The translations under genes were made by a program, and so were the position numbers. Of a stretch of 64,000 nucleotides of DNA, positions 1-64,000 are shown piece after piece. The notes under the pieces were generated by a model, which was not told the DNA's origin, ran no database searches, and worked only from the letters and a program-made list of their open reading frames with translations. The stretch lies in NCBI RefSeq assembly GCF_003096655.1, contig NZ_QEKQ01000001.1, positions 372,001 to 436,000 of the forward strand, given 5' to 3'. Source of the stretch: Tamilnaduibacter salinus. Lineage in GTDB: Bacteria; Pseudomonadota; Gammaproteobacteria; Pseudomonadales; Oleiphilaceae. Within the stretch, counting starts at the first letter, position 1. Each line of letters begins with the position of its first letter.

Positions 1-897
1 CGGGATGTATTGCGTCTCTCCCGGGGTATGACCTACAAGTCCGCGCTGGCGAACCTGGATCTGGGCGGCGGCAAGTCGGTCATCATCGGTAACCCCCACG
101 AGCACAAGACCGAGGCGCTGATGGAAACCATGGGCCGCTGTCTGGAGCAGCTTGGTGGCCATTACATCGCCGCCGAGGATTCCGGCACGAGCGTGCCGGA
201 CCTTCAGGTCATGGGGCGGCACACCGGGCACGTCGCCGGCGTACAGTCACGACCGGGCTTTGACGGCGAGACCAGCAATGGCGACCCGTCGCCGGTGACC
301 GCCTATGGCGCCTTTGTCGGGATTCAGGCCGCCGTAAAGCACCAGCTCGGCAGCGACAGCCTGGAAGGGCTCACGGTCGCGGTCCAGGGCGTGGGCAATG
401 TCGGGTTCCGTCTGGCCAGGCACCTGCGGGATGCCGGGGCCCGGCTCTGGGTTCACGACATTCATCAGGCCAACATGGATCGGGCCGTTGACGAGCTGGG
501 CGCGACCGCCGTCGACGGTGATGAAATCCTCTACCTGCCGGTGGACGTGCTGGCGCCCTGTGCTATGGGCGCGGTGCTGAACGACCAGTCGATCGACGGG
601 CTGCATGCCCGCATCGTTGCCGGTGCGGCCAATAACCAGCTGGCACGCCCCGAGCATGACGCGATGCTTCACGAGCGTGGTGTGCTCTACGCGCCGGATT
701 TCGTGATCAACGCCGGCGGCATCATCGACGTGTTCCACGAGCGGAAAGGATCGGAACCGGCGGAGGTGCGTCGCCATGTCGAATCCATCGGCGAGACGCT
801 GACGGAAATCTTTGCCCGCTCGGCCCGGGACGGCCTGCCGACCGGCACCATCGCCAACCAGTTGGCGGAGGAACGCTTTCGGAACACCGTCCGATGA
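1..897 (+). CDS. Leucine/glutamate-family amino-acid dehydrogenase, 5' end outside window
   Basis: The product belongs to the Glu/Leu/Phe/Val dehydrogenase family, which catalyses NAD(P)-dependent oxidative deamination of an amino acid to its 2-oxo acid in the cytoplasm. The frame is open from base 1 and reads [15 protein letters not shown] before [10 protein letters not shown], the glycine-rich segment with the catalytic lysine. A TTG at position 10 is therefore not a start, and roughly 50 N-terminal residues lie upstream of the window. A Rossmann fingerprint ([10 protein letters not shown]) follows, then [10 protein letters not shown], typical of leucine dehydrogenases, which are about 350 residues long. 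The match is closest to leucine/valine dehydrogenases, but substrate choice cannot be fixed from sequence. The gene ends 147 bp before the next one, with two hairpins between them. Confidence 0.88.
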
Positions 898-943
898 GAC
901 CCTGTTTGCAAAAAAACGCCAACAAAATCTGGCCATGAACGGG

Positions 944-986
944 GATTTTATCGGTAAAATCCGCCCCCGAAATGTTTCGGGGGCGG
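944..986. terminator. Two abutting hairpins between dehydrogenase and transporter
   Basis: GATTTTA (944-950) pairs with TAAAATC (955-961). It is followed at once by a perfect 12-bp inverted repeat, CCGCCCCCGAAA (961-972) and TTTCGGGGGCGG (975-986). There is no T-tract, so a classical Rho-independent terminator is not certain. The pair may end the dehydrogenase transcript, protect its 3' end, or act in the 5' leader of the transporter mRNA, whose start codon is 58 bp further on. Confidence 0.45.
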
Positions 987-1043
987 CCATCACTGAGGTT
1001 CCAACCTCGCTCCCGAAAACAACAAGACTTTGCAGGAGACCGT

Positions 1044-2450
1044 ATGACTGAATCATCTTCCGCAGCCGCTGACAGTGCGGCTGGTTCGCTTCCCGCCAAC
1101 CGGGGCCGCTGGTCCTCCCGGTTCGCCTTTATTCTGGCCGCTACCGGCTCCGCAGTGGGGCTGGGGAATATCTGGAAATTCCCGTATGTCACCGGCGAAA
1201 ACGGCGGCGGCGCCTTTGTGCTGGTGTATCTGATGTGCATTGCCGCCGTTGGTCTGCCGATCATGATGGCGGAGGTCATGATTGGCCGTCGCGGAGGCCG
1301 CAGTCCGGTCAATAGCATGCGCCTGATCACCGAACGGGACCGGCTCAACCCCGCCTGGCGGCTGATTGGCGTCATGGGCGTGCTGACCGCCTTCATCATC
1401 CTCTCTTTCTACTCCGTGATCGGGGGCTGGGCCATCTCCTATGTGGGCGTCACGGCCAGCGGTGGCCTGGCGGGCCAGTCGTCCGAAGGCATCGGCGAAA
1501 TTTTCTCCGGCCTGCTGGCGGACCCGGGCACACTGATGCTCTGGCACACGGTGTTCATGGCCATGGTGGTCCTCGTCGTCGCACGCGGCGTGCGCGCGGG
1601 GCTGGAACGGGCCGTGAAAATCCTCATGCCGGCCCTGTTCGTGCTGCTGGTGATGGTTGTCGGCTATGCCATGACGACGGGACACTTCAGCGAGGGCGTC
1701 GCCTTCCTGTTTGAGCCCAACTTCGCCAACCTGAGCACCTCGGGCGTCCTGGTGGCCCTGGGCCATGCCTTCTTCACCCTGAGTCTGGGCATGGCGATCA
1801 TGATGGCCTACGGGTCCTACCTGCCGAAGAACGTCTCCATTGCAAAAACCGCCATCTCCGTATCGGTGATGGACACCGTTGTGGCTCTGCTGGCGGGCCT
1901 GGCGATCTTCCCGATTGTGTTCGCCAACGGTCTTGAGCCGGGCGCCGGCCCGGGGCTGATCTTCCAGACCCTGCCGCTGGCGTTTGGTCAGATGCCGATG
2001 GGCAGCTTCTTCGGCGCGCTGTTCTTCATTCTGCTGGTGTTCGCCGCCTGGACCTCTGGCATCTCCCTGCTGGAGCCGCTGGTGGAGTGGCTGGAAGAGC
2101 AGAAGGGCATGAACCGGACCATCAGCTCGGTGGTCGCCGGCGTCGCCTGCTGGGCACTGGGCATCGCGTCCGTGCTGTCCCTCAACCTGTGGTCCGACTT
2201 CGCCCCGCTGGGCAGCTTCGCCATGTTTGAGGGCAAGACCATCTTCGACCTGCTCGACTTCCTCACCGCCAACATCCTACTACCGCTGGGCGGCCTGCTG
2301 GTGGCGATCTTCGTCGGCTGGTTCCTGTCCCGTCAGGCACTGGAAAACGAACTGTCCATGTCCGCCCGAGGGTTCGCGCTCTGGCACAACGTGCTGCGCT
2401 ACTTCACCCCCGTGGCCGTGGCGGTTGTGTTCATCTATAACCTGACGTAA
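1044..2450 (+). CDS. Sodium-dependent transporter, NSS (LeuT-like) family
   Basis: This is an inner-membrane Na+-coupled amine or amino-acid symporter of the neurotransmitter:sodium symporter family, 468 residues. The signature of the first helix, GSAVGLGNIWKFPY followed by ENGGGAF, matches the LeuT sodium- and substrate-binding segment. About eleven hydrophobic segments follow. The ATG at 1044 is chosen because it has AGGAG at 1034-1038 and leaves a short hydrophilic N-terminus before the first helix. The upstream GTG at 972 would fall inside a hairpin. Its position after an amino-acid dehydrogenase suggests amino-acid uptake coupled to catabolism, which is inference from context. The substrate is unknown. 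Confidence 0.88.
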   Translation: MTESSSAAADSAAGSLPANRGRWSSRFAFILAATGSAVGLGNIWKFPYVTGENGGGAFVLVYLMCIAAVGLPIMMAEVMIGRRGGRSPVNSMRLITERDRLNPAWRLIGVMGVLTAFIILSFYSVIGGWAISYVGVTASGGLAGQSSEGIGEIFSGLLADPGTLMLWHTVFMAMVVLVVARGVRAGLERAVKILMPALFVLLVMVVGYAMTTGHFSEGVAFLFEPNFANLSTSGVLVALGHAFFTLSLGMAIMMAYGSYLPKNVSIAKTAISVSVMDTVVALLAGLAIFPIVFANGLEPGAGPGLIFQTLPLAFGQMPMGSFFGALFFILLVFAAWTSGISLLEPLVEWLEEQKGMNRTISSVVAGVACWALGIASVLSLNLWSDFAPLGSFAMFEGKTIFDLLDFLTANILLPLGGLLVAIFVGWFLSRQALENELSMSARGFALWHNVLRYFTPVAVAVVFIYNLT

Positions 2451-2548
2451 CCACCGCCTCTGTCTGCCGACCGGTGACTGGCACAAGAACCGGTCGGCAG
2501 CTAACCTTCTGGCTGGAGTTGTTTTACCGCAAACCAGAAGGACCCGGT

Positions 2549-3508
2549 TTGAGCCGTATCAATCGCATCTATCGTATCCACGATATCTTCCGTAATGCCT
2601 CCCGCCCCGTGCCGATGCGGACTTTCATGGACGATCTGGAGGTCTCCCGCAATACCATTACCCGTGATTTTGAATACCTGCGCGACACGCTCGGTGCCCC
2701 CATCGAGTATTGCCGCGACTGGAATGGTCACCAGTACGCCCCCGATGCCCCTGTCTTTGAGCTGCCCGGCTTCTGGATGAACCCCAGTGAACTGCATGCG
2801 CTGCTGGCCTGCGAGCAGTTATTGGAGTCCGTCCAGCCCGGGCTGATGACCTACCACCTGGCGCCGCTTCGCCAGCGCATCCGGAAAGTGCTGGGAGAGG
2901 CGGGGCACGATGCCGAGCAGGTCAGTGAACGGGTGAGAATCCAGCCGGTTCAGCGACGCGACACCGACGACCGTATCTTTGATCCGGTGGCCGAAGCGAC
3001 CCTTCGATCCGACCGACTGGTGATCGACTACAACAGCCGTTCCGGCAACGGTGCCCGTGAGCGGGAAATCTCTCCCCAGCGCCTGCTCCACTACCGCTCC
3101 AACTGGTATCTCCTGGCCTTCTGCCACCAGAGCGATGCCCTGCGCCTGTTCTCCCTCGACCGCATCCGGAAGGTTCAAGCCACCGACGGCACCGCCGAGC
3201 CGGTGAGCCCGGAAGAACTGGATGCTTTCACCTCCGGCGGCTTCGGCATCTTCGGCGGCACCCCGACCGCCACAGCCCACATCCGCTTCACACCCCACGC
3301 TGCCCGTTGGGTCGCGGAGGAACAGTGGCACCCGGACCAGACCAGTGAGTGGCGTGAAGGCTGGTATCACCTCTGGGTGCCATACTCCCAGCCCACTGAA
3401 CTGGTGATGGATGTGCTCAAGTTTGGGGCCGATGCGGAGGTGATTGGTCCGATGGATTTGCGGGAGATGGTGGCTGGGAAGGTGAGGGCGTTGGCGAAAA
3501 TTTACTGA
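2549..3508 (+). CDS. WYL-domain transcriptional regulator, next to CRISPR-Cas
   Basis: Predicted 319-residue regulator with an N-terminal winged helix (RINRIYRIHDIF, then MRTFMDDLEVSRNTITRDF as the recognition region) and a central WYL domain (RLLHYRSNWYLLAFCHQ). It ends in a C-terminal extension typical of YafY-type proteins. TTG at 2549 is preferred: AGAAGGA at 2536-2542 gives 6-nt spacing and the protein begins just before the DNA-binding helices. Starting at 2474 adds 25 residues with no family match. WYL domains bind nucleic-acid or nucleotide ligands and often accompany CRISPR-Cas and other defence loci as repressors or activators. The gene lies 78 bp upstream of cas3 on the same strand, so control of this locus is a reasonable inference but unproven. 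Confidence 0.85.
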   Translation: MSRINRIYRIHDIFRNASRPVPMRTFMDDLEVSRNTITRDFEYLRDTLGAPIEYCRDWNGHQYAPDAPVFELPGFWMNPSELHALLACEQLLESVQPGLMTYHLAPLRQRIRKVLGEAGHDAEQVSERVRIQPVQRRDTDDRIFDPVAEATLRSDRLVIDYNSRSGNGAREREISPQRLLHYRSNWYLLAFCHQSDALRLFSLDRIRKVQATDGTAEPVSPEELDAFTSGGFGIFGGTPTATAHIRFTPHAARWVAEEQWHPDQTSEWREGWYHLWVPYSQPTELVMDVLKFGADAEVIGPMDLREMVAGKVRALAKIY

Positions 3509-3586
3509 GTGATGGTTGGGTGGTGCATTTTGGGGGGCAGTGGGGGTGATAGGGTTTTGCCATAAAACTCGAAAAGGGAAGGACTT

Positions 3587-6313
3587 GTGAATCTCACTTG
3601 GAGCAACGCGCCAGATTACTTTCGGTATTGGGGTAAGGCAAAGCCCTCAGAGGATTCTGACGGAACACCATGCCATCTATTGCCTTTCCACAGCCTGGAT
3701 GTGGCAGCGGTTGGCCATCATCTGCTGGCGCCCCATACGGCCCGGTGCCAGGAACTGGCCGCGGCCATGTCGCTGGAGCCAGAGCAATTACAGTCGTTGT
3801 TTGTTTTCAGTCTGGCCGTGCATGACCTGGGCAAGTTTGCACGTGCGTTTCAGTCCCTGGCTGAGCCAGACTTGCCCGAGTTGGTCACGCCGGACTCGTC
3901 GCTGGCCTACGGTACACAGGAATGGCCCCATCACAGCGAAGCGGGCGCTGTTTTTCTCAAGGCTTTTCTCAAGGGCGAGCTCAAGCAGGAAGGTTTGCAA
4001 GCCTGGGGGTGGTTCGAATTAGGGAGCGGTCCCAACGATTTTTTGCGTATCTTGCTGGGAATGGCGTTTGGTCACCATGGCAAGCCGGTGGACGCCGGCA
4101 GCAACAAGCGTCCCTCGCCGGGTTTTCCCGAAGACCGTCAGGCGGCCTGGGAATACACCTGCGAAGTGGCAAGCTGGCTTCGTCCTCAATGGCCGGAGCA
4201 GGCACAGGACAAAGGCTGGTGTAAACATTTCAAGAAATTGACCTGGCACCTGGCCGGCTTTGCGGTGCTGGCGGACTGGCTGGGGTCCGATCAGTCGGTC
4301 TTTCCTTATCAGGCAACTCCACAAGCACTGGATGACTACTGGCAGAGCAAGGCGCTGCCACAAGCCGAGCGGGCACTGGAAAAACTGGGCTTTGGCAAAC
4401 CTCCGACTCCATCTTCCTTTCCGGGCGTGCGGTCTTTCTTTGGCTTTGATCCGACGCCTTTGCAGCAATGGGCGCAGGACCTGACCTGGCAGCCCGGTCC
4501 CCAGCTTTTTGTGCTGGAAGATGTCACCGGTGCAGGCAAGACTGAAGCCGCCATGACCTTGGTGCATCGCCTGTTGGAAAACGGCCAGGCCCAAGGGGTG
4601 TATTTCGGCTTGCCCACCATGGCGACGTCCAATGCCATGTACGAGCGTGTGGCAAATACTTATCGCCGCTGGTACGACGGAGAGCAGGTACCCAATCTGG
4701 TGCTGGCCCACGGGGCGCGTCATCTCAAATCGGGCTTTGTTCAGTCCGTGATATCTGAACAGGAACGGGATCATGCCTATGGCGATGAGGAGCAAACCGC
4801 TTCGGCCGCCTGTAACCAGTGGTTTGCCGATTCGCGCAAGAAAGCGCTGCTGGCGGACGTGGGAGTGGGCACAGTAGACCAGGCACTGATGGCGGTATTG
4901 CCCTTCAAGCACCAGACTCTGCGTTTGATTGGTCTGGCCAACAAGGTGTTGGTGGTGGACGAGGTACACGCCTGTGACGACTACATGGCCAGGCTGCTGG
5001 AAGAAGTCTTGCACGCTCATGCCCAGCAGGGTGGCAGTGCCATCCTGCTTACCGCCACTTTGCCCCATGCCATGAAGCGTCGTCTGGTGGCGGCATACCA
5101 ACGAGGGCGGGGCTTGGATGCCGAGCCGGTGGATGAGCAACCCGCTTTTCCGCTTGCCACCCATGTAGCGGATCAGAGCCTTGAGCAAGTACCACTTGCC
5201 ACTCGTGACAGTGTGACTCGCCGGGTGGCGGTGGCGATGTTCAACCAACCAGAAGAGGTGATTGAGCATCTGATCGACACGGCCGAGCATGGTCAGTGTG
5301 GTTGCTGGATACGTAACACGGTGGATGACGCCATCGCCTCTTACCGGGCCCTGCGTGAACGGGCACCGGACCCGAGCAAGGTTATGCTATTTCACAGTCG
5401 CTTTGTCATGGCGGACCGGCAGGCCATTGAGCAAGCCGCGCTGGAACGGTTCGGCAAAGAGTCCAACGGGGAAAGTCGGGCCGGCTGGATTCTGGTCAGT
5501 ACCCAGGTGGTTGAGCAATCCCTGGACCTGGATTTCGATCAGATGGTCAGTGACCTGGCGCCCATGGATCTCCTGATTCAGCGAGCTGGGCGCCTGCATC
5601 GCCATCGCCGAGACGGCAGCGGCAACCCCGTGGACACCGACGACCAGCGCCAGCCACCAGTTCTTCACCTGTTGGCGCCCCCCTGTGACGACCAGCCCGG
5701 CCCTGACTGGCTGTCCGCCCGGTTGCCGGGCACCGGCGCCGTTTACAGAGATCACGGCCAGCTCTGGCTGACTCTACAAACCCTGCGCGACGAAGGCGGT
5801 ATCACCATGCCAGATCGCGCCCGTCATCTGATCGAGTCTGTCTTCGGTGAAGACGCCGAGAACCACATTCCCGAAGGGCTGCAGCAACGCCACCTGGATC
5901 AAGAGGGCGAACGCAGCAGTCACCGGGCCATGGCTGGCTTCAATCGCCTGGATATGGGGCAGGGCTACAGCGTTAAGGCCAGCCATGGCTGGATGGATGA
6001 GGTGAATGTTGATATCGGCACCCGCCTGAACGAGGAACCCAGCATCACGGTCACCCTTGTCCGTGAAGGTGAGGATGGCGCTTTGAAGCCTTGGGTAGAT
6101 GCGGACCGCTTCGCTTGGGAACTGAGCCAATTGCAGACCCGCGAGTCTCTGGCAAAGCGCTTGCCGGAATGGCCGCAAGCACTAGCGGCAGAGCGTGAAA
6201 GATTGGTTGAGCGCTTTCCGGGCCTGAAATTTAGTCGGTTGTGGATTGTGGATGGGGATATTGGAGGTATGGCTTACAGTGCCGTCCTTGGTCTGCATAG
6301 GAGTCCCCGCTAG
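3587..6313 (+). CDS. cas3: Cas3 helicase-nuclease, type I-E
   Basis: The 908-residue effector is recruited to the Cascade R-loop, where it nicks and degrades target DNA. The N-terminal HD nuclease shows HDLGKF near residue 80 and a histidine-rich stretch ending in GHHGKP. The SF2 helicase core shows the P-loop TGAGKTEAA near 311, a DEVH box near 457, the LLTATLP motif and QRAGRLHRHRR near 663. The GTG start has GGGAAGGA just upstream. The last codons and the TAG stop lie inside a CRISPR-repeat-like hairpin on the opposite strand (6297-6325), so the C-terminus (HRSPR) is partly dictated by that element. The next cas gene begins 464 bp later, an unusually long gap that holds the regulatory elements described below. 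Confidence 0.97.
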   Translation: MNLTWSNAPDYFRYWGKAKPSEDSDGTPCHLLPFHSLDVAAVGHHLLAPHTARCQELAAAMSLEPEQLQSLFVFSLAVHDLGKFARAFQSLAEPDLPELVTPDSSLAYGTQEWPHHSEAGAVFLKAFLKGELKQEGLQAWGWFELGSGPNDFLRILLGMAFGHHGKPVDAGSNKRPSPGFPEDRQAAWEYTCEVASWLRPQWPEQAQDKGWCKHFKKLTWHLAGFAVLADWLGSDQSVFPYQATPQALDDYWQSKALPQAERALEKLGFGKPPTPSSFPGVRSFFGFDPTPLQQWAQDLTWQPGPQLFVLEDVTGAGKTEAAMTLVHRLLENGQAQGVYFGLPTMATSNAMYERVANTYRRWYDGEQVPNLVLAHGARHLKSGFVQSVISEQERDHAYGDEEQTASAACNQWFADSRKKALLADVGVGTVDQALMAVLPFKHQTLRLIGLANKVLVVDEVHACDDYMARLLEEVLHAHAQQGGSAILLTATLPHAMKRRLVAAYQRGRGLDAEPVDEQPAFPLATHVADQSLEQVPLATRDSVTRRVAVAMFNQPEEVIEHLIDTAEHGQCGCWIRNTVDDAIASYRALRERAPDPSKVMLFHSRFVMADRQAIEQAALERFGKESNGESRAGWILVSTQVVEQSLDLDFDQMVSDLAPMDLLIQRAGRLHRHRRDGSGNPVDTDDQRQPPVLHLLAPPCDDQPGPDWLSARLPGTGAVYRDHGQLWLTLQTLRDEGGITMPDRARHLIESVFGEDAENHIPEGLQQRHLDQEGERSSHRAMAGFNRLDMGQGYSVKASHGWMDEVNVDIGTRLNEEPSITVTLVREGEDGALKPWVDADRFAWELSQLQTRESLAKRLPEWPQALAAERERLVERFPGLKFSRLWIVDGDIGGMAYSAVLGLHRSPR

Positions 6314-6386
6314 CGCGGGGAACGGAAGTGTTTGTTTTTACTGGCAAAAGTAAAAACAGGTTCATCCCCAAGGGATTGAGGAAGTA
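6297..6386 (-). CRISPR. Degenerate mini-CRISPR (pseudo-repeat, 32-nt spacer, pseudo-repeat), creA/creR-like
   Basis: Read on the minus strand, pseudo-repeat 1 (6386-6358) keeps the last part of the array repeat, GGGGATGAACC. It also forms an ATCCC-TTG-GGGAT hairpin and would leave the 5' handle AUGAACCU, one base different from the array handle. A spacer of exactly 32 nt follows (6357-6326). Pseudo-repeat 2 (6325-6297) matches 19 of the first 22 repeat positions and then diverges over the last seven. The 29-32-29 geometry equals that of the main array. The hairpin of pseudo-repeat 2 overlaps the cas3 stop. Known relatives are crRNA-like antitoxin (CreA) or cas-regulating (CreR) RNAs processed by Cas6. 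That assignment here is inferred from architecture, promoter and target site. Confidence 0.85.
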
Positions 6387-6392
6387 AGGAAA

Positions 6393-6401
6393 AGTATAAC
6401 A
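6393..6401 (-). promoter_or_regulatory. Extended -10 promoter for the mini-CRISPR RNA
   Basis: The minus strand reads TG-T-TATACT, a near-consensus extended -10 element (TGnTATAAT). A start about seven bases downstream falls at 6386, the first base of pseudo-repeat 1. No good -35 is visible at the proper distance, as is usual for extended -10 promoters. Confidence 0.6.
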
Positions 6402-6404
6402 TGC

Positions 6405-6439
6405 TTCGGGGAAGGGTTGATTGCGAAAGTTAAAACCTT
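6405..6439 (-). promoter_or_regulatory. Predicted Cascade target of the mini-CRISPR RNA, with AAG PAM
   Basis: On the minus strand an AAG (6439-6437), the canonical type I-E PAM, precedes a protospacer at 6436-6405. Against the mini-CRISPR spacer it matches at positions 1-5, 7-11, 13, 14, 16, 19, 20 and 28. The only mismatches in the first 14 are positions 6 and 12, which are flipped out of the crRNA-DNA hybrid in type I-E complexes. A perfect functional seed with a mismatched PAM-distal half is what is expected for binding without Cas3 cleavage. The site covers the -35 and spacer region of the plus-strand promoter at 6417-6445. Confidence 0.75.
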
Positions 6440-6445
6440 TATTGT
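6417..6445 (+). promoter_or_regulatory. Promoter reading into the cas8e leader
   Basis: TTGATT (6417-6422) and TATTGT (6440-6445) are separated by 17 bp and match the sigma-70 boxes at four of six bases each. Transcription would begin near 6452 and run through a structured leader, an 8-codon minigene and then cas8e. The predicted crRNA-like target (6405-6439) lies across the -35 and spacer, so Cascade bound there should block RNA polymerase. This promoter is back to back with the minus-strand mini-CRISPR promoter. Confidence 0.5.
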
Positions 6446-6463
6446 TTTTTTGCCCCATAAAAA

Positions 6464-6756
6464 CGCGCTGGGAACAGGTGCGTTACCGCAGCGCGCGTTG
6501 GTAGCACTGGAAGGGTAGCTCTAAAGCACTTTTCTGGCAATGCCTGTCGCGGTTGGGGCGAGACTCTGTTTCTAAGGAGGTGAGGCATGTGGCCAGTAAA
6601 AAGTCGCAAGTGATTTTTAGGCGACATATCACCCGAAAGGGTGAAGTTCTAGATGCCCATGACTATGGGCTCAAGGCATGGCCAATCCACATTGGTGGTA
6701 AGGCTAAGTCGGGCAGGAAGTCCCGAAAATAACACCGGTGCCCAGGGATGGGCGCC
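6464..6756 (+). ncRNA. Structured 5' leader of the cas8e operon; possible OMEGA/HEARO-like RNA or CreT-type RNA
   Basis: The stretch is rich in hairpins: CGCGCTG/CAGCGCG (6464-6470, 6489-6495), GTCGC/GCGAC (6603-6607, 6621-6625), CACCC-GAAA-GGGTG (6630-6643), GCCCAT-GACT-ATGGGC (6655-6670), CCAAT-CCAC-ATTGG (6682-6695), TCGGG/CCCGA (6709-6713, 6722-6726) and GGTGCCC/GGGCGCC with one wobble (6737-6743, 6750-6756). It ends 9 nt before the cas8e ribosome site. The serial small hairpins placed directly before an ORF recall, from memory only, the HEARO (IscB omega-RNA) class. It could equally be an unknown leader or a toxin RNA. No IscB gene is present. Confidence 0.45.
6587..6613 (+). CDS. Eight-codon minigene (MWPVKSRK) behind a perfect Shine-Dalgarno; candidate toxin or leader peptide
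   Basis: TAAGGAGGTG at 6573-6582 is the full complement of the 16S rRNA tail, far stronger than any cas gene's site in this window. It sits 4 nt before an ATG that opens an 8-codon frame ending in TGA. Super-strong initiation on a very short frame is a known way to sequester ribosomes or tRNAs, and CreT toxins guarding CRISPR loci work through such frames. No tandem rare codons are seen, so the mode of action is unclear. The alternatives are a translated leader peptide controlling cas8e or a fortuitous site. Codons 3-6 share the 11-mer GCCAGTAAAAA with the mini-CRISPR spacer. Confidence 0.45.
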   Translation: MWPVKSRK

Positions 6757-6777
6757 TCTCTCTTGAAGGAGCTACTT

Positions 6778-8418
6778 ATGAATCTGTTAACCGACCCCTG
6801 GCTGCCATTCAAACGCCGCGATGGCAGACAGGAATATCGACCTGTCACCGCCATGGTGGACCCGGACGTTATTGATCTCGCTCTGCCTCGGTCGGATTTC
6901 CAGGGTGCAGCGTATCAATTCCTGATTGGTTTGCTGCAAACCACTATGGCACCGGAAGACATGGAAGAGTGGGTGGAGTGGTATCAAGCACCGCCCTCTG
7001 AGGAGGTCTGCCAGGAATATCTGGAGAAATGGGGACCGGCCTTTGAGTTTGATAGCGATGGCTCCGCATTTATGCAGGACCATGATGCGATGGCGGAAGA
7101 AAAGGCCACCGATATCGCGGCCTTACTGATTGACTCCCCTGGCGCTTCCACTATCAAGAACAATACCGATCACTTCGTTAAAGCGGGCAGAGTAGAACAG
7201 CTATGTCTGGATTGCGCCGCGATCGCGTTGTTCACATTGCAGATCAATGCTCCGTCCGGTGGCAAGGGGCACAGAACTGGCCTGCGCGGCGGTGGCCCCC
7301 TGACCACGTTGGTGATGCCCACCGCTTCAGGGAGCTCTCTTTGGCATCGACTTTGGCTCAATGTGCGGGATTCGGACAGCTGGACCTATGAGTCGCCCGG
7401 CGCTTCCGATGCCAAGGTCTTTCCATGGCTGGGGAAAACGAAGGTCAGCGATAAGGGCCAAGGGACTTACCCGGATGACGTTCACCCTCTTCACTCATAC
7501 TGGGCCATGCCCCGGCGTATGCGTCTCAATATTGATGCCTCTTCCTGCGAGTGTGATCTATGTGGGCGGCGGGGCGAGTACACGGTTTCTTCGCTGCGGA
7601 CACGGAACTATGGCTTCAATTACGACGGTCCCTGGACGCATCCGCTAACGCCTTACCGCTTCGACCCCAAAAAACCGGAACAATTACCGTATTCGCGCAA
7701 GGCACAAACAGATGGTTTGGGCTACCGACACTGGGAAGCCTTGACCATGAAGGACGAAGAGGAAAAGGGCTTTTTGCCGGCACCGGTGGTGCTTGATTAC
7801 GTGGCCAAGTGCGATAAAGCCGACGATCTGGACGTGGCGTTGCCGGCGGTAGCCGGCTTGTGGGTGTTTGGTTATGACATGGACAACATGAAAGCCCGAT
7901 GCTGGTATGGCGCGCATATGCCGCTATTGGCCTTAGAGGATGACGCGCGAGCTTTGGCCCAACTGTGGCTGCGGCAGATGATCGACCTTACGGAAAGCAG
8001 CTCTCGTCTTTTACAAACCCAAGTCAAGGAAGCCTGGTTCAGCCGACCCAAGGACGCCAAGGGAGATGTCAGCTATATCAGTGCATCCCTGTGGGAATCT
8101 ACCGAGCAGGCCTTCTACCAACGCCTGATGGAATTGGGTGAATTATTGACTGGCGAAGCTCCCCCACAACGATTTCCTGCCGAGGTGGCGGCTAGCTGGT
8201 ACCGCACCGTTACCCGCCAGGCCACTGACCTGTTCGATGAATATGCCCTCAGTGGCCCGGCGGAACAGTTGGATATGAAGCGCATTACGAAGGCCCGTAA
8301 CGTCTTCCGCAAAAAACTCCATACCGGCAAGGAGGCAAAAGCCTTCCGCAAGATTGGGCGTCTGGACGACAACGGGCAGCCGCAAGAGGCCAGGGAAAAA
8401 CAAGGAGAAACCGCATGA
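6778..8418 (+). CDS. cas8e: Cas8e (Cse1/CasA), large Cascade subunit
   Basis: The 546-residue large subunit of type I-E Cascade recognises the PAM and recruits Cas3. The N-terminus MNLLTDPWLPFKRRDGR is diagnostic of Cse1. A Cys-rich loop (CECDLCGRRGEY) lies mid-protein and a helical bundle forms the C-terminal third. ATG 6778 is chosen over the in-frame ATG at 6748 because AAGGAG (6766-6771) precedes it at proper spacing and the family sequence begins here, while 6748 sits in a hairpin loop. The stop overlaps the next start (ATGA), indicating translational coupling. The gene heads the operon cas8e-cse2-cas7e-cas5e-cas6e-cas1-cas2. Confidence 0.97.
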   Translation: MNLLTDPWLPFKRRDGRQEYRPVTAMVDPDVIDLALPRSDFQGAAYQFLIGLLQTTMAPEDMEEWVEWYQAPPSEEVCQEYLEKWGPAFEFDSDGSAFMQDHDAMAEEKATDIAALLIDSPGASTIKNNTDHFVKAGRVEQLCLDCAAIALFTLQINAPSGGKGHRTGLRGGGPLTTLVMPTASGSSLWHRLWLNVRDSDSWTYESPGASDAKVFPWLGKTKVSDKGQGTYPDDVHPLHSYWAMPRRMRLNIDASSCECDLCGRRGEYTVSSLRTRNYGFNYDGPWTHPLTPYRFDPKKPEQLPYSRKAQTDGLGYRHWEALTMKDEEEKGFLPAPVVLDYVAKCDKADDLDVALPAVAGLWVFGYDMDNMKARCWYGAHMPLLALEDDARALAQLWLRQMIDLTESSSRLLQTQVKEAWFSRPKDAKGDVSYISASLWESTEQAFYQRLMELGELLTGEAPPQRFPAEVAASWYRTVTRQATDLFDEYALSGPAEQLDMKRITKARNVFRKKLHTGKEAKAFRKIGRLDDNGQPQEAREKQGETA

Positions 8419-8975
8419 GCGATGAACCTTTTTATTTTCGCATCAAGGAACCCAGCGTCCGAGAGGCGGTGCTGGAATGGTGGCAGCAACTGGACAAACA
8501 GCGTGGAACTCGCGCCGAACTCAGGCGTAGCGACACGCTGGATGCGGTGTTGTTGACCGAAGGTTTTAGAAATCTTTGGCAGGCGCTGGAACAAACCGGT
8601 CAGCGTCGGGACCGGGACATGCTCTCCTGGGCTTGTGTGGCCGCCGCTCTGGCGGAAGTGCGTGAGCAACCAACAGCGAAAGACACCACGTTCGCGCGGC
8701 GGCTGGGAGAGCAAAAAGAAAAGACCGGTAAGCCCTACATGAGCGAAATGCGTTTCGCGCAACTGCAAAAAAGCCGTAGCGGTGATGATTTTCTGATGCG
8801 GCTACGCCGTGCTTTGTCGTTGATTAACAAGACCGCACCGGTGTTGTCCCTGGCGGATAACATCCTGCATTGGTTTCAGGAGCAGCAGGGCGATCAGGCT
8901 GCCCGGCCCATGGATCGCTTGGCGGTGCGTTGGGCCACTGACTATTTCACGGCGGTCAACGCCTACGACAAGTAA
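8415..8975 (+). CDS. cse2: Cse2 (CasB), small Cascade subunit
   Basis: This all-helical small subunit of 186 residues forms a dimer along the Cascade belly and stabilises the R-loop through the displaced strand. The protein is rich in basic and helical segments. ERDRDMLSWACVAAALAEV-type helices and the LRRALSLINKTAPVLSLADNI segment match the family layout of two helical domains. Position between cas8e and cas7e, with a 4-bp overlap upstream, fits the standard type I-E order. It is slightly longer than the roughly 160-residue E. coli protein. Confidence 0.94.
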   Translation: MSDEPFYFRIKEPSVREAVLEWWQQLDKQRGTRAELRRSDTLDAVLLTEGFRNLWQALEQTGQRRDRDMLSWACVAAALAEVREQPTAKDTTFARRLGEQKEKTGKPYMSEMRFAQLQKSRSGDDFLMRLRRALSLINKTAPVLSLADNILHWFQEQQGDQAARPMDRLAVRWATDYFTAVNAYDK

Positions 8976-9015
8976 ACCTTGATACACAAATAGAGCATCA
9001 CAAAGGACTGATATC

Positions 9016-10053
9016 ATGAGCACTTTTATCCAACTCCACCTTCTGACTTCCTACCCGCCGGCCAATCTGAACCGGGACGATCTGGGCAAACCCAAGACCG
9101 CCTTCATGGGCGGTGCCGAACGGCTGCGGGTGTCCTCGCAATCGCTCAAACGCCATTGGCGAACCTCTGATCTGTTTCAGGAATCGTTGGCAGGCAATCT
9201 GGGAACCCGTACCAAGCGACTTGGCCTGGAGGTCATGACGCGCTTGCAAGAAGGCGGTATCGCAGAAGGTAAGGCGAAAGACTGGGCCGGAAGAATTGCT
9301 GATGTGTTTGGCAAGCTGGAAAAAGACAGTGTGGAGCTGTCGCAACTGGCCCATATCAGCCCGGAAGAACGCCAGGCTGTGGATGCGCTGACCAAGACAC
9401 TGATCGAGGACAAGCGGGCGCCAGAAAAGGAAGAACTGGACCTGCTTCGCAAAAAACCGTCAGCGGCGGATATCGGCTTGTTTGGTCGGATGCTGGCGGA
9501 CGATCCCGCTTTTAACGTGGAGGCGGCCTGTCAGGTGGCCCATGCTATTACCGTGCATCCCGTGGTCATCGAGGACGACTACTTTACCGCCGTGGATGAT
9601 CTCAACAGTGGCGATGAAGACCGGGGTGCTGCCCACATCGGTGAAACCGGCTTTGCCGCCGGCCTGTTTTACAGCTATGTCTGCATCAACCGCGACCAGT
9701 TGATCGATAATCTCCATGGCGACGAGGCGCTGGCGGACAAGGCCATCGCCGCCCTGGCGGAAGCGGCTCTCAAGGTGTCCCCCACCGGTAAGCAGAACAG
9801 CTTTGGTTCACGGGCCTATGCCTCTTACGTCATGGCGGAAAAGGGCTCCCAACAGCCGCGCTCCCTGTCGGTAGCGTTCCTTAAGCCGGTGCAGGGCCAG
9901 GATCAGGCATCGGATGCCATTGCGTGTCTGGAAGAACAAGCGCAGCGCTTCGATCAGGTGTATGGCGAATGCGCGGATCGGCGCTATAGCCTTAACGCTC
10001 ACAGTGGGGAAGGCAGCTTTAAGGAGCTGATGGACTTTCTCAAACAAGACTAG
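9016..10053 (+). CDS. cas7e: Cas7e (Cse4/CasC), Cascade backbone
   Basis: The 345-residue RAMP-fold protein polymerises along the crRNA, probably six copies per complex, and kinks it every sixth base. The start MSTFIQLHLLTSYPPANLNR, then GKPKTAFMGGAERLRVSSQS, are hallmark Cas7e sequences. A thumb-like insertion and C-terminal RRYSLNAHSGEG follow. AAAGGA lies a few bases upstream of the ATG. A 40-bp gap separates it from cse2. The every-sixth-base kink is directly relevant to the mismatch pattern of the mini-CRISPR target at 6405-6436. Confidence 0.97.
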   Translation: MSTFIQLHLLTSYPPANLNRDDLGKPKTAFMGGAERLRVSSQSLKRHWRTSDLFQESLAGNLGTRTKRLGLEVMTRLQEGGIAEGKAKDWAGRIADVFGKLEKDSVELSQLAHISPEERQAVDALTKTLIEDKRAPEKEELDLLRKKPSAADIGLFGRMLADDPAFNVEAACQVAHAITVHPVVIEDDYFTAVDDLNSGDEDRGAAHIGETGFAAGLFYSYVCINRDQLIDNLHGDEALADKAIAALAEAALKVSPTGKQNSFGSRAYASYVMAEKGSQQPRSLSVAFLKPVQGQDQASDAIACLEEQAQRFDQVYGECADRRYSLNAHSGEGSFKELMDFLKQD

Positions 10054-10063
10054 GAGGCGCCCC

Positions 10064-10786
10064 ATGGAAGCGTTGATTTTCCAACTCTACGGCCCTCTGG
10101 CCAGTTGGGGAGCACCGGCGGTGGGGGAAACCCGCCCAAGCTCGGATCACCCGGGCCGCGCCGCCTTGTTGGGTTTGCTGGCGGCGGCGCTGGGTATTCG
10201 CCGGGATGATGGCCCCGGCCAGCAGGCGCTGGCATCGTCCGTGCGTTTTGCGGTGAAGCAATTCAGCGCCGGCCGGCTGATGCGCGATTACCACACCGTG
10301 CAGGTGCCTGGCCGGGACAAGAAGGCCCGCTACTTCACCCGCAAGGATGAACTGGCCGTGCCCAAGGATAAGCTCAATACCGTGCTTTCCAGCCGTGAAT
10401 ATCGTCAGGATGGTTTGTGGCAGGTGGCGGTACTGCTTAATGAGCACAGCGACTGGAATCTGGATGAACTGCAAACTGCGCTGAAAACCCCGGTATTTAC
10501 GCCTTACCTGGGCCGCAAGGCATGTCCGCTGGCGGCCCCATTGGCCCCGAAAAAAGTCCAGGCGAATGGATTGCGTGAAGCCTTCGCATCGGCGCCGCCC
10601 CGCATTTGCGACCAGCATGGCCGCTGGCTGCATTTGCCGGACAGCGTCGACTTCTACTGGGAAGATCATGCCGGTGATATCGCCGTGCAGGATACCCGCC
10701 AACCCTCGGACGACGTGATCAGCCGGGAGCGCTGGCAATTCGGCAGCCGTCAGGAACACCATGCACGTATCAGGGAGGAGGGCTGA
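10064..10786 (+). CDS. cas5e: Cas5e (CasD), crRNA 5'-handle binding subunit
   Basis: The 240-residue RAMP protein caps the 5' handle of the crRNA and anchors Cas8e. MEALIFQLYGPLASWGAPAV followed by GETRPSSDHPGRAALLGLLA matches the Cas5e N-terminal motif. AGGAGG precedes the ATG. The stop TGA shares its final A with the cas6e ATG (TGATG). The substrate is the handle AUGAACCG of the array, or AUGAACCU for the mini-CRISPR RNA if that is loaded. Confidence 0.96.
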   Translation: MEALIFQLYGPLASWGAPAVGETRPSSDHPGRAALLGLLAAALGIRRDDGPGQQALASSVRFAVKQFSAGRLMRDYHTVQVPGRDKKARYFTRKDELAVPKDKLNTVLSSREYRQDGLWQVAVLLNEHSDWNLDELQTALKTPVFTPYLGRKACPLAAPLAPKKVQANGLREAFASAPPRICDQHGRWLHLPDSVDFYWEDHAGDIAVQDTRQPSDDVISRERWQFGSRQEHHARIREEG

Positions 10787-11481
10787 TGTATTTATCCCGC
10801 GTCAGAGTGGCGACTCAGGGGCTCGACCGTAACGCCCTGGTGAAATTGCTGTCGGGCGATGCCTACGCCAACCATCAGTTGCTATGGCGGCTGTTTACGC
10901 AAGAGGAGGAGCGACCATTTCTGTTTCGTCAGGAAATGGAAAAAGATCAGCTGGATTCCCAGGAATCGCCACGAGGACTGCCGCTTTTCTATGTGTTGTC
11001 ATCACGCGAGCCCGAGCCAGTGCCCGGGGTGTTGGAATGCCAAAGCAAACCCTTCGACCCGAAGTTGTCGCCGGGTGATCGGCTGTTGTTCAAACTGCGC
11101 GCCAACCCCACAATGGCCCGCAAAACCGACGGCGAAAAACGCTCTCGTCGCCATGATGTGTTGATGGATGCCAAATGGCAGTGTCGGCAGCAAGGTCGGG
11201 ATGCGCCCTGGGAAGTACGTGAGGCCATGGAAGCCAACGCCGAACAATGGCTGGTCAACCGTAGTGAAGCCTGGGGGTTTACGTTGGATACCACGCCTCA
11301 GTTGAGTGGTTACCGACAGCACCAGTGGCAACGCAAACAGCGGCAGATCCGGTTTTCCTCCGTGGATTATGAAGGTGTGATCACCGTGGCTGACCCGGAG
11401 CGTTTGCGTGCCGCCTTGTTTAATGGCGTGGGTCGTAGCCGCGCCTTTGGGTGCGGCATGCTTATGGTGCGGCGTGGATAG
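10786..11481 (+). CDS. cas6e: Cas6e (Cse3/CasE), crRNA-processing endoribonuclease
   Basis: The 231-residue nuclease cuts at the 3' base of each repeat hairpin and stays bound to it. A histidine in YANHQLLWRLF near residue 26 corresponds to the catalytic histidine of the family. The C-terminal glycine-rich loop GVGRSRAFGCGMLMVRR binds RNA. It overlaps cas5e by one base. Both pseudo-repeats of the mini-CRISPR keep a stem, so they are plausible substrates, though not shown to be. Confidence 0.96.
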   Translation: MYLSRVRVATQGLDRNALVKLLSGDAYANHQLLWRLFTQEEERPFLFRQEMEKDQLDSQESPRGLPLFYVLSSREPEPVPGVLECQSKPFDPKLSPGDRLLFKLRANPTMARKTDGEKRSRRHDVLMDAKWQCRQQGRDAPWEVREAMEANAEQWLVNRSEAWGFTLDTTPQLSGYRQHQWQRKQRQIRFSSVDYEGVITVADPERLRAALFNGVGRSRAFGCGMLMVRRG

Positions 11482-11484
11482 CGT

Positions 11485-12700
<1,216 letters not shown>

Positions 12701-12810
12701 CTGATTATAAAAGCTCTTTAAAAAGGCGTTGTTTTCTGAGAAAAGGGCAGAAAGCTGGTGGATCGTGATGCACTTTATTTTCTCAAGGAAAACAGGTGTG
12801 TACGATTAGA
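12701..12810 (+). promoter_or_regulatory. CRISPR leader
   Basis: This is a 110-bp A+T-rich stretch between cas2 and the first repeat, with runs such as TTATAAAAG, TTTAAAAAGG and TTTATTTTC. It is placed and oriented as type I-E leaders are, and should contain the array promoter and the integration signals. I do not see a convincing IHF consensus. The degenerate repeats lie at the other end of the array, confirming that this is the leader side. Confidence 0.8.
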
Positions 12811-15800
12811 CTGTTCCCCGCGTTCGCGGGGATGAACCGTTCTGGCTCACTTGCTACGATTTGAGCAACCTCTGTTCCCCGCGTTCGCGGGGATGAACCG
12901 GTGGCCGGTTGGGTTCCCGATCCCCGTGACATCTGTTCCCCGCGTTCGCGGGGATGAACCGGTGGCCGGTTGGGTTCCCGATCCCCGTGACATCTGTTCC
13001 CCGCGTTCGCGGGGATGAACCGGGGCTCCAACCCATCGGCGATCCCGGCCGACACTGTTCCCCGCGTTCGCGGGGATGAACCGAGCATCGGTCAGCTCGT
13101 CAAAGAGCTGGACTCCTGTTCCCCGCGTTCGCGGGGATGAACCGCGTGGCACCCATTCCCAAATCACCCACTACTACTGTTCCCCGCGTTCGCGGGGATG
13201 AACCGAATTGTGCGAGGAAGCGTAACCCGCCCTGCCCCCTGTTCCCCGCGTTCGCGGGGATGAACCGCTGGCAGATCACGCGAACGATGACGGCGAGTGC
13301 TGTTCCCCGCGTTCGCGGGGATGAACCGACACCAGAGCTGTTTGCCGTTCGCGAATCGCTCTGTTCCCCGCGTTCGCGGGGATGAACCGGCGGAGCAGAA
13401 GAAGCGCGTGGCCGGGATCAACTGTTCCCCGCGTTCGCGGGGATGAACCGGAGCCACACCTATGTCAACGTCAATCTGTCATCTGTTCCCCGCGTTCGCG
13501 GGGATGAACCGCGAGCGAGGTTCAGGGCATGAGCTACGGCTGCCTGTTCCCCGCGTTCGCGGGGATGAACCGGACGAGGTCAGGGACGACCTCTCCCCTG
13601 CGTCCTGTTCCCCGCGTTCGCGGGGATGAACCGCGGAGGGCGCGGCATGATCCCAGGCAACCAAACCTGTTCCCCGCGTTCGCGGGGATGAACCGCTACA
13701 AACCGAAACAGCTTTGTCAGGCCGGTTCTGTTCCCCGCGTTCGCGGGGATGAACCGATTTACGGGAACGCAAGGGGTCAGAACGGAAACTGTTCCCCGCG
13801 TTCGCGGGGATGAACCGGAACGGGCGGCCAAGGAGTTTGACCTCCTGCCCTGTTCCCCGCGTTCGCGGGGATGAACCGGACACTAGTATCACGCTAATAC
13901 GCGGGGAACGCTGTTCCCCGCGTTCGCGGGGATGAACCGCCAGGTACCGCTCCCGGTTATCTCGATCCATCCTGTTCCCCGCGTTCGCGGGGATGAACCG
14001 CAGCCTGAGCTTCTTTCATGTGCTCGCTTTTCCTGTTCCCCGCGTTCGCGGGGATGAACCGGCGTAGATCAGCTCAATCAGCTCCGAGAACACCTGTTCC
14101 CCGCGTTCGCGGGGATGAACCGGTTTCCGACGTATTACATGGACTCATTGACAACTGTTCCCCGCGTTCGCGGGGATGAACCGCGGATCGACGCCTAGTG
14201 TTTTTTCCTGAAAAACTGTTCCCCGCGTTCGCGGGGATGAACCGGCGGACGAGTCGCTGTGGGATATGAGGCGCGCCTGTTCCCCGCGTTCGCGGGGATG
14301 AACCAGGCGAGCTTCCCAGAATGGTGACTGAGTTTGACTGTTCCCCGCGTTCGCGGGGATGAACCGGGTTGAAAGGCGACGGCGAAAAATTTTTGTCCCT
14401 GTTCCCCGCGTTCGCGGGGATGAACCGAGCGACAGGTGCCGCCACGCATGCAGGTATATCTGTTCCCCGCGTTCGCGGGGATGAACCGGCTCTGCAACGG
14501 TTCGAGCGTTTCCATGACATCTGTTCCCCGCGTTCGCGGGGATGAACCGACTACTTGCCCTCTTGCTCGCCCGCTTCCAGGCTGTTCCCCGCGTTCGCGG
14601 GGATGAACCGGATTGGGCGTTTTGCTGGTTGGTGGTAGTCGTCTGTTCCCCGCGTTCGCGGGGATGAACCAGTCACGCTCTGACTCCGTTCGTGGCGTCC
14701 ACGCCTGTTCCCCGCGTTCGCGGGGATGAACCGATGGGTATGAGGAGTGTCCTCGCTGTGTCGGCCTGTTCCCCGCGTTCGCGGGGATGAACCGGCTGTC
14801 CGTCACGCCAAACAGAGAGGCACCAGCTGTTCCCCGCGTTCGCGGGGATGAACCGTCATACATCCCCTTCTCGCCGTTATAATGCGGCTGTTCCCCGCGT
14901 TCGCGGGGATGAACCGCTCTGTCAAGAGCTGCTGACCCACTGATTTATCCTGTTCCCCGCGTTCGCGGGGATGAACCGCCCGATGCACGATGATGCAACT
15001 ATCCGGAAATCTGTTCCCCGCGTTCGCGGGGATGAACCGGCTGTCAGAGCATACGACGCAACTGGCTTTGCCTGTTCCCCGCGTTCGCGGGGATGAACCG
15101 CTGATTGAGAAGCGGGAACGCCCGGGCCATGGCTGTTCCCCGCGTTCGCGGGGATGAACCGTTCCTCCGCCACGGGTGGGGAAAGCGAGAGACCTGTTCC
15201 CCGCGTTCGCGGGGATGAACCGCGGCCAGCGCTACTGGCGACCTTCTTTACCGACTGTTCCCCGCGTTCGCGGGGATGAACCGTAACCAGCATCGACAAT
15301 GCGATTGCACGCCTGCTGTTCCCCGCGTTCGCGGGGATGAACCGGAGACGAAACCATGGCCAACGCAGAAAACGCCTGTTCCCCGCGTTCGCGGGGATGA
15401 ACCGGGAACAACCATTGAACAGATCGCAGGGATGAACTGTTCCCCGCGTTCGCGGGGATGAACCGGCCTAATCCGGCCACCGTGGAGCCCCATCAATCTG
15501 TTCCCCGCGTTCGCGGGGATGAACCGAACGAGTCGCCGCGGTCGATCGTGAACGTCTGCTGTTCCCCGCGTTCGCGGGGATGAACCGCCCTGAAACTGGT
15601 CCGGGATGAGCAGGCGAAACTGTTCCCCGCGGTCGCGGGGATGAACCGGTGTGCATGCCTCGTTCGCAGAGCCAATCTTCCTGTTCCCCGCGGTCGCGGG
15701 GATGAACCGACAAGGGTAGTGGCGTTCGCGATACCTTTTGCCTGTTCCCCGCGGTCGCGGGGATGAACCGGAGTTCCACAACCTCGCCTACCAAATGCAC

Positions 15801-16075
15801 AACTGTTCCCCGCGTTCGCGGGGATGAACCGCCGGTTTGGCGTAAACCGGGATCGAACTATCCCTGTTCCCCGCGTTCGCGGGGATGAACCGCATGTTGG
15901 TGATCGCCTGTTGCAGATAGCCCCCTGTTCCCCGCGTTCGCGGGGATAAACCGCTGTTCTCCGTCCAGTCGATGACGTGCCAGTTGTGTTCCCCGCGTTC
16001 GCGGGGATGAACCGGATCAGAGCCCCTCCAAAACCCGATCCCAGCACTGTTCCCCGCGCTAGCGGGGATGGACCA
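12811..16075 (+). CRISPR. Type I-E CRISPR array, 54 repeats and 53 spacers
   Basis: The 29-bp repeat begins CTGTTCCCCGCG, has a TTC or TTCG loop and ends GCGGGGATGAACCG, the type I-E form. Period is 61 bp, with 32-bp spacers. Spacers 7, 14, 31 and 35 are 33 bp and spacer 42 is 31 bp. Spacers 2 and 3 (12901-12932, 12962-12993) are identical. Repeats 25 and 31 end in A instead of G. Repeats 47-49 have a GGTC loop, repeat 52 has GATAAACCG and repeat 53 begins with G. The last (16047-16075) is degenerate, with a GCTAG loop and GGACCA end. Transcription is expected from the leader at the low-coordinate end. Confidence 0.99.
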
Positions 16076-16160
16076 TTAAAGTGCTCTTCTTGGTTGATGA
16101 CCGGCTTGAGTTCCTCACTACCCTCGCGCACCTGATCGACGAAACACGAGAAAGCCAATT
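16076..16160. other. Array-distal flank, no gene recognised
   Basis: The 85 bp between the last repeat and the repeat element contain a minus-strand open stretch that reads FVDQVREGSEELKPVINQEEH. I do not recognise it, and it runs on into array repeats, so it is not called as a gene. It may be a remnant of an older gene at the trailer end. Confidence 0.3.
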
Positions 16161-16400
16161 ATTGCGTCACCAACCCGTTTCGCTAAACTCAAAAACCCGG
16201 ATGGATGTAAGCCTCGACCGGTAGAGCGGCGGGCGCCAACAAGCGTCGGCGTGTTGCGGGTTTTACCCCCGCCATCCATCTGTCCTCACTCCCGACTAAC
16301 TCTCCGAGGGTTTTCTGGTCGCCCTTGCGGGCGACTCCGAAGTCGGAGACATCGGCTACATTGATGTCGCCATCGCCTCAGGCTGGAAAAGGTTGGCGGA
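16161..16400 (+). repeat. tRNA-like repeat element, copy A
   Basis: About 240 bp that recur at 17473. It opens with ACCAACCCGTTTCGCTAAAC, then a tRNA-like module (16199-16280) whose ends GGATGGATG and CATCCATC pair, with a D-arm-like GGTAGAGCGG but a damaged T-loop. The tail holds hairpin GTCGCC/GGCGAC (16318-16335) and hairpin CTCCGA/TCGGAG (16335-16348), then ATCGGCTACATTGATG. The anticodon arm does not fold, so it is not a working tRNA. The element runs straight into the truncated hicA. Confidence 0.75.
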
Positions 16401-16529
16401 AAGGGTGGCCATGAGAAGTTCAAGCATCCAGAGAAACCGGGTTATGTCGTGGTTTCGCACCCGCGAAAAGATATGCCGCCGGGCACTCTGTGCACTATCT
16501 ACGGACAGGCTGGATGGGGTTGGAGGTAA
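16383..16529 (+). pseudogene. hicA: hicA toxin remnant, 5' end replaced by the repeat
   Basis: The frame reads KGGHEKFKHPEKPGY, VVVSHPRKDMPPGTL and a short tail before TAA at 16527-16529. This is the C-terminal two-thirds of a HicA mRNA-interferase (double-stranded-RNA-binding fold, KGSHHxF and KHP-type motifs). The usual second histidine of that motif is E here. There is no start codon, and the N-terminal 15-20 residues are missing. Upstream, GWKRLA sits in another frame, implying a frameshift near 16397, after which the sequence becomes the repeat element. HicB follows two bases later, as in intact hicAB operons. Confidence 0.7.
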
Positions 16530-16531
16530 CG

Positions 16532-16804
16532 ATGTTGTTCCCGGTTTACGTTCACAAAGGCGACGAGAAGCACGCCCATGGGGCCGAGCTACCGGATTTT
16601 CCGGGGTGCTTTTCTGCGGCGGATACCTGGTCTGATCTGCCTCGGAAGATCCAGGAAGCCGTTGAGCTTTGTTGCGAGGATGAGGAAATGATGATTCCCT
16701 CACCGACCCCGCTGGATGACCTGCTGGAGAATCCTGACTACGAGGGCGGGGTCTGGATGATGATGGACATTAATCTCACAACCCTGAAGACGAAATCCGT
16801 CTGA
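16532..16804 (+). CDS. hicB: HicB-family antitoxin, orphaned
   Basis: The 90-residue protein begins MLFPVYVHKGDEKHAHGAEL and has the RNase-H-like HicB fold with the PDFPGCFSAADTWSDL motif. It normally binds and neutralises HicA and represses the operon. GGAGG lies just upstream of ATG 16532, inside the end of the hicA remnant. The C-terminus is short and shows no clear ribbon-helix-helix or HTH domain. With the toxin broken it is probably a remnant, or could act on a homologous HicA elsewhere. That last point is speculation. Confidence 0.8.
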   Translation: MLFPVYVHKGDEKHAHGAELPDFPGCFSAADTWSDLPRKIQEAVELCCEDEEMMIPSPTPLDDLLENPDYEGGVWMMMDINLTTLKTKSV

Positions 16805-16941
16805 CTTAATGTCTGCCTGCCTGAGGGCCGTCTTCGTCAGATTGACGATGAGGCGTGAGCACGCCACATGAGCTGGTCGGCGTTCCTTGCGGTGTCAGCG
16901 CAGAATAAATTAAGTGACGCAACGGAAGTGCCTGGGTGGAT

Positions 16942-17409
16942 TCAGTAATCAGCGTATGAGCTGAGGTCGCTCACACAGCCGTTCTCAAAATAGACGTAGT
17001 TGTCCGATCCGTCTGCCCAGTGATACGCCCACTGGGTTGATGCACCACCTGAATGGATGCTGTCCGGATGCCGCCAGGCCCGTCGCACGTCGTCCGGTTT
17101 CATGCCGGAGACCACTTTGTTCTGGATGATGAGGCGCTTCAGTCGAGTGGATTGAATGTGGGGGCAGGGGGCTTGCTGACTCTGTGACGCTTTTCGTTCT
17201 CTCTCGTAGAAATCGATCCCTTCTGTGTTCTCGTTGGACAGCGTCCCGCCGGTCAATGCAGCCTCCGCTTCCACCTTTTCGGCATTATCCCCGCACGGCT
17301 CATCAGAGAACTGCGTCTTGTCGTTCTTAACGCACTTGTAGATCTGAGCCTGAGCCGAGAACGTCAAAGGTAGCAGTGCTGCCACGGCTAACAGGCGAAT
17401 TCCTTTCAT
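16942..17409 (-). CDS. Secreted DUF4124-domain protein
   Basis: The predicted exported protein has 155 residues. It has a signal peptide MKGIRLLAVAALLPLTFSAQA, then a DUF4124 motif (IYKCVKNDKTQFSDEPCG) with a likely disulphide. A C-terminal segment (VVSGMKPDDVRRAWRHPDSI, then YVYFENGCVS) resembles the small BamE/SmpA-like fold found after DUF4124 domains. The start at 17409 has GGAGAG upstream and begins directly with the signal peptide; seven further upstream codons are discounted. The function is unknown, with an envelope location. It is oppositely oriented to its neighbours and sits between copies A and B of the tRNA-like repeat. Confidence 0.75.
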   Translation of the reverse strand: MKGIRLLAVAALLPLTFSAQAQIYKCVKNDKTQFSDEPCGDNAEKVEAEAALTGGTLSNENTEGIDFYERERKASQSQQAPCPHIQSTRLKRLIIQNKVVSGMKPDDVRRAWRHPDSIHSGGASTQWAYHWADGSDNYVYFENGCVSDLSSYADY

Positions 17410-17472
17410 GCGCTCTCCATAGCAAGGCATGACTCCATTTTAGGAAACGAACGAATCGGGTGAAAGGCGATC

Positions 17473-17680
17473 ATTGATTCACCAACCCGTTTCGCTAAAC
17501 GCAAAAACTCGGATGGATGTAAGCCTCAACCGTTAGAACGGCACGTGCGTGAGCATCTGCGTGTTGCGGGTTCGATTCCCGTCATCCATCCGTCTTCACT
17601 CCCGAGTCAGCCTTCGAGCGTTTTTCTGGTCGCCTTTGCGGGCGACTCCGAAGTCGGCGACATCGGTGACAGTGATGCCC
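17473..17680 (+). repeat. tRNA-like repeat element, copy B
   Basis: Homologous to 16161-16400. The tRNA-like module spans 17510-17592: CGGATGGATG at one end pairs perfectly with CATCCATCCG at the other. A canonical T-arm CGGG-TTCGATT-CCCG is intact and a D-arm-like GTTAGAACGGC is present, but the middle cannot form a proper anticodon stem. The shared tail hairpin GTCGCC/GGCGAC is at 17629-17646, followed by CTCCGAAGTCGG. It lies just upstream of the RelE-type toxin-antitoxin genes. This copy is better preserved as a tRNA relic than copy A. Confidence 0.75.
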
Positions 17681-17754
17681 TCTCGGTCCTTGATTCCTTG
17701 TGTGCGACGTCATAATCTGAGACCTGTTAACCGGTCTTTTCAGAGGTCTTTAAA

Positions 17755-18003
17755 GTGACTCATGTTGTGTACAGTGACATTACTGCCAGCATCTCTGAAC
17801 TAAAGAAGAATCCCATGGCGACGGTCAGCGAGGGAGAGGGATTGCCCATTGCGATTCTGAACCGGAACAAGCCGGCGTTCTATTGCGTGCCGCCAGAGGT
17901 GTATGAGGCGTTGATCGAGCGGCTTGAGGACGAGGATCTGGCGGCCATTGTCGAGCAGCGTCGTGGTGGTGAAACGGTCGAAGTGAGCCTGGATGACTTA
18001 TAG
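17755..18003 (+). CDS. Phd/YefM-type antitoxin
   Basis: The 82-residue antitoxin reads YSDITASISELKKNPM, then GLPIAILNRNKPAFYCVPPE, the Phd/YefM/StbD fold that forms a DNA-binding dimer and autoregulates its operon. An acidic C-terminal tail (LERLEDEDLAAIVEQ and onward) would wrap the toxin. The 3' end overlaps the toxin start by 11 bp. The upstream region is the tail of repeat copy B. A GTGACTC-type translation start region with weak spacing is seen, so expression may depend on sequences in the repeat. Confidence 0.88.
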   Translation: MTHVVYSDITASISELKKNPMATVSEGEGLPIAILNRNKPAFYCVPPEVYEALIERLEDEDLAAIVEQRRGGETVEVSLDDL

Positions 18004-18274
18004 GCTGCTATTCGATAAACGAGCGCTCAGGGAATGGCGTAAGCTCTGCGGCAATGTTCAGCAGCAATTCAGAAAGAAGCTTTCCCAGCGTCTGGTTCAC
18101 CCTCATGTTCCCGGTGATCGCCTGTCCGGCTATGAAAATGTGTACAAAATCAAGCTGAGAAATGCGGGCTACCGCCTTGTTTACGAGGTGGATGATGATG
18201 TCGTTACCGTGACGGTGATTGTGATTGGTAAGCGCAACCGGGGAGACGTCTATCGGGCGTTGCGTCGGCGCTAG
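17993..18274 (+). CDS. RelE/ParE-family toxin
   Basis: The 93-residue RelE-fold protein (MTYRLLFDKRALREWRKL, then LSGYENVYKIKLRNAGYRLVY and VTVIVIGKRNRGDVYR) is a probable ribosome-dependent mRNA interferase. It keeps the basic residues of the RelE active site (lysine and arginine clusters at both ends). It overlaps the antitoxin gene by 11 bp, as is usual for translational coupling. The pair appears intact, in contrast to the broken hicA nearby. Confidence 0.9.
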   Translation: MTYRLLFDKRALREWRKLCGNVQQQFRKKLSQRLVHPHVPGDRLSGYENVYKIKLRNAGYRLVYEVDDDVVTVTVIVIGKRNRGDVYRALRRR

Positions 18275-18393
18275 GAGTCTGCGCGGTGGAGATCGTGCCA
18301 GGCGAGAGCGTCCCACTGCGAATCCATTTTGACGGTCATTTGAGTCGCATAGTGGTTCTATGTAGCGACAATGAGCGCTCAAAAGGGCATCGC

Positions 18394-18452
18394 AGTGGGG
18401 CGGTCGCCCTTGCGGGCGACTCCGAAGTCGGAGACATCGGCTACATTGGCGT
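18394..18452 (+). repeat. Tail of the tRNA-like repeat element, copy C
   Basis: Only the tail of the element is present: GTCGCCCTTGCGGGCGAC (18403-18420), then CTCCGAAGTCGGAG and ACATCGGCTACATTG. This matches the tail of copy A almost exactly. It comes after the RelE toxin, so each small module in this strip is bounded by a copy of the repeat. No gene is called between 18275 and 18512. An open frame there is largely translated repeat. Confidence 0.75.
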
Positions 18453-18512
18453 TGCCATCACAGACAGCTGCGAGGGGCTGGCTGGATTTGCGGGCCAGCC
18501 CATGTTTGCCTG

Positions 18513-19013
18513 TCAGCCCAGCGCTTTCAGCGCGCTGTCGTAATCCGGCTCTTCACCAATCTCCGGCACCAACTGGCTGTGCAGCACCTTGTCGTGTTCG
18601 TCCAGCACGACCACGGCGCGGGCGCACAGTCCCCGGAAGGGTCCGGAGGCCAGGTCAACGCCGTAGTCGCTGCGGAATGCCGCGTTGCGGAAGCAGGACA
18701 GGGTGATGACGTCGTTCAGGCCTTCGGCGCCGCAGAACCGGGCGGCTGCGAAGGGCAGGTCGGCGGAGACGACCAGCACAACGGTGTTGTCCAGGCCGCT
18801 GGCTTCCTCATTGAACTTACGTGTCGACGCGGCGCAGACGCCGGTGTCGATGCTCGGAATAATGTTGAGAATCTTGCGCTGGCCGGCCCAGTCGCCGAGT
18901 GATTTGTCCTCCATGTCCGGGTTGACCAGCGTGAACGCCGGTGCGCTCTCGCCGGGTTGGGGCAGGGTGCCATTCACGTCGACGGCGTTGCCGCCAAGAG
19001 TGACCGTTGCCAT
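18513..19013 (-). CDS. tpx: Thiol peroxidase
   Basis: Tpx, an atypical 2-Cys peroxiredoxin of 166 residues, reduces hydrogen peroxide and alkyl hydroperoxides using thioredoxin. The peroxidatic cysteine is Cys60 in [15 protein letters not shown] and the resolving cysteine is Cys94 in [11 protein letters not shown], both in the family positions. Full length. The start ATG at 19013 has AAGGAAGG upstream on the minus strand. A stem GGGCTGGC/GCCAGCCC (18475-18501) follows the stop but lacks a T-tract. Confidence 0.95.
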
Positions 19014-19269
19014 AAGTGCCTTCCTTTCCGGTTGTGTTCAGAATGAATGTCTCCAATCCATACGCTGAACCGGGTCGTTTGGACGGTCAAGCGACATTCG
19101 ACATTTCAGGGAGCGTCCGGCGGTCCATCGTCAACGCGATCACATTCCTCACCGGATGCAAACGATCACACGCGAGCACGGTCTACACTTGTACAATCCG
19201 GTTTCTGGAACGCCCCGTGGCCGTTAGCCGTGTTTCGGGGGATAGGGGTGTGTTGCTTCGGGAGGGAAG

Positions 19270-20517
19270 ATGGGTTTTTCGCAGCAGGGTGACGACCGGC
19301 TTTCGGCTGTTTACTTTATGGAGGGCAGCCAGGTCTCGCGGCAGATGCGGACGTCGGAGTTCGATGCCTTTCTGGATGGCTATGTTGGCCTGTCTGACCT
19401 TGCCGAAACCGAGGTGTATGCCGTTTATGTCCAGCTGACGGATCAGTTGGGCATTGAAGGGCTGGTGTTCTTCCGGATCTATTTTGACGAGGAAGGCCGG
19501 GCGGACGGACAGTGGAACGTGCCGCTGGACCGGCTGGCGGATGGGGGCGCCAAGGGGCCGGATCTCGGGGGCGGGCCGGTGAGATTGGTCTGTCGCAGTC
19601 ATTGTCCGGAGAAGCGCTTCGTCGAGGAACTCTGGGACCCGGACATGACGCCGGGCAGTAACCATTTTCAGGCGATCCGAAAGGCGGTCGCGGAAAACCG
19701 GTTGCGTCTGCGGCCCCGCAAGCCGGAGCCCCCCTCCGGGAGCGACATCCCTGTTCTCAACCCGCAAAGCGAGCAGGCGGCGAAGCCGCCGGTGTCGGAC
19801 AGTGCGGAGCGGGCCCGCCTGGCGCAGATGATCCGCGAATACCGGTTGCGAATCCGAACGCTCAAGAGTGTTCACCGGGATGCCATGGCGGAAATACGCC
19901 GTGAACATTCCCATGAAATCCAGAGTCTGCGCAGTGAGATGCAGGAGCTGGAGCAGCGCTTTGAGCGTCTGCGTTTGAGCAACGAGCAGCTCAAGCAACG
20001 ACTGGCCGAGCGCAATGAGCAGTACCTTGGCCTGCAGGAGCAATTGACGGAGGCGTCGCACAACAGCGCCGAATCGTCTCAGGCGAGCGACGCGGAAACC
20101 GTGCTGCTGCGTGAGCAGCTTGAGCGCAAGCAGCGTGAGCTGGAGATGCGCAACGACCAGGTGGTGCAGCTCGAGCAGGAACGGGACGCCTGGGCGCGGC
20201 AGGAACCCGCCGACGATGCTCTGATGCGTCATATTCAGGATCAGTCCCTGTTCATGGTTGCCTATCATCCGGGGGTGGGTCACATCACGCTGCCCTACGA
20301 TGACCTGAACCGTTACTTCGACAACCCCCAGGCCTACGCCGCCGAGAAATGCGGCGTCTCCGAACAGGCCTACCGCCTGTGGCTTGCCCACCACGACGAC
20401 CCCACCTGCCAGGCCGAAACCGACGACGGCCCCTGCGGCGAACCCCTCATGCGCATCGGCCAGCCGGGCGAGTTCAAGCCGGGCGTGCACGACCGGTGTC
20501 AGGCGCATCAGGCGTGA
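19270..20517 (+). CDS. Conserved hypothetical protein with central coiled coil
   Basis: The product is a 415-residue cytosolic protein without signal peptide or membrane segments. The first 130 residues form a folded domain (VYAVYVQLTDQLGIEGLVFF). Residues about 170-315 are a long charged coiled coil (MQELEQRFERLRLSNEQLKQ and similar heptads). The last 90 residues form a second domain (YHPGVGHITLPYDDLNRYF) with four cysteines (KCGVSEQ, CQAE, CGEP, RCQAH) that could bind zinc. It resembles proteins loosely labelled chromosome-partitioning in gammaproteobacteria. I cannot assign a function. It is convergent with the DUF1853 gene. Confidence 0.7.
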   Translation: MGFSQQGDDRLSAVYFMEGSQVSRQMRTSEFDAFLDGYVGLSDLAETEVYAVYVQLTDQLGIEGLVFFRIYFDEEGRADGQWNVPLDRLADGGAKGPDLGGGPVRLVCRSHCPEKRFVEELWDPDMTPGSNHFQAIRKAVAENRLRLRPRKPEPPSGSDIPVLNPQSEQAAKPPVSDSAERARLAQMIREYRLRIRTLKSVHRDAMAEIRREHSHEIQSLRSEMQELEQRFERLRLSNEQLKQRLAERNEQYLGLQEQLTEASHNSAESSQASDAETVLLREQLERKQRELEMRNDQVVQLEQERDAWARQEPADDALMRHIQDQSLFMVAYHPGVGHITLPYDDLNRYFDNPQAYAAEKCGVSEQAYRLWLAHHDDPTCQAETDDGPCGEPLMRIGQPGEFKPGVHDRCQAHQA

Positions 20518-20518
20518 C

Positions 20519-20655
20519 GGTTTTAAGGTCTGAACGTTTTAAAGTCTGAATGACCACATCTCAGACGCCTATCCGCTTTAAAACTTTCAGACTTTAAAAC
20601 CTTAAGACCTTTTCAGGTCCGCCCGAAGGGCGTTTCCGTGTCTTTCCGTGGCAAA
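20519..20655. repeat. Palindromic interspersed repeat, copy 1
   Basis: An AT-rich near-palindrome built from TTTTAAGGTCTGAA, GTTTTAAAGTCTGAA, ATCCGCTTTAAAACTTTCA and ACTTTAAAACC. It is followed by AGGGCGTTTCCGTG and CTTTCCGTGG. The same parts occur at 45380-45515. It fills the space between two convergent genes and could form a long hairpin on either RNA, so it may serve as a bidirectional terminator. It looks like a miniature non-coding repeat of the genome. Confidence 0.7.
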
Positions 20656-20662
20656 ACAGTCT

Positions 20663-21586
20663 TTACGTCGGCCGCGCATTCGGCCCCGGCCAGTGTTCGG
20701 GCACGACGAAGAATCGGTGGGTTTCCAGCCAGGTGGTGCCGTCCGGATGGGGCGTGAGTTCGGCGAATAGCCGGGGTGGGCCGCCATCGGCAATGTGGTT
20801 CAGGGCCTTTCGGGTTGCCTGGGTGTCCGGCGGGCCTTCCTGCAGCCAGGGACCCAGCCAGTGGGGCTTGTTGAGCGGAACCCAGTAGCGCACGTTCGTG
20901 TTGAGGGCCCGGCGGGCCGGGAGCCATTCGCCCCGAAGGTGACTGGGCGGGATGTTCGAGGGCGGGTTCAGCGGCATGGAGTCCGGATAGAACAGGTAGC
21001 CGGGCATGAAAATGCGCGCCTGCGGTGGTGTTGTCAGGCCCAGGTCCTCCAGGACGTCCCGTGCTTCATCCCGGGTGGCCAGATGGCTTTGCTGCTCCAG
21101 CATGTGCAGGGTTTTCCGGTCCAGCCGATCCTGCGCGTTGGGGCCATACCAGAACACCGTCCCGTCCTGATGCTGATAGCCAAGATAGAACTTGACCGCG
21201 ATCTCGTGGTGCTCGATCTCGCCGGTCTGGCGGTTCTCGACGATGAAATCCATCTCGCCGATGGTGCGCCCCCGCTGGCGTACCTGGCGATTTTGCGCAA
21301 GGATAGGCCATTGGAGCAGGTCTTCCAGCAGGGTCTGGTAGAGCCGCTCGAAATAGTGCCCGAGGCGGGGGGTGGCCGGTTGCCGCAGGCGTTCGGGGCA
21401 GGCACTCGCGGTCCGGTCCCAGTGGCGCAGCCGTTCGATGGTATCGGCGGGTAACCATTCAGATGGCTGGAACTGCCGGCCAGAGGTCATCAGTTGTGGC
21501 GCATGGCAAAGCCAGGCCAGATGGCGGACGCCATCGGTACGCAGTTCGGTGAGAGGCAGTTGGCGTGATTCAGGCATCGTTGTCAT
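20663..21586 (-). CDS. DUF1853 family protein
   Basis: The 307-residue protein matches the proteobacterial DUF1853 family. Conserved stretches are RLGHYFERLYQTLLEDL, then GEMDFIVENRQTGEIEHHEI and AVKFYLGYQ, which look like a PD-(D/E)xK nuclease-like core (E, D, E and K in the expected order). Function is unknown. An ATG at 21577 could be used instead of 21586. It diverges from nadK across about 100 bp. Confidence 0.85.
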   Translation of the reverse strand: MTTMPESRQLPLTELRTDGVRHLAWLCHAPQLMTSGRQFQPSEWLPADTIERLRHWDRTASACPERLRQPATPRLGHYFERLYQTLLEDLLQWPILAQNRQVRQRGRTIGEMDFIVENRQTGEIEHHEIAVKFYLGYQHQDGTVFWYGPNAQDRLDRKTLHMLEQQSHLATRDEARDVLEDLGLTTPPQARIFMPGYLFYPDSMPLNPPSNIPPSHLRGEWLPARRALNTNVRYWVPLNKPHWLGPWLQEGPPDTQATRKALNHIADGGPPRLFAELTPHPDGTTWLETHRFFVVPEHWPGPNARPT

Positions 21587-21685
21587 TCCGTCTTCGACTT
21601 TTCCGAACGAGGCCGGTTTTCAGTACCATACTCGCTCAAATCACCATTCGGTATCCAGCAATACCGGTCTGGCACAGGATGAGCA

Positions 21686-22570
21686 ATGGAGCAATTCAGA
21701 AACATTGGTGTGATCGGTCGCATGGGCAGCGTCCAGGTGGTGGAAACCCTGCGCCAGCTCAAGGCCTACCTGTTGGATGAAAACTATCAGGTGATCCTGG
21801 AACAGGACACGGCCACGATGTTACCCGGGCACGGCCTGCAGGTGGCGAGCAAGAAGCTGATCGGCGAGATCTGCGATCTGGTGATCGTGGTCGGCGGCGA
21901 TGGCAGCCTGCTTGGGGCCGCGCGGGATCTGGCCAAGGCCAAGATTCCGATTCTCGGCGTCAATCGGGGGCGACTGGGCTTTCTGACCGACATTGCCCCG
22001 TCGGAACTCGAAGAGCGGGTCGGGCGCGTGCTGCAGGGCGAGTACATTGAGGAAAGCCGTTTCCTTCTGGACGCCCACGCCACCCGTGACGAGCATCCGC
22101 TGGGCTTTGGCACCGCGCTGAATGATGTGGTGCTGCACCCGGGTAAGTCCACACGGATGATCGGGTTCGATCTCTACATCGATGGGCACTTTGTCTACAC
22201 CCAGCGGTCAGATGGGCTGATCGTCTCCACGCCGACCGGGTCCACGGCGTATTCGCTGTCGGCCGGTGGGCCGATCATGCACCCGAAGCTGGATGCGATC
22301 GTACTGGTGCCCATGTTTCCGCACACGCTCAGCAGCCGGCCGATCGTGGTGGATGGCAAGAGCGAGATCAAGCTCATTATCGACCGGACCCACGAGGCCT
22401 ACCCGCAGATCAGTTGCGATGGCCAGATGGACATTTCCTGCGGGCCGGGCGATGTGATCCGGATTACCAAGAAGCCGTTCAAGATCCGGCTCATTCATCC
22501 CAAGGACCACAACTTCTACGCCACCTGCCGCGAGAAGCTCGGATGGGCCAGTAACATAGCAGCGAGTTGA
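21686..22570 (+). CDS. nadK: NAD kinase
   Basis: The 294-residue enzyme phosphorylates NAD to NADP in the cytoplasm. VVGGDGSLLGAAR carries the GGDGS catalytic motif. NRGRLGFLTDI and TPTGSTAYSLSAGGP are the other NAD-kinase signatures. Full length for the family. The stop TGA at 22568-22570 is two bases before the next start, so the two genes are co-transcribed and likely coupled. Confidence 0.97.
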   Translation: MEQFRNIGVIGRMGSVQVVETLRQLKAYLLDENYQVILEQDTATMLPGHGLQVASKKLIGEICDLVIVVGGDGSLLGAARDLAKAKIPILGVNRGRLGFLTDIAPSELEERVGRVLQGEYIEESRFLLDAHATRDEHPLGFGTALNDVVLHPGKSTRMIGFDLYIDGHFVYTQRSDGLIVSTPTGSTAYSLSAGGPIMHPKLDAIVLVPMFPHTLSSRPIVVDGKSEIKLIIDRTHEAYPQISCDGQMDISCGPGDVIRITKKPFKIRLIHPKDHNFYATCREKLGWASNIAAS

Positions 22571-22572
22571 TT

Positions 22573-23565
22573 ATGACCCGAGGTTACGATGTCATCGGCG
22601 ACATCCACGGCTGCGCCAATACGCTCAGGGCCCTGCTCGAACAGATGGGGTACAAGCGGATCAATGGCGTGTATCAGCATCCCCGGCGTCAGGCTGTGTT
22701 CATCGGTGACATCATCGACCGGGGCCCGCGTATTCGCGAGGCGCTGCACCTGGTGTACGACATGGTGCAGCATGGCGCCGCGCAGATCGTCATGGGCAAC
22801 CACGAGTACAACGCGCTGGGTTACTGCACGCGTGCCCGTCCCGGCAGTGGCAAGACCTTCCTGCGCGAGCACAACGAGCGCCACAATCGCCTGATTCGCG
22901 AGACGCTGGAGCAGTTTGACGCTCATCCGCAGGAGTGGAACGAGTTTCTGGACTGGTTCTACGACATTCCGCTGTTCCTGGAAATTGAGCACTTCCGGGT
23001 GGTGCATGCCTGCTGGGACTCGCACCTGATTGAAACCTTCAAGCGGACCCGCGGCGGGAACACCATCGATGAGGATTTCCTGCACGACTCAGCGGCGCTG
23101 GATTCGTTTGCGGGCCAGGTAATGGACCGCTTGCTGCGGGGTACGGACCTGCGCCTGCCGGATGGTCTGGCGATTGAAGGGCGCGACGGCTTCCGGCGTC
23201 AGTTCTTTCGCACCAAGTTCTGGGCCGAGAATCCACAGACCTACAACGATGTGGTGTTCCAGCCCGATCCGTTGCCCGAGCACATTGCCAACCGTCGGCT
23301 GAGTGCCGAAGAGCGGGATAGGATTCTGACGTATCCCAGCACGGAACCGCCGGTTTTTGTCGGCCATTACTGGCGTGATGGCGAACCCCGGCCACTGGCA
23401 CCGAATGTCGCCTGCATCGATTACAGCGCCGTGAAGTATGGGCGACTGGTGGCCTATCGCATGGACGATGAGCGGACGCTGCGGCGCGATAAATTTGTCT
23501 GGGTGGACGTCGAACGGCCGGAGCAGCCCATGGCGTCGGTGTCCGACGACAGCCTCAGGAGATAA
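22573..23565 (+). CDS. Metallophosphoesterase (PP2A-like serine/threonine phosphatase family)
   Basis: The 330-residue calcineurin-type phosphoesterase shows YDVIGDIHGCANTL, AVFIGDIIDRGP, and MGNHEYNALGY, the metal-binding motifs (DxH, GDxxDRG, GNHE) of a dinuclear centre. It may be a protein phosphatase or a nucleotide/symmetrical dinucleotide hydrolase; sequence alone does not decide. The ATG at 22573 is preferred over the TTG at 22567, which lies inside the nadK stop. It is followed after three bases by glpG. Confidence 0.88.
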   Translation: MTRGYDVIGDIHGCANTLRALLEQMGYKRINGVYQHPRRQAVFIGDIIDRGPRIREALHLVYDMVQHGAAQIVMGNHEYNALGYCTRARPGSGKTFLREHNERHNRLIRETLEQFDAHPQEWNEFLDWFYDIPLFLEIEHFRVVHACWDSHLIETFKRTRGGNTIDEDFLHDSAALDSFAGQVMDRLLRGTDLRLPDGLAIEGRDGFRRQFFRTKFWAENPQTYNDVVFQPDPLPEHIANRRLSAEERDRILTYPSTEPPVFVGHYWRDGEPRPLAPNVACIDYSAVKYGRLVAYRMDDERTLRRDKFVWVDVERPEQPMASVSDDSLRR

Positions 23566-23568
23566 CGC

Positions 23569-24429
23569 GTGTATCGAGTCAAACAGTTACCGGGGGATGC
23601 GGACCTGTCGACGTTCAGTGAGTGGCTGCGTCAGCAGGGCGTGACTCATCGCATTTCGAGCGAAGGTGAGGCGCAGATCCTGTGGCTGGAAGACCCGTCC
23701 CTGACCGATGAGGTGCTGGTGGCGCTGGACCAGTACATGCAGCGTCCGGACGCACGGCGCGTCATCCGCCAGAGCGTGCACTCGCCGGTGTTCGTGAACG
23801 GGCGCTGGCAACCCGCGCCCCGGCACGCCCCGCTGGTTCTCGGCGCCATCATTGTCGCCGCGATTCTGGCCTGGGTGACGGGGCTCGGCCGGCATCCGTC
23901 GTCGACCTTTTTCATGTTTGTCGACCCGGAATCGTTTCGCTGGGACACGCTGGATCAGCGCCTTGGCGCATGGAGCGCGACCCTGACCAGCGGGCAGTTC
24001 TGGCGGCTGATCACACCCGACTTTCTGCATTTCAGCTGGTCGCACATCATCTTCAATAGCGTGATGCTGTGGTTCCTCGGCAGCCAGGTGGAGTGGTTCG
24101 ACGGCAAAGCGCGGCTGATCACGCTGTTCATCGGCATCTCACTGCTCTCCAACTCGCTGCAGTATCTCGCAAGCGGGCCGCTCTTCGGGGGGTTGTCCGG
24201 TGTGGTGTACGGCATTCTCGGCTACTGCTGGCTGAGCCAACAGCGCATGCCCCGGTTCCAGTTCCCGCCGGCGCTGGTGGTGGTGGCGCTGGTCTGGATG
24301 CTGATCGGCTTTACGCCTCTGCCGGTCTGGCTGGGCATCGGGCGCATGGCCAACGAAGCCCACCTGGGCGGTTTTGTGGCCGGCATCCTGCTGGCGCTGC
24401 TGCCGCCGCCGCGTCAGACGGGGTCGTAA
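23569..24429 (+). CDS. glpG: Rhomboid intramembrane serine protease GlpG
   Basis: The 286-residue inner-membrane protease cleaves substrates within the bilayer. A cytoplasmic N-terminal domain of about 85 residues precedes six membrane helices. The catalytic serine is in GGLSGVVYG near residue 210 and the histidine in NEAHLGGFVAG near residue 265. FSWSHIIFNSVMLWFLG supplies the HxxxN oxyanion motif. GTG at 23569 is used, three bases after the previous stop. It forms an operon with nadK and the phosphoesterase. Confidence 0.94.
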   Translation: MYRVKQLPGDADLSTFSEWLRQQGVTHRISSEGEAQILWLEDPSLTDEVLVALDQYMQRPDARRVIRQSVHSPVFVNGRWQPAPRHAPLVLGAIIVAAILAWVTGLGRHPSSTFFMFVDPESFRWDTLDQRLGAWSATLTSGQFWRLITPDFLHFSWSHIIFNSVMLWFLGSQVEWFDGKARLITLFIGISLLSNSLQYLASGPLFGGLSGVVYGILGYCWLSQQRMPRFQFPPALVVVALVWMLIGFTPLPVWLGIGRMANEAHLGGFVAGILLALLPPPRQTGS

Positions 24430-24505
24430 AAGTCAGGGAGTGGTGGTCCCTCTCGTGGTCACACCATCGACACGTGTGACGACAGGATGAGTTGGGCGAG
24501 CAGAC

Positions 24506-24597
24506 AAAAAAAGGCCCCGCAAAGGCGGGGCGAAATGAGCCGTAAAGCTCCTGATGAGAGAGACCAAATGGAAACGACCGTTCTCACTTGGCACGGT
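24506..24597 (-). ncRNA. Putative Fur-regulated small RNA
   Basis: On the minus strand a -35 TTGACT (24631-24626) and a -10 TATTAT (24607-24602) are 18 bp apart and predict a start near 24597. About 90 nt downstream is a strong intrinsic terminator, GCCCCGC-CTTT-GCGGGGC followed by TTTTTTT (24531-24506). A Fur-box-like sequence overlaps the -10. The transcript has no useful ORF and contains the C/U-rich stretch GGTCTCTCTCATCAGG, which could pair with Shine-Dalgarno regions. The arrangement equals that of iron-sparing RNAs such as RyhB and PrrF; no sequence identity to either is claimed. Confidence 0.65.
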
Positions 24598-24600
24598 GAA

Positions 24601-24619
24601 AATAATAATAATTATCATT
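24601..24619. promoter_or_regulatory. Fur-box-like operator
   Basis: The 19 bp AATAATAATAATTATCATT match the consensus Fur box at 14 of 19 positions by hand alignment. They cover the -10 region of the minus-strand small-RNA promoter, so Fur-Fe binding would repress it. The next plus-strand gene starts 184 bp away. Confidence 0.55.
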
Positions 24620-24802
24620 TGCCGGAGTCAACCCTTTTCAGAAAGAAATTCCGAAAAACTGTGCGTTGGATCAAATGCGATGCCGGTGATTGGCCCGATG
24701 AACCGGTTGCCTGTGTGGCTGTGGTAAACTCCGGGGCATTCGAGAGCGGCCCGCTCCGGGCCTGCCGAGACCATTGACCTGTGATCCCGACCGGCGGAGT
24801 GC

Positions 24803-25057
24803 ATGAACTACCAGGATCTGATTGAGCGTTTGGACCCGTCCGTGTACCAGAATCTGCGAAGAGCTGTGGAGCTGGGTAAGTGGCCGGACGGTCGAACCCT
24901 GACCGAACAGCAGCGAAAAACCTGCATGGAGGCGGTCCTCTATTATGAGCGCGTGCACAACCTGCCCGAGGACCAGCGCGTGGGGTACGTGGATCGCCGC
25001 CGCCATGATGAAAAAGGGGCCGGGGATGGGGCGGACCCGATCCGAATCCTGAATTGA
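24803..25057 (+). CDS. DUF1315 (YeaC-like) small protein
   Basis: The 84-residue cytosolic protein begins MNYQDLIERLDPSVYQNLRR and continues with AVELGKWPDGRTLTEQQ and LYYERVHNLPEDQRVGYVDR, which is the DUF1315 family. No enzymatic motif is visible and the function is unknown. The gene stop lies 14 bp before the start chosen for the next gene. This pairing with a DUF2797 gene upstream of pepN is common in related gammaproteobacteria, to my knowledge. Confidence 0.88.
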   Translation: MNYQDLIERLDPSVYQNLRRAVELGKWPDGRTLTEQQRKTCMEAVLYYERVHNLPEDQRVGYVDRRRHDEKGAGDGADPIRILN

Positions 25058-25071
25058 TGACGGAGGCCCCA

Positions 25072-25953
25072 GTGAGCGATGCCGCCATCAGCCCGGTTGT
25101 GGATGTCGAGGGCCGGTTGAATAAGATGCCGGTGAGTGCGGATTCGCCGGTTCAGTACCAGCTGCTTGTGGGGGACACGCGCCTGCCGCTGAACGATCTG
25201 CTGGGCCGGGAAATTGCGGTGGATTTCACGGGCGAGATCCGGTGCATCCATTGCGACCGCAAGACGCGTAAGAGCTTTAACCAGGGCTACTGTTATCCCT
25301 GCTTCCGCCGCCTGGCGCGTTGCGACAGTTGCATCAAGAGCCCTGAGAAATGCCACTATTACCTCGGAACCTGCCGGGAGCCCGAGTGGGGCGAACAGCA
25401 TTGCATGGTGCCCCATGTGGTCTATCTGGCGAATTCTTCCGGAGTGAAAGTGGGCATTACCCGTGGCTCACAGGTGCCGACGCGCTGGATCGATCAGGGC
25501 GCGGTGGAGGCGGTGCCGATGCTCGAAGTCGCGACGCGCCGGCTGGCCGGTCTTGTTGAAGTGGTCTGTAAAGCTCATGTGGCTGACCGCACCAACTGGC
25601 GCACCATGCTCAAAGGCGATGTGCCGCCGGTGGATCTCTACGAAGAGCGTCGCCAGTTGCTGGCGGCCGTTCGTGACGAACTGGAGCAGCTGCGGGGCGA
25701 GCACGGGCACGATGCGATCCGCGAGGCGCACGACGGCAGCACCGCGCTGGCGTATCCCGTGTCCAGCTGGCCGGAGACCGTACGTCCGCTGAACCTGGAC
25801 AGGACGCCGTCCGTTCGGGGGCGCCTGGACGGCATCAAGGGGCAGTACATGATACTGGACTCCGGTGTGTTGAATATACGCAAATTTACGGCCTATCAGG
25901 TCCGGGTACGGGTGTATGATGAACCTGCCCTTACGGCGGACCTGTTTGATTGA
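25072..25953 (+). CDS. DUF2797 protein with zinc-finger-like cysteines
   Basis: The 293-residue protein has a cluster of cysteines, IRCIHCDRKTRKS, then GYCYPCFRRLARCDSC and CHYYLGTC, that should bind zinc. It is followed by VVYLANSSGVKVGITRGSQ, which resembles the GIY-YIG nuclease fold (YLAN and VGIT). GTG at 25072 is chosen because GGAGG (25062-25066) sits five bases before it. ATG 25057 gives five more residues but has no ribosome site. Function is unknown. Confidence 0.85.
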   Translation: MSDAAISPVVDVEGRLNKMPVSADSPVQYQLLVGDTRLPLNDLLGREIAVDFTGEIRCIHCDRKTRKSFNQGYCYPCFRRLARCDSCIKSPEKCHYYLGTCREPEWGEQHCMVPHVVYLANSSGVKVGITRGSQVPTRWIDQGAVEAVPMLEVATRRLAGLVEVVCKAHVADRTNWRTMLKGDVPPVDLYEERRQLLAAVRDELEQLRGEHGHDAIREAHDGSTALAYPVSSWPETVRPLNLDRTPSVRGRLDGIKGQYMILDSGVLNIRKFTAYQVRVRVYDEPALTADLFD

Positions 25954-26023
25954 ATGGGCCGGTTCGATTGAATTGGAAGGGGGTCTGGCCACCGGACCCT
26001 GACAGACGGTCTGGAGACATCCC

Positions 26024-28669
26024 ATGCGCACGAGCCAACCGCAAACCATCTATCTCAAGGACTACGAGGTTCCACCGTTCCTCGTGGATCACACCGACCT
26101 GCGTTTCGAGCTCTTTGAAGACGGCGCGCGGGTGCACAGTACATTGTCGATGCGCCGCAATCCGGAATCGGCCGCGGGCCAGCCACTGGAGCTGGATGGC
26201 GACAGCCTGGAGCTGGAATCGGTCGCCCTGGACGGTCAGGCTTTGTCCGACAGGGACTACGAGGCGACCCCCGCCAGTCTGCGGATCGACTCAGTGCCCG
26301 ACCAGTTCTCGCTGTCGGTCGTGACCTGGATTCGCCCGCAGGACAACACGCGCCTGGAGGGGCTCTACAAATCCTCCGGCATGTTCTGCACCCAGTGCGA
26401 GGCCGAGGGCTTTCGCTGCATCACCTATTACCCGGACCGCCCGGACGTGATGGCGCGTTTCCGCACACGCATCGAGGCCGACCAGTCCCGCTACCCTGTG
26501 TTGCTGTCCAACGGCAACGATGTCGAGCGGGGGGAGCTGGACGATGGCCGGCATTACGCGGTCTGGGAAGACCCGTTCCCCAAGCCGAGCTATCTGTTTG
26601 CGCTGGTGGCGGGGGACCTGGTCGAGAAGAGGGACCAGTTCACGACCGTTTCCGGTCGTGAGATTGACCTGCGGATGTACGTCGAGCCGCGTAACGCGGA
26701 AAAGTGCGACCACGCGCTGGTGTCATTGAAGAAGGCAATGCGCTGGGACGAGGAGGTCTACGGGCGCGAATACGACCTGGACATCTTCATGATCGTCGCG
26801 GTGGATGACTTCAATATGGGCGCCATGGAGAACAAGGGGCTGAACATCTTCAACTCCTCCTGCGTTCTGGCGAGCCCCGATACCGCGACCGACATGGCAT
26901 TCCAGCGGATCGAATCCATCGTCGCCCACGAGTATTTCCACAACTGGTCCGGCAACCGCGTGACCTGTCGTGACTGGTTTCAGCTGAGCCTGAAAGAGGG
27001 CTTTACCGTCTTCCGCGACACCCAGTTTTCCTCGGACATGGGGTCACCAACGGTCAAGCGCATCGAGGATGCCTCGCTTTTGCGCACGGCCCAGTTCGCC
27101 GAGGATGGCGGCCCCATGGCGCACCCGGTCCGTCCGGACTCCTACATGGAGATCTCCAACTTCTACACCCTGACCGTGTATGAAAAAGGCTGCGAAGTGG
27201 TGCGGATGATCCACACTCTGCTGGGGCCGGAGCAGTTCCGGGCAGGGAGCGATCTGTACTTCGAGCGGCATGATGGCCAGGCGGTCACGACCGACGACTT
27301 TGTGCGGGCCATGGAAGACGCCAGCGGCCGTGACCTGAGCCAGTTCCGGCTCTGGTATGAGCAGGCCGGCACGCCGCGCCTGACGGTCGAGGATGAGTAC
27401 GACGATGCACAGGGCACCTACCGACTGACCATTCATCAGTCCGTGCCCGCGACGCCGGGTCAGCCGGAGAAGCAGCCCCAGCACATTCCGTTCGCCGTTG
27501 GCCTGATCGGGGAGCAGGGTAAGGCGTTGCCACTGCGGCTGTCGGCCGACGAGGATGAGAATGACGCGCCCACGCAGCGGGTGCTGGAGCTGACCGGCGA
27601 CTCCCACACGTTCACGTTTCATGGCCTTCAGGCCCGGCCGGTGCCGTCCCTGCTGCAGGGTTTCTCCGCGCCTGTGCGGGTGGACTACCCGTGGACGCGG
27701 GATCAGCTGATGTTCCTGATGAGTCATGACCCGGATGGCTTTAATCGCTGGGATGCGTCCCAACGCCTGGCCTCGGACGTTATTGAGTCGCTGATGCACC
27801 AGCCAAAGGATGTGCGCACGGATCGTCGCTTACTTACGGCCTATCGCCACCTGCTGGCAGACCGGAGCCTGGATCAGGCGCTGGTGGCCCGCATGCTGCA
27901 ACTGCCCACGGTGGCCGCGCTGATCGAGCAGTCGGAGACGGCCGATGTTCAGGCGATTCATGAGGCGCGTCGCCGGGTTCTCACCGAACTGGCCGTGGAG
28001 CTTCGCGACGATCTGGTGGCCTGCTACCGGCGCAATCAGGAATCCGGCGAGTACCGCCTTGAGCCTGAGGACATTGCGCGCCGGGCTCTGAAGAACACCG
28101 CGCTGGCGTGGCTGCTGCACGTCAACGATGAGGAAGGCCGCATGCTGGCGGTCAAGCAGTTCGAGGGCGCCACCAATATGACCGACCGTGCCTCTGCGCT
28201 GCGGGCGCTGGTCAATTCTGATTTTGAAGGTGACCGACAGCAGGCGCTGGACCGCTTCTATGGTCAGTTCAAGGAGGATCCGCAGGTGGTGGAGCAGTGG
28301 TTCGCCATCCAGGCATCCAGTCCGAATGCCGGGTCGCTGGCTCACGTCGAGGCACTGCTCGAACACGAGGCGTTCGACTGGAAGAACCCCAACAAGATCC
28401 GGTCCGTGGTGGGTGCCTTTGCGGGCCAGAATCTGTCCCATTTCCACGCGAAGGATGGGTCCGGGTACCGCTTTCTGGCGAAGCATATTCTGGCGCTGGA
28501 TGAAACCAACCCGCAAATTGCCGCGCGACTGGTGTCACCTCTCACGCGCTGGCGTAAATTCAAAAACGTCTATAGTGAGGGTATGAAGTCGGCGCTGGAA
28601 ACGCTGAGGGATAAGCCGGATCTGTCCAAAGACGTATACGAGGTAGTCCACAAGTCCCTGAAAGACTGA
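26024..28669 (+). CDS. pepN: Aminopeptidase N
   Basis: The 881-residue M1-family zinc aminopeptidase trims N-terminal residues of cytosolic peptides. The substrate-recognition GAMEN motif is near residue 265 and the zinc site HEYFHNW, with HExxH at about 303, is followed by the distal glutamate in LKEGFTVFRD. The DUF3458 domains and a helical C-terminal domain complete the typical length. GGAGAC precedes the ATG. The gene is separate from its neighbours by 70 bp upstream and 181 bp downstream. Confidence 0.97.
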   Translation: MRTSQPQTIYLKDYEVPPFLVDHTDLRFELFEDGARVHSTLSMRRNPESAAGQPLELDGDSLELESVALDGQALSDRDYEATPASLRIDSVPDQFSLSVVTWIRPQDNTRLEGLYKSSGMFCTQCEAEGFRCITYYPDRPDVMARFRTRIEADQSRYPVLLSNGNDVERGELDDGRHYAVWEDPFPKPSYLFALVAGDLVEKRDQFTTVSGREIDLRMYVEPRNAEKCDHALVSLKKAMRWDEEVYGREYDLDIFMIVAVDDFNMGAMENKGLNIFNSSCVLASPDTATDMAFQRIESIVAHEYFHNWSGNRVTCRDWFQLSLKEGFTVFRDTQFSSDMGSPTVKRIEDASLLRTAQFAEDGGPMAHPVRPDSYMEISNFYTLTVYEKGCEVVRMIHTLLGPEQFRAGSDLYFERHDGQAVTTDDFVRAMEDASGRDLSQFRLWYEQAGTPRLTVEDEYDDAQGTYRLTIHQSVPATPGQPEKQPQHIPFAVGLIGEQGKALPLRLSADEDENDAPTQRVLELTGDSHTFTFHGLQARPVPSLLQGFSAPVRVDYPWTRDQLMFLMSHDPDGFNRWDASQRLASDVIESLMHQPKDVRTDRRLLTAYRHLLADRSLDQALVARMLQLPTVAALIEQSETADVQAIHEARRRVLTELAVELRDDLVACYRRNQESGEYRLEPEDIARRALKNTALAWLLHVNDEEGRMLAVKQFEGATNMTDRASALRALVNSDFEGDRQQALDRFYGQFKEDPQVVEQWFAIQASSPNAGSLAHVEALLEHEAFDWKNPNKIRSVVGAFAGQNLSHFHAKDGSGYRFLAKHILALDETNPQIAARLVSPLTRWRKFKNVYSEGMKSALETLRDKPDLSKDVYEVVHKSLKD

Positions 28670-28850
28670 CCGCATGGCCAGGGCGGTGGGGCGTATTGCT
28701 GCGCCGCTCTGGTTCACTGGGAAGGGGGTTTCACTTTGCAACAAAATAGTCCTTTTGGATGATGCGAAAGCCGTGTATAAACGGCAACCTGCATCGATGT
28801 GACAAAAAAGAAGCCGCAACGGCTCAACAATAGACGCACAGGGTCCAACA

Positions 28851-30245
28851 ATGATCAGAACACGACAGTGGCTGTTAAGCAGCGCCATCGCGCTCTCATT
28901 CCTGTCCGGCCCCGCAACGGCGGCCGTTTCCCAATCCCAGGCCAACCAGCTCGGTAATAGTCTGACGCCATTCGGATCTCCGACAGCCGGTAATGACAGC
29001 GGCACGATTCCGCAGTGGACTGGCGGACTGACGCCCTCCGACGCGCCGTCTTCTTATGAGGGTACGGGCGATCATCACCCCAATCCGTTTCCGGATGATG
29101 AGCGGCTGTTCACTATTAATGCGGATAACGCGGAGCAGTACCGTGAGCATCTCACTCCGGGGTTGATGGCATTGTTGGAGACCTATCCAACCTCATTCGA
29201 AATCCCGGTCTACCGCTCGCGGCGGACACACGCCGTACCCGACTGGGTGGCAGCGAACATCAAGGACAACGCCACCAGCGCGACGATTGTGGGTGAGGGC
29301 GCGGGTATCGACGGAGCCTACGGTGGGTATCCGTTCCCGATTCTTTCCGGCAACAGTGAGCAGAAGGCCTGGCAAGTGATGTGGAACCACCTGACGCGGT
29401 GGCGGGGCATCTACGTCCAGTGGCGGGTTAACGAGTCACCGGTTCAGCAGAACGGGAGCTACTCGCTGGTGAGGTCAAAACGCGAGGCGTATTTTAATTA
29501 CTATGACCCGAGTGGCGGTGAGTCGACGCTTGATAACCTGATCTTTTACTACCTCTCTTTTACGGAGTCGCCGCCCCGACTGGCCGGCGGCGCCATCCTC
29601 GTGCACGAGACCCTGAACCAGATCAAACAACCGCGCTATGGCTGGGGCTATAACGCCGGCCAGCGTCGTGTCCGGCGTGCGCCCAACCTGGCCTACGATT
29701 CGCCGATTGCGGCGTCCGACAACCTGCGAACGGCGGACGATACCGACATCTTCAACGGCGCTCTCGATAAGTACGACTGGGAGTATATCGAGCGCAAAGA
29801 GGTCTATATTCCCTATAACAACTACAAGCTGGGGAGCCCGGAATACAGCTACGACGAGGTGCTGGGAGTCTCCCACATCAACCCGGACCTGACCCGCTGG
29901 GAGCTCCACCGGGTCCACGTTGTGGAAGCGACGTTGAAAGACGACGAGCGTCACATCTACGAGAAGCGCCGCTTCTACGTGGATGCAGACAGCTGGAACG
30001 CTGTTCTGGTGGACCAGTATGACGGTCGTGGCGAGCTCTGGCGGGTGACCACTGCCATGACGAAGAATTTTTACGAGCTGCCGGGTGTCTGGAACCAGCT
30101 GGAGGTCAACCACGACCTTCAGGCGCGTCGCTATTACGTGCTGGGACTGGACAACGAAGAGCAGCGGACGCGGACGTTCTCGGACGATCCGCCCAGCGAG
30201 CGGTACTTTTCGCCGTCATCACTCCGTCGTCGGAGTGTTCGGTAA
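28851..30245 (+). CDS. DUF1329 exported protein
   Basis: The 464-residue periplasmic protein has signal peptide LLSSAIALSFLSGPATAA. The DUF1329 family folds like the lipoprotein-carrier LolA/LolB and is usually found next to RND/MMPL exporters and YCF48-like proteins, as here. Motifs include PYNNYKLGSPEYSYDEVLG and YDGRGELWRV. The three genes 28851-33992 lie on one strand with gaps of 157 and 47 bp, suggesting an operon for export of a hydrophobic molecule. The substrate is unknown. A DUF1302-type partner often seen in such clusters is not in the window. Confidence 0.88.
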   Translation: MIRTRQWLLSSAIALSFLSGPATAAVSQSQANQLGNSLTPFGSPTAGNDSGTIPQWTGGLTPSDAPSSYEGTGDHHPNPFPDDERLFTINADNAEQYREHLTPGLMALLETYPTSFEIPVYRSRRTHAVPDWVAANIKDNATSATIVGEGAGIDGAYGGYPFPILSGNSEQKAWQVMWNHLTRWRGIYVQWRVNESPVQQNGSYSLVRSKREAYFNYYDPSGGESTLDNLIFYYLSFTESPPRLAGGAILVHETLNQIKQPRYGWGYNAGQRRVRRAPNLAYDSPIAASDNLRTADDTDIFNGALDKYDWEYIERKEVYIPYNNYKLGSPEYSYDEVLGVSHINPDLTRWELHRVHVVEATLKDDERHIYEKRRFYVDADSWNAVLVDQYDGRGELWRVTTAMTKNFYELPGVWNQLEVNHDLQARRYYVLGLDNEEQRTRTFSDDPPSERYFSPSSLRRRSVR

Positions 30246-30402
30246 GCGCAGCGTCGGGTCAGGTTCCGTCTGACCCGGTGGGGCGCTTACAAGCGCGCGA
30301 CCGGCCCGTTGTCACCTTTCCGGGCATGACAGGCAGTCATGGGAAGGCGTGGATGGGCCGGTTGGCATCGGAGACACGAATCGCACAAGAAAGGCAGAAG
30401 TA

Positions 30403-31551
30403 ATGGCTACACCACCATGGATTCGCAGGACGGCTGGCGTTCTGCTCGGGACGGCGCTGACTGTCGGGAGCCCCGTCACCCTGGCGGAGATCGGCGATGT
30501 GCTGGAAACGCCCGCCCGGGAGACGAAACTTGCCGATGAGAACCTTCTGACCGACCTGGAGCGCGCCGGAGATCGGCTCGTCGCGGTCGGAGAGCGGGGC
30601 CATATCATCTATTCGGACGACCAGGGGGAAACCTGGCGTCAGGCGGAGGTGCCGGTTCAGGTCACCCTGACCGGAGTGGACTTTCCAAACGCCACCAAAG
30701 GCTGGGCGGTTGGCCACGGTGGGGTGATTCTGCATTCCCCGGACGGCGGTGAATCCTGGGAGAAGCAGCTCGATGGCTGGGAGGCGGTCGAAAAGCTGGC
30801 GGCCTCCCTTGAAGAGAAGATCGCCCGTATGAAGGAGCAGATTGAAGAGGCTCCGGAGGAAGAAAAGGCCGATCTGGAGTGGGACATGGAGGGGGTGCAG
30901 ATCACCCTGGAAAACCTCAAAGCGGATCAGGCACTGGGACCCTGGAAACCATTTCTGGATGTGGCATTCCAGAATGCCACGACCGGGTTTGCCATTGGCG
31001 CCTACGGATTTGTTTTCCGCACGACCGACGGTGGGGAAACCTGGCAGGACTGGTCCTCCAACGTGCCGAACCCGGACGGATTTCACCTGAACGGCCTGGC
31101 GGAACTGACCGGAGGCGCTCTGCTCATGGTCGGTGAGGCCGGTACGATGTATCGCTCGACGGACGAGGGCGAAAGCTGGGAGTCGGTTCAGAGCCCCTAC
31201 ACCGGTTCCTGGTTCCATGTGATTGCGACCGGCAACGTCAATGAGGCGATTGCATTCGGGTTGCGGGGCAACACCTTCCGGACAACGGACATGGGTCGTT
31301 CCTGGACGGCCGTGACCGATACAAGTGACAGCACCCTCAATAACGGCGTTGTGAACGGCGATGGCCGCATTACGCTGGTTGGCAATGGCGGGGCCGTGCT
31401 GGTCAGCACCAATGACGGCGAGAGTTTCCGTCCGATCTTCCGGGATGACCGGGAAGGCGTCCTGGACGCCGAGCCCATCTCGGACACCGAAATGCTGCTG
31501 ATCGGCGAAGGTGGTGTGAAACGCACCGACCTGAAAGGCCGGAATCTTTGA
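30403..31551 (+). CDS. YCF48/HCF136-like beta-propeller protein, exported
   Basis: The 382-residue protein with a signal peptide (TAGVLLGTALTVGSPVTLAE) contains repeated WTDGGETW-type blades (SDDQGETWRQ, TTDGGETWQDW, STDEGESWESV, TTDMGRSWTAV), the BNR/YCF48 seven-bladed propeller. A coiled-coil insertion (EEKIARMKEQIEEAPEEEKA) lies in the middle. The ATG at 30403 is preferred because it starts the signal peptide; 18 residues upstream are discounted. Function is likely that of a periplasmic partner of the RND transporter that follows 47 bp downstream. Confidence 0.87.
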   Translation: MATPPWIRRTAGVLLGTALTVGSPVTLAEIGDVLETPARETKLADENLLTDLERAGDRLVAVGERGHIIYSDDQGETWRQAEVPVQVTLTGVDFPNATKGWAVGHGGVILHSPDGGESWEKQLDGWEAVEKLAASLEEKIARMKEQIEEAPEEEKADLEWDMEGVQITLENLKADQALGPWKPFLDVAFQNATTGFAIGAYGFVFRTTDGGETWQDWSSNVPNPDGFHLNGLAELTGGALLMVGEAGTMYRSTDEGESWESVQSPYTGSWFHVIATGNVNEAIAFGLRGNTFRTTDMGRSWTAVTDTSDSTLNNGVVNGDGRITLVGNGGAVLVSTNDGESFRPIFRDDREGVLDAEPISDTEMLLIGEGGVKRTDLKGRNL

Positions 31552-31598
31552 ATCGCGCCCCCGCCGGGCGGAACGGGAATTCAGAAGAGGGTCATTGA

Positions 31599-33992
31599 AT
31601 GTCCAACCCCAAGCACGACAAGGGCGAGCACTACCTGACATCGCCGAAAGCCGAGCCGTTCCTGGAGCGGCTGATTTTCAATAACCGGGCCGTGATCCTG
31701 GTCGCTTTTTTCATCCTGACACTGTTTCTGGGGTATAACGCGGTCAAGATCCAGCCGGACGCCAGCTTTGAGCGGATGATTCCGCTGGAGCACCCCTACA
31801 TCGTCAACATGCTCGATCACCGGGAGGACATTGAGAATCTCGGTAACTTCGTGCGGATTGCGGTGGAAGCCAAAGAAGGCGACATCTTCTCGAAGGAATA
31901 CATGGCCACCCTTGAGAAGATCACCGATGAGGTGTTCTATCTCGATGGTGTTGACCGCAGTGGCCTGAAATCGCTGTGGACTCCGAATGTGCGCTGGGTA
32001 GAGGTGACCGAACGGGGGTTTCAGGGCGGTACCGTCATCCCTGATGGCTATGACGGATCGCGCGACAGCCTGGAGCAGCTGCGCCAGAATATCCTGCGTT
32101 CCAGTGAAGTCGGGCGACTGGTAGCCGACAACTTCGAGTCCACCATCATCTACGCGCCGCTTTATGAAAAGAACCCGGAAACCGGGGAGCCGCTGGATTA
32201 CTCGAATCTGTCCCAGGCGCTGGAAACGAAGATCCGCCAGAAGTTTGAAGATCAGAACCCGAACATCGACATCCACATCGTCGGTTTCGCGAAGAAAGTT
32301 GGCGACCTGATCGAGGGCATCGCCTCGATTGCCTGGTTTGCCGGCATTACGATCGTTCTGACCACCATTCTGCTGTTCTGGTACTCGCGGTGTATCGCCG
32401 GGACTCTGGTGCCGGTTCTCTCTTCCATCATCGCCGTCTTCTGGCAGCTGGGTATTCTGCGTCTGCTCGGCTATGGGATGGATCCGTACTCGGTTCTGGT
32501 GCCGTTCCTGGTGTTTGCGATCGGGATCAGTCACGGGGTCCAGGTGGTCAACGCCATGGCCATTGAGGCTGCGAAAGGCTTTGATCCGCTGACCGCGGCT
32601 CGTCTGGCGTTCCGGGCGCTTTATATCCCGGGCATTCTGGCGTTGATTTCCGATGCATTTGGCTTCCTGACCCTGCTGTTCATCGAGATCGACGTCATCC
32701 GCGATCTGGCGGTCGCCGCCGGTATCGGTGTGGCAGTCATTATCGTGACCAACCTGGTTCTGCATCCGCTGATCATGTCCTACATCGGCATTACCAAAGG
32801 CGGCGTCAAGCATGTGCAGAACCACGGCGAGAAGCAGGACCGGAAGTGGCGTGTCATGTCCTACTTCTCCCACCCGGGGGTCGCACCGGTCTCGCTTCTG
32901 ATCGCCCTGATGGGCCTGGGTCTGGGTATCTATTACAAACAGGACCTGAAAGTCGGTGACCTGGATCAGGGGGCGCCGGAACTCCGCGCGGACTCGCGCT
33001 ACAACCTCGACAACAAGTTCATCATCGATAACTACTCCACCAGTGCCGACATTCTGGTGGTGATGGTGGCGACGCCCGAAGAGGAATGCACCCGTTATCC
33101 GGTGTTGCGTGCGATGGACACCCTCCAGTGGGAGCTTGCGAATACGCCGGGCGTGCAGTCCACGGCATCGCTGGCCGATGTGTCCAAAACGGTTGCCAAG
33201 GCACTGAGCGAGGGCAACTGGAAGTGGTACGAGCTGCCACGTAACCAGACCATCATCAATGCCACCATCCGTGAGGCACCGCCCGGATTGATCAACACGG
33301 ACTGTAGCCTGACGCCCTTGCTGGTGTTCCTGGAGGATCACAAGGCTGAGACGCTGCGGACGGTGACGGATCGTGTCGAGACGTTCATTGCCGAGAACAG
33401 CAACGATCAGCACACGTTCAAGCTGGCAGCGGGTAACGCCGGTGTGGAGGCGGCCACCAACGAGGTCATCTCCAAGGCGAAGAACATGATGCTCGTGTTC
33501 GTCTATGCCGTGGTGAGTGTGCTGTGCTTCCTGACATTCCGGTCGATCCGGGCCGTGGCCTGTGTCGTGATTCCGCTGGTGCTGACCTCCATTCTCGCCG
33601 AGGCGATCATGGCGGTGATGGGGATCGGGATCAAAGTCGCGACACTGCCGGTGATTGCTCTGGGCGTGGGTATCGGTGTTGACTACGGCATCTATATCTA
33701 CAGCAAGCTGGAGCGCTACCTGCTGGAAGGCAAGCCGTTGCAGGAAGCCTACTTCGAGACGCTGCGCTCAACCGGTAAAGCCGTGATGTTCACGGGTGTC
33801 ACCCTGGGCATCGGCGTTGTGACCTGGATCTTCTCGCCGATCAAGTTCCAGGCTGACATGGGCCTGCTGCTGTTCTTCATGTTCCTCTGGAACATGGTCG
33901 GGTCGATCTGGCTGCTGCCGGCTCTGGCGCGCTTCCTGCTGCGCCCGGACCGGATGGTGGCCAAGGCCCGCGAAGCGGAGTCGAAGAGATAG
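31599..33992 (+). CDS. RND-superfamily (MMPL-type) exporter
   Basis: The 797-residue inner-membrane protein has about twelve membrane helices in two repeats, each with a large periplasmic loop after the first helix. The second helix block ([20 protein letters not shown] and [20 protein letters not shown]) is typical of MMPL/RND exporters that move lipids, sterols or other hydrophobic compounds using proton motive force. The operon with DUF1329 and YCF48-like proteins supports a transenvelope lipid or pigment export role. The substrate cannot be told. An intrinsic terminator follows at 34015-34039. Confidence 0.9.
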
Positions 33993-34014
33993 ATTCGACA
34001 AAAGTCTGAGACTG

Positions 34015-34039
34015 AAAAAGCCCGCAATGCGGGCTTTTT
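34015..34039 (+). terminator. Intrinsic terminator after the RND operon
   Basis: AAAAAGCCCGC and GCGGGCTTTTT form an 11-bp stem with an AAT loop, followed by CTATT. The stem is symmetrical, so it could act on both strands. It ends the 28851-33992 operon. Confidence 0.9.
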
Positions 34040-34212
34040 CTATTATAGTCAGCGTGTTACCGGGGGCGGTTCCGCTTTATTTCCAAGGGCCTTTGGTCTA
34101 TGTTGAACGTTGTAGGTCAGTGGGCCCGGGGCTCTTTAAATTGACCGGAAAGCGTGCCACGCCGGTCAGGGACGGGCGCCGGCCCTTCATCGACAGAAAA
34201 AGGATTCGAAAA

Positions 34213-35193
34213 ATGACAATTCGACAGAAACTCTCGACGGCAGCACTTGCCACGGCAGTTGGCCTGGGACTGGGCGCCGGGCAGGTATCGGCTCAGGAGC
34301 AGCAGTTCGTAACCATCGGTACGGGCGGCGTGACGGGTGTCTATTACCCGGCCGGCGGCGCGATCTGCCGTCTGGTGAACAAGGACCGGGAAGAGCACGG
34401 TATCCGTTGTTCCGTGGAAAGCACAGGCGGCTCGGTCTACAACCTCAACGCCATCAGCCAGGGTGAGCTGGACCTCGCCGTGGCGCAGTCCGACTGGCAG
34501 TACCATGCCTACAATGGCTCCAGTGAGTTTGATGGCAACGCCAACAAGAAGCTGCGCGCCGTCTTCTCGCTGCATCCGGAACCGTTTACCGTTGTCGCCC
34601 GCAAAGGTGCCGGCATCCGAGACTTTAAGGACCTTGAAGGCAAGCGGGTCAGCGTGGGCAACCCGGGCTCGGGTCAGCGCGCCACGGCCGAGGTGCTGAT
34701 GGAGGAAATGGGCTGGACCATGGATAAGTTCGGTCTGGCGGCGGAGCTGAAAGCGTCCGAACAGTCACAGGCGCTGTGTGACAACAATATCGACGCGTTC
34801 TTCTACACCGTCGGCCATCCTTCCGGCTCCATCAAGGAAGCGACCACGTCCTGTGACAGTGTGCTGGTGAACGTCGATAACGAGGCGACCCAGTCGCTCG
34901 TGGACGAGAATCCGTACTACCGCGTGGCAACCATTCCGGGCGGCATGTACCGCGGCAACGACCAGGACACCACGACCTTCGGTGTGGCCGCGACGTTCGT
35001 CACTTCTTCCGATGTCAGTGAGAAGGTGGTTTACGAGGTAGTTCAGGCGGTCTTCGAGAATTTCGAGACATTCAAGCGCCTCCACCCGGCCTTCGAGAAC
35101 CTGAAGAAGGAAGACATGGCGTCTGATGCCCTGAGTGCGCCACTGCATGAAGGGGCGAAGACGTACTATCAGGAAGCCGGGCTCATTGAGTAA
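34213..35193 (+). CDS. TAXI-family TRAP solute-binding protein (transporter 1)
   Basis: The 326-residue periplasmic binding protein of the TRAP-associated extracytoplasmic immunogenic class begins with signal peptide [19 protein letters not shown]. It shows [20 protein letters not shown], then [20 protein letters not shown], diagnostic of TAXI proteins, which usually bind glutamate, 2-oxoglutarate or related acids. ATG 34213 starts the signal peptide; 62 upstream residues of open frame are discounted because they cross the terminator. The permease follows after 101 bp with two hairpins. Confidence 0.93.
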
Positions 35194-35200
35194 CCGGTTG

Positions 35201-35271
35201 TGTGGCGGGGCAGGGCCTCGCCACACCGGTATTCATTCCCGACCACGGCGCCGGCCCCTGCGGGCCGGCGC
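35201..35271 (+). other. Hairpins between TAXI binding protein and permease (transporter 1)
   Basis: TGTGGCG (35201-35207) pairs with CGCCACA (35219-35225). GCGCCGGCCC (35248-35257) pairs with GGGCCGGCGC (35262-35271) around a CTGC loop. Such intercistronic stems commonly protect the upstream mRNA so that the binding protein is made in excess of the permease. A comparable stem occurs at the same place in transporter 2. Confidence 0.6.
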
Positions 35272-35294
35272 TCTTCCCTGAAAGGTTTTCATTG

Positions 35295-37886
35295 ATGGCC
35301 AACCAACACACCCCGTCTTCTGACGATCCGGGGCGTCCGGACGTTGACTCGGTTCTTCAGACTGAAACCGGCGGTCGCGCAGCCACGGGCCCAGCTGCGG
35401 TTATTCTGTTCATCGTGCCGGTGGTCTGGTCCCTGTTCCAGATCTGGATCGCTTCGCCGCTGCCGTTCATGCTGGAGTTCGGCATTTTCAACTCCACGGA
35501 AACGCGTTCCATTCACCTGGCGTTTGCGATCTTTCTCGCCTATGCCAGTTTCCCGATGATCAAGGGACGGACGACCACCCACGTTCCGGTGTATGACTGG
35601 ATTCTGGCGTTGTTGGCCGCGTTCGCCGCGTCCTACATCTACGTTTTCTATCAGGAACTGGCGCAGCGCCCGGGCGCGCCGATCCTGCAGGATATGATCG
35701 TGGCGCTCGGTGGCCTGGTGCTGCTCCTTGAGGCGACACGCCGCGCGTTGGGGCTGCCTCTGACGATTGTTGCCGCGGTTTTTATCGTCTATTCCGTTGC
35801 CGGCCCGTACATGCCGGCCGTCATCGCTCATAAAGGCGCCAGCCTGGAAAAGCTGGCGGCCCATCAATGGCTGGGGACCGAAGGGGTCTTCGGCGTTGCG
35901 CTCGGTGTCTCTACCAGCTTTGTCTTCCTGTTTGTGCTCTTCGGCGCGTTACTTGAGAGGGCGGGCGCTGGCAATTATTTCATCAAGGTGTCATACGCCC
36001 TTCTGGGCCACATGCGCGGTGGGCCGGCCAAGGCGGCCGTGGTATCCAGTGGCCTCAGTGGCGTTATTTCCGGCTCCTCCATCGCCAATGTGGTGACGAC
36101 CGGGACCTTTACGATCCCCCTGATGAAGCGGGTCGGGTTTCCGGCGACCAAGTCCGGTGCGGTTGAAGTGGCCGCGTCCACCAATGGTCAGCTGACGCCG
36201 CCCATCATGGGCGCGGCGGCGTTCCTGATGGTTGAATACGTGGGCATTTCCTATCTGGAAGTGGTCAAGCACGCCATCCTGCCTGCGCTGATTTCCTACG
36301 TGGCGCTGATCTATATCGTCCATCTCGAAGCCTGCAAGCTGCGGATGAAGGGCATCGAAAGGCTGGATCGTCCCACCGTCTCGCAACGGTTGCTCAACTG
36401 GGTCGTGATGCTGATCGGGCTGTGCGTGCTCACCTTCGCGGTCTACTACGGGGTTGGATGGACCAAGGGTCTAATGGGCCCGGCGGCGCCCTGGGTGCTG
36501 GCGGTGATGCTGGCCATCATCTACGTCGCGTTGATTGCCTACTCGGCCCGTTTTCCGGAGCTGGATCAGGAACATGGCGATATCAGTGAGTTGCCCCCGG
36601 TGGGTCCGACCGTCAAAACCGGCCTGTACTTCCTGTTGCCCGTTGTGGTGCTGGTGTGGTGTCTGACGGTCGAGCGGCTGTCTCCCCAGCTGTCGGCGTT
36701 CTGGGCGACGATCTTCATGATCGGGATCGTCGTGACCCAGCGCCCGCTCCAGAACTTCTTCCGCAATCGCGGCCATCTGTTCGGGGCGCTCAAAGGTGGG
36801 GCGTCCGACCTCATCCATGCGTTCGCGACTGGCGGGCGGAACATGGTCGGTATCGGTGTGGCAACCGCCACGGCCGGGGTCGTTGTCGGTACGGTCACGC
36901 TGACCGGCATTGGTCTGGTGATGACCGAGTTTGTTGAGTTCATCTCCGGCGGCAACCTGCTGTTGATGCTCATCTTCACGGCGATTATCAGCCTGATTCT
37001 GGGGATGGGGCTGCCCACCACGGCCAACTACATTGTGGTCTCGACGCTGATGGCACCGGTGATCGTGACCCTGGGGGCTGAGAACGGCCTGATCGTGCCG
37101 CTGATCGCTGTCCACCTGTTCGTGTTCTATTTCGGCATACTGGCGGACGACACGCCGCCCGTGGGCCTGGCCGCCTACGCGGCGGCGGCGATATCCGGGG
37201 CCGATCCCATCCGCACGGGTGTACAGGGCTTCACCTACGACATCCGGACAGCGATCCTGCCGTTCATGTTTATCTTCAACACCCAGCTGCTGTTGATCGG
37301 GCTGACCGGATGGTTTGATCTGCTGGTAACCATCGCCAGTGCGGTGACCGCCATGCTGGTGTTCTCGGCCGCTACGCAGGGCTATTGGTTCACGAAGAGC
37401 CACAAGTGGGAAAGTGTCGTGCTGCTGTTGCTGGCGTTTACGTTCTTCCGGCCGGGCTTCTGGTGGGACATGATCTACCCGCCCACGGAGATGCGTCCGG
37501 GGGCGACCCTCATGGAACAGGTCGAGAAAACGCCGGCGGACAGCAAGCTGATCGTTAAGGCGTCCGGGACGACCATCGAGGGTGCCGAGAAATCCACCTA
37601 CATTGCGTTTGAGCTGCCTGCCGGAGAGACGCCCGAGAAGCGCCTAACGGCGACCGGCATGGAACTGAGCCCGGATGGCGACAGGATGGCGGTGGACTAC
37701 GTGGAGTACGGCAGCCCGGCACAGAACGAGGGGCTGGCCTACGGCTGGACGATTGACGCCGTGCAGGCTGAGCTGGAGAGGCCTCCAAAGGAACTGATGT
37801 TCATTCCGGCGCTGCTGATACTGGGCCTGATCGCGTGGGGGCAACTGCGCCGGCGACCGCCTGAGGATGCCATTGCGACAGTGTGA
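35295..37886 (+). CDS. TRAP transporter fused permease (4TM + 12TM), TAXI type
   Basis: The 863-residue fused DctQM-like membrane protein has about 17 helices. The DctM-like part shows ISGSSIANVVTTGTFTIPLM and LGMGLPTTANYIVVSTLMAP, the two symmetric re-entrant motifs of the family. It ends in a soluble DUF3394-type domain (LTATGMELSPDGDRMAVDY). It uses a sodium gradient to import the ligand carried by the binding protein encoded upstream. ATG 35295 begins MANQHTPSSDD, and upstream in-frame codons are not convincing. Confidence 0.93.
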   Translation: MANQHTPSSDDPGRPDVDSVLQTETGGRAATGPAAVILFIVPVVWSLFQIWIASPLPFMLEFGIFNSTETRSIHLAFAIFLAYASFPMIKGRTTTHVPVYDWILALLAAFAASYIYVFYQELAQRPGAPILQDMIVALGGLVLLLEATRRALGLPLTIVAAVFIVYSVAGPYMPAVIAHKGASLEKLAAHQWLGTEGVFGVALGVSTSFVFLFVLFGALLERAGAGNYFIKVSYALLGHMRGGPAKAAVVSSGLSGVISGSSIANVVTTGTFTIPLMKRVGFPATKSGAVEVAASTNGQLTPPIMGAAAFLMVEYVGISYLEVVKHAILPALISYVALIYIVHLEACKLRMKGIERLDRPTVSQRLLNWVVMLIGLCVLTFAVYYGVGWTKGLMGPAAPWVLAVMLAIIYVALIAYSARFPELDQEHGDISELPPVGPTVKTGLYFLLPVVVLVWCLTVERLSPQLSAFWATIFMIGIVVTQRPLQNFFRNRGHLFGALKGGASDLIHAFATGGRNMVGIGVATATAGVVVGTVTLTGIGLVMTEFVEFISGGNLLLMLIFTAIISLILGMGLPTTANYIVVSTLMAPVIVTLGAENGLIVPLIAVHLFVFYFGILADDTPPVGLAAYAAAAISGADPIRTGVQGFTYDIRTAILPFMFIFNTQLLLIGLTGWFDLLVTIASAVTAMLVFSAATQGYWFTKSHKWESVVLLLLAFTFFRPGFWWDMIYPPTEMRPGATLMEQVEKTPADSKLIVKASGTTIEGAEKSTYIAFELPAGETPEKRLTATGMELSPDGDRMAVDYVEYGSPAQNEGLAYGWTIDAVQAELERPPKELMFIPALLILGLIAWGQLRRRPPEDAIATV

Positions 37887-37894
37887 AGCGTCTC

Positions 37895-37923
37895 ATGACA
37901 GGTTGGGTGGCCGCTGGTAGAAT
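37895..37923 (+). promoter_or_regulatory. thrS: Promoter of the thrS operon
   Basis: ATGACA (37895-37900) and TAGAAT (37918-37923) with a 17-bp spacer are near-consensus sigma-70 boxes. The start would be close to 37930, giving a leader of about 78 nt before thrS. Confidence 0.7.
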
Positions 37924-38007
37924 GCGGCTCGCGCCCGCGACTCGTAACGCGGTCACCCGACACCATGTGGTCTTTCGTACGGATCACCGCTGACAGGAGA
38001 CAGTTGC

Positions 38008-39933
38008 ATGCCCGTTATTACCCTGCCGGATGGCAGTCACCGCCGTTTTTCCCAACCCGTCACTGTTCATGATGTGGCCGCCGATATCGGCGCCGGCCTG
38101 GCGAAGGCCGCGATTGCCGGTCGTGTCGATGGCACGCTGGTCGATACCAGCTATGAGATTGCCGACGATGCCGAACTGGCCATTGTGACCGAGCGGGATG
38201 AGGACGGTCTGGAGATCATCCGGCACTCCACCGCGCACCTGCTGGCCATGGCCGTCAAGGACCTTTTCCCGACCGCTCAGGTGACGATCGGACCGGTGGT
38301 GGACGAAGGGTTCTATTACGACTTCAAGTACGACCGGGCCTTTACCACGGAAGACCTGGAGCGTATCGAGCAGCGCATGACGGAGCTGGCGAAGGAAGAC
38401 TATACGGTCACGCGCTCTGAGCTGTCCCGCGAAGAAGCGGTGCGCCTGTTCGATGAGATGGGCGAGGAGTACAAGGTCCGCATCATTGAGGACATCCCGG
38501 GCGATGAAAAGCTGTCGTTCTACCGTCAGGGCGACTTCATCGACCTGTGCCGGGGACCGCACGTGCCGAACACCGGCAAGCTCAAGGCCTTCAAGCTGAC
38601 CAAGGTGGCTGGTGCCTACTGGCGGGGCGACACGGACAACGAACAGCTCCAGCGCGTCTACGGTACCGCCTGGGCCAACAAGAAGGACCTGAAGGCGTAC
38701 CTGCGTCGGCTGGAGGAAGCTGAGAAGCGGGACCACCGCAAGATTGGCAAGAAGATGAACCTGTTTCACATGCAGGAAGAAGCCCCGGGCATGGTGTTCT
38801 GGCACCCCAACGGCTGGAGCCTGTATCAGGAAGTGGAGCAGTACATGCGCGCGATGCAGCGCAAGCACGGTTATCAGGAGATCCGCACGCCGCAGGTGGT
38901 GTCCCGCACGCTGTGGGAGCGCTCTGGCCACTGGGACAAGTTCGGCGATGACATGTTCACCACGGAGTCGGAAAAGCACGACTTCGCTATCAAGCCGATG
39001 AACTGCCCGTGCCACATCCAGGTGTTCAATCAGGGGCTGACCAGCTACAAGGATCTGCCGCTGCGGCTGGCCGAATTCGGCTCCTGCCATCGCAACGAGG
39101 CCTCCGGTGCGCTTCATGGGCTGATGCGGGTGCGCGGGTTTACGCAGGACGATGCCCACATCTTCTGCGAAGAGTCGAGCATTCAGTCCGAGGTGTCTGC
39201 CTTCATCGACATGCTGCACGAGGTCTATGCGGATTTCGGCTTCAACCGGATTCAGTACAAGCTCTCGACGCGACCGGAGAAGCGGGTCGGTTCCGATGAG
39301 ATCTGGGACAAGGCCGAAGCGGCGCTGGAGGAAGCGCTGAACCGTCAGGGTGTGGAGTGGGACCTGCTGCCGGGCGAGGGGGCGTTCTACGGGCCGAAGG
39401 TCGAGTTCTCCCTGCAGGACTGCATTGGCCGGGTCTGGCAGTGCGGCACGATCCAGGTGGATTTCTCCATGCCGGGACGGCTGGGCGCCCAGTATGTGGC
39501 GGACGATTCGGAGCGTCGCACGCCCGTGATGCTGCATCGGGCGGTGCTGGGATCGTTCGAGCGGTTTATCGGCATCCTGATCGAGGAATACGAAGGGATC
39601 TTCCCAACCTGGCTGGCGCCGACGCAGGTGGCTGTGATGAGCATCACGGACAACCAGCGTGACTATTGTGCGGACGTGGCCAAATCCCTTGAAAAATCCG
39701 GTTTCCGGGTCAATGCAGACTTGAGAAACGAGAAGATCGGCTTTAAAATTCGCGAGCACACGATTGACAGGGTTCCGTACCTCCTTGTCGTGGGTGATAA
39801 GGAAGTGGAAAACGGGACCGTCGCGGTCCGGACCCGCAAAGGCGAGGATCTGGGCACGCTGTCTCTGGACGATTTCCGGCGTATGTTGTCGGAAGACGTC
39901 GCACGTAAAGGTCGAACCGAAACGGAGAACTGA
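38008..39933 (+). CDS. thrS: Threonyl-tRNA synthetase
   Basis: The 641-residue class II synthetase charges tRNA-Thr. TGS domain (residues 1-60), editing domain with [15 protein letters not shown] and the Cys-containing [17 protein letters not shown]. The catalytic core includes [10 protein letters not shown] and [20 protein letters not shown], then the anticodon-binding domain. GGAGA precedes the ATG. The stop TGA overlaps the infC ATT by one base (A shared at 39933), so translation of the two is coupled. Confidence 0.98.
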
Positions 39934-40475
39934 TTATCAAACAGCGAGCGAATCGGGGTGGGCGAGCGCCCAAAGCGCCCATCAATCGCAATATCCAGGC
40001 GACCGAAGTTCGTCTGATCGCCGAGGACGGTGAACAGGTCGGCATCGTGCCGATCGAAGAAGCCCTGGAAAAGGCGACAGAGGCCGAGCTGGATCTGGTC
40101 CAGGTGTCCAACTCCGATCCGATCGTCTGTAAGATCATGGACTACGGCAAGAAGGTCTTCGAAGAGAAGAAGGCCAAGGCCGCTGCGAAGAAAAAGCAGA
40201 AGCAGGTCCAGGTCAAGGAAGTGAAATTCCGGCCAGGCACGGAAGAAGGGGATTATCAGGTCAAACTACGCAACCTGGTACGTTTCCTTGAAAACGGGGA
40301 CCGGGGCAAGGTCACGATTCGTTTCCGCGGCCGTGAGATGGCACACCAGGAAATCGGTATGCAGCTCATGAACCGCATCGAAGGCGACATCGAGGAACTG
40401 GCCCAGGTCGAGCAACGGCCAAAAATGGAAGGCCGGCAGATGACCATGGTCGTTGCCCCCCGAAAGAAGAAGTAA
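39933..40475 (+). CDS. infC: Translation initiation factor IF-3, non-standard AUU start
   Basis: The 180-residue protein ([20 protein letters not shown], then [18 protein letters not shown]) prevents premature subunit joining and checks initiator codon pairing. The frame opens with ATT (39933-39935), giving the family-like N-terminus M-I-K-Q-R. GGAG (39924-39927) is five bases upstream. ATC at 39936 is a less likely alternative. AUU starts in infC are a known autoregulatory device, since IF-3 discriminates against them. A GTG-initiated shorter form at 40047 would lose the N-terminal domain and is rejected. Confidence 0.93.
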
Positions 40476-40587
40476 CGCCTGCGATACCGATCTCGGGAGC
40501 CCGTGCCGTTCCCGTAGCCCCGCCCCGGTGGCGGGGCGTCGTCGTTTCAGGGGTTGCCACGATTCCATAAAATGCGGAGTTTTAGAA

Positions 40588-40779
40588 ATGCCTAAGATGA
40601 AAACCAAGAGCGGGGCCGCCAAGCGGTTCAAGAAGACCGGTAACGGCTTCAAGCACAAGCACGCCTTCACCAGTCACATCCTGACGAAGAAGAGCCCCAA
40701 GCGTAAGCGCAACCTCCGTGGCACCTCCCAGGTGGACCAGCGGGACGTTCGTGCTGTTAAGCGCATGATTGCCAAGTAA
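40588..40779 (+). CDS. rpmI: Ribosomal protein bL35
   Basis: The 63-residue basic protein [20 protein letters not shown] continues with [20 protein letters not shown], the bL35 sequence. It is part of the 50S subunit. In this gene order rpmI and rplT are cotranscribed with infC. The 112-bp gap before it carries a stem GCCCCGCC/GGCGGGGC (40517-40537) that may belong to L20-mediated feedback control. That role is inferred from E. coli. Confidence 0.97.
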
Positions 40780-40807
40780 CCGTCAGGATCAGGAGAAGGA
40801 TTGAACC

Positions 40808-42293
<1,486 letters not shown>

Positions 42294-42341
42294 TCGATCG
42301 CATCGACACACGAATCCGGACTTCAGAACAGGGCAACAGAC

Positions 42342-44714
42342 ATGAAATTCAGTGAACAGTGGCTGCGTGACTGGGTCAATCCATCCATCGATTCCCAGGC
42401 GCTTGTCGAGCAGATCACCATGGCCGGTCTCGAGGTGGACGACGTCCTGCCGGTGGCCGGTGATTTCAGCGGTGTGGTTGTGGGGCGCGTGGTGTCCGTG
42501 GAGCCGCACCCGGATGCCGACAAGCTCCGCGTCTGTCAGGTAGAGGGCAGTAACGGCACGGTCCCGGTGGTCTGTGGTGCGCCGAACGTGCGAGAAGGCA
42601 TGCGGGCGCCGTTTGCCGAAGTTGGGGCGCAGTTGCCAGGCGACTTCAAGGTGAAGAAAGCCAAACTTCGCGGTCAGCCATCGGAGGGCATGCTGTGTGC
42701 CGCCTCCGAGCTGGGTCTGTCCGACGATCACGACGGTCTGCTCGAGCTCGCCAGCGACGCGCCGGTGGGTGCAGACCTGCGGCGGTATCTTCAGCTCGAC
42801 GATGTGACGATCGACGTTGATCTGACTCCCAACCGCAGCGACTGCCTGTCTCTGCGCGGTCTGGCGCGCGAGGTGGGTGTTCTGAACCGGATTCCGGTTG
42901 ACGTTGATGAACCGCGAACGGTTCCGGCTGCCCACTCGGAAGTGGTGGATGTACGGGTGGAGGCGGCCTCTGACTGTGCCCGCTATCTGGGACGGGTGAT
43001 CCGCAATGTGGATCTGACCGCGGAAACACCTCTCTGGATGACCGAACGACTGCGCCGTTCGGGGATTCGTGCCATTGATCCGGCGGTGGATGTCACCAAC
43101 TACGTGATGCTGGAACTGGGACAGCCGCTCCACGCGTTCGATCGCGCCGAAATCAGCGGCGGTATCGTCGTGCGCCTGGCGCAGCCTGAGGAAAAACTGG
43201 TCCTGCTGGACGGTCAGGAAGTCACGCTGACGCAGGACACGCTGGTCATCGCCGATCACGACAAGCCGATTGCCATTGCTGGCGTCATGGGCGGTGAGCA
43301 CTCCGGCGTCAATGACAATACCCGTGACCTGATCCTGGAGGCGGCGTGGTTTAACCCGATTACGATTTCCGGCAAGGCCCGGGAATACGGGCTGCACACG
43401 GACGCCTCACACCGCTTTGAACGGGGTGTCGACCCGAAACTGACGCGTCAGGCCATGGAGCGGGCAACGCAGCTGCTGATGGATATTGTCGGCGGCGAAC
43501 CGGGCGAGATCGTGGAAGTGAAGAGCGACGCCGATCTGCCTGACGAGCCGATTGTTGAGCTGCGTGAGGCGCGGGTGTCGGCGGTGCTGGGCATGGACAT
43601 CGGTCGGACCGAGATTGAGGAAATTCTGACCCGGCTGGGGCTGCACATCGACAAACTGACCCGTGATGGCTGGAAGGTCCATGTGCCGAGCTTCCGCCCG
43701 GACATTGCCATCGAGGAAGACCTCATCGAGGAGATCGGGCGCATCTATGGCTACAACAACCTGCCGGTAACCGAGCCCAGTGGCAGCCTTGGGCTGCGAC
43801 CCGGTAACGAGGCCCGTCGCCCGCTGTCCTCCGTCCGCTCGCTGCTTGTGAACCGTGGCTATCAGGAAGCGATTACCTACAGTTTTGTGGACCCGGACAC
43901 CCAGGCGCTACTGGACCCGGATCATACCGGCATCGAACTGGCCAACCCCATCTCGTCGGACATGGCTGTGATGCGGACCAGTCTCTGGAGTGGTCTTCTG
44001 AAAACTGTGGCGTACAACCAGAACCGTCAGCAGAACCGGGTTCGGCTGTTCGAAACGGGCCTGCGCTTTCTCAAGGGCGACAAGGGCATTGATCAGGTAC
44101 CGATGCTGGCGGGCGCCGTCACTGGCCCGCGTGACCCGGAAAGCTGGGTCAACGGGCGCCAGATGGTCGATTTCTTCGATGTGAAAGGCGATCTGGAGGC
44201 GCTCTTTGATCTGCTGGGCGTGAGCGCGTCCTTCGAGACCGGCAGTCACCCGGCACTGCACCCCGGGCAGACGGCCGCGATCCACCGGGATGGCGAGTTC
44301 GTGGGATGGCTGGGGGCGCTGCACCCGAATGTGCAGAAAAAGCTCGATCTGAATGGCACGGTCTTCGTCTTTGAGCTATTCTTGAATTCGGTACTCTCCG
44401 GATATGTGCCTCATTTCAAAGAATTTTCAAAATTCCCGGAAGTACGGCGGGATCTGGCGATCGTCCTGGATGATGGCGTCCCGTATGCCGACGTTGAGCG
44501 TATCGCCCGCGAGCGGGCCGGAGACCAGTTGAACGCTGTCCGCGTGTTTGACGTGTTTACCGGAGAGTCCATTGGCGAAGGCCGCAAGAGTCTGGCGGTC
44601 AGCCTGGTCTGGCAGCATCCGGAGCGAACGCTCAATGATGAAGAGGTTCAGGACTGCTTCAATGACGTGATTGAGTCGTTGAAAGCAGAACTGGGTGCCA
44701 CACTGAGGAGCTAA
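42342..44714 (+). CDS. pheT: Phenylalanyl-tRNA synthetase beta subunit
   Basis: The 790-residue beta subunit has an N-terminal tRNA-binding fold ([17 protein letters not shown]), B3/B4 editing domains ([20 protein letters not shown] and [20 protein letters not shown]) and a C-terminal FDX-ACB anticodon-binding domain ([20 protein letters not shown]). It also edits mischarged Tyr-tRNA. The stop is four bases before ihfA, so the two genes are co-transcribed. Confidence 0.97.
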
Positions 44715-44718
44715 TGCA

Positions 44719-45021
44719 ATGGCGGCTTTGACAAAGGCGGATATGGCGGAACGCCTGTTCGATGAGCTGGGTCTGAATAAGCGTGAGGCCAAGGAGATGG
44801 TGGAGGCCTTCTTTGGCGAGATCAGCGAGTCGCTCAGTCACAACGAGCAGGTTAAGCTTTCCGGATTTGGCAATTTTGATCTGCGGGACAAGAAAGAGCG
44901 CCCCGGCCGAAATCCGAAGACCGGGGAAGAGATTCCGATCAGTGCGCGTCGTGTGGTGACGTTCCGGCCCGGGCAGAAACTGAAGCAGAAAGTTGAAGAC
45001 TATGCTGGAACCGAGCAATAA
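44719..45021 (+). CDS. ihfA: Integration host factor subunit alpha
   Basis: The 100-residue HU/IHF-fold protein ([20 protein letters not shown], then [20 protein letters not shown]) bends DNA as a heterodimer with IhfB. It is the normal neighbour of pheT in gammaproteobacteria. It may matter in this genome for leader-directed CRISPR spacer integration and for sigma-54 promoters, both of which use IHF in other bacteria. Its stop overlaps the start of the following MerR gene. Confidence 0.97.
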
Positions 45022-45367
45022 CAACGAGCTGCCGCCGATCCCAGGCAAACGCTACTTCACCATCGGTGAAGTGGCGGACCTGTGCAGTGTGAAGGCGCAT
45101 GTACTGCGGTACTGGGAGCAGGAATTCCCGCAGCTGTCGCCGGTCAAGCGCCGGGGCAACCGACGGTACTACCAGCGTGCGGACGTGCTCACCATCCGCC
45201 AGATCCGCAGCCTGCTCTACGATCAGGGCTACACCATTGGTGGGGCCAAGCAGAAGCTCGACAGCAAGGAAATTGAGGACGACACGTCCCAGTATCGCCA
45301 GCTCATTCGTCAGATGATTGCCGAGCTGGAAGACGTGCTGGATGTGCTCAACACGCCGGCCCGGTAA
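45002..45367 (+). CDS. MerR-family regulator downstream of ihfA
   Basis: The 121-residue MerR-type protein ([20 protein letters not shown], then [20 protein letters not shown]) has a winged-helix N-terminus and a dimerisation helix but no ligand domain. It is the conserved but uncharacterised gene found after ihfA in Pseudomonas-like genomes. It overlaps ihfA by 20 bp in another frame. ATG 45002 is used because it begins just before the family sequence; the ATG-like start at 44993 is inside ihfA without a ribosome site. Confidence 0.9.
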
Positions 45368-45379
45368 GTCCCCTGATTG

Positions 45380-45515
45380 GCCACGGAAAGCACGGAAACG
45401 CCCTTCGAGCGAAATCGAAAAGGTTTGACTGTTTTAAGGTCTGAAGGTTTTAAAGTTTTGGAAGCAGGCCTCGTGAGGTTATCCGCTTTAAGACTTTCAT
45501 ACTTTAAAACTTTTA
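45380..45515. repeat. Palindromic interspersed repeat, copy 2
   Basis: Second copy of the element at 20519-20655: GCCACGGAAAGCACGGAAAC, then CGCCCTTCG, TTTTAAGGTCTGAA, GTTTTAAAGT, ATCCGCTTTAA, ACTTTCA and ACTTTAAAAC. The CGGAAA flank lies to the left here and to the right (reverse complement) in copy 1, while the AT-rich core reads the same way in both because it is palindromic. It follows the MerR gene and may terminate that operon. Confidence 0.7.
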
Positions 45516-45643
45516 TTGCCCCATGTCTTTTGTGTCTAACCCCGCTTTATCAACACCATTCCTTACCATTCCGTCATCGCCGGAACTTCGAAGCCAGGGT
45601 AGGCTCTCACGGTCTTCACAGTCATGAAAAAAAGGAACTCGCC

Positions 45644-47212
45644 ATGCCGCTTTCCCGCTCCCCGCTACTGATCGCTGGATTCTGTGCCGGTCTGGCGCCG
45701 TCGATGGCACTGGCGAAAGTCACTGCGGTGACCCTGTTCCCGGATCAGGCCACGATTGAACGTGAAGAGCGGGTGACGCTGGAGCCCGGGGAAGGGCAGG
45801 TGACCATTCGAAACCTCTCGCCCGGCCTGCAGCCGGAGTCACTGCGTGTGGCTCTGGAGAGTGGCGATGGCCTTGTCATCCGACATGTGGACAGTCGCCG
45901 AGTGGCTTCCAGCCAGGCCTGGGAAGCCCGGCAACGATCACTGCGCGAAACGCTGCAGTCGCTGCGGGATGAGCGTCAGACACTGACCGATCGCATCCAG
46001 GTCGCCCAGTACCGTGTGGATCTGGTGGAATCACGGATCGCCGGGCAGGGAACGGGGGATTCGGCGTCCAGTGGAAGTGACGGACTGGAGGCTCGGATTA
46101 CGGAGTCCGCCACGGACGCCCTGGCGACGATACGGGCAGTTGAAAAAGAGCGCCGAACGCTGGACCAGGAAATCGAGCGGGTGCGGAAAGAGCTCGAGGC
46201 TCTGGGTCAGGGCCGCAAGTCGTCCATGGCGGTGACGATTGAATATGTGTCACCGGCGGCGGTTGATGCGACGGCACACCTGACTTACCAGACGCGCTCG
46301 GCAGGGTGGTCCCCCGCCTATGAGGCGCGCCTGGAGACAGCGGACAGTAAGATGGCGCTTCACTATCAGGCGGATGTAAGGCAGCAGACGGGTCGGGACT
46401 GGGAGGACGTGTCGATGACGCTCTCGACAGCCCGTGTGTCGGCAGGAGGGCGGTTGCCTGATCCGCCGCCGTATCAGGTCGACCTGTTCGAGCCGCGGCC
46501 TGAACCCGCCCAGGAAGCCGATGCCGCCCTGAAAATGGCGGTTCCGTCGAGTGCCGGTCGCGCCCGACAGGAGACAGCAAAGCTGGAGCAACGAGGGATG
46601 ACCCGCACCTGGCAGCTTCCGGGGTCGGTCAGTCTGCCCAGCGATGGCCGGGGCCGCCGGCTGACGGTGTCCGAGACCGTTCTGGACGCGAATGTGGCCG
46701 TGCACGCCGTGCCGGAAATCAACCCGGCGGCCTATATTCACGCGGCGGCCACCTACGACGGCGAAGCGGTACTGCCGGCCGGGTCGGTGAACCTGATCCA
46801 GGATGGCGTCTTCACCGGGCAGTCCCACCTCGACACCATCCGGCCTGGTGGGGAGCTGGACCTGTCCTTCGGCGTGGATGATCGGGTGCGTGTGGACACC
46901 CGTGTCGCGGATGAGAGCCGGGGCACCAAGGGCATGCTGAGTGGCGACGCCTGGGTGCGCCGGCAGCTCGTCTTCGAGGTCAGCAATCACCACGATCAGC
47001 CGGTCACGCTGAAAGTCTTCGGCCGGCTGCCGGTGGCCCGCCACGACGACATTACCGTCTCAACACTGGAGCTGACCAAGCCCTCCGAGCGCGACGTGGA
47101 CGACAAGCTGGGACTGCTGGCCTGGGATCTGGAGCTGGCGCCGGGGGACCATCAGGACCTGACGCTGGGCTACGAGATCGCCTATCCCGAGGAAAAGACG
47201 CTGCGCTGGTGA
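45644..47212 (+). CDS. DUF4139-domain exported protein
   Basis: The 522-residue protein has a signal peptide LLIAGFCAGLAPSMALA, an N-terminal DUF4140 region (VTLFPDQATIEREERVTLEP), a central coiled coil and a C-terminal DUF4139 beta domain (TVEYVSPAAVDATAHLTYQT-like and ELTKPSERDVDDKLGLLAWD). It resembles mucoidy-inhibitor (MuiA-like) proteins, whose function is poorly known. ATG 45644 has AAGGA upstream and starts the signal peptide; the longer open frame back to 45377 is translated repeat and is rejected. Confidence 0.85.
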   Translation: MPLSRSPLLIAGFCAGLAPSMALAKVTAVTLFPDQATIEREERVTLEPGEGQVTIRNLSPGLQPESLRVALESGDGLVIRHVDSRRVASSQAWEARQRSLRETLQSLRDERQTLTDRIQVAQYRVDLVESRIAGQGTGDSASSGSDGLEARITESATDALATIRAVEKERRTLDQEIERVRKELEALGQGRKSSMAVTIEYVSPAAVDATAHLTYQTRSAGWSPAYEARLETADSKMALHYQADVRQQTGRDWEDVSMTLSTARVSAGGRLPDPPPYQVDLFEPRPEPAQEADAALKMAVPSSAGRARQETAKLEQRGMTRTWQLPGSVSLPSDGRGRRLTVSETVLDANVAVHAVPEINPAAYIHAAATYDGEAVLPAGSVNLIQDGVFTGQSHLDTIRPGGELDLSFGVDDRVRVDTRVADESRGTKGMLSGDAWVRRQLVFEVSNHHDQPVTLKVFGRLPVARHDDITVSTLELTKPSERDVDDKLGLLAWDLELAPGDHQDLTLGYEIAYPEEKTLRW

Positions 47213-47304
47213 GTGTCCCGTCTGATTCATTTGCTGACCGACGTCGTACCGCTGGCGCCTCTGGCCGGGCCGCTCAGTCGATCAGCGAATGATCCGACGG
47301 GGCA

Positions 47305-47724
47305 TTAGCGGACGACAAACACTGAGACATCACTGTGCCGGACGATATTGGCGGCGTTGGAGTGCAGGATGTGCAGTCGGTCGCCAATGCCGGGTGGGTG
47401 TGAGGCGAGGACCACCAGGTCAGCGCCGGAGTCACTGATGGCCTCCAGCAGTTTGTCTTCCAGCTCCACAGCCGTATCGACGGACTCGATGACCTGGCTG
47501 GTGGTGTCGATGCCGTGGGTCTCGCCCTGCTCCTGGGCAAAGGTTGCCAGCTTCTGGGCGAGTTCCTGCGGATTATGCGCGGCACTGGATGGTGCGCTGC
47601 TCGTCACGGTGACGTAATGAAGGGTGGCGCTGTAGTGTCGGGCCATGTCGATGGCCGTCTGGAGCGCTTTGCTCATTTTGTCCGTGTGGGACAGATCAAC
47701 GGGCACCAGAATCCGTTTGTACAT
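47305..47724 (-). CDS. Universal stress protein (UspA family)
   Basis: The 139-residue protein begins MYKRILVPVDLSHTDKMSKA and ends with VVLASHPPGIGDRLHILHSN followed by SVFVVR. It has the Usp alpha/beta fold with an ATP-binding-type glycine motif (GIGDRL...SNAANIV) partly conserved. ATG 47724 has GGAGG just upstream. It is convergent with the DUF4139 gene. A stress-response role is inferred from family only. Confidence 0.9.
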   Translation of the reverse strand: MYKRILVPVDLSHTDKMSKALQTAIDMARHYSATLHYVTVTSSAPSSAAHNPQELAQKLATFAQEQGETHGIDTTSQVIESVDTAVELEDKLLEAISDSGADLVVLASHPPGIGDRLHILHSNAANIVRHSDVSVFVVR

Positions 47725-47839
47725 GGTCGCCTCCATTCGTTGCAGAGTGTGCGGCTGCGAATTCAACCGTTACGGTGATTGTCGCACCACAGCGGCGCGC
47801 CTGCCATCCTGTCCGGATAAACGGTCGCCAGGCGACCTC

Positions 47840-49192
47840 TCAGGCCTTGAAGTCGGACTTGTCGAGGCCATGTTTTTTCATCTTCTCGTACAGTGTCTTA
47901 CGGGCGATCCCAAGCCGGACCATCGTGTCCTTGATGCTGCCCTGGCAATCGTTGAGGGCAGAGACGAGCAGGGAGCGCTCAAATCCATCGATCATTTCCC
48001 CGAGTGTCTCGCGTCCCGTGATGTTGGCCTGAGTGTCGCCGCCACTGTCGTCGAGGGCGGACGGGCCGAGCAGAACATAACGCTCTGCCAGATTGCGCAG
48101 TTCCCGCACATTGCCCGGCCAGTCGTGGCGCATCAACCGGGCGGCTTGAGCCGCGTTCAGCGGGATGCTCTCGCGGTCGTATCGGGCGGCCGCGATCAGG
48201 GCGAAGTGGTGGAACAGCATCGGTATGTCGTTCTCGCGCTCACGCAGCGGAGGGATGGCGATCTCCACGACGTTGAGGCGATAGTACAGGTCTGACCGGA
48301 ACTCGCCCTGCTCGCTGAGGCTCCGCAGGTCGGCCTTGGTGGCGGCAATCACCCGCACATCCACGTCAATTTCGTGATTGCTGCCGAGCCGTTCCACGCG
48401 CTGCTCTTCCAGCACCCGCAGGAGCTTGACCTGCAGCAGCATGGGCATGCTTTCGACTTCATCCAGAAACAGGGTGCCGCCCTGGGCGTGCTCAATCTTG
48501 CCGATCCGGCGCTTGTCCGCTCCGGTGAACGCGCCTTTTTCGTGACCAAAGAGTTCGCTCTCGATCAGGTTTTCAGGGACCGCACCGCAGTTGATGGCGA
48601 CGAAGTTGTGGTCGCTTCGGTTGCTGTTCTCGTGGATGTAACGGGCGATGGCGTCCTTGCCGGAACCGGTTTCGCCACGGAGCAGGACGTTGGCGGAATT
48701 GTCCAGCAACGGGTCGATGGACAGAACAACCGTCCTCATCGCTGGGGAGTCGCCAAGGATGCGGGGACCGGGGCGGGCAAAATGGCGGAGTTGGGCCTTC
48801 AGACGGCGGTTTTCCAGGGCCAGGTGGCGCTTTTCCAGCGCATGACGAAGCAGTTCGATCAGCTCGTCGTGATCGAACGGTTTCTCGATGAAGTCATAGG
48901 CGCCGCGCTGCATGGCTGTGACCGCGGTGCTGATGTCCCCCTGACCGGTGAGGATGATCACCGGGATGGACTCGTCCATGGCCTGGACCCGTTCCATGAT
49001 TTCCAGCGCGTCCATGCAGGGCATGTTGTAGTCGCACAGCACGACGCCCTCGAACTCCGGGGAGATGGCCGCCAGGCCGGACTGGCTCTCGCCGTAACAC
49101 TGAACCGGCATGTCCTCCAGAGCGAGCGCCTGGGCGATGGCCTGGCGGATATGCGGATCGTCGTCGATGAAGATGACCTCGGGGTCCGTCAT
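47840..49192 (-). CDS. Sigma-54-dependent response regulator, DctD-like
   Basis: The 450-residue regulator has a receiver domain (phospho-acceptor D in [14 protein letters not shown]), an AAA+ domain with Walker A GETGSGKD, the sigma-54 contact GAFTGA, and the Fis-type helix-turn-helix at the end ([20 protein letters not shown]). It activates sigma-54 RNA polymerase when phosphorylated by its partner kinase, whose gene overlaps it by four bases. Its location downstream of a TAXI transporter and a -24/-12 promoter suggests that operon is its target. Confidence 0.93.
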
Positions 49193-50994
49193 GCCGTCTC
49201 CTCACGCGCATTGAGCACCAGAATGAATTCGGCGCCGTCGCCGTCCGGGCGATTGTGGCCGGTCAGCCGACCGCCGAGAGCATCGACGATCTGTCGGGAA
49301 ATGGACAGGCCCAGCCCAAGGCCCTGTTTCATGGACTTGGTCGTATAGAACGGCTCAAAAATCTGGTCGCTGTCGGCCGGTAGCCCGGGTCCATTGTCCT
49401 GTACCCGGCACACCCACGTCGCGCCGTCCCTTTCAATGGTGATGGCCACTCTCGGGTTGGTGATGCCGTCCACGGCCTGTGTCGCGTTGCCGATCAGGTT
49501 GACCATGACCTGTTCGATACGAATGGTATCACCATGGCACAGCACCGGTGCCTCCGGCCGCCGCCAGTCGATGGCCACGCCTTCGCTCGTGGCTTGAGAC
49601 TGGACAATCTTGAGGGCCGCGTCGATGGGTAGCCGCAGATCCACGGAGGCGGGCGGCCCCTCGGACTTGCGGGCGAATACTTTGAACTGCCGCGTCAGTT
49701 CCGCCATCTTGTCGCACAGCTCCAGGATCTCCGACAGATTGGCGTCCACCATGTCGGGCGCGCCCCGCTCCAGAAAGCGCCGGCTGTTGCGGGCATAGGT
49801 CTGGATGGCGGTCAGCGGCTGATTCATCTCATGATTGAGGCCGGCCGACATCTGGCCCAGAACCGCGAGTTTGGCCGCCTGGATCAGCTCCTGCTGCGTC
49901 TCCTGAAGCTCTGTCTGGGCCTTCTCCCGCTGCTCGATCTCATCGAGGAGCTGTCGGTTGGAGCGCTCCAGATCCGCCGTGCGTTCCGCGACCCGGCGCT
50001 CAAGCTGCTCGCCCCGCTCGGCCAGCTCCGATTCCCGACGGTGTCGCTCTCGGAGGTAGAGCCAGGTCAGACAAGCGCCGAAGTAGATCAGTGTGCCGGC
50101 GACCATGAACGCGATCCGGGTCCAGAGTGCCGGATAGGTCCGGGCCATCACTTGCAGAGTCCAGTCCATCCGGGGTAGCGGTACCTGCACGCTCAGATAC
50201 TCGCGGCTCCGGTTGCCCTGCTCAAGTCGTACCAGATGAGAGGCCGACGACGCGCCCAGAGGCGAACCGAGCCGTGACAGAGCCACCGGCTTGATCGGCT
50301 GGTCCGCATAGCGCCGGTTGGGCGTGTCCGGCCCCCTGTCCGGTTGAAAGTCCCGGTACAGCCAATCCTCCCGGCTGGCTAGGAAGCTGACGCCGCTGGT
50401 ATCCAGCACCACCATGTGGGTCCGGTCGGTGCCGGTCTGGCCGTGCCACTGGGATTCCAGCTCATCGACCTGCACCTTCACTGCCACGACGCCAAGAATG
50501 CGCCCGTCAGCGGCTTTGACCGGGTGGGAGAAATAAAGCCCCCGGACATCCGATGTGGTCCCCAATGCGAAATAGATCGCTGACTGCCCCGATTGCAGGG
50601 CGTCCTGGAAGTAGGGGCGGAAACTGAAATTCCGCCCGATAAAGCTGCCCTGCTGCTGATGGTTGTTGGCGGCGATTGTTCGCCCCGTCCGGTCCATCAG
50701 ATACACTGCGGAGCTGCCGATGATGTGCGCCATGCGCTGCAGAACCCTGTTGGTGCGCAGCGTCCGGGCCTCGTCTCCCGGGTGCGTCAGCGCGGCCGTC
50801 AGCAGTGGGTGTTCGGCGATCAGCTCGGGAATGGGCAGGTAACGATTGAGCTCATTGGCCACGAGCTGACGGTATCGGAAGGCTTCCTCCTGGCTATCCT
50901 GCTCGATCTGGTCGTAGCCGACCCAGCCACCGACGATCCAGGTCGTTAGGAGTGTGACGATAAAGGCCAGGATGGCACCGGCTCGAAATGACAT
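49189..50994 (-). CDS. Sensor histidine kinase, DctB-like
   Basis: The 601-residue kinase has two membrane helices flanking a periplasmic sensor (dCache-like, with YLMDRTGRTIAANNHQQQGS and FYFALGTTSDVRGLYFSHPV-type motifs). A cytoplasmic coiled coil follows, then the DctB-type H box MSAGLNHEMNQPLTAIQTYA and an HATPase domain (DNGPGLPADSDQIFEPFYTT). It senses a small carboxylate in relatives; the ligand here is probably that of the neighbouring TAXI transporter. It shares four bases with the regulator gene. Confidence 0.93.
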   Translation of the reverse strand: MSFRAGAILAFIVTLLTTWIVGGWVGYDQIEQDSQEEAFRYRQLVANELNRYLPIPELIAEHPLLTAALTHPGDEARTLRTNRVLQRMAHIIGSSAVYLMDRTGRTIAANNHQQQGSFIGRNFSFRPYFQDALQSGQSAIYFALGTTSDVRGLYFSHPVKAADGRILGVVAVKVQVDELESQWHGQTGTDRTHMVVLDTSGVSFLASREDWLYRDFQPDRGPDTPNRRYADQPIKPVALSRLGSPLGASSASHLVRLEQGNRSREYLSVQVPLPRMDWTLQVMARTYPALWTRIAFMVAGTLIYFGACLTWLYLRERHRRESELAERGEQLERRVAERTADLERSNRQLLDEIEQREKAQTELQETQQELIQAAKLAVLGQMSAGLNHEMNQPLTAIQTYARNSRRFLERGAPDMVDANLSEILELCDKMAELTRQFKVFARKSEGPPASVDLRLPIDAALKIVQSQATSEGVAIDWRRPEAPVLCHGDTIRIEQVMVNLIGNATQAVDGITNPRVAITIERDGATWVCRVQDNGPGLPADSDQIFEPFYTTKSMKQGLGLGLSISRQIVDALGGRLTGHNRPDGDGAEFILVLNAREETA

Positions 50995-51015
50995 GACTCA
51001 CCATTCTGGTCAGAG

Positions 51016-51054
51016 GGCGTCGGGGTGGCGGCAGGATGCCGCCACCCCGACGCC
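51016..51054 (-). terminator. 18-bp perfect hairpin between permease and dctB-like gene
   Basis: GGCGTCGGGGTGGCGGCA and its exact complement TGCCGCCACCCCGACGCC enclose a GGA loop. The stem begins two bases after the permease stop on the minus strand. There is no T-tract, so it may be a partial terminator or an mRNA stabiliser that separates high-level transporter mRNA from the regulator genes downstream. Confidence 0.7.
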
Positions 51055-51056
51055 GT

Positions 51057-53231
51057 TCAGGCTACGGCGGCCTGCAGGCGCCGTTGGCGCTGGAGCAGGA
51101 ACATCGCCGCGCCCAGGGTAATGCCGATCAGGTCGGTGATCAGCCCGCCTTCAATCATCAGAAGGGCGGAACCGATCAGGATGACCCTTGGTAGCCAGGA
51201 CGCACGGGCCTGTCCGAACCAGCCCATAACACCACCTGAAAGCAGGTAGACGCCCAGAATCGCCGTCACCATAGCTCGGGCGATCTCGACCGCGTCGGCG
51301 TTCATCAGCAGGGCGCCATTGTAGAAGAACATGAAAGGCACGATGAACGCCGCAATGCCCACGCGGAACGAACTCACCGACGTCTGCATGGCATTGGCAC
51401 CGGAAATACCCGCCGCCGCATAGGAGGCCAGCGCGACCGGTGGGGTAATGGCGGACACCACCGCGAAGTAGAAGACAAAGAAGTGGGCCGTCAGCGGCTC
51501 GATCCCAAGCTGCACCAGACCGGGTGCGACCACGGAGGCCGCGACCGCGTAGGCCGCTGACGTGGGCATGCCCATTCCCAGCAGGATTGAGATGCACATG
51601 GCAAAGACAAGGGCCAGCAGGTCGCTGGCAGCCGCAATGTCCAGCAGCAGTGTCGAGAAACGGGCGCCCACACCGGTCAGCGAAATCACACCGACGATCA
51701 CACCGGCCGCGGCGCAGACCACGATGATCTGGATCGACATGATCGAGGCCAGTTCCAGTGCCTTCAGGATCGAGCGAATGCCCATCTTGTGGGGCGAGAA
51801 CCAGCTCACGACGGCGGCGGAGACGGTCGCGAGCGTGCCGGCACGGATCACCGAATAGCCCTGGAAGAGAGCCACGATCAGGATAATGATCGGGATGAAC
51901 AGGTAGACCTGCTTCACCAGGCGCCTGAACGAGGGCAGCTCGTCCTCCCGCATGCCGCGCATTCCGGTCTTGGCGGCCTCGAAGTCCACCATGAAGTAGA
52001 CCGACAGGAAGTACAGCACAGCCGGGATGATCGCGGCGATGGCGATCTCGGTGTACGGAATACCGGTGATCTCGGCCATGATGAACGCACCCGCGCCCAT
52101 GATCGGCGGCATGATCTGACCACCGGTGGACGCCGCCGCTTCGACCGCGCCGGCCGAGCGTGAGTTGTAGCCGACCCGTTTCATCAGCGGGATGGTCAGC
52201 GACCCGGTGGAAACGACATTACCGGCACTGGTGCCGTTGATCATGCCCATCAGGCCGGAGGCGAAGATGGACACTTTCGCGGGACCGCCACGGGACTTAC
52301 CGGCGGCTGCAAATGCGAAGTTCACGAAATAATCGCCGACTTTGGAGGCCTGCAGGAAGGCGGCGAAGATGATGAACAGGATGATGTAGGTCGACGATAC
52401 GGCGGTGGTCGGACCCAGTACCCCTGCGCCGGTATACACCTGACCGAAGAACCGCTTGACGGACATGCCCGGATAGTCGAGGAAGCTCGGCAGATAGGGG
52501 CCAAGGAACACATACCCGAGGAAGATCATGGCGATGGCGACCAGTGCAATGCCCGCCACGCGCCGGGTCATCTCCATAATCAGGGCCGTGCCGGCAACAG
52601 CGGCAAATGAAATGCCGACGGGGGAAAAGGGCGTCCCTGTGCTCATTCGCAGCGGTGTGTTGTAGATCACCAGAAAGTAAGCGGCCACGGCGATTGAACA
52701 GAGAATCAGGACCAGGTCGGGGACGCTGAAGCGTGAACGCTCACGCTGGTGGAACCAGCTCAGGACAATTCCGGAGCCCGTGGCGACCAGCAGCGGCCAG
52801 CCGAAGTGACTGGATTCCAGGGCGGCGGGAATGCGCTGTGCGCCATCCGCCATCATCTGGTAGAAGACACCGGTCTGATACAGCGCGTAGGCGACGGGCA
52901 GCAACATGACGGCGCCAAACCAGGTCGTCCAGCGGTGTCGGGCTGGGCCTTCGGCTCCGGAGACAAACCGTGCGCCGGCGTAAAAACAGAAGCCGAGCAC
53001 CAGGGCGCCGGCGATGTGCACAATACGGAACGACCATGTCTCCATGGGAGACACGTTCAGGGTGTAGAGGTGAAACGCCGAATAGGCGATGGCCAGTAGT
53101 GTGACGAACTTCAGCAGACCGCCCTCGAACAGTCGACGATTGGCCGCGACCGGCTCATCGTCCACGTCGTGGTGCAGCGTGTGATCGTCTTCCTCCTGGA
53201 CCTTGGGGGCATTGTTGTTGGGATGAGTCAT
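51057..53231 (-). CDS. TRAP transporter fused permease (TAXI type, transporter 2)
   Basis: The 724-residue membrane protein has the two symmetric DctM motifs (MINGTSAGNVVSTGSLTIPL and LGMGMPTSAAYAVAASVVAP). It is shorter than transporter 1 and lacks the DUF3394-type tail. A hydrophilic N-terminus (KVQEEDDHTLHHDVDDEPVA) precedes the first helix. It lies 81 bp downstream of its binding-protein gene and is followed by the hairpin at 51016-51054 and the dctB/dctD-like genes. Confidence 0.93.
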   Translation of the reverse strand: MTHPNNNAPKVQEEDDHTLHHDVDDEPVAANRRLFEGGLLKFVTLLAIAYSAFHLYTLNVSPMETWSFRIVHIAGALVLGFCFYAGARFVSGAEGPARHRWTTWFGAVMLLPVAYALYQTGVFYQMMADGAQRIPAALESSHFGWPLLVATGSGIVLSWFHQRERSRFSVPDLVLILCSIAVAAYFLVIYNTPLRMSTGTPFSPVGISFAAVAGTALIMEMTRRVAGIALVAIAMIFLGYVFLGPYLPSFLDYPGMSVKRFFGQVYTGAGVLGPTTAVSSTYIILFIIFAAFLQASKVGDYFVNFAFAAAGKSRGGPAKVSIFASGLMGMINGTSAGNVVSTGSLTIPLMKRVGYNSRSAGAVEAAASTGGQIMPPIMGAGAFIMAEITGIPYTEIAIAAIIPAVLYFLSVYFMVDFEAAKTGMRGMREDELPSFRRLVKQVYLFIPIIILIVALFQGYSVIRAGTLATVSAAVVSWFSPHKMGIRSILKALELASIMSIQIIVVCAAAGVIVGVISLTGVGARFSTLLLDIAAASDLLALVFAMCISILLGMGMPTSAAYAVAASVVAPGLVQLGIEPLTAHFFVFYFAVVSAITPPVALASYAAAGISGANAMQTSVSSFRVGIAAFIVPFMFFYNGALLMNADAVEIARAMVTAILGVYLLSGGVMGWFGQARASWLPRVILIGSALLMIEGGLITDLIGITLGAAMFLLQRQRRLQAAVA

Positions 53232-53283
53232 GGTACACCCGATTCAGAATCAATGACCGTCACGCATGGCGGTCGGTGTCAGG

Positions 53284-53305
53284 GGGAGCCGGCGGGCCGG
53301 CTCCC
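53284..53305 (-). other. Hairpin between TAXI binding protein and permease (transporter 2)
   Basis: GGGAGCCGGC and GCCGGCTCCC form a 10-bp stem with a two-base loop, just after the binding-protein stop in transcription order. It is comparable to the stems at 35201-35271 in transporter 1. Confidence 0.6.
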
Positions 53306-53312
53306 GTGAAAT

Positions 53313-54287
53313 TTACTGGATCCGGCTGTCCGGAATCTCGTAGCCGTTCTCCCGGAACCAGCGCGCGGCGCCCGGATGCCAGGGCAGAGCGGTGTTCTTG
53401 TCGACGTTCTCGGGAATCGTGCTCTGCGCGGCCTTGTGGATAGAGACCATGCGATCGTTGTTCTCCATGGTCAGCTTTGTCATTTCGTACACCAGGCTGT
53501 CCGGCACGTCGCAGTTGGCGATGGAGAAGTTCCACATGGAGACGACCTCGGAGCCACTCTCCAGAGACTGATAGGTGTCCTTCGGAATGGTGAATTCGGA
53601 GACCGGGAATTTGTTGGTCACCTTCTGCCGCTCTTCGTCGGTGAAGCTGATGATGTTGACGCCGGTCTGGACCTCAAGCTGGCTGATGGCGGGCACCGGG
53701 ATGCCGGCCGCGAAGGCCACCACGTCGATCAGGCCGTCCTGAAGCTGGGTGCCGAGATCGGACCAGCTGCCGTTCTGGCGCTCAAAGTCCACGCCCAGCG
53801 TCTCCATCATCTTCGGAAAGTAGGTGTCCGATGTGGAGCCGGCCGGTCCGAAGCCGATCTTGGCGCCATCCGGGATGTCATCAATGGACTCGATGCCCGA
53901 GTCGGCCAGGGCTGTCACGGAGAAGGGCGTCTGGTACATGGGGAACATGGCGCAGACATTTTCCATCTTCATCCCCGGCGCCAGCGGACTGTTGCCCTGA
54001 CGGGAGGCTCTGGCCGGGCCCATGGTGGTCAGGCCGAACTTCACGTCACCGGTCTGGACCAGCGCCATGTTCTGCATCGGGCCACCGGTGATTTCCGCGC
54101 CACCGGAAATGTCGAGGTTCTCGGACACGAAGTTGGCCCAGCCCGAGCCGTAGGCAAAGTAGGTGCCGCCCTGGCTGGCGGTGCCGAGTGTGAAGTTTTC
54201 AGGCCAGTCGGAATGGTCCTGGGCCGCGACGGGGGCAGCGGCAAACAGGGTTGTGGTTGTCGCTGCAATCAGTGTTCGGAGTCTCAT
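53313..54287 (-). CDS. TAXI-family TRAP solute-binding protein (transporter 2)
   Basis: The 324-residue periplasmic protein has a signal peptide (LIAATTTTLFAAAPVAAQ), then WPENFTLGTASQGGTYFAYG and the FGPAGSTSDTYFPKMMETLG segment of TAXI proteins. It probably binds a dicarboxylate or amino acid. ATG 54287 starts the signal peptide and is preceded by GGGAGC; a longer frame from 54371 is rejected. A sigma-54-type promoter lies 76-90 bp upstream. Confidence 0.93.
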   Translation of the reverse strand: MRLRTLIAATTTTLFAAAPVAAQDHSDWPENFTLGTASQGGTYFAYGSGWANFVSENLDISGGAEITGGPMQNMALVQTGDVKFGLTTMGPARASRQGNSPLAPGMKMENVCAMFPMYQTPFSVTALADSGIESIDDIPDGAKIGFGPAGSTSDTYFPKMMETLGVDFERQNGSWSDLGTQLQDGLIDVVAFAAGIPVPAISQLEVQTGVNIISFTDEERQKVTNKFPVSEFTIPKDTYQSLESGSEVVSMWNFSIANCDVPDSLVYEMTKLTMENNDRMVSIHKAAQSTIPENVDKNTALPWHPGAARWFRENGYEIPDSRIQ

Positions 54288-54362
54288 TGGAATCTGCTCC
54301 CACTCTGGTTGTGTTTGTAGGGGTGCTTCACGAAGCGGGTCGCTTCGCTGTGCGTCCGTGGA

Positions 54363-54377
54363 GCAAGCCATGGGCCA
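54363..54377 (-). promoter_or_regulatory. Sigma-54-type promoter of the TAXI operon
   Basis: The minus strand reads TGGCCCATGGCTTGC, with GG and GC separated by ten bases as in the TGGCAC-N5-TTGC consensus. Transcription should begin near 54351. A perfect inverted repeat CGAAGCG-GGT-CGCTTCG (54331-54347) lies in the leader. It fits control by the DctD-like activator encoded at 47840-49192. Confidence 0.6.
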
Positions 54378-54565
54378 GTCGGCGTAACACGCTGATAAGG
54401 CTGCTATGATGGGATGGAATAGACCGCCGGAACTGCCTTTATGGGTGAGAATCGACCCAAGGGGGCTGGGCGCATGGGTTGAAATCCGCCAAACCGGTTT
54501 TGTCTGCGTGAGAGACTGGCGTCGGATATCAACGTTTTGCCGTTTTGTTCAGAAGGATTGTTGTC

Positions 54566-55111
54566 ATGATCAGATCGTATCGTGCCGGCATTGTCGGGCT
54601 GGCCCTGACCACGCTTGCAGGCTGTTCCATAACCCAGCAGGTCTCCATGGGGGTGGAGGATCCCTGCGGGACCCTCAAAACCGTTGTCGCTGATTACGGG
54701 AATGGATTTGCCGAATTCCGGCGCAGCGCCACCAACTACCGGATGATGACGGTGTACCAGGCCCGGGAGGAAATTGTGGATGGTCATTGTGAAATCTGGT
54801 CCTGGGGGAGGGATGACGCGGCGTATGTGTGCTCCGTCACAGCCCCCAGCCAACCGGTGGCGATGACGCGGTATCAGGTTGCCGTGGACTACGTCTCCGA
54901 CTGCCTCGGAGAGGGATGGCGTCGGACCGCGTCGACTCGGGGGCCGGATGGCGACGATACCAGCGTGGTCACCCGTTTTCGCCCCGAAGGCAAAACGGAA
55001 CCGGTTCTGTCCGTCCACAATGTCCGGGATCAGGGAGGGCCCTGGTCCTGGCATACCAATTACGTTTATGTGGGGGCTCCCGACCGGATGAAGGCCCTGA
55101 ATGGCAGATGA
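54566..55111 (+). CDS. Putative lipoprotein
   Basis: The 181-residue protein begins MIRSYRAGIVGLALTTLAGC, with lipobox LAGC, so the cysteine is the likely acylation site. The mature part has several further cysteines (DPCGTL, HCEIW, VCSVT, DCLGEG) and no recognised domain. ATG 54566 with AGAAGGA upstream is used. It diverges from the TAXI operon and shares its upstream region. Function is unknown. Confidence 0.75.
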   Translation: MIRSYRAGIVGLALTTLAGCSITQQVSMGVEDPCGTLKTVVADYGNGFAEFRRSATNYRMMTVYQAREEIVDGHCEIWSWGRDDAAYVCSVTAPSQPVAMTRYQVAVDYVSDCLGEGWRRTASTRGPDGDDTSVVTRFRPEGKTEPVLSVHNVRDQGGPWSWHTNYVYVGAPDRMKALNGR

Positions 55112-55287
55112 CCGTGTGCCCGGGGTTCGAAAGCGCCCCGGTCGCGTGCGTGACCATCTGAACGATGGCGCTGTTGGAGCGGACTGAGCCCCGGGTTTTG
55201 CTATTGTTAGTAGCGTCTGGTCGCTGAGTGAACCGATCGAACGCACTTCCTTAAGGGACACTGGACAGATCTGGACGGAGTTAGCGG

Positions 55288-56451
55288 TTGGGTCAATCAC
55301 AGGGAAAACGGGATTCGTGGCAGGCCATTGAGCATTACCGCTCGACGTTGGCGTCGCTCGCTCATTACCGGCGATGGTCCAATGCCGGCGTTGCGGCGCT
55401 TGGGTCAGCGATTTTCCTCATCAGTTGGTGTTACCGAGACCCCGCGGATGTGTTCATAGCCTGGGGGTATCCGGTCTTTGGTGCGATCTTCGCCGGATTG
55501 GCCTGGTGGACGCTCCGGGGTCGCTCACGCCTTGTCCTTATTGATCGGGTCCTCGTCGGATTGGCGGCCGTGATTATCCTCGGCCGGCTCGCCTGGCATT
55601 ACCTCGTGGGCGATCCATTGGGCGCCAATCTCATGCCTCTGGTCGGTGGTCATTACTGGGCCGTGGGTCTTCTGATCGTTGGTAGTTTTCTGTTGCTTGG
55701 GTTTCAGGGCGGAGCCATCGTTGGTGGGCTGTCTCTGGGGCTCTCCGTGTTACTGGCCTCATCCGTGGTGGTGCCCTGTATCGACGTTGATAGCACACGC
55801 TGTGACAACTTGGTGTATCTGGCACGGATTCACCTGTTCCTGCTTGTCTTTGTCGTGCTGTCATCGACGGCGGTACTGCTTCGGGACCGGACCCGCGACG
55901 TCGTCGCCAAGCTTGGCGTGCTGGAGGAGGTCGCCCGGACGGACCATCTCAGCGGGTTGTCCAATCGTCGTGCCGGGGAAGCCTTTTTGGCGACACAGTT
56001 CGAGCTGAACCGGCGCTACGGCCATCCACTCTCGGTCATACTCATCGATCTGGACAACTTCAAGCGCATTAACGATGCCTACGGCCACCCGGCGGGCGAT
56101 TCAGTGATCGTGGCACTGGCGGACATGCTCCGACGCGAGGCCCGTGATGTGGATATGGCCGTGCGCTGGGGCGGTGACGAGTTTCTCGTGATCTGCCCCG
56201 AAACCGGGCGCGAGGATGCGTTACGGACGGCGGCCCGCTTTCATTCGCTGATCACAGCCGATTGCCTGGGCGGTTTTGATGTCACGGCCACGCTTGGTGT
56301 GGCGGAACTGCAATGGGGGGACCGGCCGGAGGATCTTATCCAGCGTGTTGATGAGCAGCTGTATCGAGGCAAAGAAGCCGGACGGAATACCGTGCGTCTT
56401 GGCGGAGACCGTGGGGATGCTGTTGCCGAGTCCAGCCAGTCTGCGCCGTGA
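55288..56451 (+). CDS. Membrane-bound diguanylate cyclase (GGDEF)
   Basis: The 387-residue protein has six predicted membrane helices in the first 200 residues, then a GGDEF domain with RWGGDEFLVICPETGR (signature at about 295-299) and YGHPAGDSVIVALADM. It should make c-di-GMP from two GTP. No EAL domain is present, and an upstream RxxD inhibitory site is not evident. The TTG start has ACGGAG seven bases upstream. It ends 34 bp before the attL copy of the tRNA-Pro fragment. Confidence 0.88.
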   Translation: MGQSQGKRDSWQAIEHYRSTLASLAHYRRWSNAGVAALGSAIFLISWCYRDPADVFIAWGYPVFGAIFAGLAWWTLRGRSRLVLIDRVLVGLAAVIILGRLAWHYLVGDPLGANLMPLVGGHYWAVGLLIVGSFLLLGFQGGAIVGGLSLGLSVLLASSVVVPCIDVDSTRCDNLVYLARIHLFLLVFVVLSSTAVLLRDRTRDVVAKLGVLEEVARTDHLSGLSNRRAGEAFLATQFELNRRYGHPLSVILIDLDNFKRINDAYGHPAGDSVIVALADMLRREARDVDMAVRWGGDEFLVICPETGREDALRTAARFHSLITADCLGGFDVTATLGVAELQWGDRPEDLIQRVDEQLYRGKEAGRNTVRLGGDRGDAVAESSQSAP

Positions 56452-56485
56452 GCGGGCCTGCCAACATCTGAATCGAAGGGGAAAA

Positions 56486-56534
56486 TGGTCGGGACGGGAG
56501 GATTTGAACCTCCGACCACCTGCACCCCATACAG
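56486..56534 (-). repeat. Left attachment-site copy (3' 49 bp of tRNA-Pro)
   Basis: These 49 bp are identical to 61639-61687, the 3' part of tRNA-Pro(GGG) including the encoded CCA. The sequence diverges on both sides. It marks the far end of the integrated element. On its own it is a tRNA fragment and not a functional gene. Confidence 0.93.
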
Positions 56535-56651
56535 CCTTTCTGTTGAGAGTGCACCAGAAAATCAATTAGTTACAGTCGATTGACCCTCGTTTTTAGCTCC
56601 TTTGTGGCCACTAAAATTGTCTGTTTGTGGCCGCCTGAATTTGAAGGCTTT

Positions 56652-57737
56652 TCAGCCCGCCATGAAGCGGTCGGCTACGTCATCCAAGTCTGTTGAGGCC
56701 ACATGGGTGTAAATCTGGGTGGTCCCAATATCCGCGTGACCCAGCCACTTCTGGACGTACCGAATGTCCGCGCCTGAGCGAAGCAAACGGGTTGCACAGG
56801 TATGCCTTAATGCGTGGAATACGAAGTCTTTGTCGTGCTCTAGGCCCATGCCTTTACGCACCACGCGCCAAAGCCTCAGTACCGTCCATTTGTCCAACTC
56901 TGGGAATATCCACCGCTCATGGCGTTTCGCCCTTGAATCAATGATTTCCTTTACTCTGCCTCGTATGGGGACAAATCGGTCGGCGTAGGTTTTCGTACTG
57001 TCGGTGGTCCGAGAGGATCGGCGAACGTGAATTCGTTGGTTGGCTGTGGATACGTCCTCAGGCTTTAGGGCCAATAGCTCACCCTGACGAAGACCTGTGT
57101 AAATAGCTACATAAACGGCCTCTAGCATTCCTGAGGCTGCTTGACGTTGTGAGTCAGCCAGTAGGGCATAGATGGCCTGTTCTTCGTCCTTTGAAACTTC
57201 GCGTATGCGGTCCCTTCTGGCGTTCTTGACGCGAAAACGACTGAAGTCGATTGGTAGCACATCTTCGACGCCCCAATGGCTTTCAGCGAGCTCCCAGAGC
57301 TTTCTCAGGATGCTCAGGCGGTGATTGACGGTAGACGGCGCGTCTCCATCTTCCAGGCATATATTCACGAAGTCGGCAACATGATGGGTTTTGACGTTCG
57401 CCATAATGACGCCGGGGCCGAATTTCTCGACAGTCTTGCTACCAACCGGCCCAAAGTAAGACGTCGACGCCTTTGTACGTGACCAGACCGTTCGAATCGC
57501 TCTGTCGTATGCCTCTTGAACAGTGAACCCCTTTGAATGAGGAAGTTCCTTGTCTGCGTTGGCGCTGAAGTCGAGTACCCGTCTATCCACCCCCGCTCGG
57601 AGTTGTAGTTTAATCCACGCCTCCACTCGTTCCGCCTCTTCTTTGGTAGTCCCAGGTGGCAACTTTTTTCGAACGCGAGGTAAACGTCTGGAGTGTACTT
57701 GTGCGACATATCTACCGTTTTCTTTCCTAACAGACAT
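56652..57737 (-). CDS. Tyrosine integrase of the tRNA-Pro element
   Basis: The 361-residue phage-type tyrosine recombinase has a SAM-like core-binding domain and catalytic residues: arginine in [27 protein letters not shown] (HxxR) and the nucleophile tyrosine in [15 protein letters not shown]. It should cut and join the 49-bp att sites. Its arm-type sites are probably the GTGG(C/A)CACTAAAA motifs at the element ends. It lies 117 bp from the left att, not next to the intact tRNA. Confidence 0.95.
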
Positions 57738-57745
57738 ATTGTCTC

Positions 57746-58105
57746 CTAATCAGTGACTTTGGCTTGTTTAAGGGCATCTTTAAGGGTGTCTCCGATATTG
57801 GAGAAGAACTGACGGCCCCTATCAGTCAATTCCACCTGTTTGAAACGACGGTTTTCAGGGGACTCGTAACGGTATATAAGGCCGAGACCCAGTTTCTTTG
57901 GAGAGCCTGGACCGAGCTTTGAAACCGTCCGGCTTGCCGCAGCCTCTGAAACGCCGATTCTGTCGGCAAGGTCGATAATCGCAATGCCGGGGTTTTTGGC
58001 GACGACTGCCAGAGCGTCAAGGGTTTGTGCCTCCATCCGCTGGTGTTGTTGTCTGACGTCATTGATTAAGCGAGAAACAACATAGGCTGATGTGTTGATG
58101 TTCAT
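57746..58105 (-). CDS. MarR-like winged-helix regulator
   Basis: The 119-residue protein has a winged helix-turn-helix ([22 protein letters not shown], in two parts here, then [20 protein letters not shown]). It is eight bases upstream of the integrase gene on the same strand, so it may regulate integration or excision or serve as directionality factor. The ATG gives M-N-I-N-T-S; length is normal for a small MarR-type protein. No ligand pocket can be inferred. Confidence 0.8.
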
Positions 58106-58610
58106 TTTTATAAGCTCCTGAGTTAAAAGGGGTTATCGACCCGATCGACAGTTTCTCTGTCTACTGACGACGTTTCAATGATTGAGTTAGGAAGGAATCA
58201 TGTAGGAGGCAATGGTCTTGCGCTCTTATGTTTCTGTTTTTTCGGGGTTTAAGGGTGACAGTATATGAGCATGGGTGGTCCCTTAGGTATTCCCTACGTG
58301 TCACCCTTAGGCATCCCCTCAGGTGCTTCATAAGGTATCCTCTCTGGGTGTACACCGTTCATCGTCACATACCCCACTCCACTCCCTTGGGTGTCCTCCT
58401 TAGGTATGTCCTAATGCCCGTCCCTGGGTATCGGTATTCTTCTTCATCGAAGATGATGAATACCCGTCCTTTGGTGGTGTCTTTGGTGGTGCCTTTGGAC
58501 TGCCAAGGGGAGGCCTATGGATTTCAAAGAGACAGCAAAGGCGGTACTTATTTCCCATTACGGTATAGGGAAATATCTCCGAAGGCCTATAAGCCCCGTG
58601 GTTGAGGCGT
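58106..58610. repeat. Region with direct-repeat cluster inside the element
   Basis: No convincing gene. The 10-mer CCTTAGGTAT occurs at 58281-58290 and 58398-58407. Relatives CCCTTAGGCAT (58304-58314), CCCCTCAGG (58315-58323) and TAAGGTATCC (58331-58340) lie between. Further down, GGTGGTGTCTTTGGTGGTGCC is a tandem of a 12-bp unit. The cluster could be binding sites for an element-encoded protein or an origin. Open frames on both strands here translate the repeats and are not called. Confidence 0.45.
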
Positions 58611-59117
58611 TTAGGCGTGTAATGGAGTGCCTGATGTGGCACTGGGAGGCATTCTTAGTGATTCAAGGGACTCGGTAATCCATTTGTGTGTCAAGTGGAT
58701 TCGCAAGGGATTTTCTTTACTTCGATTTCCGAAACCACGCCACACGATTACGGGATGTATCTTGAGCAACCAAAAATCGCGGTGTTTTGATGGTTTTTGG
58801 ACTATGTGCAGGGCGTTACTATCTTTAAGCCTCCGTACTGACTTTTTACGGGCGTCTGTCGTGGTTTTCGTGCAGTGCTCTAGGTCTTCAGTCGAACCGC
58901 ACCAATAGTTGCGAATGACTACGGTCTTGCACAGTTTTCGCAGGAACAGTGATGAGGAACGCCCGAGCCCCCCATTCGTGACAAGGGCCAAGATTGCGCC
59001 CTCATCAATGTGTGTTGTCATTCCTCGCTTGTCGTCTCCCTCGAATTGGCACAGGTTTAGTAGCTCTTTCTTGCTAGTCGGCGGTTGCAGAGGTGGTCGT
59101 TGTTCCGTTTCGTTCAA
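58611..59117 (-). CDS. Hypothetical protein of the element
   Basis: A 168-residue frame with a TTG start preceded by GGAGGAG. The sequence is NETEQRPPLQPPTSKKELL at the start and basic towards the middle (KKSVRRLKDSNALHIVQKP). No family is recognised and there are no membrane segments. It is a plausible gene because of the strong ribosome site. A frame of this length could also occur by chance. Confidence 0.45.
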   Translation of the reverse strand: MNETEQRPPLQPPTSKKELLNLCQFEGDDKRGMTTHIDEGAILALVTNGGLGRSSSLFLRKLCKTVVIRNYWCGSTEDLEHCTKTTTDARKKSVRRLKDSNALHIVQKPSKHRDFWLLKIHPVIVWRGFGNRSKENPLRIHLTHKWITESLESLRMPPSATSGTPLHA

Positions 59118-59262
59118 TGTGCTCCTCCTTCAATAAGCCCGCACAAATGAGCCAGACATAGGCATACACGGACCATCCCCACCGGGGCGGCGTATGGTCG
59201 CCTTCATCTATGCAAGGTGATATGTAGGGTCTTATGGACCCAATGTGGCGGGCTGTGTGTTT

Positions 59263-59475
59263 TTACTGGCTGGCGGTACTGCGCGGGCGGATGGGATGCA
59301 ATGGGCACTCATAGACCTGACAGCCTTGGACTTGCTGACGCCAGGTTCCGGGGGCCTCAGGGTCGTAAATACATGAGACGCACTTGGCATTTACCTTCGA
59401 CCGCATCCCAGGACGTGAAGACTGGGCGTGGATGATTTCGTGTCGATAACGTCGTCTGTAGGGGTTACTTGGCAT
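59263..59475 (-). CDS. Small phage-type protein with paired cysteines
   Basis: A 70-residue basic protein. KCVSCIYDPEAPGTWRQQVQ followed by CQVYECPLHPIR matches a family common in phages and mobile elements, with two Cys pairs that should bind a metal. Function is unknown. The start ATG 59475 gives MPSNPYRRRYRH. It overlaps the end of the next upstream gene by 11 bp, so the two are coupled. Confidence 0.75.
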   Translation of the reverse strand: MPSNPYRRRYRHEIIHAQSSRPGMRSKVNAKCVSCIYDPEAPGTWRQQVQGCQVYECPLHPIRPRSTASQ

Positions 59476-59761
59476 GGGTGGCTTCTTTGGGTTGAGGTTT
59501 ACGCTTGGGGCCTTTGGTGGCGCTCCGTCGGCATAAATTCTGAAAGGGGCTGCCATTGGTCGTATCAATGCTATGAACCCCATGGAGCGCCAATGACCGC
59601 GCTATAACGGAAAGGCTGTAGGTTTGGCCTGATGCTACCTTTAGGCGCTTCTGTAGCGTCTTCATGGCCCCATAGGATTCCGGGCAGTAGCCGACCGGGT
59701 AGACCACCCTTTCTGGATGGCGTTGGGCCTGTTTCTTTCGGTTGTTGTCGTTGCCTGACAA
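59465..59761 (-). CDS. Small hypothetical protein of the element
   Basis: A 98-residue basic protein starting at TTG 59761 with AGGAG six bases upstream. It contains RVVYPVGYCPESYGAMKTLQ and a helical stretch; GQTYSLSVIARSLALHG could be a DNA-binding helix pair, but this is only an impression. No family is recognised. It overlaps the downstream phage-type gene. Confidence 0.55.
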   Translation of the reverse strand: MSGNDNNRKKQAQRHPERVVYPVGYCPESYGAMKTLQKRLKVASGQTYSLSVIARSLALHGVHSIDTTNGSPFQNLCRRSATKGPKRKPQPKEATHAK

Positions 59762-60141
59762 GGTGTTCTCCTGGGTGGATTAGTGAAGTGGGATAAGAAC
59801 GGATGCTCACCCACGTACGAGAGTGCGCGGGAGAGAATTACTAACGCCCTCCCATAATGTCGACCCGTAGAATCCTCCTCCCGGTGGTACCTGGCGAGCT
59901 CCGCCCTATAGTGTCGACCCGTGTGCGTGGACTTCTATGGAAGTATGAGACTCTATTTCCCCTGCCTGAAAATGCGCTCTGCCGAAAAGCAGGTAGTTAA
60001 TGCAATGAGGTGATTGGCGGTCCGTGTAGTCGGCAGGCTATGTGAAGCTGGGGAGCCAGGAATGGAGCTTTGAAATGAATGGTCTAAGGGTCATAGTCCA
60101 TCGGCAGGCAAAGAGTGGGGGCATGGCGCCCCCTTCGCTTA
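59762..60141. other. Non-coding stretch with direct repeats
   Basis: No gene seen. TGTCGACCCGT occurs twice (59858-59868 and 59912-59922), each in a CGCCCT...TA context, 54 bp apart. These could be operators for the downstream minus-strand genes or sub-sites for the serine recombinase. A stem GGGGGC/GCCCCC follows at 60117-60133 and may end transcripts. Confidence 0.45.
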
Positions 60142-60747
60142 TTATGCTCGTTTTAACGCCCTTGCAATGGTCGCACGAGAGGCTCCAGTGATTCGGGATA
60201 CTTCCGACCAGCTATGTCCCTTCTCAATCATGGTCTTAATGTTCCGGTGTCTTTCCTCATCCACTGGACGGCCTTTGAATTTCCCTTCCGCCTTTGCTTT
60301 CTTGATGCCCTGAGCCTGTCGCCTTCTCCGGTCTGCGTAGTCCTTACGCGCCAGCGCAGCCAGCATGTCGAGCATCATGCCGTTCAGTGACTCCATAAGT
60401 CGGTCTGTTATCTCGTCATCAGTCTTCAAGGCCATGTAAGACGTAGGAAGGTCCAAGGCGACCACACGGACGCCACGGCTTTTGATTTCAGTTTTAAGGG
60501 TCTCCCAATCCTCCCCGTTGAGACGGCTAAGACGGTCCACCTGCTCAACCAGGAGGATATCCCCCTTGTGACAGTCCCCCAGGAGTCGGAATAGCTCGGG
60601 ACGCTTGAGGCTGGCCCCTGATTGTCTCTCGACGTAGGTGGCAGCAATCTTCAAGCCCTGTTCTTCGGCGAACTGTTCAAGCTGCTCCTTTGCCCTGAGT
60701 GCGTCTTGGTCTTCAGTGGAAGCCCGGAGGTAAGCCCTTACGTGCAT
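60142..60747 (-). CDS. Serine recombinase (resolvase/invertase family)
   Basis: The 201-residue protein has the resolvase fold: RAYLRASTEDQDALRAKEQL with the catalytic serine, VEQVDRLSRLNGEDW, and a C-terminal helix-turn-helix (GHSWSEVSRITGASRATIAR). It is the second recombinase in the element. It could resolve dimers, invert DNA or have its own transposition history. No clear partner site is proven; see 59762-60141. Confidence 0.92.
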   Translation of the reverse strand: MHVRAYLRASTEDQDALRAKEQLEQFAEEQGLKIAATYVERQSGASLKRPELFRLLGDCHKGDILLVEQVDRLSRLNGEDWETLKTEIKSRGVRVVALDLPTSYMALKTDDEITDRLMESLNGMMLDMLAALARKDYADRRRRQAQGIKKAKAEGKFKGRPVDEERHRNIKTMIEKGHSWSEVSRITGASRATIARALKRA

Positions 60748-60955
60748 TGGTGGTTCTCCCGCTGGTTTCGTTTGTCTGGTTTCATAATAATGGTTTCGTT
60801 TGAGTTGTCAAAACCATGAAGTGAAACCGCTTGGGAGGGTGGTCTAGTCGGTTTCGCTTACCTATACCCTGCGAAACTAGGAGGACAGAGGACCGTAAGG
60901 CTGCTACATTTCTGCGCCAAGCCATTAACAATCAGATAGTTAGGTGGGGTTCTTT

Positions 60956-61288
60956 ATGAGGCTGAATCCGATTATTCAAGGTGGGTGGATGGTGCTTTTC
61001 TTTGGGTCCGGCGTGGCTATATCCCCTGACGGGCCTGACGGCGGCATGGAAACACTGTTTTACGTGGTAGCGTTGGCAAGTTTTGTGGGGTGGCTATGTA
61101 CCCTACATATAGATGGTTGGCTTGGGACTCCACCTGGGCAGTTACGGGAACACCTCCGTATGATTAATGAAAGGCTGGAGGGCAGCGGTAGCAGCATCAA
61201 CGAGGAACAACGAAGGAACCTCCAGAAACGAAAGGAAGAATTACAAAAGAAGTTGGCACAAGCCAGGGTGGCAGGCTTCACCGAATGA
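60956..61288 (+). CDS. Small membrane protein with C-terminal coiled coil
   Basis: A 110-residue protein with two hydrophobic segments (GWMVLFFGSGVAI and LFYVVALASFVGWLCTL) and a charged helical tail (RNLQKRKEELQKKLAQARVA). AGGTGGGG lies upstream of the ATG at 60956. It is the only plus-strand gene of the element. A role in defence or superinfection exclusion is possible from context only. No family is recognised. Confidence 0.55.
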   Translation: MRLNPIIQGGWMVLFFGSGVAISPDGPDGGMETLFYVVALASFVGWLCTLHIDGWLGTPPGQLREHLRMINERLEGSGSSINEEQRRNLQKRKEELQKKLAQARVAGFTE

Positions 61289-61638
61289 CCCACCCCCATG
61301 GGGGAAATTCGCTTCTCCCCTCATATTAAATAACCGCTCAAAAATTTGCGGCGCATTAACAAAACGGGTTGTTGGGTGCGTCGGCTGTTGTCTAGTCGGC
61401 TCTGCGTTGCTTGGGTCTATGCTTTCCCAAAGCGCCTGTTTTGGTCTAAGGAATCGAGTGGTCTAGGGGGCGAGGGCTTACACGGCACAGAATGCAAGGC
61501 TGCCATTCTAAGTTGCCGTGAGAAGTAGCGCCTATGCAGGGCATTGGTCGTTTGTAAACGTGGACACTAAAAGGGCCATTTTGTGGCCATCTAGGTTTTG
61601 GGGGAAAGGGTCAATCTTACGTAAGTCCTTGAAAAGAT
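61289..61638. other. Tail of the element: arm-site motifs, no gene
   Basis: No gene recognised. It holds GTGGACACTAAAA (61560-61572) and TTTTGTGGCCA (61579-61589), which mirror motifs at the other end of the element and are candidate integrase arm sites. Confidence 0.5.
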
Positions 61639-61715
61639 TGGTCGGGACGGGAGGATTTGAACCTCCGACCACCTGCACCCCATACAGGTGCGCTACCAGA
61701 CTGCGCTACGCCCCG
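61639..61715 (-). tRNA. tRNA-Pro(GGG), integration site
   Basis: A 77-nt tRNA with a 7-bp acceptor stem (CGGGGCG/CGTCCCG-like), D-arm containing CTGGTAGCGC, anticodon arm CCTGT-ATGGGGT-GCAGG with anticodon GGG, T-arm GGAGG-TTCAAAT-CCTCC, and encoded CCA. The 3' 49 bp are repeated at 56486-56534, so the element inserted into this gene and restored it. It reads CCC codons, and CCU by wobble. Confidence 0.97.
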
Positions 61716-61919
61716 ATCTGCCGCTGAGCCAAGGGGTGGGAGCATCGCTCCCGGCTCGCCGTGACGAGTGGTCATCACGTCAGCGGGAGCGAAGTCTACA
61801 ACACTCATTTTGAAAAATAAAGACACCTCTTTGGGGGCCTCTTAAGACGGCCCCATCGCCATGACTCCGCGGCGCCCCCGTGGCTATGATGACGGTCCAG
61901 TGCCATTGAGGAGATAGCA

Positions 61920-62780
61920 ATGAGCAAGCCAATGAACGGGAAAACGGTGGTGATCACCGGTGCCAACAGCGGCATTGGGTTCTGCGCCGCGCGGGATCTG
62001 GTGGGCATGGGCGCGACGGTGGTCATGGCCTGCCGGCGGCTCGAGGCGGCCGAGCAGGCCATGAACGACATCCGGGCCAGTCACCCGGCGGCCAGTCTGG
62101 CCGTTGTCCGGCTTGACGTCTCGTCGATTGCTTCGGTGAACGAGGCCTCGGACGAGCTGTTGTCGCGGTTCCCCCGTATCGATGTTCTGGTGAACAACGC
62201 GGGAATCGCCAATCTTCGACGGAAGGAATCCGTTGATGGGTTTGAGATGACGTTTGCCACCAATCATCTCGGTCCGTTTCTGCTCACCAACCGCCTGCTG
62301 CCGGCGCTGGAGGCTGCTCAGGGGCGGATCGTCAATGTCGCCTCCGTCGCGCACGCCGGCGGCACCATGCATTTTGATGACCTCAACCTGAACCGCGGTT
62401 ACAACGTTCTGAAAGCGTATGCCCAGTCCAAGCTGGCGAACATGCTCTTTACCTGGGAATTGTCGAAGCGCCTGGAAGGGACGGGTGTGACGGTCAACGC
62501 GCTGCACCCCGGCGCGGTGAACACCAATATCTGGCCTGGTGATCACTGGTACGAAAGGGCCATGAGCTGGGTGATTCGCCGCTTTACCATTACGCCCGAT
62601 GAAGGCTCCAGAACAACGGTCTGGTTGGCCAGTTCGGACGAGGTAGCCGGGGAGAGCGGTGGCTATTACCAGGATTGCAGGCCCCAGAAGCGACGTTCCA
62701 CCGCCAGGGACGATCAGGCCGCTGAACGGTTATGGCGACTGTCCGCGGACTGGGTGGGTCTGTCAGAAGACGGTGGTTGA
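61920..62780 (+). CDS. Short-chain dehydrogenase/reductase
   Basis: The 286-residue NAD(P)-dependent oxidoreductase has TGANSGIGF (cofactor motif), NNAGIA, a serine in VNVASVAHAG and the catalytic YAQSK. The HPGAVNTNIWPG segment is typical of retinol-dehydrogenase-like SDRs. GAGGAGA precedes the ATG. The C-terminal 30 residues (QKRRSTARDDQAAERLWRLS) match the family's tail. The substrate cannot be predicted. Confidence 0.92.
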   Translation: MSKPMNGKTVVITGANSGIGFCAARDLVGMGATVVMACRRLEAAEQAMNDIRASHPAASLAVVRLDVSSIASVNEASDELLSRFPRIDVLVNNAGIANLRRKESVDGFEMTFATNHLGPFLLTNRLLPALEAAQGRIVNVASVAHAGGTMHFDDLNLNRGYNVLKAYAQSKLANMLFTWELSKRLEGTGVTVNALHPGAVNTNIWPGDHWYERAMSWVIRRFTITPDEGSRTTVWLASSDEVAGESGGYYQDCRPQKRRSTARDDQAAERLWRLSADWVGLSEDGG

Positions 62781-62839
62781 CCGGGAGGGTTAATCGGTCT
62801 GCGGTGCGGCCATATCGACTTTTCGTGTCGATACGCTCG

Positions 62840-63368
62840 CTGTGCCCGTCAGCGCAAGAGCGCCTGACGCTGGCGTTTGGCGGATCTCCGTCCCCGTCCG
62901 CCCGTCTTCTGGAGGGGGTGCTCTGTATGCTGGGCCAGCCGCTGGGCGTCGGGCAGGGCAACAACCCCACCTGCCAGTCGGCGCGGGCCCTGTCGATGTG
63001 GTCCTACAACGACCCGGACTATCTCCTGCAGATGGTGGCCTGGGCGGCACGGGACGACGATATCATTGTTCATTTTGAAGGGCAGCCGGTGTCCTCGCGC
63101 CTGAGCAGCGGCGGTGTGGCCCTTGAGCTGCCCCATCGACCTCGATCCGGTGTCGTTGATCGTGGTCCCGCATCTGTACCGCATCGATGCGGAGATGGGC
63201 CGGCTGTGTGCGAACCGGGAAGGGGATCCACACCGCTGGGTGAATCCGGAGTTTCATGGCTGGTGGTGTGGGCGTGGATTTCGAATCAACGTCGATGTGC
63301 CCACCGGTAAGCTGACCGGTCTGAACGATTTTTACCGGCATTTCTACGCCAGCTATCATCCGTACTAA
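62840..63368 (+). pseudogene. Frameshifted remnant of a conserved hypothetical gene
   Basis: The first frame reads GQGNNPTCQSARALSMWSYN, then DPDYLLQMVAWAARDDD, and the second frame continues as IDLDPVSLIVVPHLYRIDAE, NPEFHGWWCGRGFRINVDV and FYASYHPY before a stop. An extra base in a run of four C at 63131-63134 accounts for the shift. No start codon or ribosome site is evident for the first frame, so the 5' end is also missing. I do not recognise the family with certainty. A sequencing error in the C run is the main alternative. Confidence 0.7.
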
Positions 63369-63539
63369 AACGGCAATCAACCGCTGATCCACCCCCAACC
63401 GGCCGGTATTGCCGTGACAGACAGTGCCGCTCGGTTAATGAACCGGGCTGGGTCCTTGAGAGCTTTGTGACGGTCAAGCTCTCCGCATTCCTCACCGTCC
63501 ATGGCGGGCACGCGTCCGATGGTCGGACGCGTGCCCGAC
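63369..63539. other. Intergenic, no gene
   Basis: Contains short inverted sequence CGCGTCCGA-TGG-TCGGACGCG (63512-63532), which could terminate the minus-strand gene that ends at 63540. Nothing else is recognised. Confidence 0.4.
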
Positions 63540-64000
63540 TCAGGCATATTCGATCTTGGTCTCGCGCAGCCGGATGATGAAATCCGGCGGATCGAAGGAT
63601 TCGGCCTGTGCCGGTTCCCAGTATTTTTCAAAGATCGGGTGGTCACAGGGACCGTCCAGCAGTTCGCCAGGAGCGAGGAAATCGTACAGGTCCATGTATG
63701 AGGCAATCTCGTCATGAGAGACCCGCCGGATGATGTGCTCCGGACCCAGCTCACTGGTGTGTTTCAGCCCCGCCGCTCCGATCAGGTTGCCCAGCGCTGC
63801 CAGGGTGTTGTGGTGAAAGTTGTAGACGCGCTGGCTCTTGTCCGCGACGTCCAGCTTGCCGCCCCGCCTCGGGTCCTGTGTGGCGACGCCACTGGGGCAG
63901 TGGCCGGTGTGGCAGCTCAGGGCCTGGATGCATCCGAGCGAGAACATGAAACCACGGGCCGCATTGCAGAAATCCGCGCCCAACGCGATGGTCCGGGCGA
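63540..64000 (-). CDS. FMN-binding glutamate-synthase-family protein, C-terminal part
   Basis: The frame stays open to the window edge. It includes ALGADFCNAARGFMFSLGCI, QALSCHTGHCPSGVATQDPR and LKHTSELGPEHIIRRVSHDE. The CHTGxCPxGVATQ motif is the iron-sulphur/FMN region of GltB-like and ferredoxin-type glutamate synthases. The C-terminal domain is short, so it resembles the stand-alone FMN-binding glutamate-synthase family and not full-length GltB. The 5' end lies outside the window. Confidence 0.88.
   Translation of the reverse strand, partial: ARTIALGADFCNAARGFMFSLGCIQALSCHTGHCPSGVATQDPRRGGKLDVADKSQRVYNFHHNTLAALGNLIGAAGLKHTSELGPEHIIRRVSHDEIASYMDLYDFLAPGELLDGPCDHPIFEKYWEPAQAESFDPPDFIIRLRETKIEYA

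Follow-up and report, generated by a model that had tools for sequence, protein, structure and literature searches.

A mini-CRISPR and its AAG-flanked self-target in the cas3–cas8e gap of a type I-E locus of Tamilnaduibacter salinus

The DNA analysed here, a stretch of 64,000 nucleotides from Tamilnaduibacter salinus (the window), carries a single repeat-spacer-repeat unit between cas3 and cas8e, and part of its spacer matches a site in the same gap. The question is whether such a unit guides Cascade to a promoter of its own locus and, if so, which product would be held down, the cas genes or a small protein encoded in front of them.

A repeat-spacer-repeat unit between cas3 and cas8e

The type I-E locus in the window is complete, with the gene set of the type: cas3, a gap of 464 bp, cas8e, cse2, cas7, cas5e, cas6e, cas1e and a CRISPR array, all on the plus strand. 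The helicase/nuclease gene cas3 (positions 3587–6313) was assigned by the Pfam families Cas3_HD (1.2e-39) and Cas3-like_C_2 (1.1e-40), cas8e (cse1/casA, 6778–8418) by TIGR02547 (1.4e-118), and the five genes from cse2 to cas1e (8415–12405) by Pfam and NCBIfam. The canonical array (12811–16017) has the repeat CTGTTCCCCGCGTTCGCGGGGATGAACCG with a 61-nt period and at least 50 repeats, 50 copies being counted by a strict pattern. The genome measures 3.4 Mb, and the nearest relatives found belong to Alcanivorax/Alloalcanivorax.

The minus strand of the gap reads psi-repeat 1, a 32-nt spacer and psi-repeat 2, a unit that is ectopic in lying outside the array and inside the cas locus, as is typical of the cas-regulating RNAs (CreRs) reviewed in PMC13131331, PMC12737573 and PMC12948488. 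Psi-repeat 1 (6358–6386, minus strand) has a degenerate 5' part, its own hairpin and a conserved 8-nt handle, ATGAACCT (6365–6358), to be compared with the array handle ATGAACCG; the psi-repeat 1 of relatives is likewise degenerate yet self-complementary. The spacer (6326–6357, minus strand; GTTTTTACTTTTGCCAGTAAAAACAAACACTT, read from 6357 to 6326) would be the guide of a CreR/CreA-like RNA. Psi-repeat 2 (6300–6325, minus strand; CCGTTCCCCGCGCTAGCGGGGACTCC) was identified by alignment to the array repeat and retains an intact 5' half and stem with a degenerate 3' end; its fold has an energy of -15 kcal/mol. Both psi-repeats fold as hairpins, and the 86-nt mini-CRISPR RNA has a fold z of -5.3. 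Because of the handle, the hairpin-forming repeats and this strong fold, the mini-CRISPR is judged to be real. The opposite orientation, a plus-strand transcript, was ruled out, since the handle and stem fit the minus strand only, and a known RNA family was likewise rejected, with no Rfam match above threshold. The loop of psi-repeat 2 (CCCCGC-TAG-CGCGGGG) contains the stop codon of cas3 (TAG, 6311–6313), and in nine of 24 relatives checked the cas3 stop codon likewise falls inside the psi-repeat 2 hairpin.

The self-target and its counterparts in related loci

The self-protospacer (6405–6436, minus strand; GTTTTAACTTTCGCAATCAACCCTTCCCCGAA, read from 6436 to 6405) lies 79 nt upstream of the spacer and is flanked by an AAG PAM (6437–6439, minus strand; CTT on the plus strand). 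The spacer matches it at positions 1–5, 7–11, 13, 14, 16, 19, 20 and 28, a PAM-flanked partial complementarity with a seed of 1–5 and 7–11 within the unit's own cas locus, as described for CreRs. A first-pass annotation of this DNA had placed the protospacer and PAM here, with mismatches in the first 14 positions at 6 and 12 alone and scattered matches beyond, and the alignment confirmed each of these points. Its count of ten matching seed positions is exact for the core, but 12 of the first 14 positions actually match. It had further put the odds of a chance match at 1 in 70,000; computed over the gap minus the mini-CRISPR on both strands, the PAM plus the ten core positions is expected at 1 in 85,600 under uniform composition, close to that figure, but at 6.0e-5 (1 in 16,700) under a first-order Markov model, which gives 4.7e-6 for the PAM plus 12 positions. 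The PAM-plus-ten-base pattern AAGGTTTTNACTTT occurs exactly once in the 3.4-Mb genome, at this site.

For comparison, regions upstream of cas8e were taken from 80 named loci and from further genomes. A spacer counted as a candidate on two features only, a handle resembling that of a repeat and the presence of a second repeat. Its target was taken as the 16-nt match that scored best over the whole gap, in a scoring blind to the PAM and to where mismatches fell. The best target carries an AAG PAM in 35 of 48 candidate mini-CRISPR loci, compared with 1.4% of the best hits when spacers were swapped between loci; in this null, AAG with at least 12 of 16 matches occurred in 0 of 2188 cases. New genomes added seven AAG matches, one of which (L165) was excluded as probably an ordinary array, and 41 loci were retained; some of these are related and are therefore not 41 independent events.

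The spacers of the 41 type I-E loci differ from one another, yet each matches a site in its own gap. No mismatch was found at positions 1–5 and 7, and two, six, two and two were found at positions 8 to 11, respectively. In contrast to this core, position 6 is mismatched in 29 and position 12 in 35 of the 41 loci, rates near the 75% expected for unconstrained bases. Mismatches climb from position 14 toward random at 18–20, such that pairing fades past about position 16.

The same pattern is seen in the changes that separate related loci. Between the window and Alloalcanivorax venustensis (L058), the spacer differs at positions 7 and 10 (A to G and T to G, respectively), and the target is changed likewise at 7 and 10; target drift within the first 14 positions is confined to 12 and 14. 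Compensated changes also separate L068 from L077 (positions 4, 9 and 10) and L070 from L083 (core positions 1, 2, 8 and 9), while few core changes lack a counterpart (L066/L078 at 9, L083/L091 at 8). The co-variation of spacer and target that the first-pass annotation had named as a check is thus present, both across the 41 loci and in the compensated pairs. These comparisons support co-evolution of guide and target, in which positions 6 and 12 are free and 1–5 and 7–11 held. Chance similarity was ruled out by the Markov expectation, the spacer-swap null and the co-variation.

The cas3–cas8e gap is either long or almost absent across the loci. Among the named loci, a self-target was identified in 24 of the 36 whose gap measures 100 bp or more, against none of the 43 with a shorter gap; L069 was placed in the short-gap class through an error of the ORF rule and does have a mini-CRISPR whose target is flanked by AAG. 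The circuit is dispensable, since the gap is missing from L059, L060 and L064, all of them close relatives. For the mini-CRISPR spacers of three loci (L072, L022 and L097), the gap of the locus holds no match flanked by AAG, and their targets may be elsewhere; in three others (L122, L036 and L158) the AAG-flanked self-target is on the strand opposite to the usual one.

Predicted promoters and the small open reading frame

A promoter predicted to read toward cas8e (6417–6445, plus strand) overlaps the protospacer and PAM. It consists of a -35 box TTGATT (6417–6422), a 17-nt spacing and a -10 box TATTGT (6440–6445), and is a weak consensus match (score 7.0); a stricter scan of the window's gap found no sigma-70 promoter. 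In many relatives, the -10 box of the best cas8e-ward sigma-70-like match falls into one of two clusters, +24 to +29 and +35 to +37, counted from the base at which pairing begins; the TTGACA-like box either takes its first Ts from the PAM complement CTT or lies one helical turn further on. The best match in the window falls outside both main clusters. A second promoter, for the mini-CRISPR RNA (6393–6420, minus strand), is predicted from a -10 box TATACT (6398–6393) and a -35-like TCAACC (6420–6415). The latter falls inside the protospacer, and a complex bound there may therefore also limit its own guide.

The cas8e-ward promoter is predicted to read first into a 47-aa ORF (6589–6732, plus strand; GTG start, RBS GGAGG; VASKKSQVIFRRHITRKGEVLDAHDYGLKAWPIHIGGKAKSGRKSRK), a possible Cascade-repressed product, and then into cas8e; therefore the cas genes, a small toxin or both may be repressed. 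Relative to L058, the ORF shows 12 synonymous and 6 non-synonymous codon changes, 13 of the 21 changes falling on the third codon position, and it is, as far as this comparison indicates, under coding selection. Its leader (6446–6588, plus strand) has strong predicted folding (z = -2.5). Identity to L058 is 93% in the leader (6456–6588), 85% in the ORF and 69% in the protospacer plus PAM; no other part of the gap is as conserved as this leader segment, which has no Rfam match. A hairpin follows the ORF (6737–6756, plus strand), a terminator-like match of which 0.7 would be expected by chance; it may be a weak terminator or attenuator, and its arms are mostly kept in L058.

Homologues of the ORF occupy the same slot in Onishia, Halomonas, Aliidiomarina and Bowmanella. 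Members of this basic family of 37–47 aa, located between target and cas8e (the window, L058, L070, L083, L087, L116 and L118), share the invariant pattern IFRR...G...DA..YG..AWPI. With the window ORF as query, no direct homologues were found in plasmids and phages (E 0.01) or in 117 other relatives; other family members as queries gave weak plasmid matches near HTH/ImmA and HipA genes. Searches of the 47-aa protein against Pfam and NCBIfam gave no match, which also ruled out a KilA-N CreP, and its best PHROG match is weak and itself of unknown function. The AlphaFold model (pLDDT 66, pTM 0.35) was too poor for a fold search.

Two further families were noted in this slot. A tryptophan-rich WDWV/WNYV-type family abuts cas8e in Halomonas-type loci (L066, L077, L078, L100, L102 and L106), and hydrophobic peptides such as MDQIKGIIDAINSFSPAPLAVIGLALVLAIILALKM are found in L019, L020, L021, L107, L115, L155 and L167. 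In about a dozen relatives the scan detected no small ORF between site and cas8e. The small ORF is thus present in some relatives and unseen in others, and the same switch is therefore used with and without it.

Cascade-guided repression and its alternatives

The reading we favor, with a probability of roughly 0.62, is that the circuit mainly exerts negative feedback on Cascade, in the manner of CreR, and that the 47-aa ORF is a passenger or provides a second output. We infer the following course, from RNA production through binding and repression to physiology. A crRNA-like RNA would be transcribed from the minus-strand mini-CRISPR, processed by Cas6e and loaded into Cascade, which would pair with the AAG-flanked site over about the first 14 bases while skipping 6 and 12. 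The complete R-loop needed to call Cas3 would not form, and the complex would stay bound, blocking the promoter that faces the small ORF and cas8e; it would probably also block the divergent promoter of the mini-CRISPR itself. The block would lift when Cascade is scarce, inhibited or occupied by array crRNAs. Because positions 6 and 12 are free, the core is held and the site lies at a predicted promoter, the supported features fit Cascade binding without a full R-loop.

Published work bears on this proposal from several sides. An AAG PAM with five seed bases is enough for binding by type I-E Cascade in vivo (PMC5904413). Short-seed off-target binding in E. coli had no measurable effect on nearby transcription, most such sites being expected by those authors inside genes, and promoter repression by E. 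coli Cascade falls with PAM-distal mismatches (PMC5904413). The self-repressor proposed in the first-pass annotation is thus borne out in part: co-evolution, the freedom at 6 and 12 and the location at a predicted cas8e-ward promoter speak for it, but a conserved ORF and leader intervene and the promoter of the window is a weak match. The conserved ORF and the hairpin between site and cas8e count against autorepression, as do the negative strict promoter scan, the position of the window's best promoter match outside the two main clusters and the close relatives that lack the gap.

In a rival reading the key product would be the 47-aa protein, a translated toxin made when Cascade fails, with the guide and site acting as above and cas8e expressed separately or via read-through. 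Such a CreTA-like addiction module is possible but improbable, and it is weighed below cas autorepression; both could hold. It draws on the matching layout of the cas3/casA gap of the Citrobacter rodentium I-E locus (PMC12055562), on the apparent coding selection on the ORF, the conserved leader and the hairpin after the ORF, and on the unrelated small or hydrophobic peptides in this slot of other relatives. It fits less well with a basic protein unlike a membrane toxin, with the empty Pfam and NCBIfam searches and the weak PHROG match, and with the dozen or so relatives that have guide and site but no small ORF seen.

That the unit is a degenerate leftover array, functionless, with a spacer that resembles its neighbor by chance or through past accidental self-acquisition, would agree with its degenerate repeats and with pairing over only half the spacer. 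A decaying relic is not expected to hold 1–5 and 7–11 exact, however, and the chance of 6e-5, the co-change of spacer and target in several lineages and the 6/12 pattern in 41 loci with different sequences make this reading very unlikely. Just as little weight is given to the gap being chiefly a transcription terminator or structured RNA, whose repeat hairpins act on the cas3 mRNA rather than as a guide: the cas3 stop codon in psi-repeat 2 and the strong RNA fold would suit it, but the PAM, the exact seed match and the compensatory changes would be left unexplained.

The idea itself is already published, and since CreR, the Haloarcula hubeiense CreA and the C. rodentium CreTA have been described, the window is classed with these known circuits as a further example. 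According to reviews, CreRs act as autorepressors in type I-B, I-E and V-A systems by being complementary in part to a promoter (PMC13131331, PMC12737573). The window shares with them a mini-CRISPR for a crRNA-like RNA that has limited complementarity to a site within its own cas locus, I-E being among the named subtypes, and differs in the conserved small ORF and folded leader between the predicted targeted promoter and cas8e; that promoter is a weak prediction overlapping the site. In C. rodentium, a crRNA-like antitoxin on the opposite strand targets an UP element and represses, through Cascade, a toxin of 96 bp that must be translated (PMC12055562). The I-E subtype, the cas3/casA gap, the opposite-strand guide, the target at the promoter and the small ORF downstream are common to both, the window likewise having a crRNA-like antitoxin candidate opposite a predicted promoter that drives a small ORF; in contrast, the C. 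rodentium PAM is ATG and its authors report no homologue of the 96-bp ORF (PMC12055562), whereas the window ORF has 47 codons and recurs in several genera.

The I-B CreA of H. hubeiense pairs at 1–5 and 7–11, mutation of 6 or 12 being harmless and the other ten positions essential (PMC8501985). In CreTA of H. hubeiense/H. hispanica as in the window, psi-repeats flank a spacer that pairs at these positions with a PAM-flanked promoter, a predicted one in the window, 6 and 12 being free, but the system is type I-B and its toxin a tRNA-sequestering RNA (PMC8501985). The Acinetobacter I-F CreTA also uses Cascade-guided repression, with a 20-nt pseudo-spacer like the short class in relatives of the window, but 17 of 20 positions pair, the target is downstream of the promoter and the toxin is a bactericidal RNA (PMC10097628). 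In CrePA, a crRNA-like RNA and a Cas effector likewise repress a protein-coding gene, CreP, typically with a KilA-N domain (PMC12737573); the window has no such domain.

The locus is a well-supported addition to the type I-E regulators that Cascade guides, and the 41 loci provide natural evidence that Cascade requires a match at 1–5 and 7–11 but takes no notice of bases 6 and 12. The cas3–cas8e gap often houses such a circuit, and the small uncharacterized proteins that recur behind the same predicted promoter are candidate alarms or toxins. We tentatively suggest that the guide-controlled promoter between cas3 and cas8e of type I-E loci is a cargo slot, into which tiny proteins of three or more unrelated families have been placed repeatedly, a single switch serving both cas autorepression and a small-protein alarm. 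With similar reserve, the families would be the basic IFRRY...AWPI proteins of the window, the tryptophan-rich proteins and the hydrophobic membrane peptides.

The guides themselves differ from array spacers in two respects. The 5' 24 nt of the window spacer can form a 9-bp hairpin (GTTTTTACT/AGTAAAAAC), and self-stems of at least 8 bp are found in two of 22 long-class guides compared with 10 of 3066 array spacers. Perfect self-stems are longer in long-class guides than in array spacers (rank test, p = 2e-5), a pattern noticed before testing that few new loci could check and that serves as a lead; guides may be weakened by self-pairing and hence outcompeted by array crRNAs. Guide length is 20–23 nt in 17 of the 41 loci and about 32 nt in the others, while array spacers are nearly all 32 nt. 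A 20-nt guide, for which there is a precedent in the I-F pseudo-spacer (PMC10097628), is 12 nt shorter, which corresponds to two Cas7 steps of six.

Follow-up and report, generated by a model that had tools for sequence, protein, structure and literature searches.

A predicted PrrF-type, Fur-repressed small RNA between the rhomboid and DUF1315 genes of Tamilnaduibacter salinus and its Marinobacter relatives

The small RNA (sRNA) RyhB of enterobacteria is Fur-repressed, Hfq-dependent, and iron-sparing. PrrF of Pseudomonas (Rfam family RF00444) has a promoter-fused Fur operator, a UCUC-CUCAUCAGG core, an ACGG stretch, and a terminator, all of which are common to PrrF and the element described here, and the available text of PMC13104616 describes pairing of PrrF over the Shine-Dalgarno sequence and start codon of the iron gene brnD in Pseudomonas. 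BrrF of Burkholderia cenocepacia is likewise an iron-starvation sRNA, with predicted TCA, SOD, and Fe-S targets; according to the accessible portion of PMC7377471 it has no Fur box of its own, is co-expressed with hemP, and is dissimilar to known Fur sRNAs, whereas the present element has a predicted Fur box. The excerpt available from Livny et al. (2008; PMC2527527) reports a Fur box ending 1 nt past the promoter at 73 of 74 loci with homology to known Fur-regulated sRNAs, and that 26 further loci carry this operator without homology to known ones; an earlier, unnamed Marinobacter prediction may be among those 26. No description of a PrrF-type RNA in Marinobacter was found in the accessible parts of the literature on PrrF, PA4431, Halomonas sRNA, and Marinobacter Fur/iron small RNA.

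We analyzed a 64-kb stretch (the window) of the 3.4-Mb Tamilnaduibacter salinus genome, where an earlier note had proposed a Fur-repressed, trans-acting, iron-sparing sRNA in an otherwise unexplained gap. The element occupies the minus strand from 24506 to 24631, inside a gap (24430-24802) that indeed holds no family-supported gene. Along the minus strand, the hexamers TTGACT and TATTAT, 18 nt apart, are followed by about 88 nt and then by a GC-rich hairpin with a T-run (Table 1). The genome contains a Fur gene, a second FUR-family gene, and an Hfq gene. The only Rfam match above cut-off within the window is a tRNA-Pro (GGG) gene at 61639-61715 on the minus strand.

Table 1. Features of the predicted sRNA locus, in window coordinates, and iron- or heme-related predicted targets, by locus.
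Feature	Positions or locus	Strand	Comment
Rhomboid protease gene	23569-24429	+	Context; adjoins sRNA 3' side on opposite strand, conserved
DUF1315 gene	24803-25057	+	Context; adjoins sRNA 5' side on opposite strand, conserved
-35 hexamer TTGACT	24626-24631	-	Promoter scan
-10 hexamer TATTAT	24602-24607	-	Promoter scan
Predicted Fur box AATGATAATTATTATTATT	24601-24619	-	17 of 18 specified positions of AATGATAATnATTATCATT, one mismatch
Predicted sRNA	24506-24595	-	About 88-90 nt; start placed from the -10, end from the T-run
5' hairpin GCCAAGUG...CAUUUGGU	24563-24592	-	Predicted fold and covariation analysis
Conserved core GGUCUCUCUCAUCAGGAGCU, 20 nt	24546-24565	-	Proposed target-pairing region
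CUCUCUCAUCAG inside core	24562-24551	-	Unpaired in predicted fold
Small hairpin GAGCUUUACGGCUC	24537-24550	-	Sits where PrrF core 3' half CUAAUCACGG would be
Rho-independent terminator, stem GCCCCGC/GCGGGGC and T-run	24507-24531	-	Stem 24531-24514, 7 G-C pairs
Rieske oxygenase	L173		Predicted target
petA (bc1 Rieske protein)	L179		Predicted target
CcoG (cbb3 assembly factor)	L196		Predicted target
hemL	L219, partial		Predicted target
Cytochrome c	L221		Predicted target
gltD	L242, partial		Predicted target
hemE	L243, partial		Predicted target

The consensus-like minus-strand promoter claimed in the earlier note is the best promoter-like site between 23500 and 25700 (three sites found, 0.4 expected). 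The Fur consensus is AATGATAATnATTATCATT, and the 19-mer in Table 1 is the sole site with three or fewer mismatches to it in 64 kb; 100 shuffles yielded none. The proposed Fur-box-like operator over the -10 is thus borne out: the box overlaps the hexamer, and its 3' end (24601) lies 1 nt beyond the -10 end (24602), exactly the operator position given in the available text of PMC2527527. Thirty-five relatives of the locus were extracted, and three diverged ones (L050, L055, and L060) were omitted from alignments A2 and A3. Distance from the -35 to the Fur box is constant, within 1 nt, in the A2 rows, which were cut at TT[GT]AC, so that the -35 is present in relatives by construction. On the plus strand, two weaker promoter-like sites at 24581-24615 overlap the Fur box and are directed toward DUF1315; Fur might also influence that gene.

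The predicted fold of the RNA has an energy of -33.3 kcal/mol compared with -22.9 for shuffles (z -3.3), and comprises, in order, the 5' hairpin, the open CUCUCUCAUCAG, the small hairpin, and the terminator. Its C/U-rich core, which corresponds to the tract first pointed out within about 90 nt of non-coding sequence, is the most conserved RNA segment among relatives. In the relatives' alignment, the covariation score and the number of cells paired exceed those of all 500 shuffles; pairs changed on both sides (3, shuffle mean 1.9) are not above shuffles, and covariation by itself is insufficient to carry the case. The strong terminator that had been claimed is present on the minus strand only, the plus strand having no T-run there. 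U-run terminator, predicted unpaired seed, and Hfq gene together fit a candidate of the Hfq class of trans-acting sRNAs.

One minus-strand frame (24433-24618) stays open across the transcript, as would be expected of an mRNA leader or a small-protein gene, but the transcript is closed by the terminator and no supported minus-strand gene follows. None able to use the RNA as a leader was seen near the element, and what lies downstream is just the rhomboid gene in antisense orientation, which makes the 5' UTR that the earlier note had named as an alternative unlikely. In the part of the RNA that precedes the core, relatives also vary by 1-nt indels; these break any conserved frame, so the small-protein reading was dropped. 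We give a leader or small-protein gene scarcely any weight.

The Rfam PrrF model aligns end to end with the element at 43.6 bits (E 3e-6), below its curated cut-off of 90 bits, and consequently the RNA would stay unannotated. RyhB (RF00057), whose regulatory logic is the same as that proposed for the element, scores just 17.1 bits, where its cut-off is 55. Matches to RyhB, anti-hemB, mmgR, and other Rfam families were rejected, being far below cut-off and aligning mainly with the terminator and C/U-rich stretch.

Because much of the Rfam PrrF score comes from the promoter, the RNA was tested without it. Covariance model R1, which is based on the 32 rows of A3 and restricted to the RNA part, served to search 390 genomes of the order. 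All R1 matches below E 1e-9 fall within the window's own family, and among the next, at E 2.5e-4 to 9.2e-4, are L084, L085, L087, L089, and L091, which belong to one family and score 158-163 bits with Rfam PrrF; we take that family to be Pseudomonas, partly from these scores. R1 also finds L082, L086, L088, and L092 (family f38), which contain copies with Rfam PrrF scores of 43-59 bits. A Fur-like box, an element absent from R1, is located upstream of all nine of these out-of-family loci (9/9; 14-18 of 19 positions, wild-card counted). Three other R1 matches (L083, L090, and L093) have a poor Fur box (10-11 of 19); they are probably due to chance and were not counted as relatives.

Nine PrrF and PrrF-like RNAs, stripped of their promoters, went into the reverse model, R2. 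It ranked this site first in the 64-kb window (E 5.5e-4; next E 3.5), and when applied to 32 given loci (E up to 1) it recovered the window's own copy along with 17 of 18 relatives and left the 13 others unmatched; the relative L060 was matched only at E 0.73 and L050 was missed. The RNA part is thus related to PrrF in both search directions. The view in the earlier note that the sequence resembles neither RyhB nor PrrF stands for RyhB, and fails for PrrF given the full-length alignment and these reciprocal matches.

The RNA part shared with PrrF comprises UCUC(U)CUCAUCAGG and ACGG. From the complete PrrF core, UCUC(U)CUCAUCAGGCUAAUCACGG, the 5' half is kept and only UUUACGG remains of the rest, the 3' half CUAAUCACGG being replaced by a hairpin; the 5' part of the element is also shorter than that of PrrF. 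Genera g2 and g14 have, at the same locus, TCTCTCATCAG followed by TTCACAG, TTCACGG, or similar, and genus g3 has a shorter CTCTCATCAG with TTCACAG. These forms are nearer PrrF's AATCACGG, and another family carries the intermediate form ATCTCTCTCATCAAGCTAATCACGG. The PrrF-like loci of the order (L082, L086, L088, L092, and L371 in f38; L372 in f37) have the same CUCUCAUCA core with a Fur box upstream, and the four f38 loci scored are below the Rfam cut-off like the element. Unlike the element, they retain GCUAAUCACGG and are often in tandem, with two to five copies, and L082, L086, L088, and L092 are not flanked by rhomboid and DUF1315. At L371 (genome G411), five tandem PrrF-like sRNA genes lie about 277-302 nt apart within approximately 350-1650, and every gene has a separate Fur-like box (14-17 of 19 positions, wild-card counted); L372 and L092 have three PrrF-like copies each.

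None of the PrrF and PrrF-like loci checked has rhomboid-DUF1315 neighbors. The different chromosomal site, the score under the Rfam cut-off, and the scant likeness to PrrF beyond operator, core, and terminator could also reflect a Fur-repressed iron-sparing sRNA of independent origin, which came to resemble PrrF through a favored operator and a similar C/U-rich seed. We consider this unlikely, since the promoter-free models find each other's loci both ways and intermediate forms occur in g2, g14, g3, and another family. Under the preferred explanation of descent from PrrF, the other neighbors would mean that the gene moved during descent. These comparisons point to a diverged PrrF-type RNA that occupies a different chromosomal site and carries a hairpin in place of the 3' half of the PrrF core.

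The distribution of the element was assessed in 163 genomes of the family. The Rfam PrrF covariance model (E up to 1) gave matches in 84/163 genomes, none of the 163 above cut-off, and the 30 best loci (L005-L034, including the window's own, L008) all lie between rhomboid and DUF1315. R1 (E up to 0.01) matched 135/163 genomes, in 8 of 16 genera, leaving 28 without a match at that threshold; g3 and g14 have diverged versions at the same locus that R1 mostly missed. A second R1 match in G040 (E 0.005) covers just a terminator, with neither core nor Fur box, and was discarded. The core GGUCUCUCUCAUCAGGAGCU is nearly invariant among relatives. When the bare core CATTTGGTYTCTCTCATCAGGAGC was searched alone in the species collection, 78 copies were found in 77 named contigs, 76 of them with Marinobacter titles and one a Halomonas-titled MAG, in which the genes flanking the core match the rhomboid-DUF1315 locus. 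Every copy (78/78) has a Fur box 25-30 nt upstream, with 16-19 of 19 positions (wild-card counted), and a run of at least five T downstream; since neither feature was in the search pattern, their co-occurrence is an independent check. Conservation in relatives indicates that the element is not a chance arrangement, and the predicted PrrF-type sRNA is widespread in the Marinobacter family. The core is present in M. nauticus (L156). In Marinobacter xestospongiae (L133 and L375), two tandem sRNA copies lie 233 nt apart, and both have a Fur box and a terminator; the pair is reminiscent of PrrF1/PrrF2.

Potential targets were sought by scanning the whole genome for the complement of the core, CCTGATGAGAGAG, with up to two mismatches, the same letters reversed serving as control. 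There are 85 sites (one being the sRNA gene itself) compared with 26 for the control. A mechanical start-region rule kept 28 frames (27 loci) vs 2, and 14 vs 0 start-region matches had Pfam support above cut-off, a below-cut-off Pfam match at L227 being left uncounted. Iron or heme genes are 7 of the 14 (Table 1), a classing made after the list was seen and without a measured iron-gene background; the other seven encode a methyltransferase, a phosphotransferase, YbaB, a phosphatase/ArsR protein, an HTH protein, an ABC ATPase, and glutamine synthetase. A C/U-rich core is favored by purine-rich Shine-Dalgarno leaders generally, which counts against the target case, and conservation of complementarity is a better test of targets than the iron-gene count.

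For that test, petA and gltD were picked because this genome had matches there, and 13 of the 30 loci fetched per gene were used (genera g1, g5, g8, g11, and g12), leaving out the sRNA-bearing g2 genomes, whose core differs, and L295, at a contig end. In the 13 sRNA-bearing genomes, GCCTGATGGGAGAAAACC is little altered in the petA leader while the upstream DNA diverges, and across petA leaders L282-L311 GCCTGATGGGAGAA(A)ACC is kept before petA between diverging flanks. Genera with a diverged sRNA have a related petA site (AGCTGCTTGATGGGAGAAGCC in g2); in g9, g13, and g14 petA retains at most a weaker site, and beyond the close clade gltD has only a weak one. Duplexes with the core average -24.6 kcal/mol for petA leaders and -20.0 for gltD leaders, and each gene beats 300/300 shuffled cores across the 13 genomes. 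The target prediction on iron-protein mRNAs that the earlier note had suggested thus yields two leaders with conserved predicted complementarity. For control leaders (11 genomes each), shuffled cores were as good in 262/300 cases for rhomboid, 48/300 for DUF1315, 13/300 for DUF2797, and 134/300 for PepN. DUF2797 leaders (relatives of the one at window position 25054) pair with the core better than 287/300 shuffled cores, and this next-door gene is a possible weak target.

These controls also bear on whether the locus is a Fur-controlled antisense RNA or terminator element on the rhomboid gene instead of a trans-acting RNA. The RNA is directed at the rhomboid 3' end, and the sRNA terminator of L005 and similar Marinobacter loci extends to where the rhomboid alignment stops, so that the two genes may overlap there at their 3' ends. 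In the window, however, the predicted RNA ends about 77 nt before the rhomboid stop (24429), its most conserved segment lies outside the gene, the plus strand lacks a T-run, and conserved complementarity is found in other genes and not in the rhomboid leader. An action on rhomboid appears to us very improbable.

Comparison gives good support to the trans-acting, iron-sparing sRNA originally proposed, through conservation of the Fur operator, of the unpaired core, of the terminator, and of complementarity in two iron-gene leaders, and the element is very probably the gene of a PrrF-type, Fur-repressed sRNA acting on iron and heme mRNAs. With iron present, Fe-Fur over the -10 would block transcription. 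When iron is short, Fur would leave and sigma-70 polymerase would transcribe the RNA of about 88 nt, whose unpaired C/U-rich core, probably with Hfq, would pair over the Shine-Dalgarno/start region of mRNAs encoding iron-sulfur proteins, heme proteins, and proteins of heme synthesis (petA, gltD, cytochrome c, CcoG, Rieske oxygenase, hemE, and hemL), blocking translation and sparing iron. The seed proposed for pairing with the petA and gltD leaders is CUCAUCAG. Such start-region pairing would resemble that of PrrF on brnD, as far as the available text of PMC13104616 describes it. We infer transcription, Fur binding, Hfq dependence, and the regulatory direction from the arrangement of the locus and its relatives.

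The habitat of Marinobacter is iron-poor seawater. With this finding, iron-sparing RNAs of the PrrF kind would reach beyond pseudomonads into a family of marine bacteria, where they would have a constant genomic position, flanked by rhomboid and DUF1315, and a testable list of targets. The finding also indicates that many relatives go unlisted under the Rfam PrrF cut-off. More tentatively, and with considerable doubt, we suggest that PrrF in the Marinobacter lineage may have lost half of its core and been refocused, via the short seed CUCUCUCAUCAGGAGCU, on the respiratory chain and heme supply (bc1 Rieske protein, cytochrome c, CcoG, hemE, and hemL). If this were true, iron starvation would turn down the cytochrome bc1 route in these bacteria, and not only dispensable iron enzymes.
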